A DNA stretch of 42,985 nt from Oligoflexales bacterium (GTDB lineage Bacteria; Myxococcota_A; UBA9042; DTJE01): contig DUVQ01000084.1 in the NCBI GenBank assembly GCA_012840965.1, positions 1-42,985 on the forward strand, read 5' to 3'. The translations under genes and the position numbers were made by a program. Positions 1 through 42,985 of the stretch are shown here, piece after piece (the stretch's first letter is position 1; each line of letters starts with the position of its first letter). Under the pieces are notes generated by a model. It made no database searches and had not been told where the DNA came from. It saw nothing but the letters and a program-made list of their open reading frames with translations.

Positions 1-865
1 ATATGGCAGCCGTCCCCATAACACCGCCCAAAAACAAAGAGCCAGTGTCGCCCATAAACACTTCAGCTGGATGGCAGTTATACCAAAGAAAACCTAAAGC
101 AGCCCCGGCCACACCTCCCACAAACACGGCAACCTCGCCTGCGCCAGGCATTGGCGTGTACAGGAAATAATTGGCCAGGAAATAATCGTTAATTGGGCTG
201 CCCAGCACATAGGCAAACACCCCAAGTACCAGCAAGACAAAAAATGAAGGCCCAACTGCTAGGCCGTCCAGCCCATCGGCAAAATTCACCGCATTTGCAG
301 AATAGGCAATCATGAAAACTATAAAAAGAGCATAGCCTAGACCGATATCTATAACTGGATATTTATAAAAGGGAATATAGATATTTGTATCAATTGGAAA
401 CCAAGGAGAAGTCTTGGTGTTAAGCAAAATTATGGCAAGTCCAATACCAAAACCGATCTGGCTAAGGTACTTCCCAGCCCTGGATAATCCCTTGTCAGAG
501 TTGCGATTTTTGATCTTTAAGATGTCGTCTAAAGCGCCAGTTCCCGCAAACCACAATGACGCGACTAACAGAATCTGAACAAATTGATTACCCAGATTAC
601 CCCACAGTAAGACGCTGCCAAGGCCACCTATCAACAACAAAAGCCCCCCCATAACTGGAGTACCCGCCTTGCTGGTGGGATCGACCTCACCATATGTTCT
701 TTCAACTGAACGAATCCCCTTTTTAAACAACCAATGGATGATGGGGCGCCCAAAAATCAAGGTGATGAGCAGCCCAGTAACCAAGGCAAAGATAGAGCGA
801 CCAGTGACGCTAAAAAGCATTGCCTTGTTAAAAAATCCTGTATTTTGAGCAAGCCAATAAAACAT
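1..865 (-). CDS. mraY: MraY, phospho-N-acetylmuramoyl-pentapeptide transferase (partial, C-terminus outside window)
   Basis: This is the integral membrane enzyme that transfers phospho-MurNAc-pentapeptide to undecaprenyl phosphate to form lipid I. About 288 residues are visible; the family is usually about 360, so about 70 C-terminal residues lie beyond the left edge. Family motifs are intact: KAGTPVMGG (66-74), the LDD acidic pair (113-114), NFADGLDGLA (194-203) and CHPAEVFMGDTGS (264-276, with Asp273). Several hydrophobic membrane segments separate them. The ATG at 865 is preceded by an AGGGGG ribosome site 7 nt upstream. It lies 26 bp behind the murG stop, so the two are co-transcribed. 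In most bacteria mraY precedes murG and is separated from it by murD and ftsW, so this order is rearranged. Confidence 0.95.
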   Translation of the reverse strand, partial: MFYWLAQNTGFFNKAMLFSVTGRSIFALVTGLLITLIFGRPIIHWLFKKGIRSVERTYGEVDPTSKAGTPVMGGLLLLIGGLGSVLLWGNLGNQFVQILLVASLWFAGTGALDDILKIKNRNSDKGLSRAGKYLSQIGFGIGLAIILLNTKTSPWFPIDTNIYIPFYKYPVIDIGLGYALFIVFMIAYSANAVNFADGLDGLAVGPSFFVLLVLGVFAYVLGSPINDYFLANYFLYTPMPGAGEVAVFVGGVAGAALGFLWYNCHPAEVFMGDTGSLFLGGVMGTAAI

Positions 866-891
866 GCTTTTGCCCCCTACAAAGAAACGGA

Positions 892-2937
892 CTATTCCGG
901 CTTACTTTGCGTTTTCTTGATAGTGTCTGACAGTTTTTTAGCAGCCTCCTTCATCGGATATACTGGCCTGTTATCAATCGATGTGGCAAGGATTTGTCTC
1001 ATCTCATGCTTGGCTGTGTCAGGTTTTAAAATGCCTCGTGTGACGGCACTTTCTAGGGCAAGATACATTGCTGCCCTGACCTTCCACACGCGGTCAAAAC
1101 GCAAAGGAATCAACGCCTTTATCAGCCTGTCTCCATCGTTAAGTATGGTTCCCAAGGCCATTACTGCCGCCTCACGAACCTCGAAGGAGTGATCCAGCAA
1201 GCAAGATTCTATGATGGTGCAAATCTCGACATATCTTGATTGATCCATCAAGCCACTGTTCATGAAATGCTCAAACGAGAACTTGCCAATAGCTGTTAAA
1301 GCCACCGCTCTAGCCTCGTAATAGGGATCCTCCAAAGCCTCAATCAGGCCTTCAAGAACTTCAGGTGACTGTCTAACGCTGGCATCAAAATCCATCAGGC
1401 CTTTCAAGCCGACCAAGGCATCACGCCTGACTATCGGGACATCCTTAAACAAGCCGCGGTTAGGCTTAAATATGTGCATCAAGATGGGTAAAGCCTGGGT
1501 ATAACCCATCAAACCTGCCATCCTGCAGGCCCTGGCACGCAACACATAATTCGAGCTGATAAAGTATCCGTTGATTTTGTACTCAAACATCCATTTGTCT
1601 TCTTGAGCTAGCGTCTTTTGTCCAGACTTGACCTCACGCAAAAAGACATCCAGCTTGTTTGAGCTCATTTCAAGGACTTTTGTAAATGAAAGCTTCGAGA
1701 CATCAGATTCGCTTGCATTTGTTTCGTCTTGGCCTTGTTTGATAGGCGTTTTATTAAGCAAAGATTCCAAAACGTTAACAATATTGTTCAGGACATCTGG
1801 ATCATATTGTTGTTTTGCAGCCTCACGAAGACTGGCCAGCTTGTCAGGGGCGCACAGCAGGTCCACTATGGTTTTAGTCAGTTTTTCATGGTCTACAGTA
1901 TCAACAATTTGGCCATCTTCAACAGTGACGGACTCTAACAGCAAAACGGCAGCCTGTTGACTTGCCAAGGCATGACCATTTAAGGCTTGGTGTTCCCCTG
2001 GCAGATTTATCTTGGGCACCACGATTGCCGGCATCCCAGCGGCGCAGACCTCGTTTAAAGTGCCAGCACCGGCCCTGCATATCACGAGGTCTGCAGCAGC
2101 ATACTGGGTCCCAATATCGTCGAAAAAATCAGAGCGAATGTATTTTTCGTACGCCAGGTCTGGGAACTTCGCCAACTGGGCCTCAGTGTCAGCCGCCCCG
2201 TTGTAGCTGTTACCATCAAGGTATTTTCCGGTCCCATGGATGATCCACACCGTTTTAAATCCAAGAAGGGTGGGCAGTGAATTAACTATGGCTCGGTTCA
2301 GGGTTTTTGCCCCCTGTGAACCTCCAAACACAAAGACAACCCTTGCATCCTGTGGAATGCCAAGCTTGTCCCTGGCCCAAGCGCGATCCAAGCCCATAGT
2401 TTTTGGCCGCACTGGATATCCAACCGCAATGGATTTGGCCCTGATTGCCTTGGGTAAGCCCTGCTTTGAAACAACGCCAACCACATCGGCAAATTGAGCA
2501 GCCACCGCGTTCATTTTCCCCAAGACCACATTGGATTCATGTATGAAAATTCGAGCTTTACTTAAACGTAGCTTGCGCAAAAAAGCAGCTGCCAAGATAA
2601 CTGGGGCAGTACCATAGCCGCCACTTGCAATTACTAGGTCAGGGCGCCAAGTCAGCAGTATCCAACCAGACTTGGTAAAACCAAAAAGCATTGCCACTGT
2701 AAACAAGAAAAGAGCCCACGGACGGCGGCCAGGCCACGGTCGGGACGCCACGAATTTGATGGGAATACCCGCCTTTGGGACCATCGAGGCCTCGGCCTTT
2801 CCTTTAAGCCCCACATACAGATGTTGCGCATCCGGATGCCTTTGGGCCAAAGCCGAATGCATCGCCAAATTGGGGGTAACATGCCCACCAGTACCGCCAC
2901 CTGTATATAAAATCCGATACGGAACAGAACCTTTCAT
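892..2937 (-). CDS. murG: MurG fused to a C-terminal HEAT-repeat domain
   Basis: MurG adds GlcNAc from UDP-GlcNAc to lipid I, giving lipid II, on the cytoplasmic face of the membrane. Residues 1-396 are a complete MurG (GT28): GGTGGH (13-18), HESN (133-136), GGSQGA (205-210), RAGAGTLNEV (288-297) and GEHQ (314-317). After a polar linker (397-415), residues about 460-672 form degenerate HEAT/PBS-type helical repeats, with segments such as YEARAVALTAIGKF, FEVREAAVMALGTI and WKVRAAMYLALES. At 681 residues the protein is nearly twice a normal MurG. The start chosen is the ATG at 2937, which has AGGA about 9 nt upstream and sits just before the Rossmann strand; an in-frame extension to 3066 has no start signal. 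The HEAT half probably binds a partner protein, but its identity is unknown. mraY follows 26 bp downstream. Confidence 0.93.
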   Translation of the reverse strand: MKGSVPYRILYTGGGTGGHVTPNLAMHSALAQRHPDAQHLYVGLKGKAEASMVPKAGIPIKFVASRPWPGRRPWALFLFTVAMLFGFTKSGWILLTWRPDLVIASGGYGTAPVILAAAFLRKLRLSKARIFIHESNVVLGKMNAVAAQFADVVGVVSKQGLPKAIRAKSIAVGYPVRPKTMGLDRAWARDKLGIPQDARVVFVFGGSQGAKTLNRAIVNSLPTLLGFKTVWIIHGTGKYLDGNSYNGAADTEAQLAKFPDLAYEKYIRSDFFDDIGTQYAAADLVICRAGAGTLNEVCAAGMPAIVVPKINLPGEHQALNGHALASQQAAVLLLESVTVEDGQIVDTVDHEKLTKTIVDLLCAPDKLASLREAAKQQYDPDVLNNIVNVLESLLNKTPIKQGQDETNASESDVSKLSFTKVLEMSSNKLDVFLREVKSGQKTLAQEDKWMFEYKINGYFISSNYVLRARACRMAGLMGYTQALPILMHIFKPNRGLFKDVPIVRRDALVGLKGLMDFDASVRQSPEVLEGLIEALEDPYYEARAVALTAIGKFSFEHFMNSGLMDQSRYVEICTIIESCLLDHSFEVREAAVMALGTILNDGDRLIKALIPLRFDRVWKVRAAMYLALESAVTRGILKPDTAKHEMRQILATSIDNRPVYPMKEAAKKLSDTIKKTQSKPE

Positions 2938-3114
2938 CGCGGATCCTGCATCAATAAAATGCCTGCGGCAGTCTAGCACGTAATCAAGCAGGCTACGAAA
3001 TTGCAGGCTGCGGCTTTTGACGAACTCTTGGGTGCCAAAATCATAGCCAGTACAAAAAGGTAACAATCGGTATTTTTAAGCAAAGTTATTTTCTGAATAA
3101 TTCAATGCAATTTT

Positions 3115-3145
3115 TTGATACGAGTTTTGGCTTTTTTTTTACAAT
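3115..3145 (+). promoter_or_regulatory. possible sigma70-type promoter of the 3215 lipoprotein gene
   Basis: A TTGATA hexamer (3115-3120) and TACAAT (3140-3145) are separated by 19 bp, slightly long for a sigma70 promoter. The AT-rich stretch ends about 70 bp before the ATG at 3215. The 278-bp interval 2938-3214 lies between divergent genes and must hold both promoters; I see no clear one for murG. Confidence 0.3.
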
Positions 3146-3214
3146 CCAGCTTTGTGTTGTTCTGGTGATGCCTAGACCAATTCTTGCCAAGGCTTTTTGA
3201 TTAGGGGAGGTCAT

Positions 3215-3745
3215 ATGCATTTTTCGCGTAATGTGTTTTTAGCTGGGGCAGCTCTGTTTTTGGCACAGTTCATGTCTTGTATGGATTGTGACCGCAGTGG
3301 GTGCGAGGTGCTTGATAAGGCCGCGCCAGCAGCCGATATTACCCAGGGATTGGCTGGAGCGGGTGCTGTTGGCTCGGACATGATTGGAGAATACCTAGGT
3401 CAGACCTGTCAAGAGTGTCCTTTTATGAATGTGTCCTTCCAAATCTGGAAAACCGAGAGCGCAACGCTGACGGCCGATGAAGCAAAGGCGATTTGTTGCT
3501 TAGGCGACCCACTGCATAAAGTCTCGACTGACCCATGGTACGAAGTCGCTTTGGACGCTGGGGATTATCTGGCATGCACCAGGGCAGGCGAGCAGTGGTA
3601 CTGCACAGTTTTCACTGTGGCTGAAGGGATGATAACGACCCTGCACATACTGCAAAAGTTTGGCCCATGTGTTTTCTATGTTTCAAAGCCTGGAGACACC
3701 CCACTAGAGGTGGATGAACCGCTTATAGTGTACTGCGAAGAATAA
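3215..3745 (+). CDS. putative lipoprotein, unknown function
   Basis: A 176-residue protein I do not recognise. It starts with a hydrophobic signal sequence ending in MSC (Cys21), a plausible lipobox, so it is probably exported and lipid-anchored. The mature part has about nine further cysteines in pairs (CMDCDRSGC near the N-terminus, CQEC, CC, and a C-terminal set), which suggests disulfides in the periplasm or at the surface. The start is the ATG at 3215 because GGGGAGG lies 4 nt upstream; an earlier in-frame TTG at 3197 overlaps that site. It is a single-gene unit between divergent murG and convergent tolB. The 140 bp to tolB show no strong terminator. Confidence 0.75.
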   Translation: MHFSRNVFLAGAALFLAQFMSCMDCDRSGCEVLDKAAPAADITQGLAGAGAVGSDMIGEYLGQTCQECPFMNVSFQIWKTESATLTADEAKAICCLGDPLHKVSTDPWYEVALDAGDYLACTRAGEQWYCTVFTVAEGMITTLHILQKFGPCVFYVSKPGDTPLEVDEPLIVYCEE

Positions 3746-3885
3746 CTATAAATCGTTTCCCGAGTCTTGCCGCTGCTTTGATCGTTCTGGGGATGACCGC
3801 GGTTGGCAAAATAAAAGGCCGCTGATGTTTAATTTCTGGCAGTTCATCTATGAAGTGCTGGTGATTATCACGGGAATTGATGAGG

Positions 3886-5220
3886 CTACCAAAAACGTTC
3901 CCAAGCGGGGGTGAAATCTTCGCTTTTGTCTGATGATTTGCCTTTAAAAAGCGGTCGTACGCCGGATCCATCGCGGTTCATTAGGTAAAGGCGCTGTTTT
4001 TTGTCCCTTGTTGAGGTAAAGACCAGCTTGCGACCATCAGGTGACCACGAGGGGCTTTCATCGTTCCAAGGCCCTTTTGTTATGGGGCTGGCCTCCCCTG
4101 TCGCCACATCATAGACCCAGACGGAAAAGTAAGCCTTGTCTCCCCTTGATTGGTAAGCAATCTTGCCACCATCAGGTGACCAGTCAGGGCTTGTGTTGTA
4201 TGTACCAGGTAAAGGCAGTAGCCTTTGATTAGAACCATCTGAATTCATTACATATATCTGCGGCTTACCACTTCGATCTGACACAAACGCAATCTGTTTT
4301 CCATCTGGTGACCACGTTGGATTGGTATCCACAGTCCGTTCTGTGTCGGTAAGCCTTGCAACTTCCTTAGAAGTCTTGGCATCCAAGAGCCAGATATTTG
4401 GATTTCCCTCTGGTGCCACAGTGAGGGCAACCGTTTTACCATCAGGTGAAAAGGCAGCGCCTGAGTTTTGGCCCTGAAAATTCGAAAACAGCTCCCCATC
4501 GATCCAAAGGTCAGGATTGCCGCTGCGGTAGTCTGTCCAAGCTACTTTCCCCCCAGGAGCCCAGGATGGCAAAATCGCCAAGGTCTCACCTGGACTAACC
4601 TGGACGACCTCTTCCTTGCCAATCTCCACAACGTAGATCTTTTTTGGCTTGCCAGGTGCTGCTCGCCTGGCAAAGGCTATCCTGGTGTGTTCGGAATCAT
4701 GAAGACCTGTCACGCAAAGCAGCAACGATTTTACATAGTTGCGACCAAAGGTCTCGACCTGATTCACAGGAACCAAGCCCTCAGAAGACTTGACTCTTAG
4801 GATTTGTCCCTCTTCAGTCAGATAAGCGCTTAGTACCAGGTGAATTCCTTGCGGTTTTGCCGACATCTCACCAACTATGACCAGCCAGGCCCCAATGCGC
4901 CGCCATCCTTCATAGTCAAAAGCAGCCTCACTAAACCAAGTCACTACTGGACCCTGTGGGATAAGGCTTTCCGGACGCACCAAAAAGACCCCTGACAGCT
5001 CGGCCTCGCTGGCCATAGCCCCTGCAAGTCGGCTGGAAATGTAGGCCAAGTCTCCACCTGGAGATAAATCGACAACCCTTGGATAAGCAATGGGAATTGG
5101 CCCCATTCCAAAAGACCACCCCATGGCGCCACATCTGGGGTCTTCAATCGGGTTTGGGTTAGCAAAGGCGCTTTCAAAGGACATCAGCAAGATAAAACCG
5201 GAAAGGACAAGTCTGTACAC
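3886..5220 (-). CDS. tolB: TolB, periplasmic beta-propeller of the Tol-Pal system
   Basis: TolB is the periplasmic component of Tol-Pal, which keeps the outer membrane attached during constriction. The 444-residue protein has a signal peptide (about 1-20, ending SAFA), an N-terminal domain (about 30-170) and a C-terminal propeller of PD40/WD40-like repeats recognised by SPDGKTVALT, SPDGKQIAFVSDR, SPDGGKIAYQS and SPDGRKLVFTSTRD. It is the last gene of the operon, starting 6 bp after the tolA stop with a GTG codon. No pal follows in this segment, so the peptidoglycan-binding partner must be encoded elsewhere, unless an OmpA-like protein such as the one at 24081 plays that part. Confidence 0.93.
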   Translation of the reverse strand: MYRLVLSGFILLMSFESAFANPNPIEDPRCGAMGWSFGMGPIPIAYPRVVDLSPGGDLAYISSRLAGAMASEAELSGVFLVRPESLIPQGPVVTWFSEAAFDYEGWRRIGAWLVIVGEMSAKPQGIHLVLSAYLTEEGQILRVKSSEGLVPVNQVETFGRNYVKSLLLCVTGLHDSEHTRIAFARRAAPGKPKKIYVVEIGKEEVVQVSPGETLAILPSWAPGGKVAWTDYRSGNPDLWIDGELFSNFQGQNSGAAFSPDGKTVALTVAPEGNPNIWLLDAKTSKEVARLTDTERTVDTNPTWSPDGKQIAFVSDRSGKPQIYVMNSDGSNQRLLPLPGTYNTSPDWSPDGGKIAYQSRGDKAYFSVWVYDVATGEASPITKGPWNDESPSWSPDGRKLVFTSTRDKKQRLYLMNRDGSGVRPLFKGKSSDKSEDFTPAWERFW

Positions 5221-5226
5221 CTAGTT

Positions 5227-6099
5227 TCACCGCTTGAAAAGCGACCCATCAAGATCGATAACCATGCCACGCTGATTTATGAAGACCAAAGTCGCCTCGT
5301 CCGGAGCTGGAAGGTAGGCGCTGCCTCCATCCTTGGGGGAAAACCGCTTAACTGCCTGTACAGCAGCAGCGTTAAATCGATTATCCGATGATCGTTGAAC
5401 AACCTGGTACCCCAAAATCTGGCCAGATGAATTGATCTTGGTCACCTTAATGCGCACCTTCAGCTTTTTTAAGTCGGCGTCACTAAGAAACGGCGGGACT
5501 GTAAACTGCTCGCGCAACGCCAAGGAGACCTTGCCAGCATATATGTTGCCAGCCTTAAACTCAGTGCCTGAACCATGCACTGAACCATCAGGGGAACCAA
5601 CTATCCTGGAAAGCTCGGTTGGCCTCTTCCTGGGGTCATCATCCTCAGGTGCGCCCAAAATGTCAGTCAAAGTGTCCTTTCGCTTCCTATCAACCTCAGC
5701 CTTTTTCGCCCTTACATCTTGCACAGGTGGCTGGTCCCTAGAAGTTGGCGTTTTTGTTATATTAACGGCCTCTTCGATTTTTTCCGGCTGTTCATATTTT
5801 ACCAGCTTTGGAAAGGTCCCAGGCTTGGCATCGGCCATTCCCAGCATGGGGATGATCGACGCCTCGATCATCCCAACATCAAGCTCAGAGGTGTTGTCCA
5901 GATTCCTGCGACGCTTTTTGACTGGATTCTCAGAGCATCGAATGTCATCACACAGTTGTGCAACCCCTGAAGGGGCAACCTCAACAGCGTCTCCACCAGC
6001 AGTTGCAAGCATCACAGCCAAAAGGGCGTGGATAATCAGGGTCGCAATCGCGGCGATTATAAAATACGTGCTGTCTGAATCTAGGCCTGCCTTACCCAA
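5227..6099 (-). CDS. tolA: TolA/TonB-family energy transducer
   Basis: About 290 residues: a short cytoplasmic tail, one membrane anchor (hydrophobic stretch beginning YFIIAAIATLIIHALL), a charged Lys/Glu/Pro-rich periplasmic stalk (about 90-190) and a C-terminal TonB/TolA-like domain (about 200-290) containing SSGQILGYQVVQRSSD and FNAAAVQAVKRFSP. The predicted role is to carry proton-motive-force energy from TolQR to the outer membrane. The stalk has a CxxxxRC pair near its start, probably a disulfide. I prefer the TTG at 6099: it is 4 nt after the tolR stop and has GGAG 10 nt upstream. A TTG at 6123 would overlap tolR by 20 bp and has a weaker site. It could also be called TonB; the tolB next to it favours TolA. 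Confidence 0.85.
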   Translation of the reverse strand: MGKAGLDSDSTYFIIAAIATLIIHALLAVMLATAGGDAVEVAPSGVAQLCDDIRCSENPVKKRRRNLDNTSELDVGMIEASIIPMLGMADAKPGTFPKLVKYEQPEKIEEAVNITKTPTSRDQPPVQDVRAKKAEVDRKRKDTLTDILGAPEDDDPRKRPTELSRIVGSPDGSVHGSGTEFKAGNIYAGKVSLALREQFTVPPFLSDADLKKLKVRIKVTKINSSGQILGYQVVQRSSDNRFNAAAVQAVKRFSPKDGGSAYLPAPDEATLVFINQRGMVIDLDGSLFKR

Positions 6100-6103
6100 C
6101 TTA

Positions 6104-6673
6104 TTAAGACTCCGGCTCTGCAATTAACCCGAATTTACCAACTCCAAGAGCTCGCACCTTGGCCATCACCTTAAGCGTCATCCCATAAGGCAACGTGCGG
6201 TCAGCCCTTAAATACAGCTCTTGGTCAGTCATCAACTTTTCGTTGCTTTTAAGCTTAGCGACCAGTACCTCGATGCACTTGTTAAAAGCCGTGTCGTCAT
6301 TCTGGTCCCAAGCCCTGCGACGCGTACCAACAACGGCGGTTTTTAAACTTGGCGCCAAATCCAAACAGCGCATTATCTCAATGTCACCAATGTAAAAAAC
6401 CGCGTCAGAGTCAATCGAAAGGACCAGCTTCTGTTCTTCAACCATGTTGACAGGTTCAGCGTCAGTTCTTGGCAGATTTACAGGCACCTTTTGGTCCATC
6501 TCGTCAGGTGCCTTGATCGTGTCCTCGGCACGCTCCATCTCTTGCTGGACCTGCATTGTTTCAATTGATGAAGAGATCATGAAGATAATCAAAAGAACCA
6601 ACATGACGTCCACCAAGGGAGTCACGTTGATCTCAGATAACATACCGCCACCACCGGGCCTTGTCATAGCCAT
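6104..6673 (-). CDS. tolR: TolR/ExbD-family proton-channel subunit
   Basis: The 189-residue inner-membrane protein forms the proton-driven motor with TolQ. A Gly-rich N-terminus leads into the family signature INVTPLVDVMLVLLIIFMI; Asp22 is the conserved membrane aspartate that carries protons. The periplasmic domain (about 45-189) ends with the usual ExbD/TolR fold (LYLRADRTLPYG). It contains two cysteines and an insertion around RRRAWDQNDD, making it longer than the usual ~140 residues. The start is the ATG at 6673, with GGGAGGT 7 nt upstream; an in-frame TTG at 6697 lies before that ribosome site and is rejected. It follows tolQ by 29 bp and ends in tandem stop codons. Confidence 0.94.
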   Translation of the reverse strand: MAMTRPGGGGMLSEINVTPLVDVMLVLLIIFMISSSIETMQVQQEMERAEDTIKAPDEMDQKVPVNLPRTDAEPVNMVEEQKLVLSIDSDAVFYIGDIEIMRCLDLAPSLKTAVVGTRRRAWDQNDDTAFNKCIEVLVAKLKSNEKLMTDQELYLRADRTLPYGMTLKVMAKVRALGVGKFGLIAEPES

Positions 6674-6702
6674 CGAAATTACCTCCCGGTTACCCAAGGT
6701 TC

Positions 6703-7446
6703 CTACTGACGAAAGAACTGGCGCTTCAAGACGTTCAGAAAGTCAATTCCAAAGTTTTCTAGCTCAGCCATTAACACTCGGATTTTGCTGTTGAAATAGT
6801 TAAAGGCCATAACAGCAGGGATAGCTGCGAGTAATCCGATGGCTGTGGCCACGAGGGCTTGTGCAATGTGTGGTGTAACTGTCTGTAAAACAGGCTGATC
6901 CGGTCGAATGTAGGCAAAAGCGTTCATAATGCCCCACACCGTTCCAAACAGACCTATAAAAGGGGCTGCAGAACCGGTTGTTGCCAAAAATGGGACCAAC
7001 CGCTCAAGTCTGGTTTGTTCCGCCTGTTGGGCACGCCTTAGCGTTCGTTCAATGTTTTCAAAACCATAGCTTCCACCTAAACCAGTTGCATCACCAGCCT
7101 TGATGCGCCCAAGCTCGGTGTACGCGGCACGAAACACTCGTGCCACGGGGGCATCCGCCAAACGTTCCGAGGCGTCCCACACCCCGTCAAGGGTTTCACT
7201 GCGCCAAAAAGTGTCTACAAAGCTCTGTGACTGTTGGCGCAACTTACGAAACTGTAACCACTTGTAAGCAATGATAAACCAGCAGGCGATTGACATCGCT
7301 ATCAACACCAGCAGCACCAGTAAAACCATACCTCTGGAATCTACAACCTGCTGAAACACATTTATATCAAAGGTTTCTTCCACTACAGGATTAGTTGTAA
7401 CGCTAGCTACGGTAGCTAATGAAAGTGACTTGAAAATCGATAGCAT
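6703..7446 (-). CDS. tolQ: TolQ/ExbB-family proton-channel subunit
   Basis: This 247-residue protein is the first gene of the tolQRAB operon. It has three membrane segments (about 40-61, 152-176 and 194-217) with a long cytoplasmic loop between the first two, as in TolQ. Family hallmarks include FLATTGSAAPFIGLFGTVWGIMNAF and the third-helix segment ALVATAIGLLAAIPAVMAFNYF, with Thr/Pro residues lining the proton path. The ATG at 7446 has AGGAG 5 nt upstream. An in-frame upstream extension to 7632 would run into the divergent lgt gene and lacks a ribosome site. The promoter must lie in 7447-7615, which it shares with lgt. Confidence 0.94.
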   Translation of the reverse strand: MLSIFKSLSLATVASVTTNPVVEETFDINVFQQVVDSRGMVLLVLLVLIAMSIACWFIIAYKWLQFRKLRQQSQSFVDTFWRSETLDGVWDASERLADAPVARVFRAAYTELGRIKAGDATGLGGSYGFENIERTLRRAQQAEQTRLERLVPFLATTGSAAPFIGLFGTVWGIMNAFAYIRPDQPVLQTVTPHIAQALVATAIGLLAAIPAVMAFNYFNSKIRVLMAELENFGIDFLNVLKRQFFRQ

Positions 7447-7615
7447 GTTGGCTCCTGCACAAGGCAAACTGCAGCCAAGGATAGCACAGGAGCAATTACA
7501 ACCCACAGTTGACGACAAAAGGTTTTTTAATTCGATAGATAGCCGTTTATAAAAGGCAAAAAACGAGCCACGTATGGGGCCACATGCTAAAATGCGCACC
7601 AAGGAGTGGAACCAA

Positions 7616-8611
7616 GTGCACGACACCTTCACAATCCTGGGTATCGACTTTCCGGCTTACTTCACGTTTTTGATGTTGGGGTACACCTTCGTGGTGCTTC
7701 TGGCACACAAAGACACGCCTAGGCTCAAGATTAACGGCAATCATCTGCTTGATATGGCGATGCTGTTGATTATCGCTGGCTTAATTGGCGCACGCCTGCT
7801 GCATGTAGTAGCAGATGGACAGTTTGATGAATACGTGAAGCTGTGTACTAACCCTTTGGCCACCAAAGGCGAGCTTTTGGCAGGTGGAAAGCAATGCGTC
7901 ACAGACGCCCAGTGCATAGAGGCCAAATTGGGGGCCCTTTGCCACCCTGAGCATGGCACTTGCCACTCTGGGCGGGACTGCCTTCGCGCCTTTAAATTCT
8001 GGTATGGAGGATTGGCTTACTATGGGGGGCTAGCTTTAGCGTCAGTCGTCGGCGTGTTGTTCATAAGATGGCGCAAAATGCCATTTCGCAGGGTTGCCGA
8101 CTTGGCAGGTTATGGGATTCCTTTGGGACTGGTTTTTGGGCGGCTTGGTTGCTTTTTTGCCGGGTGCTGTTATGGGACTATCGCAAAATTTGGAGGCCTT
8201 GAATTTCCAAAGGGGTCGCCAGCTTGGGTACATCACTTTGAGGCCGGACTTATCACCAAACAGGCGACTCATTCGTTGCCAGTCCATGTAACCCAGCTGT
8301 GGGAAGCCGCTGTCTGCTTTGCTATCTTTGCCTACGTCTACTTCTGGCGGCGCAAAAGGCAGAGATTCGACGGCCAGTCATTTGCCTGGTCACTGATGGC
8401 CTACGCGGTTGCACGTTTTATCATTGAAATCTGGCGGGATGACCCAAGAGGTGTCTGGTTTGGGCTTTCCACATCCCAGTGGCTTGGAATCCCACTTTTT
8501 GCCATCGGCGCTGGCCTGTACTGGTACTGGCGTAAAAATCCAGTCGATTATGACGCAAGCGACTCCAAGGCCAACGCGGCATTGGAGCGAAACCAAGAAG
8601 TTGATGAATAA
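7616..8611 (+). CDS. lgt: Lgt, prolipoprotein diacylglyceryl transferase, with a six-cysteine insertion
   Basis: Lgt is the inner-membrane enzyme that attaches diacylglycerol to the lipobox cysteine of prolipoproteins, the first step of lipoprotein maturation. The 331-residue protein shows GARLLHV, WYGGLAYYGG, the signature GRLGCFFAGCCYG (171-183, with essential-type Arg175) and ARFIIEIWRDD (Arg and Glu near 267-271). The usual Asn of GRLGN is Cys here. Residues 77-122 are an inserted loop with six cysteines (77, 94, 100, 109, 116, 122), placed where a periplasmic loop is expected. The GTG start at 7616 has AAGGAG 9 nt upstream and gives a normal-length N-terminus; ATGs at 7574 and 7592 are possible but have poor sites. 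It overlaps the next gene by 8 bp. Confidence 0.93.
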   Translation: MHDTFTILGIDFPAYFTFLMLGYTFVVLLAHKDTPRLKINGNHLLDMAMLLIIAGLIGARLLHVVADGQFDEYVKLCTNPLATKGELLAGGKQCVTDAQCIEAKLGALCHPEHGTCHSGRDCLRAFKFWYGGLAYYGGLALASVVGVLFIRWRKMPFRRVADLAGYGIPLGLVFGRLGCFFAGCCYGTIAKFGGLEFPKGSPAWVHHFEAGLITKQATHSLPVHVTQLWEAAVCFAIFAYVYFWRRKRQRFDGQSFAWSLMAYAVARFIIEIWRDDPRGVWFGLSTSQWLGIPLFAIGAGLYWYWRKNPVDYDASDSKANAALERNQEVDE

Positions 8612-9542
8612 TATTGAACACTTTGCAGAAATTCTAGTTGATGGCGGCGTGGTGGCCTTTCCCACCGAGACTGTCTATGGCCTTGGTGCTAATGCCAAAA
8701 ACGATGCGGCTGTGGCAAGGATTTTTGAAATCAAGGCACGGCCAAGATTTGACCCCTTAATCGTCCACGTCAGCAGTCTGGATATGGTCAACCAAGTCGC
8801 AGCATCCATCCAGCCAATCCAGCGCAAGCTGATGGAGGCCTTTTGGCCAGGCCCGCTTACAATAATTTTTCCAAAATTATCTGTGATTTCCGACCTGGTA
8901 ACTGCTGGCCTGCCAACAGTTGCGGTCAGAATGCCAAATCATCCTGTGGCCTTGGAACTAATTCGCACGGCAGGCATACCAGTTGCGGCGCCCTCAGCCA
9001 ATCCATTTGGTCGTACAAGCCCAACCACTGCTGCCCACGTGGCGGAATATCTTGGTGACAAGGTCGATGGGATTTTGGATGGAGGTCCATGTGCCGTAGG
9101 CCTGGAATCCACGATTTTGTCGCTGATAGACGGCAAGCCAACAATCCTACGAACAGGCGGCCTTGCTATCGAGGACATCCAGGCGGTAATCGGGCCAGTT
9201 CACATCGCGCCTCCAAACGACGACCTGCCCCAAGCCCCTGGCAGACTTCAACGTCACTACGCGCCTGCGACACCAATGGTCCTGGACCCTAAGAGGGCGA
9301 TTAAACCAGATTCAACGACCGGACTTTTGACATTTACCGGACGCCCAGATGAAGCGGCCTTCAAGGCAGTAGAGGTATTGTCTCGTAGCGGCGACCTGAA
9401 AGAGGCCGCAAGCAGGCTGTTTGCAGCCATCAGGCGCCTAGACGCAATGGGCCTAAGCCTGATCGTGGCAGAACCAGTTCCAGATGAAGGCCTAGGTCGA
9501 GCAATCAATGATCGGCTGCAAAGGGCCTGCAAACGGGGTTGA
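8604..9542 (+). CDS. sua5: threonylcarbamoyl-AMP synthase (Sua5/YciO/YrdC family)
   Basis: Makes threonylcarbamoyl-AMP from threonine, bicarbonate and ATP for the t6A37 modification of tRNAs that read ANN codons. Residues about 1-200 are the YrdC domain: PTETVYGLGANA, KARPRFDPLIVH (the KxR...HPL-type nucleotide pocket), PSANPFGRTSPTTAAHV and VGLESTI. The C-terminal region (about 215-312), starting PQAPGRLQRHYAP, is the Sua5 domain, so this is the long form rather than TsaC. The ATG at 8604 overlaps the lgt end by 8 bp, indicating translational coupling. A G-rich array and repeat copy A begin directly after the stop. Confidence 0.93.
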   Translation: MNNIEHFAEILVDGGVVAFPTETVYGLGANAKNDAAVARIFEIKARPRFDPLIVHVSSLDMVNQVAASIQPIQRKLMEAFWPGPLTIIFPKLSVISDLVTAGLPTVAVRMPNHPVALELIRTAGIPVAAPSANPFGRTSPTTAAHVAEYLGDKVDGILDGGPCAVGLESTILSLIDGKPTILRTGGLAIEDIQAVIGPVHIAPPNDDLPQAPGRLQRHYAPATPMVLDPKRAIKPDSTTGLLTFTGRPDEAAFKAVEVLSRSGDLKEAASRLFAAIRRLDAMGLSLIVAEPVPDEGLGRAINDRLQRACKRG

Positions 9543-9543
9543 T

Positions 9544-9582
9544 GGGGGTGGGGACAGGAGGCAGGGACAGGGGCGGGGTAGG
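9544..9582 (+). repeat. G-rich low-complexity array next to repeat copy A
   Basis: A run of GGGACAGG/GGCAGG-type units starting 2 nt after the Sua5 stop. It has several closely spaced runs of three or more G, so a G-quadruplex is conceivable. It is one of seven such arrays in the window, all G-rich on the plus strand. Confidence 0.75.
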
Positions 9583-9593
9583 AAGATGCTGAC

Positions 9594-9690
9594 CTGCAGG
9601 ATTTGGAGCTAAAGGACGTCGAGAGGGCACCCTGCAACATGGTCCGGGGGCAATCCTGGAGGGCGCTATCGGGAGTTGCCGGGACCCGAC
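9594..9690 (+). repeat. dispersed 97-bp repeat, copy A
   Basis: The core begins with GCAGGATTTGGAGC and ends with GGGACCCGAC. Copies B (40881-40962) and C (42844-42940) match it almost base for base over 82 and 97 bp. Inside the core, 9641-9686 can fold into a hairpin: GGTCC...GGACC, then GGCAA...TTGCC, then TCC...GGA. I see no open reading frame with a start signal in it. All three copies follow the stop codon of a plus-strand gene. Confidence 0.85.
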
Positions 9691-9843
9691 GGTCTTATTG
9701 GCGACTTGAAGGACGCGAAGCGGCCCGGCCGGGCATAAACACCGCCGCCATTCATGGCGGCTAACGCCCGGACGATGTCGCCAATGAGACCAGTCGGGTG
9801 GCAACGGGAGATTTTGGGCCCGGAAGGATGCCCACGGACATGT
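9637..9843. repeat. nested long imperfect palindrome containing copy A
   Basis: Three nested inverted-repeat layers are visible: 9637-9651 with 9830-9843, 9675-9705 with 9777-9805 (about 25 of 31 positions pair), and 9729-9734 with 9766-9771. The centre is a perfect 8-bp stem, GCCGCCAT (9744-9751) with ATGGCGGC (9754-9761). The right arm looks like a diverged inverted copy of the repeat core, giving a doublet resembling REPIN-type elements. It fills most of the 415-bp gap between convergent genes (9543-9957); the rest (9844-9912) is AT-rich with nothing I recognise. Confidence 0.7.
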
Positions 9844-9912
9844 TTTACAACTGTAACGAAGAGATAAAACGCCAAAAAGAACTTACAATCAAAAGCCAGA
9901 ACATACAAATTG

Positions 9913-9950
9913 GCAGGATCTGCAACAGGAACAGGAGGCAGGGACAGGGA
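9913..9950 (+). repeat. seed motif plus G-rich array
   Basis: GCAGGATCTGCAAC, a variant of the seed that opens the 97-bp repeat, runs directly into an AACAGGAGGCAGGGACAGGGA array. It lies 8 bp from the stop of the convergent minus-strand gene, closing the repeat-rich block. Confidence 0.65.
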
Positions 9951-9957
9951 TTTTTGC

Positions 9958-11538
9958 CTAGGGTACAGCCGTCCTCACCAAACGGAAGCCCAAGTTATTG
10001 GAATTCGAGCTAGGAGAAATGGCGGAGCGGCTGGCCGACCGCACAAGGCTAGCAGGACTGTTAAAAGCACCGCCACGATAACAACGTTTAGTGAGCATGT
10101 CATCCGGGTCTGGTCCTAAGGGATCTGTGACGCCGTTCTGATTCCGGTGGTAATAGCTACTATGGAACAAGTCCCACACCCATTCAAAAACGTTACCGTT
10201 CATATCATACAAACCCCACGGATTCGGCAGCAATCGACCTACTAGCTTGGGGCCTTCTGAGTTGTAGTCGTACCAAGCTATCTGTGGTAGGAGTGTTCCT
10301 AATGGATCCTCCTGATTACACAACATTTCCCCATTGTCTCCATAGTAGCTACCTATCCAATAGGCAGTCTTGGTTCCGGCTCTGGCGGCATATTCCCATT
10401 CTGCCTCTGTCGGTAAACGATAACCGTTACAGTCAAGACCCTTAAACACCACTGTGCACTTCTGCGCCCCGGCACCCAAAGTACCTTCACAATCCGTTAT
10501 TTCGTAACACTCATCGTAACCTTCGTCCAAAGAAAGCAGGTTCGCATAATGAAGCACATCAAACCAATTGATATTTGTCACAGGACAGTCATCGCATCCA
10601 TCAGCAGCAGACGGATGTTGATTATTGGCAATCAAAGCGGCCCACTCTTTCTGAGTAACTTCAGTCTGTTTCATATGAAATGGACGCGAAATCGTGACTG
10701 GGTGGACTGGCTTCTCACCACTTCCACTCACGGGACATGTATCTTCTTCGGGAGCTCCCATTTCAAAGGTACCTGATGGGATCAAGCACCAGTCGTTAAA
10801 GCAGGAACGTGGCACTACAGAGTCATCGACCTTTGTGCAGCGATTGTCATGGCGATAGTAGCCTTCATCACATAAACAAAAGGCTTTATTGTCGCTGGTA
10901 ACGACGCAGGAACCATTACTGCCGCAGTCAACATCCGTACAAGGAGATTGACCACCACCACCACCTTCAACTTTCACACACTGTGCGCCATTGGACTGAT
11001 AGCCAGGGCGGCAAAGGCAGACAGGGGTGTTGTCATAAGCGATTGTGCAGACACCATCGCCGGCGCATTCGACATCCTTACAAGGGTTCCCGCCGGTCGG
11101 AGCTTCCTTGCAGACGCCACCTTGCAAAACAAATCCATCGTCACAGATGCAGAAGGGGCCATCGTTGCCTAGTCCACAACGACCATGCTCACCACAGTCG
11201 AAATTATCGCAGGGATTTGGCACGGCAACACATTTCTGGCCATCACGCTGGTAGCCCTCGTTACAAACACAGACGGGCTCATAAGAGGGAGTCAGCATGC
11301 AAACACCATGGCCGCTGCAGGTGACATCTTTGCAAGGGTTGTCCGCCGAGAATTCGGCGCACACACCGTCTTGCAAAACAAAACCAAAATCGCAGATGCA
11401 GATTGGGCCTTCAGCGCCAACTGCACACCTACCGTGACTACCACAGTCAACACCAACGCAGTAGTTCTCGAATTCGTCGCCACTATCACCACAGGCGATG
11501 AACAGCAGTGCGACTAGGGGCAAAGCTTTCTTGAACAT
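9958..11538 (-). CDS. lipoprotein with five EGF-like modules and an FGE-sulfatase (SUMF1-type) domain
   Basis: A 526-residue putative surface lipoprotein. The signal sequence ends in the lipobox FIAC (Cys16). Five EGF-like modules of six cysteines follow (about 27-60, 69-103, 110-143, 153-187, 200-234), each with the G-x-C-x-C-x-x-G-F/Y pattern. Residues about 253-523 are an FGE-sulfatase domain: IPSGTFEMGA, EVTQKEWAA, YRLPTEAEWEYAARAG, NPWGLYDMNGNVFEWVWD, YRGGAFN and NNLGFRLV. The two active-site cysteines of true formylglycine-generating enzymes, expected between the RGG and GFR motifs, are absent, so it is unlikely to make formylglycine; binding or another oxidase-like role is possible. 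The ATG at 11538 has GGAGGTG closely upstream. Apparently a single-gene unit. Confidence 0.88.
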   Translation of the reverse strand: MFKKALPLVALLFIACGDSGDEFENYCVGVDCGSHGRCAVGAEGPICICDFGFVLQDGVCAEFSADNPCKDVTCSGHGVCMLTPSYEPVCVCNEGYQRDGQKCVAVPNPCDNFDCGEHGRCGLGNDGPFCICDDGFVLQGGVCKEAPTGGNPCKDVECAGDGVCTIAYDNTPVCLCRPGYQSNGAQCVKVEGGGGGQSPCTDVDCGSNGSCVVTSDNKAFCLCDEGYYRHDNRCTKVDDSVVPRSCFNDWCLIPSGTFEMGAPEEDTCPVSGSGEKPVHPVTISRPFHMKQTEVTQKEWAALIANNQHPSAADGCDDCPVTNINWFDVLHYANLLSLDEGYDECYEITDCEGTLGAGAQKCTVVFKGLDCNGYRLPTEAEWEYAARAGTKTAYWIGSYYGDNGEMLCNQEDPLGTLLPQIAWYDYNSEGPKLVGRLLPNPWGLYDMNGNVFEWVWDLFHSSYYHRNQNGVTDPLGPDPDDMLTKRCYRGGAFNSPASLVRSASRSAISPSSNSNNLGFRLVRTAVP

Positions 11539-11669
11539 GAAACACCTCCAAACAATATTGGCATTCGGCCCAAAAACCACCGAGTCTCAAACTAAGAACC
11601 AAGGAATCCGAAAGGTAGAGTTAGCACTACCTCGAATTTGGGTCAACAGAAATTACCTCTTAGAAATCT

Positions 11670-11744
11670 GGGTTGGGGGGTGGGGCTGGGAGCAGGGACA
11701 GGGCAGGAACAGGATCTGTAGCAGGGTCAGGAGCAGGGACGGGA
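11670..11744 (+). repeat. G-rich array with a seed motif
   Basis: A plus-strand G-rich array of GGGACAGG, GGAACAGG and GGGACGGG units with ACAGGATCTGTAGC (11709-11722) in the middle. It occupies the 3' side of the thioredoxin gene, upstream of the EGF lipoprotein gene, in a 225-bp gap (11539-11763). No full 97-bp core follows it here. Confidence 0.7.
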
Positions 11745-11763
11745 AGCTAAGATGCGGAATTTG

Positions 11764-12129
11764 TTACTGGACCTCAGGCTCCTTGGCTGCTAGGCCGGCT
11801 AGGGCGTTGTCAAACATTTTTCTAAAGACCTCTTTTGGTACCACTCCGATTTGATAGTCAAGCACCTTGGTGCCTTGGAACAGCACTAGGGTGGGGATGG
11901 ATTGGATGCCAAGGGCGCCTGCTACGCCAGGATTGTCGTCAGTGTTCATCTTCGCAAACTTGATTCTACCTGAGTACTCGCCAGCCAACTCCTCCACTAC
12001 TGGGGCGACCATTCTGCAGGGACCACACCAAGGTGCCCAAAAGTCCACGAAAACTGGAAGGGATGATTCAAGCACATCAGTCTCAAAGGAATCATCTGTA
12101 ACAACGTGTACCAAGGAATTTTCCGCCAT
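11764..12129 (-). CDS. trxA: thioredoxin
   Basis: A cytoplasmic disulfide reductase of 121 residues with the classic active site FWAPWCGPCRM and the cis-Pro segment SIPTLVLFQG. There is no signal sequence, so it acts in the cytoplasm. It is slightly longer than the usual ~108 because of a C-terminal tail ending KEPEVQ. The ATG at 12129 has GGAG 6 nt upstream; a TTG at 12141 would use the ribosome site as coding sequence. It appears to be transcribed alone. Confidence 0.95.
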   Translation of the reverse strand: MAENSLVHVVTDDSFETDVLESSLPVFVDFWAPWCGPCRMVAPVVEELAGEYSGRIKFAKMNTDDNPGVAGALGIQSIPTLVLFQGTKVLDYQIGVVPKEVFRKMFDNALAGLAAKEPEVQ

Positions 12130-12191
12130 TTGTTTCTCCAATAATTTAAGACCTTACAACACTTCAAACCCTGGCTTAAAACGCCAGTGAA

Positions 12192-12235
12192 CTAGGCCTG
12201 GCTTACTCACTGACAGGATCTGTCCAGGAGCCTAG
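12192..12235 (-). terminator. hairpin, possible terminator of the small minus-strand ORF
   Basis: CTAGGCCTGG (12192-12201) pairs with CCAGGAGCCTAG (12224-12235) with a 2-nt bulge, and GACAG...CTGTC can extend the stem inward. On the minus strand it lies 27 nt beyond the stop of the ORF at 12263, and a short T run (GTTTTAAG) follows about 10 nt later. It could instead be an operator or leader element of trxA, whose start is 63 bp further on. Confidence 0.35.
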
Positions 12236-12262
12236 GCCGATAAGATGGAAACTAGGACTTAA

Positions 12263-12454
12263 TTAGTCAAGGTCTAGCCACTTGGGAGCAACATCTGACA
12301 AGTGAATTTGAACATCTAACACGAATGACGGAGAACACTGGGGAGCCGCAAAATCCAGTGCTTCCTCAGCAGCCGACTGTCGATTGAAGCGTGATTTTAG
12401 GATTAAAGTGGTGATTTTAGAGTAAATCTGGTAGTAACCATTTCCAACCGTCAA
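12263..12454 (-). CDS. possible small protein, unknown
   Basis: An open frame of 63 codons from a TTG at 12454 (open back to about 12490, with an alternative CTG start) to a TAA at 12263. The translation looks protein-like (AAEEALDFAAPQCSPSF, SDVAPKWLDLD), but there is no clear ribosome site and no family I recognise. It sits in the 367-bp divergent gap between trxA and the exonuclease gene (12130-12496) and would overlap that gene's promoter region. A hairpin lies just downstream. It could be a decayed gene piece or chance. Confidence 0.25.
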   Translation of the reverse strand: MTVGNGYYQIYSKITTLILKSRFNRQSAAEEALDFAAPQCSPSFVLDVQIHLSDVAPKWLDLD

Positions 12455-12496
12455 GGTGGCGGGATTGTATTTAGACTTGGGCAGAAGCTTTTAACC

Positions 12497-14536
12497 ATGA
12501 GTGGATACCAAAAAGGCCAGGTTTTAATTGCGCAGGTCTCACAGGGATTGGCACTTGGGGTTTTGGTTGAAGCTACTGGTAACCGCCTGAAGGTGATTTC
12601 TGAAAGCGGCAACGTGGAGACTTGGACCAAAGACAGGATCGTCTTTGAGACCCCAATGTCGCTGCGAACTGCCGAGGTCAGTCAAACGGCTTTTGCTGTC
12701 AACGAATTGCGCGAAAGACTGCAAAAACAGGCACTTGATATCGACTTGGAATCCCTGTGGGAGCTTTTGGCAGAACAATCCTCAAGCTACCCCGTAAGCG
12801 AAATTGCCGAGCTTGCCTTTGGGTTTGATGACCCAGAAAGCGTTGCGGCCCTTCAACTAAAAATCGCACTAGAACCCATGTGGTTTAAGGCTCAAAGCAA
12901 CAAAGAGCTTACCCCTAGGCCAGCATCATATATCCAGGCGGAAAAACAGCGAATTTTCAGAGAAAACCAGGAGGCTGAGCGCTTGGAAAGGGTGACGCAA
13001 GCGATCAAAGTGGCAAGGGAAACTAAAAACCTTGATTTAACAGATGCGGACACCCGTCTTGGAGTTAACTGGTTAAGAACCTTGGCAATTGAAGGGGCTG
13101 AAAACCGAGATGGAGCAAGGGCAGTCGAGCTTTTATCCCGAATCAAAGGCCAAGCTACTTCTGATGGCCCTTTTGATGCCTTTGAACTGTTAGTAGAACT
13201 TGGGGTCTTTGCTGACGATGAAATATTAAGCGTGCATCGCTTTGGTTTTGCAAAGGATTTTCCTGATGACGTCCAAAATGAGGCGATAGAGTTAGCAAAC
13301 ACACCAATATCCCAAAAAGAATTGATTAATCGCACCGAGCTTGGCGCTTCTGGCGTTGGACCGCTTGCAATTGACGATCCTTGGACTACTGACGTAGACG
13401 ATGCACTGTGGGTCGAGGACCTGCCAGATGGACGATGGCAGGTGCACATTTTGATAACTGATGTTTTTGCAAGGATTCCACCCGATTCGTTGGTTGCACG
13501 CGAGGGAATGACTAGGGCAGCATCCCTGTATCTGCCAGACCGAACGATCCCAATGCTGCCACCGATCCTGTCGAAGGGTGCTTTGGCTTTCACGACCGGA
13601 GTGCAACATCCTGCCCTGGATTTTATCTGCACAATTGACTCGTTTGGATTGGTGTCACACTTCGAAATAAAACCTGTGTTTACAAAGCTTGGATGCAGGA
13701 TTACCTATGAAGAAGCCGATGCCCAGATCCAAAACCAAGTTGACTCACATCCAGCGTCAAAAACGCTGCATACTTTGAATTTCCTGGCTCAAGCGCTTGC
13801 TACAAGGCGAGTACAAGATGGTGCCGTCATAATCGAAAAGGATGAGCACTTGGTAAGAGTGATTGACGGAAAACCTCAGCTACACAGGATTGAGCATGAT
13901 TCAGCTGCTAGGCGCCTTGTTTCTGAGTTCATGATTTTGGCCTGTACTTTGGCTGGAAGATTCGCTAAAGAGCATGACATTCCGGTGGTTTATCGAAGGC
14001 AACCCCCACCTGACGACAAAACAGCGCTTGGCGAGTGGGACCCGACTAGCAAGGCCTCGACCCTGAAACTGCTGCGCTCAATGCGAAAGGCGGAGCTAAC
14101 CACCCAGCCAGATTTCCACTGGGCCATGGGGGTAGTGGGCTACACTCAAGTCACCGCACCCCTTAGACGATTCCAGGACTATGTGGTTCACGGCCAGTTA
14201 AAAGGCTTTATTAATGATGGGGTAGCCCCTTTAAACACGCAGGAACTATTGAAATTATTTGGAGATCTGGAAGCCCGTGGTGAGGCTTTAAGCGCGACCG
14301 AGCGTGAAGCGAGACGATACTGGCTGCTTAAATATCTGAAACAGTACGAGGGGCAGGAAGTTTCGGGAGAAGTCGTTTCAACACAAGGTTCCAGGGCAAT
14401 GGTTCAACTGGATGAAACTGGATTAAATCTAACAGTTACTGGGTTTGGACACGTGGATTTAGGTACTAAAGTTCAAGTGGTGGTACGTTCAGTTGACCCG
14501 CGGCGAGACAGGGTGTTTTTGGCTCCCACATCCTAA
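12497..14536 (+). CDS. RNase II/RNase R-family 3'-5' exoribonuclease
   Basis: A 679-residue hydrolytic exoribonuclease for mRNA or rRNA decay. After an N-terminal RNA-binding region (1-280, with a beta-barrel-like start KGQVLIAQVSQGLALGVL), the RNB catalytic domain begins near 285. It carries the signature AIDDPWTTDVDDAL, whose acidic residues bind the two metals, then EGMTRAASLYLPDRTIPMLP and, later, YTQVTAPLRRFQDYVVHGQL. The C-terminus (about 610-679) is an S1-like barrel. The architecture resembles the shorter RNase II-like proteins rather than full RNase R, since the CSD pair is not obvious. Its ribosome site is weak. The next gene starts 27 bp downstream. Confidence 0.9.
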   Translation: MSGYQKGQVLIAQVSQGLALGVLVEATGNRLKVISESGNVETWTKDRIVFETPMSLRTAEVSQTAFAVNELRERLQKQALDIDLESLWELLAEQSSSYPVSEIAELAFGFDDPESVAALQLKIALEPMWFKAQSNKELTPRPASYIQAEKQRIFRENQEAERLERVTQAIKVARETKNLDLTDADTRLGVNWLRTLAIEGAENRDGARAVELLSRIKGQATSDGPFDAFELLVELGVFADDEILSVHRFGFAKDFPDDVQNEAIELANTPISQKELINRTELGASGVGPLAIDDPWTTDVDDALWVEDLPDGRWQVHILITDVFARIPPDSLVAREGMTRAASLYLPDRTIPMLPPILSKGALAFTTGVQHPALDFICTIDSFGLVSHFEIKPVFTKLGCRITYEEADAQIQNQVDSHPASKTLHTLNFLAQALATRRVQDGAVIIEKDEHLVRVIDGKPQLHRIEHDSAARRLVSEFMILACTLAGRFAKEHDIPVVYRRQPPPDDKTALGEWDPTSKASTLKLLRSMRKAELTTQPDFHWAMGVVGYTQVTAPLRRFQDYVVHGQLKGFINDGVAPLNTQELLKLFGDLEARGEALSATEREARRYWLLKYLKQYEGQEVSGEVVSTQGSRAMVQLDETGLNLTVTGFGHVDLGTKVQVVVRSVDPRRDRVFLAPTS

Positions 14537-14563
14537 ACTCCTTTGAATGCAAGGCTTTATTAG

Positions 14564-17170
14564 ATGTCTTCGATTCAAAATCATCCATATAAAAACTTCT
14601 TGCAGCGGTTGAAAACCCCTTCTAGGTATGTGGGCGGTGAATTTGGGTCGGCAAAGCCGCCTAAAAACCCTGAGGCTTCAGTGGTTTTAGCCTTTCCAGA
14701 CGTTTATGAAGTTGGAATGTCCCACCTTGGCACCCAGATTCTTTATCGATTACTGGCAGATACACCTGGCATCCAAGTTGAGCGCTGCTTTTCGCCGTGG
14801 CCAGATCTTGAGGAGGCATTGCGCCAACATAAGCTTCCATTGGTATCACTGGAGTCTCATTCCTCGCTGTCGCAATTCGATGTGATTGGCGTCTCCATGC
14901 AGCATGAGCTGTGCTTTACCAACATCTTGAATTTGCTGGATTTATCTGGAGTACCACTGCGAGCTAAAGACCGTTTGGACAACCATCCAATCGTGCTTGG
15001 TGGTGGCCCAACCGCCCATCATCCAGAGCCTGTAGCCCCATTTTTTGATGCCATTTTTATCGGGGAAGCCGAAGAAACACTTCCAGGCGTGGTACTAGAA
15101 ATTGGCAGGCGTAAAAAGGCTGGCAGGCAAGCGGTGCTTCAATACCTGGCCACGGTCCCAGGATTTTACGTTCCAAGTTTGTACAAGGCGGTGCCAAGTG
15201 GCGATTTTGTCATCTCAAAACCGCTTAACGACAAGGCGCCTGAAACTGTGCAAAGGGTTTACCTGTCTGACCTTAACGCCTTTCCCACCCCAAGTAAAAC
15301 GATAGTCCCTTGGAATCGTGCTGTTTTTGACCGAGTTTCCATGGAAATAGCGCGTGGATGTACTGAAGGCTGCCGTTTTTGTGAGGCTGGCTACACCTAT
15401 CGCCCGTTAAGGGACAGGTCACCTGAGGCCATCTTTCAAACAACGCTTGAGGCCATTGACTATGGTGGATTTGAGGAGGTTTCGCTGGGCTCGTTGTCTC
15501 CAGCTGATTATCCTGCCCTTGGTCCTTTGGTGCATGCTCTATCAGGCACTTTGACCCCAAAGCATGTGACCCTTTCAGTTTCATCACTTCGCGCCTATGG
15601 TTTACAGGATCAGACGCTGAAGGACCTGAAAGCCGTAAGAATGACTGGTCTTACAATGGCACCAGAGGCAGGTTCGCAGCGCTTAAGGGATGTCATCAAC
15701 AAAAACATTTCTGAAGCAGATTTACTGGAATCAGCCCGCCGAGCGTTTTCTAATGGTTGGCAACGTTTAAAGCTTTACTTCATGATTGGCTTACCAACTG
15801 AAACAGATGATGACGTTGATGCCATCGTCCAGCTAGCCGGCGCCGTCCAAAAGCTTGGCAGAGGTATCGGCAGGGCCACAGTAAACGTCTCGGTTGGTGT
15901 ATTTGTGCCAAGGCCACACACGCCTTTTCAGTGGGAAGGCATGGCCTCCCCAGATGAAATTGCGCGAAAAATCGACAGGCTGAAGGACGCGGCCAGGCAG
16001 GCCAGGATAAATCTGAAGTATTCAGATGGAGTTATAGCTCGCCTAGAGTGTGCAATGGCCAGAGGTGACCACCGTATGGCCGACGTCATTGAGCGGGCAT
16101 ATCACCTTGGATGCCGCTTTGATGATTGGTCCGAACATAACAGAGCCGATCTGTGGCAGCAGGCATTTGCAGAAGTTGGGATAGACTGGGACAAGCTAAC
16201 TGGGCAAATTTCCAAAGAGACTTTGCTTCCCTGGGAAATCGTGGATGTTGGTGTAAAGAAGGCTTTTTTGGCTAAAGAACGGGCTTTGGCCATGGATGGC
16301 AAAACCACGCACCCATGTGAAAAACCGCAAGAAATTAACGGTGTAAGACCTGGCCCAGCCCAGATTGAAGCGGCCAAAACCGTGGTTTGCCATGGCTGCG
16401 GGGTGGGATGTGTTCCAAACAAGATTGCGCTTGCTAGGTCGCAGGTTGTTAAGGGGGCAAGGTCTTTGCCTGTGTTTGTTCAAGACCAGGAGGACAGGGG
16501 CGGGTACAGGGACAGGGACGGGGACAGGGACGGGGCGGTTCACGATTCAGAACCACAACAATTTGAGCTTTGGCATCTGATTTTTTCCAAAACTGGGCCT
16601 GCATCGTTTTTATCTCAAACAGACTTGGTCAAACACTTACCAAGAATCTTGCGTAGGTCCGGGTTAACACTGAAGATGTCTGGTGGTTTTCATCCCCTGC
16701 CAAAAATCACCTACCGCGAGCCTATGCCGGTTGGCTATCAAAGCATTGGCGAGTGGCTTGACGTCTGGCTTGCACCCCATGACGTGGCCCTGGATGCAAA
16801 AGGGCTTATCGACCGGCTAAACGATGCTAGCGTAGAGGGCATCCAGTTTTTGTTTGCCAAACAGGTAGAAGGCAAGCGCCAACAACCAAAGGAGATTAAA
16901 TACGCCTTTGAAAGCCTGCATGACCTAGAAACCACCCAAAAGTTGCTGCAGCCGCTGCTGCTTGAACTGTTACCTGAACCAAGCACCTGTCCAATCCTAG
17001 CTGACTGGCCAAACAAGTTAGCAAGCAAGCCCATTGTGCTGGTGTGGCCACGAGGTGCAAACCTGCCTAATCGCCCTCATGAGACCTTGTCTTTGGCACT
17101 GGATCACCCGTTTTTGCCAAGCGATCTTGTAAGACTGTACGACGATCCCCGCGGTCTATTTACAATTTAG
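14564..17170 (+). CDS. B12-binding/radical SAM protein fused to a DUF2344 domain
   Basis: An 868-residue fusion of two modules often encoded next to each other (TIGR03960 and TIGR03936 types). Residues about 35-200 resemble a cobalamin-binding fold (VLGGGPTAHHPEPVAPF). Residues 255-500 are a radical SAM domain with the Fe-S triad Cys266, Cys270 and Cys273 in ARGCTEGCRFCEAGYTYRP. A Cys-rich knuckle CHGCGVGC (609-616) precedes a low-complexity linker (about 643-658). Residues about 665-868 are DUF2344 (LVKHLPRILRRSGL, MSGGFHPLPKI). The substrate is unknown; the family has been linked to RNA or ribosome-related functions by context only. The linker is encoded by the same G-rich repeat found between genes in this window. 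Starts 27 bp after the exonuclease. Confidence 0.9.
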   Translation: MSSIQNHPYKNFLQRLKTPSRYVGGEFGSAKPPKNPEASVVLAFPDVYEVGMSHLGTQILYRLLADTPGIQVERCFSPWPDLEEALRQHKLPLVSLESHSSLSQFDVIGVSMQHELCFTNILNLLDLSGVPLRAKDRLDNHPIVLGGGPTAHHPEPVAPFFDAIFIGEAEETLPGVVLEIGRRKKAGRQAVLQYLATVPGFYVPSLYKAVPSGDFVISKPLNDKAPETVQRVYLSDLNAFPTPSKTIVPWNRAVFDRVSMEIARGCTEGCRFCEAGYTYRPLRDRSPEAIFQTTLEAIDYGGFEEVSLGSLSPADYPALGPLVHALSGTLTPKHVTLSVSSLRAYGLQDQTLKDLKAVRMTGLTMAPEAGSQRLRDVINKNISEADLLESARRAFSNGWQRLKLYFMIGLPTETDDDVDAIVQLAGAVQKLGRGIGRATVNVSVGVFVPRPHTPFQWEGMASPDEIARKIDRLKDAARQARINLKYSDGVIARLECAMARGDHRMADVIERAYHLGCRFDDWSEHNRADLWQQAFAEVGIDWDKLTGQISKETLLPWEIVDVGVKKAFLAKERALAMDGKTTHPCEKPQEINGVRPGPAQIEAAKTVVCHGCGVGCVPNKIALARSQVVKGARSLPVFVQDQEDRGGYRDRDGDRDGAVHDSEPQQFELWHLIFSKTGPASFLSQTDLVKHLPRILRRSGLTLKMSGGFHPLPKITYREPMPVGYQSIGEWLDVWLAPHDVALDAKGLIDRLNDASVEGIQFLFAKQVEGKRQQPKEIKYAFESLHDLETTQKLLQPLLLELLPEPSTCPILADWPNKLASKPIVLVWPRGANLPNRPHETLSLALDHPFLPSDLVRLYDDPRGLFTI
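16488..16538 (+). repeat. in-frame G-rich hexamer array inside the radical SAM/DUF2344 gene
   Basis: Alternating GGGACA and GGGACG units, about eight in 50 bp, encode an Arg/Asp/Gly-rich peptide (RDRDGDRDG). It lies in the linker between the Cys knuckle and the DUF2344 domain, so both domains stay intact. Confidence 0.85.
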
Positions 17171-17209
17171 AGTACTATACCCATACCCGTTTTGATGTAA
17201 GGGTCGGGT

Positions 17210-19402
17210 GTGCGTAAGTTTGTTTTGATTTTGTTGCTTTCATGGTGGCCAGCGTATGCAATGGCAAGTCATGTCGATAATCTGTTACAAGAAGGCGTTG
17301 CCAAGATTCGTACATCTGACCCTGTCCAAGCCTTGGTTCCCCTTAAAAAGGCACATTCCATGGCCAAAGGTCGGGAAAAAGCCAAGACAGGTCTTGCCCT
17401 AGCTCAGGCACACTCGGCAGCAGGCAATTATTCAGAAGCTATCGAAATCTTAAACACGCAGGTCCTTAAAACGATTCCAAAAGTCTTAAAAGAGCTGGCA
17501 CTGTGGGAACTTGCAAACGCCCAAGCAAAGGCAGGCCAAGCGACTGCTGGCGACTCATTACAAAGCTTTATTAACCAGTATCCAAGGTCCCAAAAGGCCA
17601 ATTTAGCCAAGATAACCCTCGGAAGAATCTATCTGGACCAGGAGATGCCTGCCAAAGCGGTCAATCTTGCCCAATTGGTCCTGACCAGTTCACCATCACG
17701 CCTAGACAAGGCCGAGGCTATATTGCTAAAGGCTTTAGCATCACCTCCAGCCCAACAAGAAAAGTTATTCAAAGAACTATTCATCGAGATGCCGGACACC
17801 TTTGCTGCAGGCAAAACAGGGCTGACTGAAGAGCAGCTTGACGCCCAAGAACTAGATGCGAGAGCCCAGGCCTTTTTTAGTGCAAAGGATTATGAAGAGG
17901 CGATGCGCATACACACCGCCATATATAACGGCGGAGATAAAACTGGTAAAAGGGCCTTGACTCTTGGCCGCCTGCACCTGATTCACCTAAGAGACGATGG
18001 TCCAAAGGCTTTAGCCTACCTTGAGCAAGCCAGAAGCGAAGGGGCCTTGAGCGGGCCTGAATCGCACATTCTGATGGCCCGTGCATGTGCCAAAGTTGAA
18101 GACTACGAAAAGGCCGAGGCCGAGTACCGAGCTTATTTAAACACCGGGGCAACCGCAAGCCGAGTAAGGGCCATGTACTACCTTGGTTGGCTGCCTTATG
18201 ACCATGGTGAATATGAAAGGGCAATCCCGGAATTTGATCGCTTTTTGGCAGCCTACCCAAAAGACAAACAACGCAGCTATATCCTGTGGTTTAAAGGTTG
18301 GTCACTTTACCAGCTAAAACGCTACGAAGAGGCCATCGCCACCTTTGAAAGGATGGTCCCCCTTGGAAACAATCTGGTTGCTGGAAAGGCCATGTACTGG
18401 GCTGGCAAGGCCCATAAGGAATTAAACAACAATGCCGAAGCCTTACGATGGATGCAACTAGCGGTCGACAAATATCCCCTGTCATACTACGCGGTTTTGG
18501 CAGCCATGCGGCTTAATGAGTGGAACAACACCAAGTTGCCCATTTGGATGACTGGGCCTGCAATGCCTGCCCCAAAGCCTTGGTGGCCCTTTGAACGATT
18601 AAAACCTGGGCTTCGCGCAAAATTACAAGAGGTTAAAGATCTTGGCGACCTTGGCCAAACTAGGGCAGCAAGGGCAAAATATCAGGCCATTTCCAACCAA
18701 GTGGAACGTGCTTTAAGCACCAAAGACAAGGCGCGATTTCTGTTAACAGTTGCCGACGCGACTGGCGATTACAACGGTCTTTTTAAAAAGGCTCGAAAGG
18801 ATTTTGGTAGCCGCTTTGGTCCAATTCCAACGCAATCAAACTCGCTGTACTGGATGGCAAGGTATCCCAAAGCGGAAAGACCGTTGGCCCAAGTCTTGGC
18901 CAAGCGTTTTAACATGCCAGAACTGTGGACATACGCGATCATGAGACAAGAATCCAGGTACGACGCTAGGCAGGTGTCTCATACAGCAGCCTTGGGGATA
19001 ATGCAGATGATCCCAGCCACAGCCAAGATTGTATCCAAGGCTTTAGGCGTGCCTTTTCACGTGGAAACATTCTTTGATACTGGGCCAAACGTCTTGTTTT
19101 GCATGTACTATCTGTCGGAATTACTAAAAGATTTCAAAGGACAGATCCTGTTTGCCTCGGCGGCCTATAACTCCGGGGCACCTGCAATCAAGCGATTCAT
19201 GCATGAAAACAAGGGCTTGCCATTCGATGAAATGGTTGAATCCATCCCCTACAACGAAGGGCGAAACTATGCCAGAAAGGTGGCTGAACACCTGACCAGG
19301 TATGCTTATATGCACTTAAAACCAGTCGAAAGAAAGGCCTTGTACAAACAACTGTTTCCAGTCAGCGTTGACTACGACCTAGGCACCAGCGTCAACTATT
19401 AA
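17210..19402 (+). CDS. slt: soluble lytic transglycosylase with N-terminal TPR-like superhelix
   Basis: Cleaves the MurNAc-GlcNAc bond of peptidoglycan in the periplasm, leaving 1,6-anhydro ends. The 730 residues comprise a signal peptide (1-20, ending AMA), a long alpha-helical TPR-like region (about 25-545) and a C-terminal SLT domain (about 565-690). Catalytic Glu581 lies in MRQESRY; other motifs are ALGIMQMIPATA, ASAAYNSGA and IPYNEGRNYARKV, all typical of the Slt70 family. The GTG start is preceded by AAGGG. It is 39 bp downstream of the radical SAM gene and may share its transcript. Slt70 of E. coli is about 645 residues, so this one has extra helical repeats. Confidence 0.93.
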   Translation: MRKFVLILLLSWWPAYAMASHVDNLLQEGVAKIRTSDPVQALVPLKKAHSMAKGREKAKTGLALAQAHSAAGNYSEAIEILNTQVLKTIPKVLKELALWELANAQAKAGQATAGDSLQSFINQYPRSQKANLAKITLGRIYLDQEMPAKAVNLAQLVLTSSPSRLDKAEAILLKALASPPAQQEKLFKELFIEMPDTFAAGKTGLTEEQLDAQELDARAQAFFSAKDYEEAMRIHTAIYNGGDKTGKRALTLGRLHLIHLRDDGPKALAYLEQARSEGALSGPESHILMARACAKVEDYEKAEAEYRAYLNTGATASRVRAMYYLGWLPYDHGEYERAIPEFDRFLAAYPKDKQRSYILWFKGWSLYQLKRYEEAIATFERMVPLGNNLVAGKAMYWAGKAHKELNNNAEALRWMQLAVDKYPLSYYAVLAAMRLNEWNNTKLPIWMTGPAMPAPKPWWPFERLKPGLRAKLQEVKDLGDLGQTRAARAKYQAISNQVERALSTKDKARFLLTVADATGDYNGLFKKARKDFGSRFGPIPTQSNSLYWMARYPKAERPLAQVLAKRFNMPELWTYAIMRQESRYDARQVSHTAALGIMQMIPATAKIVSKALGVPFHVETFFDTGPNVLFCMYYLSELLKDFKGQILFASAAYNSGAPAIKRFMHENKGLPFDEMVESIPYNEGRNYARKVAEHLTRYAYMHLKPVERKALYKQLFPVSVDYDLGTSVNY

Positions 19403-19431
19403 GACCCGCTCCCAGCCCCAAAAACATAAGG

Positions 19432-22400
19432 TTACTCAGGCTGCAGCATAACTTTACGCAAGTTGGCATATCTGGCAGAAACAGACCAAGCACACATTTC
19501 AACCAAGTGATCGCCATACTCCATTTCACTTAAAAACAGCGTATCGCTTTGTAAAACACCTGCCGCGATCTGGATGTCATTTGCCAAAAACAGGCCAGTT
19601 CTGGTGGCAGCCCTGTCAACGGCCATCACAAATGCTTGCACATCAACAGGTCGATTGCTTTGCCTGAATCTGGTCAACACATCCTTCAAATCCTGCATTG
19701 CAGCCGCGGACATGTGTTTGGCCAGACCTTTGCCCATCTCTTCAATTCCCTTTACATCATCCGGCGCTTGATAGTCAGGAAACACCATCTTCAAAGCAGC
19801 CATAATAAACAGCCGGATCCCCTTCGCATCAGAGATGCCAAGCAGCTCATTTCCAGGCGCACACGCAACTGCAGCACGCCCTAGGGCAAACCTGAGCTCC
19901 CTACCACGCCACTGATTCAGGACGTCATCTCCAACGGCCAAAGCAGGGGTACTGGTGGGCAATTTCGCAATGCCCGCCTTTCCAGGGGCGTGATAAATCG
20001 GCGGTAATTGCAAACCCAAAATGCGAGAAACAGCATTAGCCATATTAGAAAACAAGGTCCTTGACTGCAGGTCAATGCGGTTTTCATTTGATAGCCCAAG
20101 GTCAGACAGTCGTTTCATTGGCAGCACATTTGACAACGGTTGATGCAGCAAAGCCATAATGTTCGCCACACCGCCTAAAGCGTCATCATCCAGGATCCAC
20201 TGGACAAAACCATCTTCCGGCAATGAATCCCGACGCAACCGCAAAGTCGGCTGACGCTTTTGTTCAAACGCCAAACGCTCCTCATCTGTCGCCTGCCCCA
20301 AGACCGTCAAAGCCCCAGAAGCACACCATGCCAAGTCATCATCATCAAGGATGAGGCTTAGCTCCCTAATCGCCCTGTAACTGTCGATATGCGCCGGGTC
20401 AACCGTAAGCACCCCGCGGTGGGCCTCCAGCGCCTCATCTTCCCTTCCAGAGGTCTTTTCAATAGTCTCAGCCAACAAAGCCAAGGCTTCCTCATCATTT
20501 GGCAGCTTGTCCAGGATCTGGCGCAGCACCCCAATTGCTTTTTCAGGATTGTTTAATGAAATATAAAGCTTACCAAGCCTCCTTAGAGTCGTGATTAATC
20601 GTTCAATCTGACCTGACAGCTGGTAATGTTTGGATAGACTGCTATAAAGAGTCGCAAGCTCGCCAGGTTCCTTAGCCAATGCGGCTTCAAGTTCAACGAC
20701 GGCATCGTGAAGATCGGGATTTAGCTCGACTGCCTCGGCAAAATACTGCCTAGCACGGGTTTTTTCACCAAGTTCCCTAAGTAAAAGCGCCGTGGCGTGG
20801 TACAAACTGGCCAAAACATGACCGTCAGGCTCAATTTCCATCATGGAATGCAGGATTCCCACAGCTGCGTTCTTTTCATTTGCAGAAACCGCTGCATCAA
20901 GGGCCTTGTGATAAGCCGCTTTAGCACCAGTTCCTTGAGTGGCAGCTTGACGATAGTACTGTATCGCCTGTATGGGGTCGTGAAGGGAGTCCTTAAGTAA
21001 ATCCCCAAGTCTTATCAACGCGGTGTAGCGTGTCGGCCCCTGCGGCTCAAGCTCCACAAGCGCCTTCAGATGGCTCACCTGCTTTTTTACATCTTTGGCC
21101 AAAGTGGCGGCCTTGACGAAAAGACGCTCAATCTGAAGGGTGCGTTCACCTTCAAAGTTTTCAAGACAGCGGAGCGCCAAGTCTCCCCTACCCACTTCAA
21201 GGGCGCTGTTCACGGCTGCCAAAAGCAACGCCTCACCTTCAGGACCAGACCAGTAATAGCAGTCCTTCAAGGCATCAATAGCCTCTTCATGACGCCCAAG
21301 TTGGGATAGCTGTCTTCCCAACCTTGCACGGGTCATCATGTCTGATGGGTCCAACTTGACCACCCTGGAAAGCTGGGCAACAGCCTCCTCAGGTTGGTCA
21401 CACCTAGCTGCAGCCTCACCCACCATGCGTCGAATATTCGCTTCACGCTCAGGCTCTTGCGCCAGATGTGAAAACAAAAATTCAGCAGCGGCAATTACCC
21501 GCTCTGCCTGCCAGTTTTCAAGCCACAACTCGCTGGCTAACTCTACTGCTGCGCCGTGAAGCGGATTGTGCTCCAAGGCCTCTTCCAAGAATTTCAAAGC
21601 CAACTTTGAATCTCGTGGAGGCTCCAAGGCACGCTTGGCCATCAAGATCAAAAGCTCGGCAGCCTCATTTTCGTCGCTGGCGGCTTTAACCTGATGTTCA
21701 AAGGCTTTAAGCTCCTTGTCCCTTTCACCGTCGGCGCGATGCAGGCTTATTAGCTTTGCCGCTATCTCGTTAATTCTTTCCGGGGGCGCATCAGCCAAAG
21801 CAAGCCACAGCGCCTCTTTGGTCCGCTCAATCAGCGATAATCGCTCTTCATAAACTTGGGCCAAGCGAATCAGCACATCAACACGGTCTTCTCCCTTGGA
21901 CCTAGCCTCTAAATCTCTGGCCACCTCCGCCCAAAGCCCCAAACGCTCATGCAAGCTTTCGATGCGCAGCCTTGGTTCTTGATTACCAGGCTCCTTTTTA
22001 GCAGCTGCAGTCAAAAAGCCCAACGCCGCCAAAGGATCATCCAGCTTTTCCAGCGCCACATCCGCCATTTGCATCAAAGTTTGAGCAGCTTGTTCCAAGG
22101 GTGACGACGCCGCAATCCGCCCCAGTACTGCCAGATAGGCCTTCCATTCACCTCGGTCGGCATATATCTTGGCTAACCTTTCAGCGATCTCCTGATTGTT
22201 TTGGGATAGAGACAGCGCCTCAGCAAACACCATCTCTGTCCTGGCAGAACTTTCTTCAAGGTCCACCAAAATCCTGGCAAAACGCCGCAAAACGTGAACC
22301 CTTGTCTCAGGAATAATCAGCCTAAGCAGCAGATTTTGGGACAGCTCAACCGCCTTGTCCTTTTCACCCTTTTCCAAAAAGCTATCCACCAAGGCGTCAT

Positions 22401-23940
22401 ATACCGCCGTCTGTCCTGGATCTTGCTTAAGTATCCACTGCCACTCATTTATGGCCTGTTCTTGGTCGCCCTGTTGTGCCAGCAAAAACGACAGCTCGAC
22501 AGCTGCCCTAACCTTTTCACCACCATCCTTTGAAGATTCCTTTAACGTTTTCCAAAGCTTAATCAACGCCTCAGGATTACCACTACTAATCGCTAAAGCT
22601 TCCTCAACAGCCCCTTTCGAATCTGGTTCGACCCCTATCAAGAGCAACAAAGCCTTAAATTCCTCTTCTGGTTTCTCAAGGCGATGCCAAATAGTTGCGG
22701 CTGTCGAGGCCAGATCTGCCCTAATAGCACCCCTATTACCAGACGCTAAGGCTGTAAGACCTGCGGCGCTTTCAGCCGGATTAGCCGTTTCAAACGCCAG
22801 TTGGGCAATGCGATCCATTGCCGTCGTATCGCTTGGATAATCTTCGAGATAAGACAGCAGACACAACACGGCACTTCCAGGTTCCTTCAAGTCATTCAGG
22901 TACAGGTCCGCAATATCAAGCAGGGTTTTGGCCCTGGCCTGGCCGCTTTCAAGCTGTTGTTTAGCAAGCAGCACATCTGCAAATGCCCTAAAATCGCCAG
23001 CCTGTTTAAGCTTGTTTGCACTAATTTCCAGCTGCTCAACCAGCCACGAATCTATAACTGCAGCATCATCGGTGTTGGCTGCCAGCTGACGAAACTCGGC
23101 CACAGCGTCAGGCTGAAACTTGGGAGCATGCGAAATGGACGAGATTAGGAGCAATTCCAACGCCACTTCATTCAAGCCAGCATCTCGCAAGGTAGTAGCC
23201 AAGTTACCAGCATCTTGTAAAGACAGCTGAGCTCGGTTCAGCAAACGCCCCAAAGCCCTTGCACCGTTTAGCTTAAATGCGGGAGCAATACGCTCCATGT
23301 CCTTGTTAAAAAGTCCCCCATAGGGACACTCAAAACACACCAAAGCTAAATCCTTTTCAGCATCATCAAAAGAACTTGGGCATTGAATCAATGGATGGGG
23401 GATGCCGTTAATCATCACTGAATGAGCCACCCGCTTTGGGGCAGCATCGCCAACAGCCATCCATGTGGAAGGCTCCTCATCGGCAAGCTCGCCGAAATCA
23501 ATGCTATATCCACCAGTCCCTCTCCATTCATAAATCCTGCCCTGCAATGATGGCGAGGTGGCAAACAATGAAATCTTTTCAGTGGCTTCTACAGCAGAAA
23601 CAAAGCCATGAAGCATCTTATCTGTTAGCTCTGCAGTCTTTGTATCAGGGCGAGTACAGATCTCATCTGGATCCAAAAATTCTTCAGCAAGGACGAGCAA
23701 ATCATCCAAGGCATCAATCTCTATCCCTGTGCTTTCCAAGGCCGCTTTTAATTGTGAAAAACGACCAGGCATCACCTCGATTTCATGGCCAGCATAAAAG
23801 GTAAATAGCAACCGCATCCATCGATGAACGGCCAACAACAAAGCTGCTCCAGCCTCGATAGGCTCAGCTGACTCGATCGCAAGGCGCAAAGGGACGGCAA
23901 CGTGAGTAGGCAAAAATTGCTGACACTGTAAAATGGTCAT
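19432..23940 (-). CDS. giant TPR-repeat protein (1502 aa), unknown function
   Basis: No signal peptide or membrane segment is visible, so it is predicted to be cytoplasmic. Residues 1-240 form a mixed N-terminal domain with no motif I recognise. Residues about 250-1200 are a near-continuous run of TPR-like helix pairs; clear examples are AVAQLSRVVKLDPSDMMTRARLGRQL, EAIDALKDCYYWSGPEGEAL, KARQYFAEAVELNPDLHDA and KAIGVLRQILDKLPNDEEALALLAE. The last ~280 residues return to a distinct fold (GVANIMALLHQPLSNVLPM, ELRFALGRAAVACAPG). It is probably a scaffold; giant TPR proteins of this kind are common in Myxococcota. The start ATG has GGGGGA upstream. It ends 29 bp from the convergent slt. Confidence 0.88.
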   Translation of the reverse strand: MTILQCQQFLPTHVAVPLRLAIESAEPIEAGAALLLAVHRWMRLLFTFYAGHEIEVMPGRFSQLKAALESTGIEIDALDDLLVLAEEFLDPDEICTRPDTKTAELTDKMLHGFVSAVEATEKISLFATSPSLQGRIYEWRGTGGYSIDFGELADEEPSTWMAVGDAAPKRVAHSVMINGIPHPLIQCPSSFDDAEKDLALVCFECPYGGLFNKDMERIAPAFKLNGARALGRLLNRAQLSLQDAGNLATTLRDAGLNEVALELLLISSISHAPKFQPDAVAEFRQLAANTDDAAVIDSWLVEQLEISANKLKQAGDFRAFADVLLAKQQLESGQARAKTLLDIADLYLNDLKEPGSAVLCLLSYLEDYPSDTTAMDRIAQLAFETANPAESAAGLTALASGNRGAIRADLASTAATIWHRLEKPEEEFKALLLLIGVEPDSKGAVEEALAISSGNPEALIKLWKTLKESSKDGGEKVRAAVELSFLLAQQGDQEQAINEWQWILKQDPGQTAVYDALVDSFLEKGEKDKAVELSQNLLLRLIIPETRVHVLRRFARILVDLEESSARTEMVFAEALSLSQNNQEIAERLAKIYADRGEWKAYLAVLGRIAASSPLEQAAQTLMQMADVALEKLDDPLAALGFLTAAAKKEPGNQEPRLRIESLHERLGLWAEVARDLEARSKGEDRVDVLIRLAQVYEERLSLIERTKEALWLALADAPPERINEIAAKLISLHRADGERDKELKAFEHQVKAASDENEAAELLILMAKRALEPPRDSKLALKFLEEALEHNPLHGAAVELASELWLENWQAERVIAAAEFLFSHLAQEPEREANIRRMVGEAAARCDQPEEAVAQLSRVVKLDPSDMMTRARLGRQLSQLGRHEEAIDALKDCYYWSGPEGEALLLAAVNSALEVGRGDLALRCLENFEGERTLQIERLFVKAATLAKDVKKQVSHLKALVELEPQGPTRYTALIRLGDLLKDSLHDPIQAIQYYRQAATQGTGAKAAYHKALDAAVSANEKNAAVGILHSMMEIEPDGHVLASLYHATALLLRELGEKTRARQYFAEAVELNPDLHDAVVELEAALAKEPGELATLYSSLSKHYQLSGQIERLITTLRRLGKLYISLNNPEKAIGVLRQILDKLPNDEEALALLAETIEKTSGREDEALEAHRGVLTVDPAHIDSYRAIRELSLILDDDDLAWCASGALTVLGQATDEERLAFEQKRQPTLRLRRDSLPEDGFVQWILDDDALGGVANIMALLHQPLSNVLPMKRLSDLGLSNENRIDLQSRTLFSNMANAVSRILGLQLPPIYHAPGKAGIAKLPTSTPALAVGDDVLNQWRGRELRFALGRAAVACAPGNELLGISDAKGIRLFIMAALKMVFPDYQAPDDVKGIEEMGKGLAKHMSAAAMQDLKDVLTRFRQSNRPVDVQAFVMAVDRAATRTGLFLANDIQIAAGVLQSDTLFLSEMEYGDHLVEMCAWSVSARYANLRKVMLQPE

Positions 23941-23968
23941 GAAATCCCCCTTCTCTTAACACCGGATT

Positions 23969-23998
23969 ATTGTATACAGTATTAACACTTTTAGACAA
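23969..23998 (-). promoter_or_regulatory. possible sigma70 promoter of the giant TPR gene
   Basis: On the minus strand TTGTCT (23998-23993) and TACAAT (23974-23969) are 18 bp apart, 29 bp upstream of the ATG. Confidence 0.45.
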
Positions 23999-24048
23999 AC
24001 TATTTGCGTAAAATCAGGACAGAGGGTGTCAGGGAGATGAATGAAAGC

Positions 24049-24072
24049 GGTGGGGTCATAAGCGACCCCACC
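24049..24072 (-). terminator. hairpin after the OmpA/TSP3 gene
   Basis: A perfect 9-bp stem GGTGGGGTC/GACCCCACC with a 6-nt loop, 8 nt beyond the ompA-like stop. The U tract on the minus strand is weak (GCTTTCATTC), but the position and stability fit an intrinsic terminator. Confidence 0.65.
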
Positions 24073-24080
24073 AGGAAAGA

Positions 24081-25439
24081 CTATTCTTCAACCGCCAGAA
24101 CGTTGAACTCAGTACGACGGTTTTCAGCACGTCCCTTAGAGGTGCGGTTGTCAGCGACAGGCCTGTCTGGACCGTATCCAACAGCCTCCAGACGATCCGC
24201 CGCGACGCCCTTGCTGATCAGGTAGTCGCGAACTGACTCAGCGCGAGCCTGGGACAGTGTTTTGTTCTTTTCATACTTACCGGTACTGTCAGTATGGCCT
24301 TCAATGCGCAGACGCAGGTCCGTGAACTCCATCAGGACTTTCACCGCTTCGTCCAGCACCTTGTTGGAAGATGCGTGGATCTTGGCGCTGCCAGTGGCGA
24401 ACTTGATGCCCTTGATTGCACCGGTAAATTTCTTGGCCTTTTCAGGCAGACAACCGTCGTGGGATTTCAGACCACGAATCTCGGGGCATTTATCGTCGAT
24501 GTCTGGCACACCATCGCCATCGCTGTCAGGACAGCCCTTGAGGGACTTCGGACCAGCAACGTCTGGGCAGCGGTCATCGATATCTGGCACACCATCGCCA
24601 TCACTGTCAGGACAACCCTTGAGGGCTGGGAGACCGGCGGCGTCAGGGCAGCGGTCGTCCTTGTCCGGAATACCGTCGCCATCACGGTCGGGGCACCCCT
24701 TAGTCGCACGAGGCCCCTTTTCGTCCGGACATTCGTCCTCAGAATCGATGATCCCATCGCCATCCCTATCAGGGCAGCCCTTGGTTTCGATAGTACCTGG
24801 CTCATCAGGACATGCGTCTTCTTCGTCTGGCACGCCATCGCCATCACGGTCAGCGGGCTTAGGCTCAGGCTTCTCAACTCCCCACACAAAGAAGTCAAGA
24901 CCAAGAAGTATTTCAATGATGTGAGCACCACCCTTGGTCAAACCGTCAGTAATGGCGTCACGAATATCCAGGCGCAGGGCCATCCAAGGGGTAACCAGCC
25001 CGCGAACACCAATTCCGATCAAGCCCCTGGGGTCCGTGTCCTTGCCCAGATCTGCGCTAAAGTTGGTGTAGCCACCAAACCCAGCAGAAACAAAGGGCGA
25101 CCAATTGCTCTTGAGGAAGTGATAAAGCACCTGAATGTCGTATGACATTGCATGGTTGGTTGCCGTAGCGCTCTTGATTGGCACATAGGCGAATCCAGCT
25201 TCGATTGCCAACTGGGGCAAGATGTGGCCACCCACCCTGAAACCAACGTCGCCGTTGAAACGAGTTGTGGGCAGACCATTTTCCTTGTGGCCAATGTCCC
25301 AGTCATTAGTCCTGATGTAGGCTCCACCATACACGCCCACATAAACTGCAGGACTTGGAAACTCCGCCGCGGCAGGTGATGGAGCCATGACGGCAGCCAC
25401 CATCAAAACGCCGAGCACTCCACTGAGCAAGCGTTTCAT
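24081..25439 (-). CDS. OmpA-family outer-membrane protein with thrombospondin type 3 repeats
   Basis: A 452-residue outer-membrane protein. Signal peptide 1-25 (ending AAA); residues 26-187 look like an eight-stranded beta-barrel with alternating aromatic strands; a short Pro-rich hinge follows. Residues 197-330 hold five TSP3 calcium-binding repeats of the D-x-D-G-D-G-x-x-D-x-x-D type, each closed by a cysteine pair. Residues about 335-450 are the OmpA peptidoglycan-binding domain, with GHTDSTG (Asp384) and LSQARA (Arg399) as the diaminopimelate-binding pair. It should tether the outer membrane to peptidoglycan, with calcium stiffening the linker. The ATG has CAGGAGG upstream, with a good promoter at 25525-25553 and a terminator after the stop, so it is a monocistronic unit, probably highly expressed. 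Confidence 0.94.
   Translation of the reverse strand: MKRLLSGVLGVLMVAAVMAPSPAAAEFPSPAVYVGVYGGAYIRTNDWDIGHKENGLPTTRFNGDVGFRVGGHILPQLAIEAGFAYVPIKSATATNHAMSYDIQVLYHFLKSNWSPFVSAGFGGYTNFSADLGKDTDPRGLIGIGVRGLVTPWMALRLDIRDAITDGLTKGGAHIIEILLGLDFFVWGVEKPEPKPADRDGDGVPDEEDACPDEPGTIETKGCPDRDGDGIIDSEDECPDEKGPRATKGCPDRDGDGIPDKDDRCPDAAGLPALKGCPDSDGDGVPDIDDRCPDVAGPKSLKGCPDSDGDGVPDIDDKCPEIRGLKSHDGCLPEKAKKFTGAIKGIKFATGSAKIHASSNKVLDEAVKVLMEFTDLRLRIEGHTDSTGKYEKNKTLSQARAESVRDYLISKGVAADRLEAVGYGPDRPVADNRTSKGRAENRRTEFNVLAVEE
24450..24851. repeat. tandem DNA repeats encoding five TSP3 modules
   Basis: Units of about 75-80 bp inside the OmpA-like gene encode the calcium-binding modules. The two near 24490-24640 are the most alike at DNA level (shared stretches such as CTGGCACACCATCGCCATC), suggesting recent duplication or gene conversion. 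Confidence 0.8.
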
Positions 25440-25524
25440 AAAAACCTCCTGAAATTGAACATACCTTCAACACACATTCGACCTGTCCTCGCGATAATAG
25501 CCCGCTTAAAATCGAGTACGGGCA

Positions 25525-25553
25525 AGTATAAGAATTTCTAAAACTGATGTAAA
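25525..25553 (-). promoter_or_regulatory. sigma70-type promoter of the OmpA/TSP3 gene
   Basis: On the minus strand TTTACA (25553-25548) and TATACT (25530-25525) are exactly 17 bp apart. Transcription would start near 25518, giving a leader of about 78 nt. Confidence 0.6.
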
Positions 25554-25650
25554 GCAACAGGCCTAAAAATCGAAAATAGTTGCTGGATTGCCCCCTAAAA
25601 CAGGCCCAAAAAATCGGAGCTAACAATCTGATTTTTGGTGAAATCAAAAC

Positions 25651-25677
25651 TTGACACGTAGCTTTGAGGTGTGTCAA
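25651..25677 (+). promoter_or_regulatory. inverted repeat TTGACAC-N13-GTGTCAA, possible operator
   Basis: A perfect 7-bp inverted repeat with 13 bp between arms, 36 bp upstream of the lipoprotein start at 25713. The left arm contains a consensus -35 (TTGACA), but the matching -10 is poor. No regulator is suggested by the neighbours. Confidence 0.3.
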
Positions 25678-25712
25678 AGTCGGCCCATCATTTAACCAGA
25701 GTGGAGGAATCC

Positions 25713-26051
25713 ATGTTTAAATTCTCTTTAGTCATGGTGACTTGCGCGACGATGGGGATATTGGTTTGTTGTGCGAAGGACTACGGCGGAGACTACTGCA
25801 AAAAGCTCAACACCTGTACTAGTCAGGTTGGGGAGCCCATAGATGTGTCTGAATGCACAAAGAAGACTAACGCCGTGATTGATTTTGCTCACGCCTTTGG
25901 CTGTGGCGATTTCGTTGAGGCCTATTCTGCCTGCCTTGAGACAGTTTCATGCGACGACCTGTACGAGTCGCTTGAGACCGAGGAGGACCCCTTGAAGTGT
26001 CGTGCGAAAGGCTACGCCCTTGATCAGTGTTTAGATGACCAGGTAGACTAG
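25713..26051 (+). CDS. small Cys-rich putative lipoprotein, unknown
   Basis: A 112-residue protein I do not recognise. An N-terminal hydrophobic segment ends in a Cys pair (19-20) that could serve as the lipidation site. The mature part contains eight cysteines in pairs spaced for helix-hairpin disulfides (CKKLNTC, CTKK, GCGD, CLETVSC, CRAK, QCLDD) and is acidic. GGAGG 4 nt upstream fixes the ATG at 25713. It is transcribed alone between the divergent OmpA gene and the convergent sugar operon. Small helical-Cys lipoproteins of this style are frequent in Myxococcota-like genomes (general knowledge, not checked). Confidence 0.75.
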   Translation: MFKFSLVMVTCATMGILVCCAKDYGGDYCKKLNTCTSQVGEPIDVSECTKKTNAVIDFAHAFGCGDFVEAYSACLETVSCDDLYESLETEEDPLKCRAKGYALDQCLDDQVD

Positions 26052-26061
26052 TGGGCGGGCT

Positions 26062-26080
26062 CCAGCACTCAAGATGCTGG
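26062..26080. terminator. short hairpin between convergent genes
   Basis: CCAGCA (26062-26067) pairs with TGCTGG (26075-26080) around a 7-nt loop in a 48-bp convergent gap. There is no U tract on either strand, so it is only a candidate bidirectional terminator. Confidence 0.3.
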
Positions 26081-26099
26081 CCTCTCTATTGCGTCCAGC

Positions 26100-27209
26100 T
26101 CAAAAAAGCTCCGAAATCGCATTGCAGATTCTGTCCAATTGTTCCTTTGTCAGCTCTGGGAAGATTGGCAGGGCCAACACTGACTCGCTTGCGTGCTGTG
26201 CTTGAGGACAGTGGTCGTCCGGGGTATTTTGAAAGCATGGCTGCTTGTGTAGTGGTTTTGGATAGTAGATTTCAGTTCCAATACCAGCATCCGACAGACG
26301 CCTTCGAAGCTCATCACGCCTGCCTGGTACTTTGATCACGTACTGATGATAAACATGTTTGTTTCCAGCCACTTCTGTCGGCAGTTCTATCCCATCGATG
26401 CCTTGTAAACTGGCGCTATAATAGCTTGCATGTTCCCTTCGTGCCTTTGTCCAAGAATCCAAATAGTTAAGCTTTACTGACAAGGCCGCGGCCTGAATGG
26501 CGTCCAGGCGAAAATTTCCACCCACAAGCACGTGGTTATATTTGGGGCTAGAACCATGATTTCGCAATTGGATCAAGCGATTATACAGATTGGGGTCCTG
26601 ACAGGTGACCAAACCGCCATCCCCAATGCCGCCTAGGTTCTTGGTCGGGAAAAAGGAAAAACAGCCAATATCACCAATGGCACCAGCGTTTCCAGCCTCG
26701 CAAGACGCACCTATGGCTTGAGCGGCATCTTCAATCACAAATATGCCGTGTTTGCGTGCAATCGCGACTATGGAAGTCATGTCAGCACACTGGCCAAACA
26801 GATGAACTGGAATAACCGCCTTGGTCGCGCTTGTTATGGCGGCCGAAACGGCCGCTGGGTCCATGTTAAAGGTCGCAGGATCAATATCGACGAACACCGG
26901 AGTTGCCCCAACTCTAACTACCGAGCCAACGGTCGCAAAAAAGCTGAAGTCAGGAACTATCACCTCATCGCCTGGGCCAATTCCAAGGGCCATCAAAGCA
27001 ATCAGCAAGGCATCTGTCCCAGAAGAAACTCCCATTGCAAACGGCACGTTACAATAGGCTTCACATGCGGATTCAAAGTTTTTTACAGTGGGCCCAAGGA
27101 TAAACTGTTGGGAGCGCAAAACTGATAACACAGCCGCCTCAAGAGGCTGTTTTACCGTTTCATATTGAGCACCTAGGTCAATAAATGGAATTGGCTGCTG
27201 TTCCTTCAT
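26100..27209 (-). CDS. wbpE: DegT/DnrJ/EryC1-family aminotransferase, WbpE-like
   Basis: A PLP-dependent sugar aminotransferase of 369 residues, predicted to aminate the 3-keto group of the UDP-GlcNAcA derivative made by the upstream oxidoreductase. Motifs: SSGTDALLIAL (phosphate binding), EDAAQAIGA (Asp161, PLP ring nitrogen), FSFFPTKNLGG with the Schiff-base Lys190, GGNFRLDAIQAA and YHQYVIK. It is the last gene of the operon, 8 bp after wbpD. Other DegT enzymes use different keto-sugars; the assignment to WbpE rests on the complete wbpABDE set around it. Confidence 0.9.
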   Translation of the reverse strand: MKEQQPIPFIDLGAQYETVKQPLEAAVLSVLRSQQFILGPTVKNFESACEAYCNVPFAMGVSSGTDALLIALMALGIGPGDEVIVPDFSFFATVGSVVRVGATPVFVDIDPATFNMDPAAVSAAITSATKAVIPVHLFGQCADMTSIVAIARKHGIFVIEDAAQAIGASCEAGNAGAIGDIGCFSFFPTKNLGGIGDGGLVTCQDPNLYNRLIQLRNHGSSPKYNHVLVGGNFRLDAIQAAALSVKLNYLDSWTKARREHASYYSASLQGIDGIELPTEVAGNKHVYHQYVIKVPGRRDELRRRLSDAGIGTEIYYPKPLHKQPCFQNTPDDHCPQAQHASESVLALPIFPELTKEQLDRICNAISELF

Positions 27210-27217
27210 TGGCTTTC

Positions 27218-27826
27218 TTACACCTGTATTATCTTTTCGCTTGAGACCTGCTGGTATTTTGCCCCACAGTCCTCACATTTTGCGGTGTTGGACTGAAACG
27301 AGAGTCTGGCCCCACACTGGCACACCCAGCCCATCAATCGTGCTGGATTGCCGGCAACTAGGGCGTATGCAGGCACATCTTTGGTCACGACCGAGCCTGC
27401 TGCCACAAAACACGACTCTCCAAGTTCATGGCCACAAATGATAACGGCCCCAGCTCCAATCGAGGCGTGCCTTCTGACGATAGTTTTCGCGAACAACTGG
27501 CGTCGTGAAATGGCCGCCCGCGGAAGCGGATTTGACAGATTGGTAAAAACCATAAAAGGCCCACAAAAAACGTGGTCTTCAAGCTCTACCCCATCATAAA
27601 CACTGACGTTGTTTTGGATTTTGCACCCATTTCCAATAACGGCCGTTGAGGCAACAAAAACGTTTTGCCCCAAAACACAGTTGCTTCCGATCTTGGCCCC
27701 AGCTGACACATGGCAAAAGTGCCAGATCTTGGTGCCGGCCCCAATTTGCGGGTCTATGTAACCATTAAGGTCATTTTCTCCATCAATTACAGCACTTTCA
27801 TGGGCCATATAGGGGCGCTTAATCAT
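27218..27826 (-). CDS. wbpD: hexapeptide-repeat N-acetyltransferase, WbpD/WlbB-like, with C-terminal zinc ribbon
   Basis: A 202-residue left-handed beta-helix acetyltransferase (residues about 25-165 show the [LIV]GxxxxI turns: IGAGTKIWHFCHV, IGSNCVLGQNVFV, IGAGAVIICGHELGES, VTKDVPAYALVAGNPARLMGW). It should acetylate the 3-amino group of UDP-GlcNAc3NA using acetyl-CoA. The C-terminal tail has a four-Cys ribbon (CQC...CEDC). The ATG overlaps the upstream stop in an ATGA junction, so the two genes are translationally coupled. Confidence 0.9.
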   Translation of the reverse strand: MIKRPYMAHESAVIDGENDLNGYIDPQIGAGTKIWHFCHVSAGAKIGSNCVLGQNVFVASTAVIGNGCKIQNNVSVYDGVELEDHVFCGPFMVFTNLSNPLPRAAISRRQLFAKTIVRRHASIGAGAVIICGHELGESCFVAAGSVVTKDVPAYALVAGNPARLMGWVCQCGARLSFQSNTAKCEDCGAKYQQVSSEKIIQV

Positions 27827-28812
27827 TGGTCTACCCTTTCTGCCTCAACAGCGTCAACGATGCTTGGGTGTTTGGAAAACCAGTCAACAAACTTGGGAAT
27901 TCCAACATCCAAAGAGATGCCAGTCCGATGCCCAGTCAGCTCAAAGAGGCGGTCACAAGACGACCAAGTCGAAGACACATCACCAGCCTGCATCGGCATG
28001 GGATTCAAGATCGGCTGGCTACCTGTAACCCTTGATAACACCTCAATTAATCGGGCCAGCGGCTCACTGCGTCCAGAGCCCACATTGACTGACAAAGCAC
28101 CTGTCAAAGGCACTTCCATCAAACGAACGATCCCCTGAACCACATCGTCAACATATGTGAAATCGCGCTGCATTTGGCCGTTGTTATACAAAGAGACAGG
28201 CTGACCACGCAGCATCTGACCTGTAAAAGTCCATACCGCCATATCAGGCCGACCATAAGGGCCATACACCGTAAAAAAGCGCATACCCACAGATGGCAAA
28301 CCAAACTGGCTGGCGTATGAATAAGCCATCAATTCATTGGCCCTTTTAGTTGCCGCATAAAAACTGACAGGCTGGTCAGCACGCTCAGCCTCAGAACGCT
28401 GCCCATCACCTTCCCCATAGACACTGGAAGATGATGCGTACAGTAACCGCGGCACACTGTTTAACCGAGCCGCCTGCAAAACGTTTGTAAAGGCCTCAAC
28501 GTTGTTTTTGACATAAATTCCAGGATTTTCAGCCGAGTAACGAACTCCAGTTTGGGCCGCCAAATGAATAATCACATCAGGACGCACCTGCGCAACCAAG
28601 TCTTCAAAGACACCATGGTCAGCCAAGTCAAGCTTGTGAAACACAAAATCGGCACTTTTTTGCAGGGCTTCCAACCTAGCGTGTTTTAACGAAGGGAAAA
28701 AAAGAGGCCCTAGGTTATCAACCCCAACGACCTTGTGACCCAAGGACATCAAACGCACGCAGGCGTGAAACCCAACAAAGCCAGCAGCTCCAGTTATGAC
28801 AACTGTCCCCAT
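27823..28812 (-). CDS. NAD-dependent nucleotide-sugar epimerase (UDP-glucuronate 4-epimerase type)
   Basis: An extended short-chain dehydrogenase of 329 residues: GAAGFVG (8-14) binds NAD, HLAAQTGVRYS, SSSSVYG and the YxxxK pair Tyr152/Lys156 are catalytic, and RFFTVYGPYGRPDMA and QMQRDFTYVDD are typical of CapI/WbpP-like 4-epimerases. Placed between wbpA and wbpD, it may epimerise C4 of an intermediate or the final UDP-diacetamido-uronic acid, turning the gluco into a galacto form. It could also serve another sugar. The ATG at 28812 has GGGG/TAAGG upstream; an open extension to 28875 overlaps the previous gene. Confidence 0.88.
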   Translation of the reverse strand: MGTVVITGAAGFVGFHACVRLMSLGHKVVGVDNLGPLFFPSLKHARLEALQKSADFVFHKLDLADHGVFEDLVAQVRPDVIIHLAAQTGVRYSAENPGIYVKNNVEAFTNVLQAARLNSVPRLLYASSSSVYGEGDGQRSEAERADQPVSFYAATKRANELMAYSYASQFGLPSVGMRFFTVYGPYGRPDMAVWTFTGQMLRGQPVSLYNNGQMQRDFTYVDDVVQGIVRLMEVPLTGALSVNVGSGRSEPLARLIEVLSRVTGSQPILNPMPMQAGDVSSTWSSCDRLFELTGHRTGISLDVGIPKFVDWFSKHPSIVDAVEAERVDQ

Positions 28813-28822
28813 CCTTACCCCA

Positions 28823-30103
28823 TCATGCCTTGACCACTTTTTCGTGGGCCTTGCGATAAACGCCCCTGGTATCAACGATCAGTTTTGCCTTTTTAAGCAA
28901 ATCATCCCAATCGATGACGTCGTGATCGGTGGCTATCAAGACCGCATCAAAGTCACCGGCTTGTTCCAAAGGAACGCTGACACGCCCTGTAAAGTGGCTG
29001 AATTCACGGGATTTTGGGACAACTGGAATGAACGGATCGTGATAACTGACCTTGACCCCTTCAGCCTCTAAAAGCTCCATCAGCTTGTACGTGGTGGACT
29101 CTCGGGCGTCGTCCACGTTCTTTTTGTAGGCAAGCCCCACAACCAAGATGCTCGACCCAGCCAGCCCCATCCCACGGCGGGAAAACGCCTGCATCGTCCG
29201 TTCGACTACCCAGTGTGGCATCGAACGGTTGACCTCGCCGGCCGTTTCGATAAACCGCGATACAACGTCGTATTCGCGGGCCTTCCAGGCCAGGTAAAAG
29301 GGGTCGATTGGGATGCAGTGACCACCCAGGCCAGGTCCCGGAACAAACTTCATGAATCCAAATGGTTTGGTCGATGCCGCGTCAATGACATCCCAAACAT
29401 CTATGCCCATCTTGGTAAAAACAATCTTGAGCTCATTAACCAAGGCGATATTTACCGCCCTGAAGGTGTTTTCCAGGATCTTGGCGGCCTCTGCCACCCT
29501 AGTGCCAGCCACAGGCACCACAACATCCACCGCGGCGCTGTACAACTTGGAGGCCATCTCCAAGGCCCTAGCGTCGTCGGCTCCAACCACCTTTGGGATG
29601 GTGCGCGTACGAAAATTGGGATTATTCGGGTCCTCTCGTTCTGGTGAATACGCCAACCAAAAATCGCGATTGGCAACTAGCCCGCCAGATTCCAGGATGG
29701 GCCTCATCACCTCGTCAGTCGTGCCTGGATATGTGGTTGATTCAAGCACTATCAACTGCCCAGGTCGCAAAAACGGGACGATGTCCTCGCAGGACTGCTG
29801 TACAAAGGTCATGTCAGGTTCGCGGTTGATAGTCAAAGGTGTGGGCACGCAGATCAGCAAGGCATCACACTCGGAAACCCAGGCAAAATCAGTGGTAACC
29901 GTGAAGCCACTGGCCAGCATCTGTGAAATCACTTCGTTAGGTATGTGGGCGATATATGAGCGGCCGCACTCAAGCAGCGCTACCTTTTCAGCGTCGGTAT
30001 CAAGGCCTATAACCTTAAAGCCGCTGTCAACAAAGGCCCTAGCTAGTGGCAACCCCACGTATCCAAGCCCCAAAACCCCAACAGTTTTCGTCTTATCAAG
30101 CAC
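28823..30103 (-). CDS. wbpA: UDP-N-acetylglucosamine 6-dehydrogenase (WbpA family)
   Basis: A 426-residue UDP-glucose/GDP-mannose dehydrogenase family enzyme, predicted to oxidise UDP-GlcNAc to UDP-GlcNAcA with NAD. N-terminal GLGYVGLPL (12-20) binds NAD; VPTPL, ESTTYPGTTDEV and SPERE follow; the catalytic cysteine is Cys263 in GLGGHCIPIDPFYL; the C-terminal domain has VVGLAYKKNVDDARES. The sequence is closer in pattern to WbpA/WecC enzymes than to UDP-glucose dehydrogenases. The GTG start at 30103 overlaps the wbpB end by 8 bp. Confidence 0.92.
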   Translation of the reverse strand: MLDKTKTVGVLGLGYVGLPLARAFVDSGFKVIGLDTDAEKVALLECGRSYIAHIPNEVISQMLASGFTVTTDFAWVSECDALLICVPTPLTINREPDMTFVQQSCEDIVPFLRPGQLIVLESTTYPGTTDEVMRPILESGGLVANRDFWLAYSPEREDPNNPNFRTRTIPKVVGADDARALEMASKLYSAAVDVVVPVAGTRVAEAAKILENTFRAVNIALVNELKIVFTKMGIDVWDVIDAASTKPFGFMKFVPGPGLGGHCIPIDPFYLAWKAREYDVVSRFIETAGEVNRSMPHWVVERTMQAFSRRGMGLAGSSILVVGLAYKKNVDDARESTTYKLMELLEAEGVKVSYHDPFIPVVPKSREFSHFTGRVSVPLEQAGDFDAVLIATDHDVIDWDDLLKKAKLIVDTRGVYRKAHEKVVKA

Positions 30104-31133
30104 CGTCAGACACCCCCACAGGCTTTCTTGTAAAGGCCGACTGATAGATAGCCAAGATCAGCTCAAGCGACTTTCGCCCAGCGGTTCCATTAATAAAATC
30201 AGTGGTTTTACCTTCAAGAACATCGATTACATTACGATAAAAGCCAGTATGCCCATGGCCATAAACAGATGTTGGATAATAACCAGATTCAGCCACTAGC
30301 TTGTCTTCGTCCTCATAGCCTTCAAAGTCCCAGCGTTCAATCCGGTTCAAGGCCACCCCGCCGATCTTGACGGTCCCACGCTCCCCAAGAATGGTGATGG
30401 AACCTTCAAGGTTTTTTGGATGAACCAGCATCGTCACGTTGATGGTTCCGATAGCTCCATTTTGGAAGCGCAGAATCGCGGCGCCAGTATCCTCGGCCTC
30501 AATATTGCGAGCCAGCGTTCCAGTTAAGGCTTGAACCTCGGCCACGTCACCAGCCAGCCACTGCACCAAGTCGACGTAGTGAGAGGCCTGATTCATGAAC
30601 GCGCCGCCATCTAATTCCAAGGTTCCGCGCCAAGAGGCTTGGTCGTAATACTCCTGAGGCCTTGACCAAAAAACGTTAACTTGAACAAAGTGGATCTTGC
30701 CAAAACGACCTTTATCTATCGCTTGTTTTAACAAAGTCACGGTGGGATTTAGACGATTTTGAAGCACCGTAAACAACTGCACGTTGTTTTCCCTGCAGGC
30801 CTTAATCATCGCGTCAACAGGCTCAAGGGCGATCCCCATGGGTTTTTCCGTCACCACATGAAAGCCAGCGTTGGCAGCAGCAAGCCCTTGATATGGATGC
30901 AGACCTGAGGGGGTACAAATACTTACAACATCGAACCCACCGCTTTTAAGCATCTGGTCGTAGTCGGAAAACCACGCGACTTCTGTGGCAGCCCGAATCT
31001 TGGAGGCAGCGGATTTTGCACGCTCAGGGATCACATCACAAACAGCGACAACTTGGGCGTCGTCATGGTAACCAAGGGCCTCAAGGTGATAACCAGAAAT
31101 TCGGCCACAACCCACGAGACCAAAGCGGACCAT
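30096..31133 (-). CDS. wbpB: Gfo/Idh/MocA-family oxidoreductase, WbpB/WlbA-like
   Basis: A 345-residue NAD-dependent dehydrogenase, predicted to oxidise the 3-hydroxyl of UDP-GlcNAcA before transamination. N-terminal GLVGCGRISGYH binds NAD; the family catalytic EKP triad is at 96-98; GGAFMNQASHYVDLVQWL carries the conserved His of the second domain. In this family's WlbA members the NADH is regenerated with 2-oxoglutarate. It follows tatA by 21 bp, with a GGGGG ribosome site before its ATG. Confidence 0.9.
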   Translation of the reverse strand: MVRFGLVGCGRISGYHLEALGYHDDAQVVAVCDVIPERAKSAASKIRAATEVAWFSDYDQMLKSGGFDVVSICTPSGLHPYQGLAAANAGFHVVTEKPMGIALEPVDAMIKACRENNVQLFTVLQNRLNPTVTLLKQAIDKGRFGKIHFVQVNVFWSRPQEYYDQASWRGTLELDGGAFMNQASHYVDLVQWLAGDVAEVQALTGTLARNIEAEDTGAAILRFQNGAIGTINVTMLVHPKNLEGSITILGERGTVKIGGVALNRIERWDFEGYEDEDKLVAESGYYPTSVYGHGHTGFYRNVIDVLEGKTTDFINGTAGRKSLELILAIYQSAFTRKPVGVSDGA

Positions 31134-31154
31134 ATTGCCCCCAACTTAGCTAAA

Positions 31155-31505
31155 TCATGCACGAAAAACGATGCGTTTCACCGAAACAAGAGGGATCTTA
31201 CCCGTGGAATTTTCATCCTGAATGGTCGCCCAAACCTGGTCAACTTGGACCAAGGTCGCCCCCTGCTCGACCCCCACTTCCAGGGTCCCATCAGGGAGCA
31301 AGCGAATCTGTTTACCCAAGCCTGTCTTCAATTGCGCCACAATCTCTGGCGAAGCGGCCTCGTCCTCGTCACCCTTAAGCCCCTTTTTAAACTCCCTGAT
31401 GCCCTTACCAAGACCACCAAGCGCCGAAGGAATGCGCCGAGCCCCAAAAAGCAACAGCACAACCAGCAAAATCAACAAAAGTTCTTGAGTACCGATGCCA
31501 AACAT
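31155..31505 (-). CDS. tatA: TatA/TatB-type twin-arginine translocase subunit with an unusual C-terminal domain
   Basis: A 116-residue protein. The N-terminus (MFGIGTQELLLILLVVLLLFGARRIP) is the TatA membrane helix followed by the FGxxxxP hinge, and LGGLGKGIREFKKGLKG is the TatA amphipathic helix. Normal TatA then has a short disordered tail; here residues about 55-116 look like a folded beta-rich module (LLPDGTLEVGVEQGATLVQVD, IPLVSVKRIVFRA). Its role is unknown. It is the first gene of the sugar operon, with its own promoter candidate. TatB cannot be excluded, but the Glu at residue 8 of TatB-like proteins is also present in many TatA. Confidence 0.87.
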   Translation of the reverse strand: MFGIGTQELLLILLVVLLLFGARRIPSALGGLGKGIREFKKGLKGDEDEAASPEIVAQLKTGLGKQIRLLPDGTLEVGVEQGATLVQVDQVWATIQDENSTGKIPLVSVKRIVFRA

Positions 31506-31532
31506 CCGGAACCCCACACAAAAACCCACAAC

Positions 31533-31560
31533 ATTGTACAGCCATTACAACTTAGCGCAA
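31533..31560 (-). promoter_or_regulatory. possible promoter of the tatA-wbp operon
   Basis: On the minus strand TTGCGC (31560-31555) and TACAAT (31538-31533) are 16 bp apart, giving a leader of about 20 nt before the tatA ATG. The rest of the 297-bp gap (31506-31802) holds no gene I can support; an open frame without a start ends in MARWFSVRYLVEQEEMQ across the next gene's start. Confidence 0.4.
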
Positions 31561-31802
31561 AGCGAAACGCCCAGCCACCCCACCAGCAGTGCGTATTATT
31601 CTCGACATAATTTGTGTTGACTAAATCCCAGCGATCTGGCCCAATAACAGACAATGCCTGATTCTTAGAGACGAGGAGGAGACGCGTCCAGGGTCTACTT
31701 CAAGCTCAAGTCGGATTATGGGCGGTTCACACCTGAAACGTCGATTGCAAGGATGGCACGCTGGTTTTCGGTTCGATACTTGGTTGAACAGGAGGAGATG
31801 CA

Positions 31803-32207
31803 ATGTCAAGAACATGGAAGGTAGCAGCAGGAACGGAGCAGCGTATTGCGCGCAAGGTAGCCGATCACGGCTCTCAAATTAGAGCCGGTTCGACAATCGC
31901 CAACATGACGATTGTCCGAGCCCAGGGCATGGGGTATCCCTCGGGAATGTCAGATATGCCGGTCACATCCCCAGTAGACGGCCGTATCCTGTACTGGCCA
32001 GGAATGGACGTCGGTGTAGTTGTCAGGGATGGCGAAGCAGTGTTCTCGATCTTTTCCGACCAGGAGTGGGATGACCTTCGTGAGGCGCTCGGCTCTGAAA
32101 TACGTTCCAAGATGTCTTCTTGGCCAGTAAGGCTCACGCGGCAAGAGTTCGAAGCTGCGATAAGCGCACTTAACCAGCTCACCATCATGAAGCTTTTCGG
32201 AAGGTAA
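31803..32207 (+). CDS. hypothetical protein, possible lipoyl/biotinyl-like fold
   Basis: A 134-residue cytoplasmic protein I do not recognise. The centre, VTSPVDGRILYWPGMDVGVVVRDGEAVFSIF, resembles the SPxxGxI...V.DG..V..GE turn of biotinyl/lipoyl-type hammerheads, but there is no modifiable Lys. The C-terminal third is helical (SDQEWDDLREALG, RLTRQEFEAAISALNQL). AGGAGG 8 nt before the ATG supports the start. Codon use (more G/C at third positions) differs from the flanking envelope genes and matches rhuM, so it may have arrived with that patch. Confidence 0.6.
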   Translation: MSRTWKVAAGTEQRIARKVADHGSQIRAGSTIANMTIVRAQGMGYPSGMSDMPVTSPVDGRILYWPGMDVGVVVRDGEAVFSIFSDQEWDDLREALGSEIRSKMSSWPVRLTRQEFEAAISALNQLTIMKLFGR

Positions 32208-32237
32208 CGGTGACCTACTCCAGCGGCAACACCCAAC

Positions 32238-32585
32238 TCAGCCGTGTTTTCTGAACATGAAATAAGCCGCTCCGACTAGACAAAGGCCGGCCCAAAGGTA
32301 GTCCAGGCTTAGTTTTTCCTTCATGTAGAGCGTGGCGAACAGGAAGAACACGACCATGGTGATGACTTCCTGCATTACCTTTAACTGCCCCAGCGAATAC
32401 ATTTGGAAACCGATGCGGTTCGCCGGAACCTGCAGACAATATTCAAAAAAGGCGACTCCCCAGCTTACCGGAATGGCCACTATCAGCGGCTTGGCCCGCA
32501 GATCCTTCAGATGTCCGTACCAGGCGTAGGTCATGAACACGTTTGAAAACAACAGCAACAGCGGCGGAAAAATCCTGGAAGGCAT
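32238..32585 (-). CDS. DUF486 (DMT-like) small membrane protein
   Basis: A 115-residue inner-membrane protein with four hydrophobic helices. The sequence is typical of the DUF486 family (FSNVFMTYAWYGHLKDL, IPVSWGVAFFEYCLQVPANRIGF, YSLGQLKVMQEVITMVVF, KLSLDYLWAGLCLVGAAYFMF), related to half-size drug/metabolite transporters. The substrate is unknown. CAGGAG 6 nt upstream supports the ATG. It is convergent with the 134-aa gene and divergent from rhuM. Confidence 0.9.
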   Translation of the reverse strand: MPSRIFPPLLLLFSNVFMTYAWYGHLKDLRAKPLIVAIPVSWGVAFFEYCLQVPANRIGFQMYSLGQLKVMQEVITMVVFFLFATLYMKEKLSLDYLWAGLCLVGAAYFMFRKHG

Positions 32586-32880
32586 GGCAAACTCCTGATT
32601 GGCGAACAGCTCGCAGGTGCTTAATGCACCTAAACCAAATTACGGTCAAGATTGGGATGGTCACCAAAGAATGGCGGGTATTACTGGGCTAGGTCCTTGG
32701 TTGGAGTATTATCAGGAGGATCGCAGGCCTGCGCAAAACTTAACTCTGGGTTATTATTCGTATCTGGAGCGGCACTTGAGGCACGCCGAGCGTTGTACGC
32801 CGACTGGACGAGCCAAACGACGCGGGTCACTTCCAAGGGGTGCAGAGGTTGGTCGCCGGCGTCCTAGAGGCGGAGGTTGC
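32586..32880. other. 295-bp gap upstream of rhuM, possible gene remnant
   Basis: It contains a perfect 6-bp hairpin AGGTGC-N5-GCACCT (32615-32631). It also has a 71-codon frame (32652-32867) whose translation looks protein-like (GAALEARRALYADW, TRVTSKG) without a usable start, and an open frame joined to rhuM. I recognise no family; a decayed gene is possible. Confidence 0.35.
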
Positions 32881-33924
32881 ATGAGCAGTAAAAAGAATTC
32901 CAATGGCGGCTCTCTGGTTAGGTCCTCGGCGGCCGAGTACCTGACCTTTGTGGCGGCCAGCGGCGCAGGTGGTGTAGAGGCAGTCTACGCCGACGAAAAC
33001 GTGTGGCTTAGCCAAAAGATGATGGCGCAGCTTTACGATGTCGAGGTGCCGACCATCAATTACCATCTGAAAAAGGTGTTTGCGGACAGCGAGTTAGAGG
33101 AGGACGCAGTTATTAGAAATTTTCTAATAACTGCCGCTGATGGTAAGACCTACGATACCAAACACTACAACCTTTCAGCCATCATTGCCGTTGGTTACAA
33201 GGTTAACTCCGAAAGGGCCGTTCAGTTTCGCAAGTGGGCCACGCTGGTCATTCAGGAGTTCACGATCAAGGGCTTCGCAATGGACGACGAGCGACTCAAG
33301 CGCGGTGGCTCTGTCCTGAGTGATCGCTACTTCGAGGAGCAATTACAGCGCATCCGAGAAATTCGGTTGTCCGAGCGCAAGTTCTACCAGAAGATCACCG
33401 ATATCTACGCAACATCCATCGACTACGACGTGACGGCGCAGGCTACCAAGCGCTTCTTTGCCACGGTACAGAACAAGCTGCATTGGGCCATCCACGGGCA
33501 CACAGCTGCAGAGGTCATCGTTGAGCGCGCTGACTCTACCAAGGAGCACATGGGCCTTTCCACCTGGACTGACGCGCCCCATGGCAAGATTCAGAAGTTC
33601 GATGTTGTTGTGGCCAAGAACTACCTGACCGAACATGAGCTCAAGCAGCTTTCGCGGTTAGTAAATGCGTACCTGGACGTCGCCGAAGATATGGCGCTGC
33701 GTAAAATTCCCATGACCATGCAGGACTGGGAGACGCGCCTCAATCGCTTCTTGGCCGCGACTGATCGCGAGGTTCTGCAGGATGCCGGCAAGGTGACGGC
33801 CGAGATCGCAAAAGCACACGCTGAAAGCGAGTTCGAGAAGTATCGCATCATTCAGGACCGACTGTTCGAAAGCGACTTCGACCGAATCGTCGCAAAATCG
33901 CGCCGCTTGGAAGGAGATAGGTGA
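32881..33924 (+). CDS. rhuM: RhuM-family protein
   Basis: A 347-residue protein of the virulence RhuM family, common in accessory regions and near restriction systems; molecular function unknown. The N-terminal half has a DNA-binding/antirepressor-like look (WLSQKMMAQLYDVEVPTINYHLKKVF, YNLSAIIAVGYKVNSERAVQFRKWA). The C-terminal half has the family blocks RFFATVQNKLHWAIHGHTAAEVIVERAD and DVVVAKNYLTEHELKQLSRLVNAYLD. GGAGG 5 nt upstream fixes the ATG at 32881 despite an in-frame open extension. Its codon use (C/G third positions) differs from the flanks, which fits transfer. No partner toxin or restriction gene is present. Confidence 0.9.
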   Translation: MSSKKNSNGGSLVRSSAAEYLTFVAASGAGGVEAVYADENVWLSQKMMAQLYDVEVPTINYHLKKVFADSELEEDAVIRNFLITAADGKTYDTKHYNLSAIIAVGYKVNSERAVQFRKWATLVIQEFTIKGFAMDDERLKRGGSVLSDRYFEEQLQRIREIRLSERKFYQKITDIYATSIDYDVTAQATKRFFATVQNKLHWAIHGHTAAEVIVERADSTKEHMGLSTWTDAPHGKIQKFDVVVAKNYLTEHELKQLSRLVNAYLDVAEDMALRKIPMTMQDWETRLNRFLAATDREVLQDAGKVTAEIAKAHAESEFEKYRIIQDRLFESDFDRIVAKSRRLEGDR

Positions 33925-34006
33925 GAGCTTTTGTGGCGCCAATGCTCCTGTCCCCGTGCACCGATTTGATATACAATAGCCACCGCTTCTTTTTATGGAG
34001 GACAAG

Positions 34007-35914
34007 ATGGCGTCTTTTGATGGTCTGCGATGTAAACCGTTGCTTGCATGTGCTTTGGCTACTGGTCTTATGGCCCCTGCAGGAGCCTTGGCTTGGACAA
34101 AATATACTCCTAGTGGTGATGCAAAGCGGGAAGATGTTCCAAAAGAGTACCGCTGGAGCCTTGAGCATTTGTTTGGCTCTTATGAAGAATGGGAGCAGTT
34201 GTTTACCCAGTTGGAAGGCCAGCTTCCTGAGCTTGAGCCTTGCCGTGGGACCTTGGCTCAGGGCGCTCAGCAGATTAAAAAGTGCCTTGATCTGAGCTTT
34301 GGTTTGAAGCAAGAACTGTACCGACTGGCGGTGTTTGCAGACGCCGACTACTCGACTGATCGAACCCTTTCCGCGGCAAAGGTCCGATCAGATAGGGTGC
34401 AAGCCCTGTTTACAAGATTCAGCGAGGCTTCATCGTTCATTCAACCTGAACTTTTGGCGATTGAACCGGATGTTTTACGCTCTTACATCAAGGCTGAACC
34501 TGGCTTGGAGCCTTATGCTCACACCTTGGAAGACTTGATCCGCCGCCGCGCACATATCCTTTCGCCTGACCAAGAACGAATCTTGGCGTTGACCGGCGAT
34601 CTGGCGGCAACCCCTTACTCGATTCACGCCGCTATTGAAGAAGACGTTAAGTTTCCACCTGTGATTGATGAAAATGGCAAGGAAATTGCCCTGACCATGG
34701 CATCTTTTCCAGGTTTCAGAGACTCACAAAACCGTGAGTTCAGGAAACAGGCGGTTGACAAGTTCTTTGGAACGCTTAGAGCTTATGCTCGCTCGTTTGC
34801 AGCTTCACTGGACGCCGCAGTTAAGGCCAACATCATGTACGCAAAAGCACGTGGCTATGAATCGGCCCTTGAGGCAAGCGTGGACGCCAACGCAGTACCG
34901 CCCGTTGTCTACAAAACCCTGGTCGAGGCCACCAGGGCCAACCTGCCCAAGACGTTGCATCGCTATGTGAAGCTGCGCCAAAAGCTGATGGGCATTGATG
35001 AAGTCCACTACTACGACCTTTACACGGCGCTGTTTCCAAAGGCCAGCATGGATATGCCATATCCAGAGGCAACCAAGGTGGTGCTTGAATCGCTAAAGCC
35101 ACTTGGCAAAGACTATATCAAGATGGTGGAAGTGGGACTGGACCCCAAAAATGGCTGGGTTGACGTGTACCCCAACAAAGGTAAACGAAGCGGGGCCTAC
35201 TGTAACTCGTCCTATCGTCGCCACCCCATCGTCTTTTTGAACCACCTGGATCGTTTGGAAGACGTCTTTACACTGACCCACGAGTTTGGCCACGCCCTGC
35301 ACTTCCATTTGGCAAATCAGGCCCAGGCGTTTCCAAATGCGGACGCGCCCATCTTTTTGGCGGAAATCGCATCTACCTTTAATGAAACTCTGCTGCTGGA
35401 TCACCTGCTGAAAAAGGCCAAAACTAAAGAACAGCGGCTGGCCCTTTTGAACAAGCGAGTAGAAAGCATTCGAACCACCGTTTTCCGTCAGGTCATGTTT
35501 GCCGAATTTGAGGCCGCCATTCACGCGGAAGTCGAAGGCGGCGGCGCCCTTACAGCAGACCGCCTGGCAGAGATCTATGAAGGCCTGGTACGGACCTACT
35601 ACGGCCCAGATTTCAAGGTTGGAGCAGACGATGGCTACGAATGGGCTTACATCCCCCATTTCTACTACAACTTTTATGTCTACCAGTATGCAACTGGCCT
35701 GATGTCGGCTATCGCGCTTGCCAAAAACGTTACCAGCGGCGACAAAAAGGCGACCAAGCGCTATCTGGACTTTTTGGCAGAAGGCGGCTCAGACTGGCCA
35801 ATCGACTCACTAAAAAGGGCTGGCGTTGACTTGACCACCGCCGAAGCGATGCAGGCCACCTTTGACCTGTTTGCCAAAACCCTGGATGAAATCGAGGCGT
35901 TGCTCGCAAAATAG
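34007..35914 (+). CDS. pepF: oligoendopeptidase F-like M3 metallopeptidase, probably exported
   Basis: A 635-residue zinc peptidase that cuts short peptides. The M3 motif HEFGHALHFH begins at His425, with Glu426 as the catalytic base, and the third zinc ligand is in LAEIASTFNE. The body matches PepF (YRWSLEHLFGSYEEW, MYAKARGYESALEASV, YCNSSYRRHPIVFLNHL, HFYYNFYVYQYATG). Unusually for this mostly cytosolic family, the N-terminus looks like a signal peptide (about 1-28: LACALATGLMAPAGALAW). GGAGG ends 5 nt before the ATG at 34007; an ATG at 33995 would lie within that site. TACAAT at 33972 may be its -10. Confidence 0.93.
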   Translation: MASFDGLRCKPLLACALATGLMAPAGALAWTKYTPSGDAKREDVPKEYRWSLEHLFGSYEEWEQLFTQLEGQLPELEPCRGTLAQGAQQIKKCLDLSFGLKQELYRLAVFADADYSTDRTLSAAKVRSDRVQALFTRFSEASSFIQPELLAIEPDVLRSYIKAEPGLEPYAHTLEDLIRRRAHILSPDQERILALTGDLAATPYSIHAAIEEDVKFPPVIDENGKEIALTMASFPGFRDSQNREFRKQAVDKFFGTLRAYARSFAASLDAAVKANIMYAKARGYESALEASVDANAVPPVVYKTLVEATRANLPKTLHRYVKLRQKLMGIDEVHYYDLYTALFPKASMDMPYPEATKVVLESLKPLGKDYIKMVEVGLDPKNGWVDVYPNKGKRSGAYCNSSYRRHPIVFLNHLDRLEDVFTLTHEFGHALHFHLANQAQAFPNADAPIFLAEIASTFNETLLLDHLLKKAKTKEQRLALLNKRVESIRTTVFRQVMFAEFEAAIHAEVEGGGALTADRLAEIYEGLVRTYYGPDFKVGADDGYEWAYIPHFYYNFYVYQYATGLMSAIALAKNVTSGDKKATKRYLDFLAEGGSDWPIDSLKRAGVDLTTAEAMQATFDLFAKTLDEIEALLAK

Positions 35915-35955
35915 TGCCCTTCCAAGGAATTCGCCTGGTGACTAAGTGAGGGAAG

Positions 35956-37248
35956 ATGAAAAAACATGACTTGATTATCCTTGGCGCCGGCCTGTCTGGC
36001 TTGTCAACGGCCATGCACCACAAGGGCGATTATCTGATCTTGGAAAAAGATGAACGTCCAGGCGGACTTACCAGAACCGAAGACATTGAAGGATTCCTGT
36101 TTAACCACACAGGCCACTGGCTGCACCTAAGAGACCCAAGGGTTACCAAGCTGGTAAACGACCTGCTGCCAGGTCAAATGGTGACGGTAGAAAGAAAGGC
36201 GGCAGTCTACTCAAACGGTGTTTTTACCTTGTACCCATTTCAGGCAAACCTTTATGGACTGCCAAAAGAGGTGCTGCGAGAATGCCTGCAAGGTGCAGTA
36301 TCAGCCGCAATAAAAAGGGCGTCAGGCGACTATGACCAGCCTGCAAACTTCCTGGAATATGCCAAGCTGCATTTTGGCGAGGGCATCGCAAGGCACTTTA
36401 TCGTCCCTTACAACACCAAGCTTTGGGGGGTTTCTCCAGCTGAAGTCACCGCCGAATGGACCCAACGATTTGTTCCAATCCCAGACATCGGCCAGATAGT
36501 TGATGGTGCCCTTGGAATGTCCAAGGAGGCCATGGGATACAACGCGTCATTCCTTTATCCAGCCGAAGGTGGCATTGAGACGCTGGCAAAGGCCATGTTT
36601 GACCGCCTTGACCAAGACAAAGCACGGATGAATTCAGCACCCGAATCACTATCTGTAAATGGCGGCTTCATAACGCTTAATGGACAAAAGCTTTCGTTTG
36701 ATAAGCTGGTCTCATCCTTGGCATTGCCAGACCTGGTCAACCTCACCGTCGACGCTCCAGACCGAATTCGCAAAGCATCAGCCTTGCTTAGGTGCTCCCC
36801 CTTAAGGTACGTCAACGTCGCCTTGGACGTTCCAACCCCCTTACACGGCAACCACTGGATTTATTTGCCAGAATCCAAATACCCCTTCTATAGGGTGGGC
36901 TCTGCCTCCAACGCCGTGCCTGCCTTGGCACCACCTGGAAAATCTTCGCTTTATGTGGAGTTAGCCAATGACTCGATAGCATCTAAAGATGACATAATCA
37001 GTTCACTGACCGAGTTCCTGATCGAGACAGGATCCATTCAAAGTGCTAAACAGGTATTATTCACTGCCTTCAGGGAACACCCCTGGGGCTATGTGATTTT
37101 TGATGACAATTGTGCGAATGCCAGACAGGAAATCATTGATTTCTATGCCGATAAAGGCGTTTTATCGATCGGCCGCTATGGTGGATGGACGTACAATTCT
37201 ATGGAAGACGCCATAATTGATGGCATCAACGCGGCGTCGCGGATTTAA
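35956..37248 (+). CDS. FAD-dependent oxidoreductase (amine oxidase/Glf-like)
   Basis: A 430-residue flavoprotein: GAGLSGLSTA (10-19) binds FAD, ERPGGLTRTE and NHTGHWLHLRDP follow the pattern of UDP-galactopyranose mutase and protoporphyrinogen-oxidase relatives, LWGVSPAEVTAEW is a central block and SIGRYGGWTYNSMEDAIIDG is the C-terminal FAD contact. With a GT2 glycosyltransferase and a deacetylase behind it, a sugar-nucleotide or lipid-linked sugar substrate is likely, but none is proven. The ATG has GAGGGAAG just upstream. It heads the polysaccharide operon; the next gene is 12 bp away. Confidence 0.85.
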   Translation: MKKHDLIILGAGLSGLSTAMHHKGDYLILEKDERPGGLTRTEDIEGFLFNHTGHWLHLRDPRVTKLVNDLLPGQMVTVERKAAVYSNGVFTLYPFQANLYGLPKEVLRECLQGAVSAAIKRASGDYDQPANFLEYAKLHFGEGIARHFIVPYNTKLWGVSPAEVTAEWTQRFVPIPDIGQIVDGALGMSKEAMGYNASFLYPAEGGIETLAKAMFDRLDQDKARMNSAPESLSVNGGFITLNGQKLSFDKLVSSLALPDLVNLTVDAPDRIRKASALLRCSPLRYVNVALDVPTPLHGNHWIYLPESKYPFYRVGSASNAVPALAPPGKSSLYVELANDSIASKDDIISSLTEFLIETGSIQSAKQVLFTAFREHPWGYVIFDDNCANARQEIIDFYADKGVLSIGRYGGWTYNSMEDAIIDGINAASRI

Positions 37249-37260
37249 CGGAGAGACTTG

Positions 37261-37989
37261 ATGGCCCCTAAATCAGACACCCCTTATGAGATGACCGTGG
37301 TAATCCCCGTTTATAACGAGGAAGGGCTGCTATCTACAGCAATCAACGATTTAATTCCAAGGCTTGCAGAGATCCCCCTGACTACTGAAGTCATTATTTC
37401 CCAAAACGGCAGTAAGGATAAAACCCCCGAGATAGCCGCTGAATTAGCAGCCAAATATGACAACGTTCGGGTGCTAAACACAGATGAGCCGAACTACGGC
37501 CTAGCGCTACGCAGGGGCATCAAGGCCGCCAAAGGCACGTATGTGATGTGCGATGAGATTGACATCTGTGATGTTGATTTTTATCGCGCCGCCCTTGAGA
37601 TCCTCCAGGCTAACAAGGCAGACATGGTGGTAGGCTCCAAGCGCCATCCTGACGCTAACGACGCTCGTCCACCCATGCGAAAATTTGCCACCTGGGTCTT
37701 GAACAAGATGCTGAAAGTGGCCGTCGGCTTCCAGGGAACAGACACCCACGGTCTTAAAGCGTTTCGACGCGAACCAGTACTGCCTGTAGTTGACCTCTGC
37801 ATAGTGGACAAGGATCTGTTCGCAAGCGAGTTGGTCATCCGAGCCGAGCGCTTGATTCGAGTCGTCGAAATCCCTGTTACCATTATGGAAAAGCGCCCTC
37901 CGTCCATCAATTTGTTTAAAAGGGTCCCAAATGTCATGAGAAATATGGGGCGCCTATTCGTTGTGATCCGCCTTAATCGTGAAGCCTGA
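37261..37989 (+). CDS. family 2 glycosyltransferase
   Basis: A 242-residue GT-A fold enzyme without membrane helices. VVIPVYNEEGLLSTAINDL opens the Rossmann part, QNGSKDKT contacts the nucleotide, NYGLALRRGIKAAKG and the acidic DEIDICD stand for the DxD-like metal site, and GTDTHGLKAFRRE is the acceptor-side block. It resembles dolichol-phosphate-mannose-synthase-like GT2 enzymes that charge a lipid carrier. The ATG has GGAGAG upstream; a TTG at 37258 is adjacent. Confidence 0.88.
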   Translation: MAPKSDTPYEMTVVIPVYNEEGLLSTAINDLIPRLAEIPLTTEVIISQNGSKDKTPEIAAELAAKYDNVRVLNTDEPNYGLALRRGIKAAKGTYVMCDEIDICDVDFYRAALEILQANKADMVVGSKRHPDANDARPPMRKFATWVLNKMLKVAVGFQGTDTHGLKAFRREPVLPVVDLCIVDKDLFASELVIRAERLIRVVEIPVTIMEKRPPSINLFKRVPNVMRNMGRLFVVIRLNREA

Positions 37990-38006
37990 TAGCCCAGGAG
38001 GCGACA

Positions 38007-38897
38007 GTGGTCAGTCAGCCAACCTTCTGTGTGAGCATTGATCTGGATGACCTGCGTTACTACCGCGCCATCCACGCCTTGCCACCAGTTGAAGACACCC
38101 CCATAATTTTTGAAAAGGCGCTCCCAAGGTTTTTTGACCTGTGCAACAAAGTGGGCCTGAAGGCCACGTTTTTTACCATCTCGATGGATTTGCAGTGGGA
38201 TGAAGCCAAGCAGGCCTTAAAAAAGGCAATCGCTGATGGTCACGAAATAGCCAGTCACAGCCATTCGCACTTTTACAATCTTTCACAACTGGATCGCTGT
38301 GAAATTATTACAGAAGTCGCAGGCTCAAAAACCGAACTAGAGACCCAACTTGAAATCACTGTAAAGGGCTTTCGAGGCCCAGGTTACAACCTGTCTCCCA
38401 CCTTGTTGTCTGTCCTGGCTGAGGCTGGATTTACATACGATGCGTCAATTTTGCCTTCGCCGCCTTACTGGGCTGCCAGAGCCAGCATCATTGCGGGCAT
38501 GCGCCTGCTCGGCCAGCGCAGTTCATCGATCCCAGGCAGAGGGCGCGATTTTTTCAAAAGCAGAAACCCATCTAAATGGCCCAACGGCCTGATGGAGTAC
38601 CCCATAACTGCATGTGGCCCTGCGATGATGCCACTTATTGGTACGACCATCACGTCTGACTCCTTGATGCGAAATCACATCGTCAGATGCGCAAAGCGTC
38701 TGCCATTTGTCCAGGTGGAATTCCATGCCATCGACTTTTTAGACATTGTCCATGACAAACTTGATCCGGCCCTCGCTGTTGAGCCAGCATTGAAGGTGCC
38801 TTTAAGCACTCGTTTGGCCTCTTTTGAGCATGTGCTATCAACCCTTGCACTGGGCCGCCAGACACCTGTTTTAGCTGAGATAGGAGTCAAACGATGA
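38007..38897 (+). CDS. polysaccharide deacetylase (NodB fold)
   Basis: A 296-residue CE4-like hydrolase. The metal motif begins with SIDLDDLRYY (a variant of TFDDG, with consecutive Asp), then EIASHSHSHFYNLS gives the two His ligands, and FRGPGYN is the RxPY-type motif. It has no signal peptide, so it would act in the cytoplasm on a precursor, as expected for intracellular members of surface-glycan operons. The GTG start has AGGAGG closely upstream. It overlaps the next ATG by 4 bp. Confidence 0.88.
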   Translation: MVSQPTFCVSIDLDDLRYYRAIHALPPVEDTPIIFEKALPRFFDLCNKVGLKATFFTISMDLQWDEAKQALKKAIADGHEIASHSHSHFYNLSQLDRCEIITEVAGSKTELETQLEITVKGFRGPGYNLSPTLLSVLAEAGFTYDASILPSPPYWAARASIIAGMRLLGQRSSSIPGRGRDFFKSRNPSKWPNGLMEYPITACGPAMMPLIGTTITSDSLMRNHIVRCAKRLPFVQVEFHAIDFLDIVHDKLDPALAVEPALKVPLSTRLASFEHVLSTLALGRQTPVLAEIGVKR

Positions 38898-40849
38898 CTG
38901 ACTACGAATTACTTTTTGCGATGAGAGCCGCCATGCATCCACTTTCCCCAGGGGAAGTCGGAGGCTCCCACTCTGAGGTTTTTTCCTTTGATCCCAAAGA
39001 ATTACGAGACGTTTTCGAGGATTTGGCCCAAAGACACGGCGGGAATGTTCAGGCTGCTAGGGCACAAGCCGACAAAATCAGCGGCCGCTTTTTGGTAAAA
39101 GTAGGCAATATTCACGATTATGTGGTCAAGCTAAAGGACGATAAAGCCTCAACAATCAGGCGATATCTTGTATCCGAGGCGTTTGGGCCCGCCGGTTACA
39201 ATTTGGCCCCCACTTTGGACAAGCTGGAAGTCGACGGTCGAGAGGCTGTCAGGGAAATCCCGTACTTGGCATATGGCGACATCGAAGACCAGTTTGCCCC
39301 AGATATCCTTGGAAATGCGGCAAAAGTGATCAGCGGACACCGTCCAACCTCTAAAATTGACGGCACCTTTTCGATCCGCGAGGCAAATGGGCAACGCATC
39401 CATCGCTCAGCATACGACATTTGGCATGAGGACCCATATCTTAAAGCGTCCATCCCTGACTTTGCGGCACTTAGGCGCTTTCAGGCCTTTTTAAGGGAGC
39501 ACCCCATTGACACGACTATGACTGCAAGGCTGCAGTCCTTTTTCAATGCTCCAATTACAGTCGGTTTTCGCGACACCCTGCGGTTTTTGGAAGGGGGGCG
39601 TCATCCTAATTTAGGCTGGGACAAAGCCCTGGACATCATTCACAGATCGTTTATGGCCCATCCCGAAGAAAATTTCCTGCCGCCAGAAATTAACTACTAC
39701 ACCAAGTCCATCGCGCTTCACCCAGATACTGTGGTTCGGATCTCTAAAGCCAATACCGTGGCAGCCAGTTATTTTGCCAAGTGGCTGGTAGCACGCCTGC
39801 CATTTAACTGGACCACCCACATTTCTGATTCAGAATTACACGAAATCGCATCTGGTATATTGGAAATCCACCACGAATACCCGCTGTTTGAGGTCGAACC
39901 TTACTCTGGAGTCTTTAGTACCGCAGGACTTCGCTTATTGCTTAGGCTTGCGGTTGGAACCCTCATCCATCTAAGCGGCATTGACATACCTGAGCGGCGC
40001 AATCCAATCAGCGAATCTTTAGCCCAACAAGTACGGCCAGTTGCACGATTTTTGGAAGGGCTTTCCGAATCTGACAGAAGTAAATTCCTGGTCATTGTAA
40101 ATGGAATGCTGTGGGAAATGGCGGTCGCAGGCGGCGTACCTGACGGCAACGGTGGAGTCCACCCATTTAAACGGATTGATCAAACTTTCTACTCGTTCCA
40201 AGAAAAGGCACAGTACAGCGTTCAATCAATCGGTTCAGTGCATGACTTGCTGACCATGGAGGATTTACTGACATCCAGAGGGCAGGCGGTGTTAGACTCT
40301 CATCCAGCACTTTCCAGAAAGCTTGTTGTGTTTTTCGTGCTTGCTTACCGCTATTTCCACGATTCTGGACACGCCCCTGACTTCCGTCCTGATGACGCAG
40401 GTCTGGATTTGTTCGTGCGCGGAATCTGGGGATATAAAACACGCAACGTGCTGATAACTATAGGAAAGGATAAGAAAGGGCGCCCGATTGAGCAGATTCG
40501 ATTCGTCGACAACAAGGACCAGTTCAAGCAGTATCGCCGCTTTGAAGACAGCGAACGCCCCCTTGGCCTCATCAAGCATGGAATTCGTCTAGTTGAACCG
40601 GTAGTAAGGCCTGCTATGGAGCGGTCCATCGGTATGTATGTACAAAAAGTAGCTGACCAAGAAGGGATTGAGCCTGCAGATATCCCGGACTTACCAAAAC
40701 TGGTCGCCTCAGTTGCTAGGCAGGTGATGCAAAGCGGCGTGGATTCAGCCCTAGTGCACAGCGGAGCAATCCTGCACGACGCCATAGATGACACCTCGAA
40801 TGCAGTGGAGCGCGTGTTAAGGAAGATGCCCAGAAGAAAAGGCAGGTAG
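38894..40849 (+). CDS. large protein of unknown function in the polysaccharide operon
   Basis: A 651-residue cytoplasmic protein I do not recognise. Two stretches recall a divergent kinase-like fold: FLVKVGNIHDYVVKLKDD near residue 70 (a possible nucleotide-binding strand and Lys) and, near 490-540, FHDSGHAPDFRPDD ... TRNVLIT ... IRFVDNKDQF, in the order His-Asp...Asn...Asp seen in aminoglycoside-phosphotransferase-like enzymes. About 350 mainly helical residues lie between. This is a guess from pattern order. Its ATG overlaps the deacetylase stop (ATGA), so it is translationally coupled and belongs to the same pathway. Repeat copy B follows. Confidence 0.8.
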   Translation: MTDYELLFAMRAAMHPLSPGEVGGSHSEVFSFDPKELRDVFEDLAQRHGGNVQAARAQADKISGRFLVKVGNIHDYVVKLKDDKASTIRRYLVSEAFGPAGYNLAPTLDKLEVDGREAVREIPYLAYGDIEDQFAPDILGNAAKVISGHRPTSKIDGTFSIREANGQRIHRSAYDIWHEDPYLKASIPDFAALRRFQAFLREHPIDTTMTARLQSFFNAPITVGFRDTLRFLEGGRHPNLGWDKALDIIHRSFMAHPEENFLPPEINYYTKSIALHPDTVVRISKANTVAASYFAKWLVARLPFNWTTHISDSELHEIASGILEIHHEYPLFEVEPYSGVFSTAGLRLLLRLAVGTLIHLSGIDIPERRNPISESLAQQVRPVARFLEGLSESDRSKFLVIVNGMLWEMAVAGGVPDGNGGVHPFKRIDQTFYSFQEKAQYSVQSIGSVHDLLTMEDLLTSRGQAVLDSHPALSRKLVVFFVLAYRYFHDSGHAPDFRPDDAGLDLFVRGIWGYKTRNVLITIGKDKKGRPIEQIRFVDNKDQFKQYRRFEDSERPLGLIKHGIRLVEPVVRPAMERSIGMYVQKVADQEGIEPADIPDLPKLVASVARQVMQSGVDSALVHSGAILHDAIDDTSNAVERVLRKMPRRKGR

Positions 40850-40880
40850 AGGCAGGAGGCAGGACGACGTTTGTGCTGAG

Positions 40881-40962
40881 CTGCAGGATTTGAAGCTAAA
40901 AGAAGGTCGAGAGGGCACCCAGCAACATGGTCCGGGGGCAATCCTGGAGGGCGCTATCGGGA
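40881..40962 (+). repeat. dispersed repeat, copy B (3'-truncated)
   Basis: Matches the first 82 bp of copy A with about six differences, then departs after CGCTATCGGGA, so it keeps only the left arm of the core hairpin. It starts 31 bp after the stop of the 651-aa gene, behind a short G-rich stretch (40850-40867). Confidence 0.85.
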
Positions 40963-40980
40963 ATCAAAACGTGCTAATTA

Positions 40981-41010
40981 GCAGGATCTGTAGCGGGCAC
41001 AGGGGCGGGG
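40981..41010 (+). repeat. seed motif plus short G-rich array
   Basis: GCAGGATCTGTAGC (40981-40994) followed by GGGCACAGGGGCGGGG, 18 bp after copy B. The remaining 92 bp to the next gene hold nothing I recognise besides its ribosome site. Confidence 0.65.
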
Positions 41011-41102
41011 CAAATTTCCCGGAGATTTCCAATCTTTAGCGCTTTTGTTGCCGCTTATTTTGCAAGCTGTTAGAATTTAGTTTGGGCTTCGAGGTGCAAG
41101 TC

Positions 41103-41327
41103 ATGAGAATACTTTTGGCGCTGTTGTTTGTTTTTGGTGTTTCCATCGGCTGTGACAGAGGGGTTGAAGAATTCCCACCGCCAACTGGCAGAAGCGAAAA
41201 TAATGGGGCCACTCCAAACCAAGCGTTTGTTGGGCCCAACAAGCCTAACATCCGATTTTCTAAGGATGTTGTACAACCTTCTCCTGACGCTGGCGACGAA
41301 GAAGAAGAGGAAGAAGAGGAATTCTAG
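41103..41327 (+). CDS. short lipoprotein with an acidic tail
   Basis: A 74-residue protein: an N-terminal hydrophobic segment ending VSIGC (Cys17), a possible lipobox, a Pro/Asn-rich middle, and a run of eight Glu in nine residues at the C-terminus. No known family. GAGGTG 7 nt upstream fixes the ATG at 41103. It precedes another lipoprotein gene by 24 bp and probably shares its transcript. The acidic tail could bind cations or a basic partner. Confidence 0.65.
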   Translation: MRILLALLFVFGVSIGCDRGVEEFPPPTGRSENNGATPNQAFVGPNKPNIRFSKDVVQPSPDAGDEEEEEEEEF

Positions 41328-41351
41328 CCCCCCAGCCACACGGAGGATTAA

Positions 41352-41984
41352 TTGGCCGGTACTATAGCTAGGTTGCCTGTGACCTTGGCGTTGGTTCTTT
41401 GCGTGACTTGCTGTTCTTTTGCATCTTGTTCTTCTAAAAAACATGACCAATCCACGTGTATGGGTGCTCACTCGCTTTATTCTCAAGCCCAGCTATCCGG
41501 CAATTTTGAGCAGCTTTTCTTCATGATCGACGGCGATGTGTCGGCCAAAAAGGAACTGGCCTTCACGTTGGCAAACATTCATGAAATTAACAGGTTAATA
41601 GACAAACTTCCGATTGTTATGCAAGCAGACTTGAAAAACAGTCTCAAAAGTGAGTCGGACAATTCTTTACTTGCTGCCCAATCTCAAGTTGAACTTTTCG
41701 GTTTAATAGTCGGCAAAGGCGACACTGTAGCGACAAGTGTAGGCTTAAGCTTTCAGAACCGGTTTAAAAGCTGTGCTGAAACAGCACCTGGAAGCGGTAG
41801 ATATGTTGCTACTTCCCTGGACGGCTCAAAAATACACTTTGTAAGGCGTAGCGATGGTTTGTTGTATGTCATCCCGTCGGCCGACGTTTTACGCGCACTA
41901 AATCGTGCCTACATCGCCTCCCAAAAAGCCCTTGATGGCGCTAAAGAAGCCATAAAAGAATCAAGCAAAGGTCCAAGCAGGTGA
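41352..41984 (+). CDS. putative lipoprotein, unknown
   Basis: A 210-residue protein with a signal sequence ending in FASC (a fair lipobox) and no family I recognise. The mature part is mostly helical with Gln/Asp-rich stretches (LFFMIDGDVSAKKELAFTLANIHEINRL, LNRAYIASQKALDGAKEA) and two cysteines besides the lipobox region. The start is a TTG at 41352, supported by GGAGG 5 nt upstream. It overlaps the MepA-like gene by 4 bp (GTGA), so the two are coupled; a helper or regulator of that endopeptidase is possible. Confidence 0.7.
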   Translation: MAGTIARLPVTLALVLCVTCCSFASCSSKKHDQSTCMGAHSLYSQAQLSGNFEQLFFMIDGDVSAKKELAFTLANIHEINRLIDKLPIVMQADLKNSLKSESDNSLLAAQSQVELFGLIVGKGDTVATSVGLSFQNRFKSCAETAPGSGRYVATSLDGSKIHFVRRSDGLLYVIPSADVLRALNRAYIASQKALDGAKEAIKESSKGPSR

Positions 41985-42790
41985 TATTTTTAGACAAGGC
42001 TTTATTAATCTTTGCTTTGCTTTTTGTTGCCTGCTCTCCAAAAATACAGCAGGTCCACCAAGATGAGCCGGTTTCCAGCCTTGATGAAGTGCCCAAAGAG
42101 GTTTTAAAAAGGCCGCAAGAACCACAAACCCAGGAAAGTGTTTATGCAATTGAATTCACTACCCCCACTGGGCAATTTATAAAAATGTCCTTTAGAAGCC
42201 CCGCCAAATCCGTTGGCAAGGTAAACGATGGTCATATCCTAAACGGCAAATGCCTGCGTCCTTTGGGACCTGGCTACAAGTTGCGAGAACCTGAGCTCGG
42301 CTGCGCAACTGACGAAGTGATCAACCTGATGATGTTTAGCATTGGAGAAGTACTTCGGGCATTTCCAGATAGTCCAGCGCTGGTGTTGGGCACCTTGTCC
42401 AAAAAGGATGGAGGCCCCGTTCCACCTAACAAATCACACCAGTCCGGTCGAGATGTTGATATTGGATTTTATGCCAGAAACAGCCGCCCTTTGGACGATT
42501 TTGATGAACTTGACACCGACGAAATAGACTTCACAAAGACCTTTTATTTAATGGCCAATCTGATAGCAACCGGTCGAGTCCAGCTAATCATGGTCAACTA
42601 TGCCTTACACCCTCACCTGTATAACGCCGCAAAAGACATGGGGTACAGCGACGAGCAGCTAGCCTGGCTGTTTCAATATCCCATGGGGCCAAAGGCCAAG
42701 GCCGGGATTATCAGGCACGCCAAAGGACACCGCCGCCATTTTCACGTCCGCTTTAACTGCCCAATTGGAGATGACCTGTGTGTGCCCTGA
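41981..42790 (+). CDS. mepA: MepA-like penicillin-insensitive murein endopeptidase, lipoprotein
   Basis: A LAS-family (M74) zinc peptidase predicted to cut D-Ala-mesoDAP cross-links of peptidoglycan. The 269 residues start with a lipoprotein signal (LLFVACS, Cys18), whereas E. coli MepA is a soluble periplasmic protein. Zinc and catalytic motifs: SHQSGRDVDIGFY (His and Asp ligands) and GHRRHFHVRFNCP (the HxH ligand pair). HILNGKCLRPLGPGYKLRE and the region DEVINLMMFSIGEVLRAFPDSPALVLG are family-like. The GTG start overlaps the previous stop. A G-rich array begins at the next base after its stop. Confidence 0.88.
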   Translation: MIFLDKALLIFALLFVACSPKIQQVHQDEPVSSLDEVPKEVLKRPQEPQTQESVYAIEFTTPTGQFIKMSFRSPAKSVGKVNDGHILNGKCLRPLGPGYKLREPELGCATDEVINLMMFSIGEVLRAFPDSPALVLGTLSKKDGGPVPPNKSHQSGRDVDIGFYARNSRPLDDFDELDTDEIDFTKTFYLMANLIATGRVQLIMVNYALHPHLYNAAKDMGYSDEQLAWLFQYPMGPKAKAGIIRHAKGHRRHFHVRFNCPIGDDLCVP

Positions 42791-42829
42791 GCAGGAACAG
42801 GAACAGGGGCAGGAGCGGGGACAGGGAGG
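42791..42829 (+). repeat. G-rich low-complexity array next to copy C
   Basis: GGAACAGG, GGGGCAGG and GGGGACAGG units directly after the mepA stop, followed 15 bp later by repeat copy C, in the same arrangement as after sua5. Confidence 0.75.
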
Positions 42830-42843
42830 CGATTATGCTATTT

Positions 42844-42940
42844 AGCAGGATTTGGGGCTAAAAGGACGTCGAGAGGGCACCCTGCAACATGGTCCGGGGG
42901 CAATCCTGGAGGGCGCTATCGGGAGTTGCCGGGACCCGAC
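42844..42940 (+). repeat. dispersed 97-bp repeat, copy C
   Basis: Matches copy A over the whole core with about four differences, including the 46-nt hairpin (42891-42936). After CCCGAC it differs from copy A: GTCGCC follows at once, as if the inner part of the palindrome were absent. The window ends 45 bp later, so the downstream context is unknown. Confidence 0.88.
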
Positions 42941-42985
42941 GTCGCCCCCAAAATCACCGTCTAGTCGATGACGAAGGCTGGCGAG

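Follow-up and report, generated by a model that had tools for sequence, protein, structure and literature searches.

A hairpin-forming interspersed repeat in the CAGGNN arrays of an Oligoflexales genome

Known repeat systems and the element of this genome

REPs and REPINs, the repeats that go with RAYT, are described in the sections cited here as dispersed, extragenic, non-coding hairpins of inverted arms, with smaller forms that look like remnants (PMC3116915, PMC3733652), and a GTAG or CGTC tag lies beside the palindrome (PMC3733652). The BOX elements of pneumococcus range from 67 to 637 bp (PMC3049150), and Xanthomonas and Nostoc have G-rich intergenic heptamer arrays, (GGGANTN)n (PMC4692102). 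For gene-less bacterial repeats with no recognised transposase, such as BOX and the CGTC-tagged REPs, the mode of spread is treated as an open question in the parts of the sources consulted (PMC3049150, PMC3733652).

The window is a stretch of 42,985 nucleotides from an Oligoflexales bacterium whose genome is represented by one assembly (3,089,561 bases in 218 contigs, 95.7% complete). A repeat within it, copy A, is very probably the long form of a ca. 340–350-bp non-coding interspersed repeat that can form, on its + strand, a single long and imperfect hairpin whose internal loops are conserved, and that lies mostly in one orientation inside G-rich CAGGNN arrays. As a structured interspersed repeat without genes, the element is of an ordinary kind; what is unusual is its setting, with oriented hexamer arrays, graded deletion forms and a nested palindrome. 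It offers a natural experiment: a single genome holds at least 53 copies, the deletion forms are graded, one form has a nested insert, and the array context is clear.

The element shares with the REPs and REPINs of the cited sections its dispersal in extragenic regions, its non-coding hairpin of inverted arms and its remnant-like smaller forms. It differs in unit length, in arms that are not short palindromes, in the lack of matches to the Y1 domain (0 found) and in the hexamer arrays around it; its smaller forms have lost internal sequence, and 9 of the copies are of the short form. The likeness to BOX, by description and not by sequence, lies in a modular build, variable size, a predicted RNA stem-loop and no clear mover (PMC3049150, in part), but no tandem boxB-like modules were seen here. 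The arrays resemble (GGGANTN)n in being many, short, G-rich, G-quadruplex-capable and intergenic and in having variable positions; they differ in their period of 6, in the CAGGNN unit and in having a structured element within them, which is absent from the passages of PMC4692102 used for the comparison.

No element match was found in plasmids and phages, and exact patterns – one of 25 bases in genome contigs, two in viral contigs – gave no match, such patterns being liable to miss diverged relatives. In 88 related genomes, including one congener, neither a DNA search nor a model scan with stricter filters (best 19 candidates per genome) gave a convincing relative. One DNA match, in genome G047 (39 bases, E 2.7e-5), was judged to be due to chance: the model match there (11.4 bits, E 0.017) involved other columns and the other strand, and the candidate was absent from the model scan. 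No description of this element was found in the titles and abstract openings of the open-access literature.

Fold, copies and forms

The sequence-only reading had described 9637–9843 as a nested palindrome of ca. 207 bp, and the folds bear this out. Folded as RNA, the region forms one long nested hairpin of −119.1 kcal/mol, compared to −83.6 ± 4.7 in shuffled sequences (z −7.51); folded as DNA, it has a z of −8.45, and neither fold was equalled in any of 200 shuffles. The two sides pair in several blocks, as had been noticed, including one of 15 nt (93% complementary) that bounds the apical part and one of 11 nt (9643–9653/9814–9824, 82% complementary), and the perfect 8-bp central hairpin is present. 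Aligned in inverted sense, the arms are identical in 53 of 73 columns with a score of 28.5, far above that of 500 letter shuffles (mean −5.1, maximum 4.5). These limits enclose the folded core and are too narrow for the full unit, which runs from ca. 9584 to 9924 (Table 1). Model R1, which was built with copy A included, matches it at 9584–9899 with 329.6 bits; the extension to 9924 was read by eye. The right arm, which had been read as a diverged inverted copy of the core, was not seen as a repeated unit by itself: among 45 distinct right ends, 25 have the left (5’) core in the same locus, and many of the loci of the other 20 begin at a contig end.

Table 1. Positions of the element, its parts and the CAGG arrays in the window
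Feature	Position	Strand	Remarks
G-rich degenerate CAGGNN array, left of copy A	9543–9583	+	repeat family D6
Copy A, long form of the element	9584–9924	+	limits approximate, ends merge into arrays
Long nested hairpin	9637–9843	+	fold and inverted-arm alignment
Apical part, bounded by 9691–9705/9777–9791	9691–9791	+	short form lacks about 9682–9790
Perfect 8-bp apical hairpin (9744–9751/9754–9761)	9744–9761	+	inverted-repeat listing
CAGG array, right of copy A	9925–9950	+	
CAGG array with hexamer stretch like the element’s right end, no element	11674–11744	+	
CAGG-type array without element	16492–16538	+	
Minimal form, left core joined at 40960–40962 (GGA) to 3’ tail	40871–40997	+	
CAGG array, left of third copy	42791–42826	+	
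Inserted form, cut by contig end; second palindrome from 42944	42833–42985	+	

There are many dispersed further copies. As a query against the genome, 9637–9843 gave at least 41 matches and the copy near 40.9 kb at least 47, with 40 candidates scored in each search. Sequence comparison distinguished at least 53 copies, all with the exact 5’ core motif, a count that leaves out copies without that exact motif, copies starting inside a contig end, loci of other genomes, and locus L074. They comprise 29 long-type copies (some cut by a contig end and so partly readable), 9 short, 9 inserted, 2 minimal, 2 micro and 2 truncated copies. The part from GAGAGGGCACCC to AACGAAGAG is the most conserved. 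Together with the fold and the arm similarity, these copies support a non-coding, hairpin-forming, probably non-autonomous dispersed repeat.

In the short form, GTTGCC runs directly into GACAGTCGG, or into TACAGTCGG instead in two copies, and the joint has at most one shared base. The minimal form is found in the window, where the interior and the right arm have been lost, and at L058; the joints differ (GGA and GGAGT), which suggests two separate deletions. In the micro form (L169, L293), the two GGTCCGG stretches are joined. Locus L019 has a second, 3’-truncated copy just after the first, and another truncated copy is at L174. The window’s other copies are thus a deletion derivative and an inserted form of the long unit, not the REP singlets B and C that were thought to stand beside a doublet A. 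The suggestion that copy C, for which no coordinates were given, had its interior removed is right if C is 40871–40997; the copy at 42833–42985 has lost nothing visible.

In the inserted form there is an additional palindrome of 184 bp, each end of which is GCCCCCAAAATCACC. In the window, the extra palindrome follows GACGTC and is then cut by the contig end; contig C192 has the inserted form whole, followed by a normal right half. The composite of element and nested palindrome at L104 (1–380) folds with a z of −10.6. Relatives of the 184-bp palindrome lie outside the element on contig C23 (88% identical) and, over part of its length, on C177 and C164 (82%). It is a member of another family of dispersed palindromes, those with GCCCCCAAAATCACC ends, seen both inside the element (L104 35–218) and free of it (C23:11777–11972).

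The CAGGNN arrays

Most copies lie between arrays on the same strand. At least three CAGG on the element strand were found within 95 nt outside the element in 40 of 50 left flanks and 37 of 45 right flanks, leaving 10 and 8 below this number, and at least three CCTG were found in none; random stretches of the window reached the threshold in 65 and 31 of 2000. Locus L009 has no array on its left side. The spacing from CAGG to CAGG is most often 6 bases (267 pairs). The hexamer register at the element ends goes back for the most part to junctions that the copies share, so it adds no independent evidence, and 9 of 45 right ends have no anchor. On the element strand, 33 of 50 left and 14 of 45 right flanks contain canonical G-quadruplex motifs, and no flank has one on the other strand, compared to 14 and 0 of 2000 random 140-nt stretches, flank lengths differing somewhat from these. 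Relative to genes, as called crudely from ORFs, the copies have mixed orientations.

The arrays are not confined to the element. Four-unit CAGGNN matches number 306 + 294 in the genome, and the pattern read backwards gives 22 + 40. Among the matches listed (C3 to C40) there are 27 arrays, 9 of them at a known copy; seven of the other 18 were read and have no adjacent copy, though one (L174) has a truncated copy ca. 0.9 kb away, and the remaining 11 were judged solely from the best-match lists of the element searches. The right-end motif occurs in 31 places, and of the 19 inspected, 18 follow an element tail and one, at 11709 in the window, does not. Array matches thus number in the hundreds genome-wide, many with no element nearby, and are capable of forming G-quadruplexes.

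Telomere-targeted retroelements, which colonise telomeric repeats, offer an analogy for an element that colonises arrays. A two-part system of this sort is conceivable here but unlikely: the CAGGNN arrays would serve specifically as platforms for landing or recombination, and an element without genes, folded in a strand-specific way, would colonise them in one orientation and take up further palindromes as apical modules. If the arrays were such a platform, simple sequence repeats would act as dispersal agents for structured elements.

How the element may have spread

The copies appear, from their sequences, to recombine with each other, as the forms and the sequence variants are found in many combinations. 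At CACCC[T/A]GC, T and A occur in 23 and 6 of the long copies, 5 and 4 of the short, 5 and 4 of the inserted, and 1 and 1 of the minimal; the 2 micro and 2 truncated copies have T only. Two types of tail were distinguished in the 23 copies in which it is readable: 12 and 1 in long copies, 6 and 2 in short, and 1 and 1 in micro, or, by the T/A variant, 16 and 2 in copies with T and 3 and 2 in copies with A. The complex tail variant is unlikely to have come from recurrent mutation, and so the simplest reading, small as the counts are, is that the copies recombine or undergo gene conversion. Some copies (L289/L292) also have flank variants in common outside the element.

The preferred explanation, with a probability of roughly 0.4 for identity and mechanism together, is that the repeat is structured but non-autonomous and owes its spread and homogenisation to recombination through the arrays. 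Copies, and likewise similar arrays of the same orientation, would recombine or undergo gene conversion with one another, and the DNA would be likely to break, or forks to stall, at hairpins and possible G-quadruplexes. During replication the hairpin would be unstable, with slippage between short direct repeats producing the smaller forms; its apical part may tolerate a second palindrome, and some of the changed forms (short, inserted) would then have spread further.

Several observations favour recombination: the oriented arrays on both sides, the arrays without a copy, the variants mixed among forms, and the flank variants shared beyond the element. The ends are a further point: terminal inverted repeats as in a MITE were not seen at the element ends, read by eye, and there is a direct CAGGAT at both instead, whereas inverted ends are present in the nested palindrome of 184 bp. 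A search of the genome for Y1_Tnp (PF01797), the one transposase family covered, gave 0 matches; the same search was positive in 5 of 14 control genomes. The deletion joints at shared GGA, GGAGT and GGTCCGG argue for slippage, but this explains the short form poorly, given its joint. Other observations count against recombination: homologous recombination would have short and degenerate arrays to act on, L009 and the flanks poor in CAGG do not conform, and a left leader of ca. 24 nt, common to most copies, fits a unit with defined ends. The T in both micro copies counts against exchange. All of the copies compared come from one genome assembly. The one congener has no four-unit CAGG array at its Sua5 locus, and no element was seen there by eye; a different gene follows Sua5, so the locus is not an empty site.

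A doubtful but serious alternative is an enzyme, still encoded or since lost, that would recognise the conserved folded core, or else the ends, and place the element one way into CAGGNN arrays, as a transposase or a site-specific recombinase might. It would account for the single orientation in the arrays, the shared left leader and tail, the core that is far more conserved than the ends, and the fact that altered forms have spread (short and inserted, 9 copies each). The missing Y1_Tnp match and terminal inverted repeats speak against such an enzyme, as do the mixing of variants among forms and the sharing of flank variants beyond the element.

Folding of the + strand likely matters, but it is improbable that selection acts on the element as a functional RNA, or as a regulator at the RNA level, with dispersal secondary. 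On a structure derived from one copy, 97.4% of cells pair in 23 long copies, and the internal loops are invariant. The covariation score is 0.053 compared to 0.037 in shuffles, and 16 cells compared to 4.5 are changed on both sides, neither reached in any of 500 shuffles, which ignore the relatedness of the copies. G-U occurs at 8 pairs, one of which never varies, and A-C at 1 (copy A left out). However, taking the structure from one of the sequences favours covariation and biases the G-U count; only 4 pairs are changed on both sides (reached by 168 of 500 shuffles), three of them in one small hairpin, and the 12 further pair types are reached by 490 of 500. Paired insertions in the inner helix of copy A could be yielded either by compensation or by template switching between the arms. 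The mixed orientation to genes also argues against this reading, and no sigma-70-type promoter-like site was found in 9540–9980. Rfam covariance models gave 0 matches at gathering in the whole window; three weak matches in L009 900–1400 (up to E 10, best E 2.5) were all on the opposite strand and were rejected. One terminator-like match, compared to 0.3 expected, lies on the minus strand.

That a reverse transcriptase, whether retron-like or from a diversity-generating retroelement (DGR), copies the element via RNA is very improbable. In 1997 Lampson and Rice reportedly proposed msDNA-like dispersed repeats for Nannocystis exedens, which, going by the title, would likewise be dispersed structured repeats in one bacterial genome, and the genome studied here has one RVT_1 gene. 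This sole reverse transcriptase, on contig C114, looks like a DGR enzyme with an Avd neighbour, adenines are not preferentially substituted in the tail, head or core of the element, and no element match above noise adjoins the gene (best 4.7 bits); DGR or retron copying was therefore rejected.

The proposal of the sequence-only reading that the element is a REPIN moved by a RAYT transposase is hardly credible: the hairpin of two inverted arms, the intergenic setting and the many copies agree with it, but no RAYT-type gene was found in the Y1_Tnp search, the smaller copies are internal deletions, and none of 8 inverted-repeat pairs in 9560–9940 has both arms inside 9637–9705 or inside 9777–9843, so neither arm is a REP palindrome in its own right and the element is not filed as a REPIN. 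Of the three outcomes that the sequence-only reading had named as refuting it, one came about, in that no RAYT-like gene was found, and the other two did not. The element does resemble a REPIN in working as a hairpin-forming, dispersed and probably non-autonomous unit.

Other repeats were observed in the course of this analysis. The retroelement on C114 (L279 950–2480) consists of Avd (NF033474, 85.3 bits, cut-off 80) and the reverse transcriptase, and has a template-like region at L279 2231–2480 that is 87% identical over 129 nt to L279 111–239. Sequences at L009 608–738 (72%) and L066 465–599 (77%) resemble this region and are possible remote DGR targets; both loci also hold the element. In the window, 24449–24853 is made up of coding-type tandem repeats of 81 bp, and both strands of the region have long ORFs.
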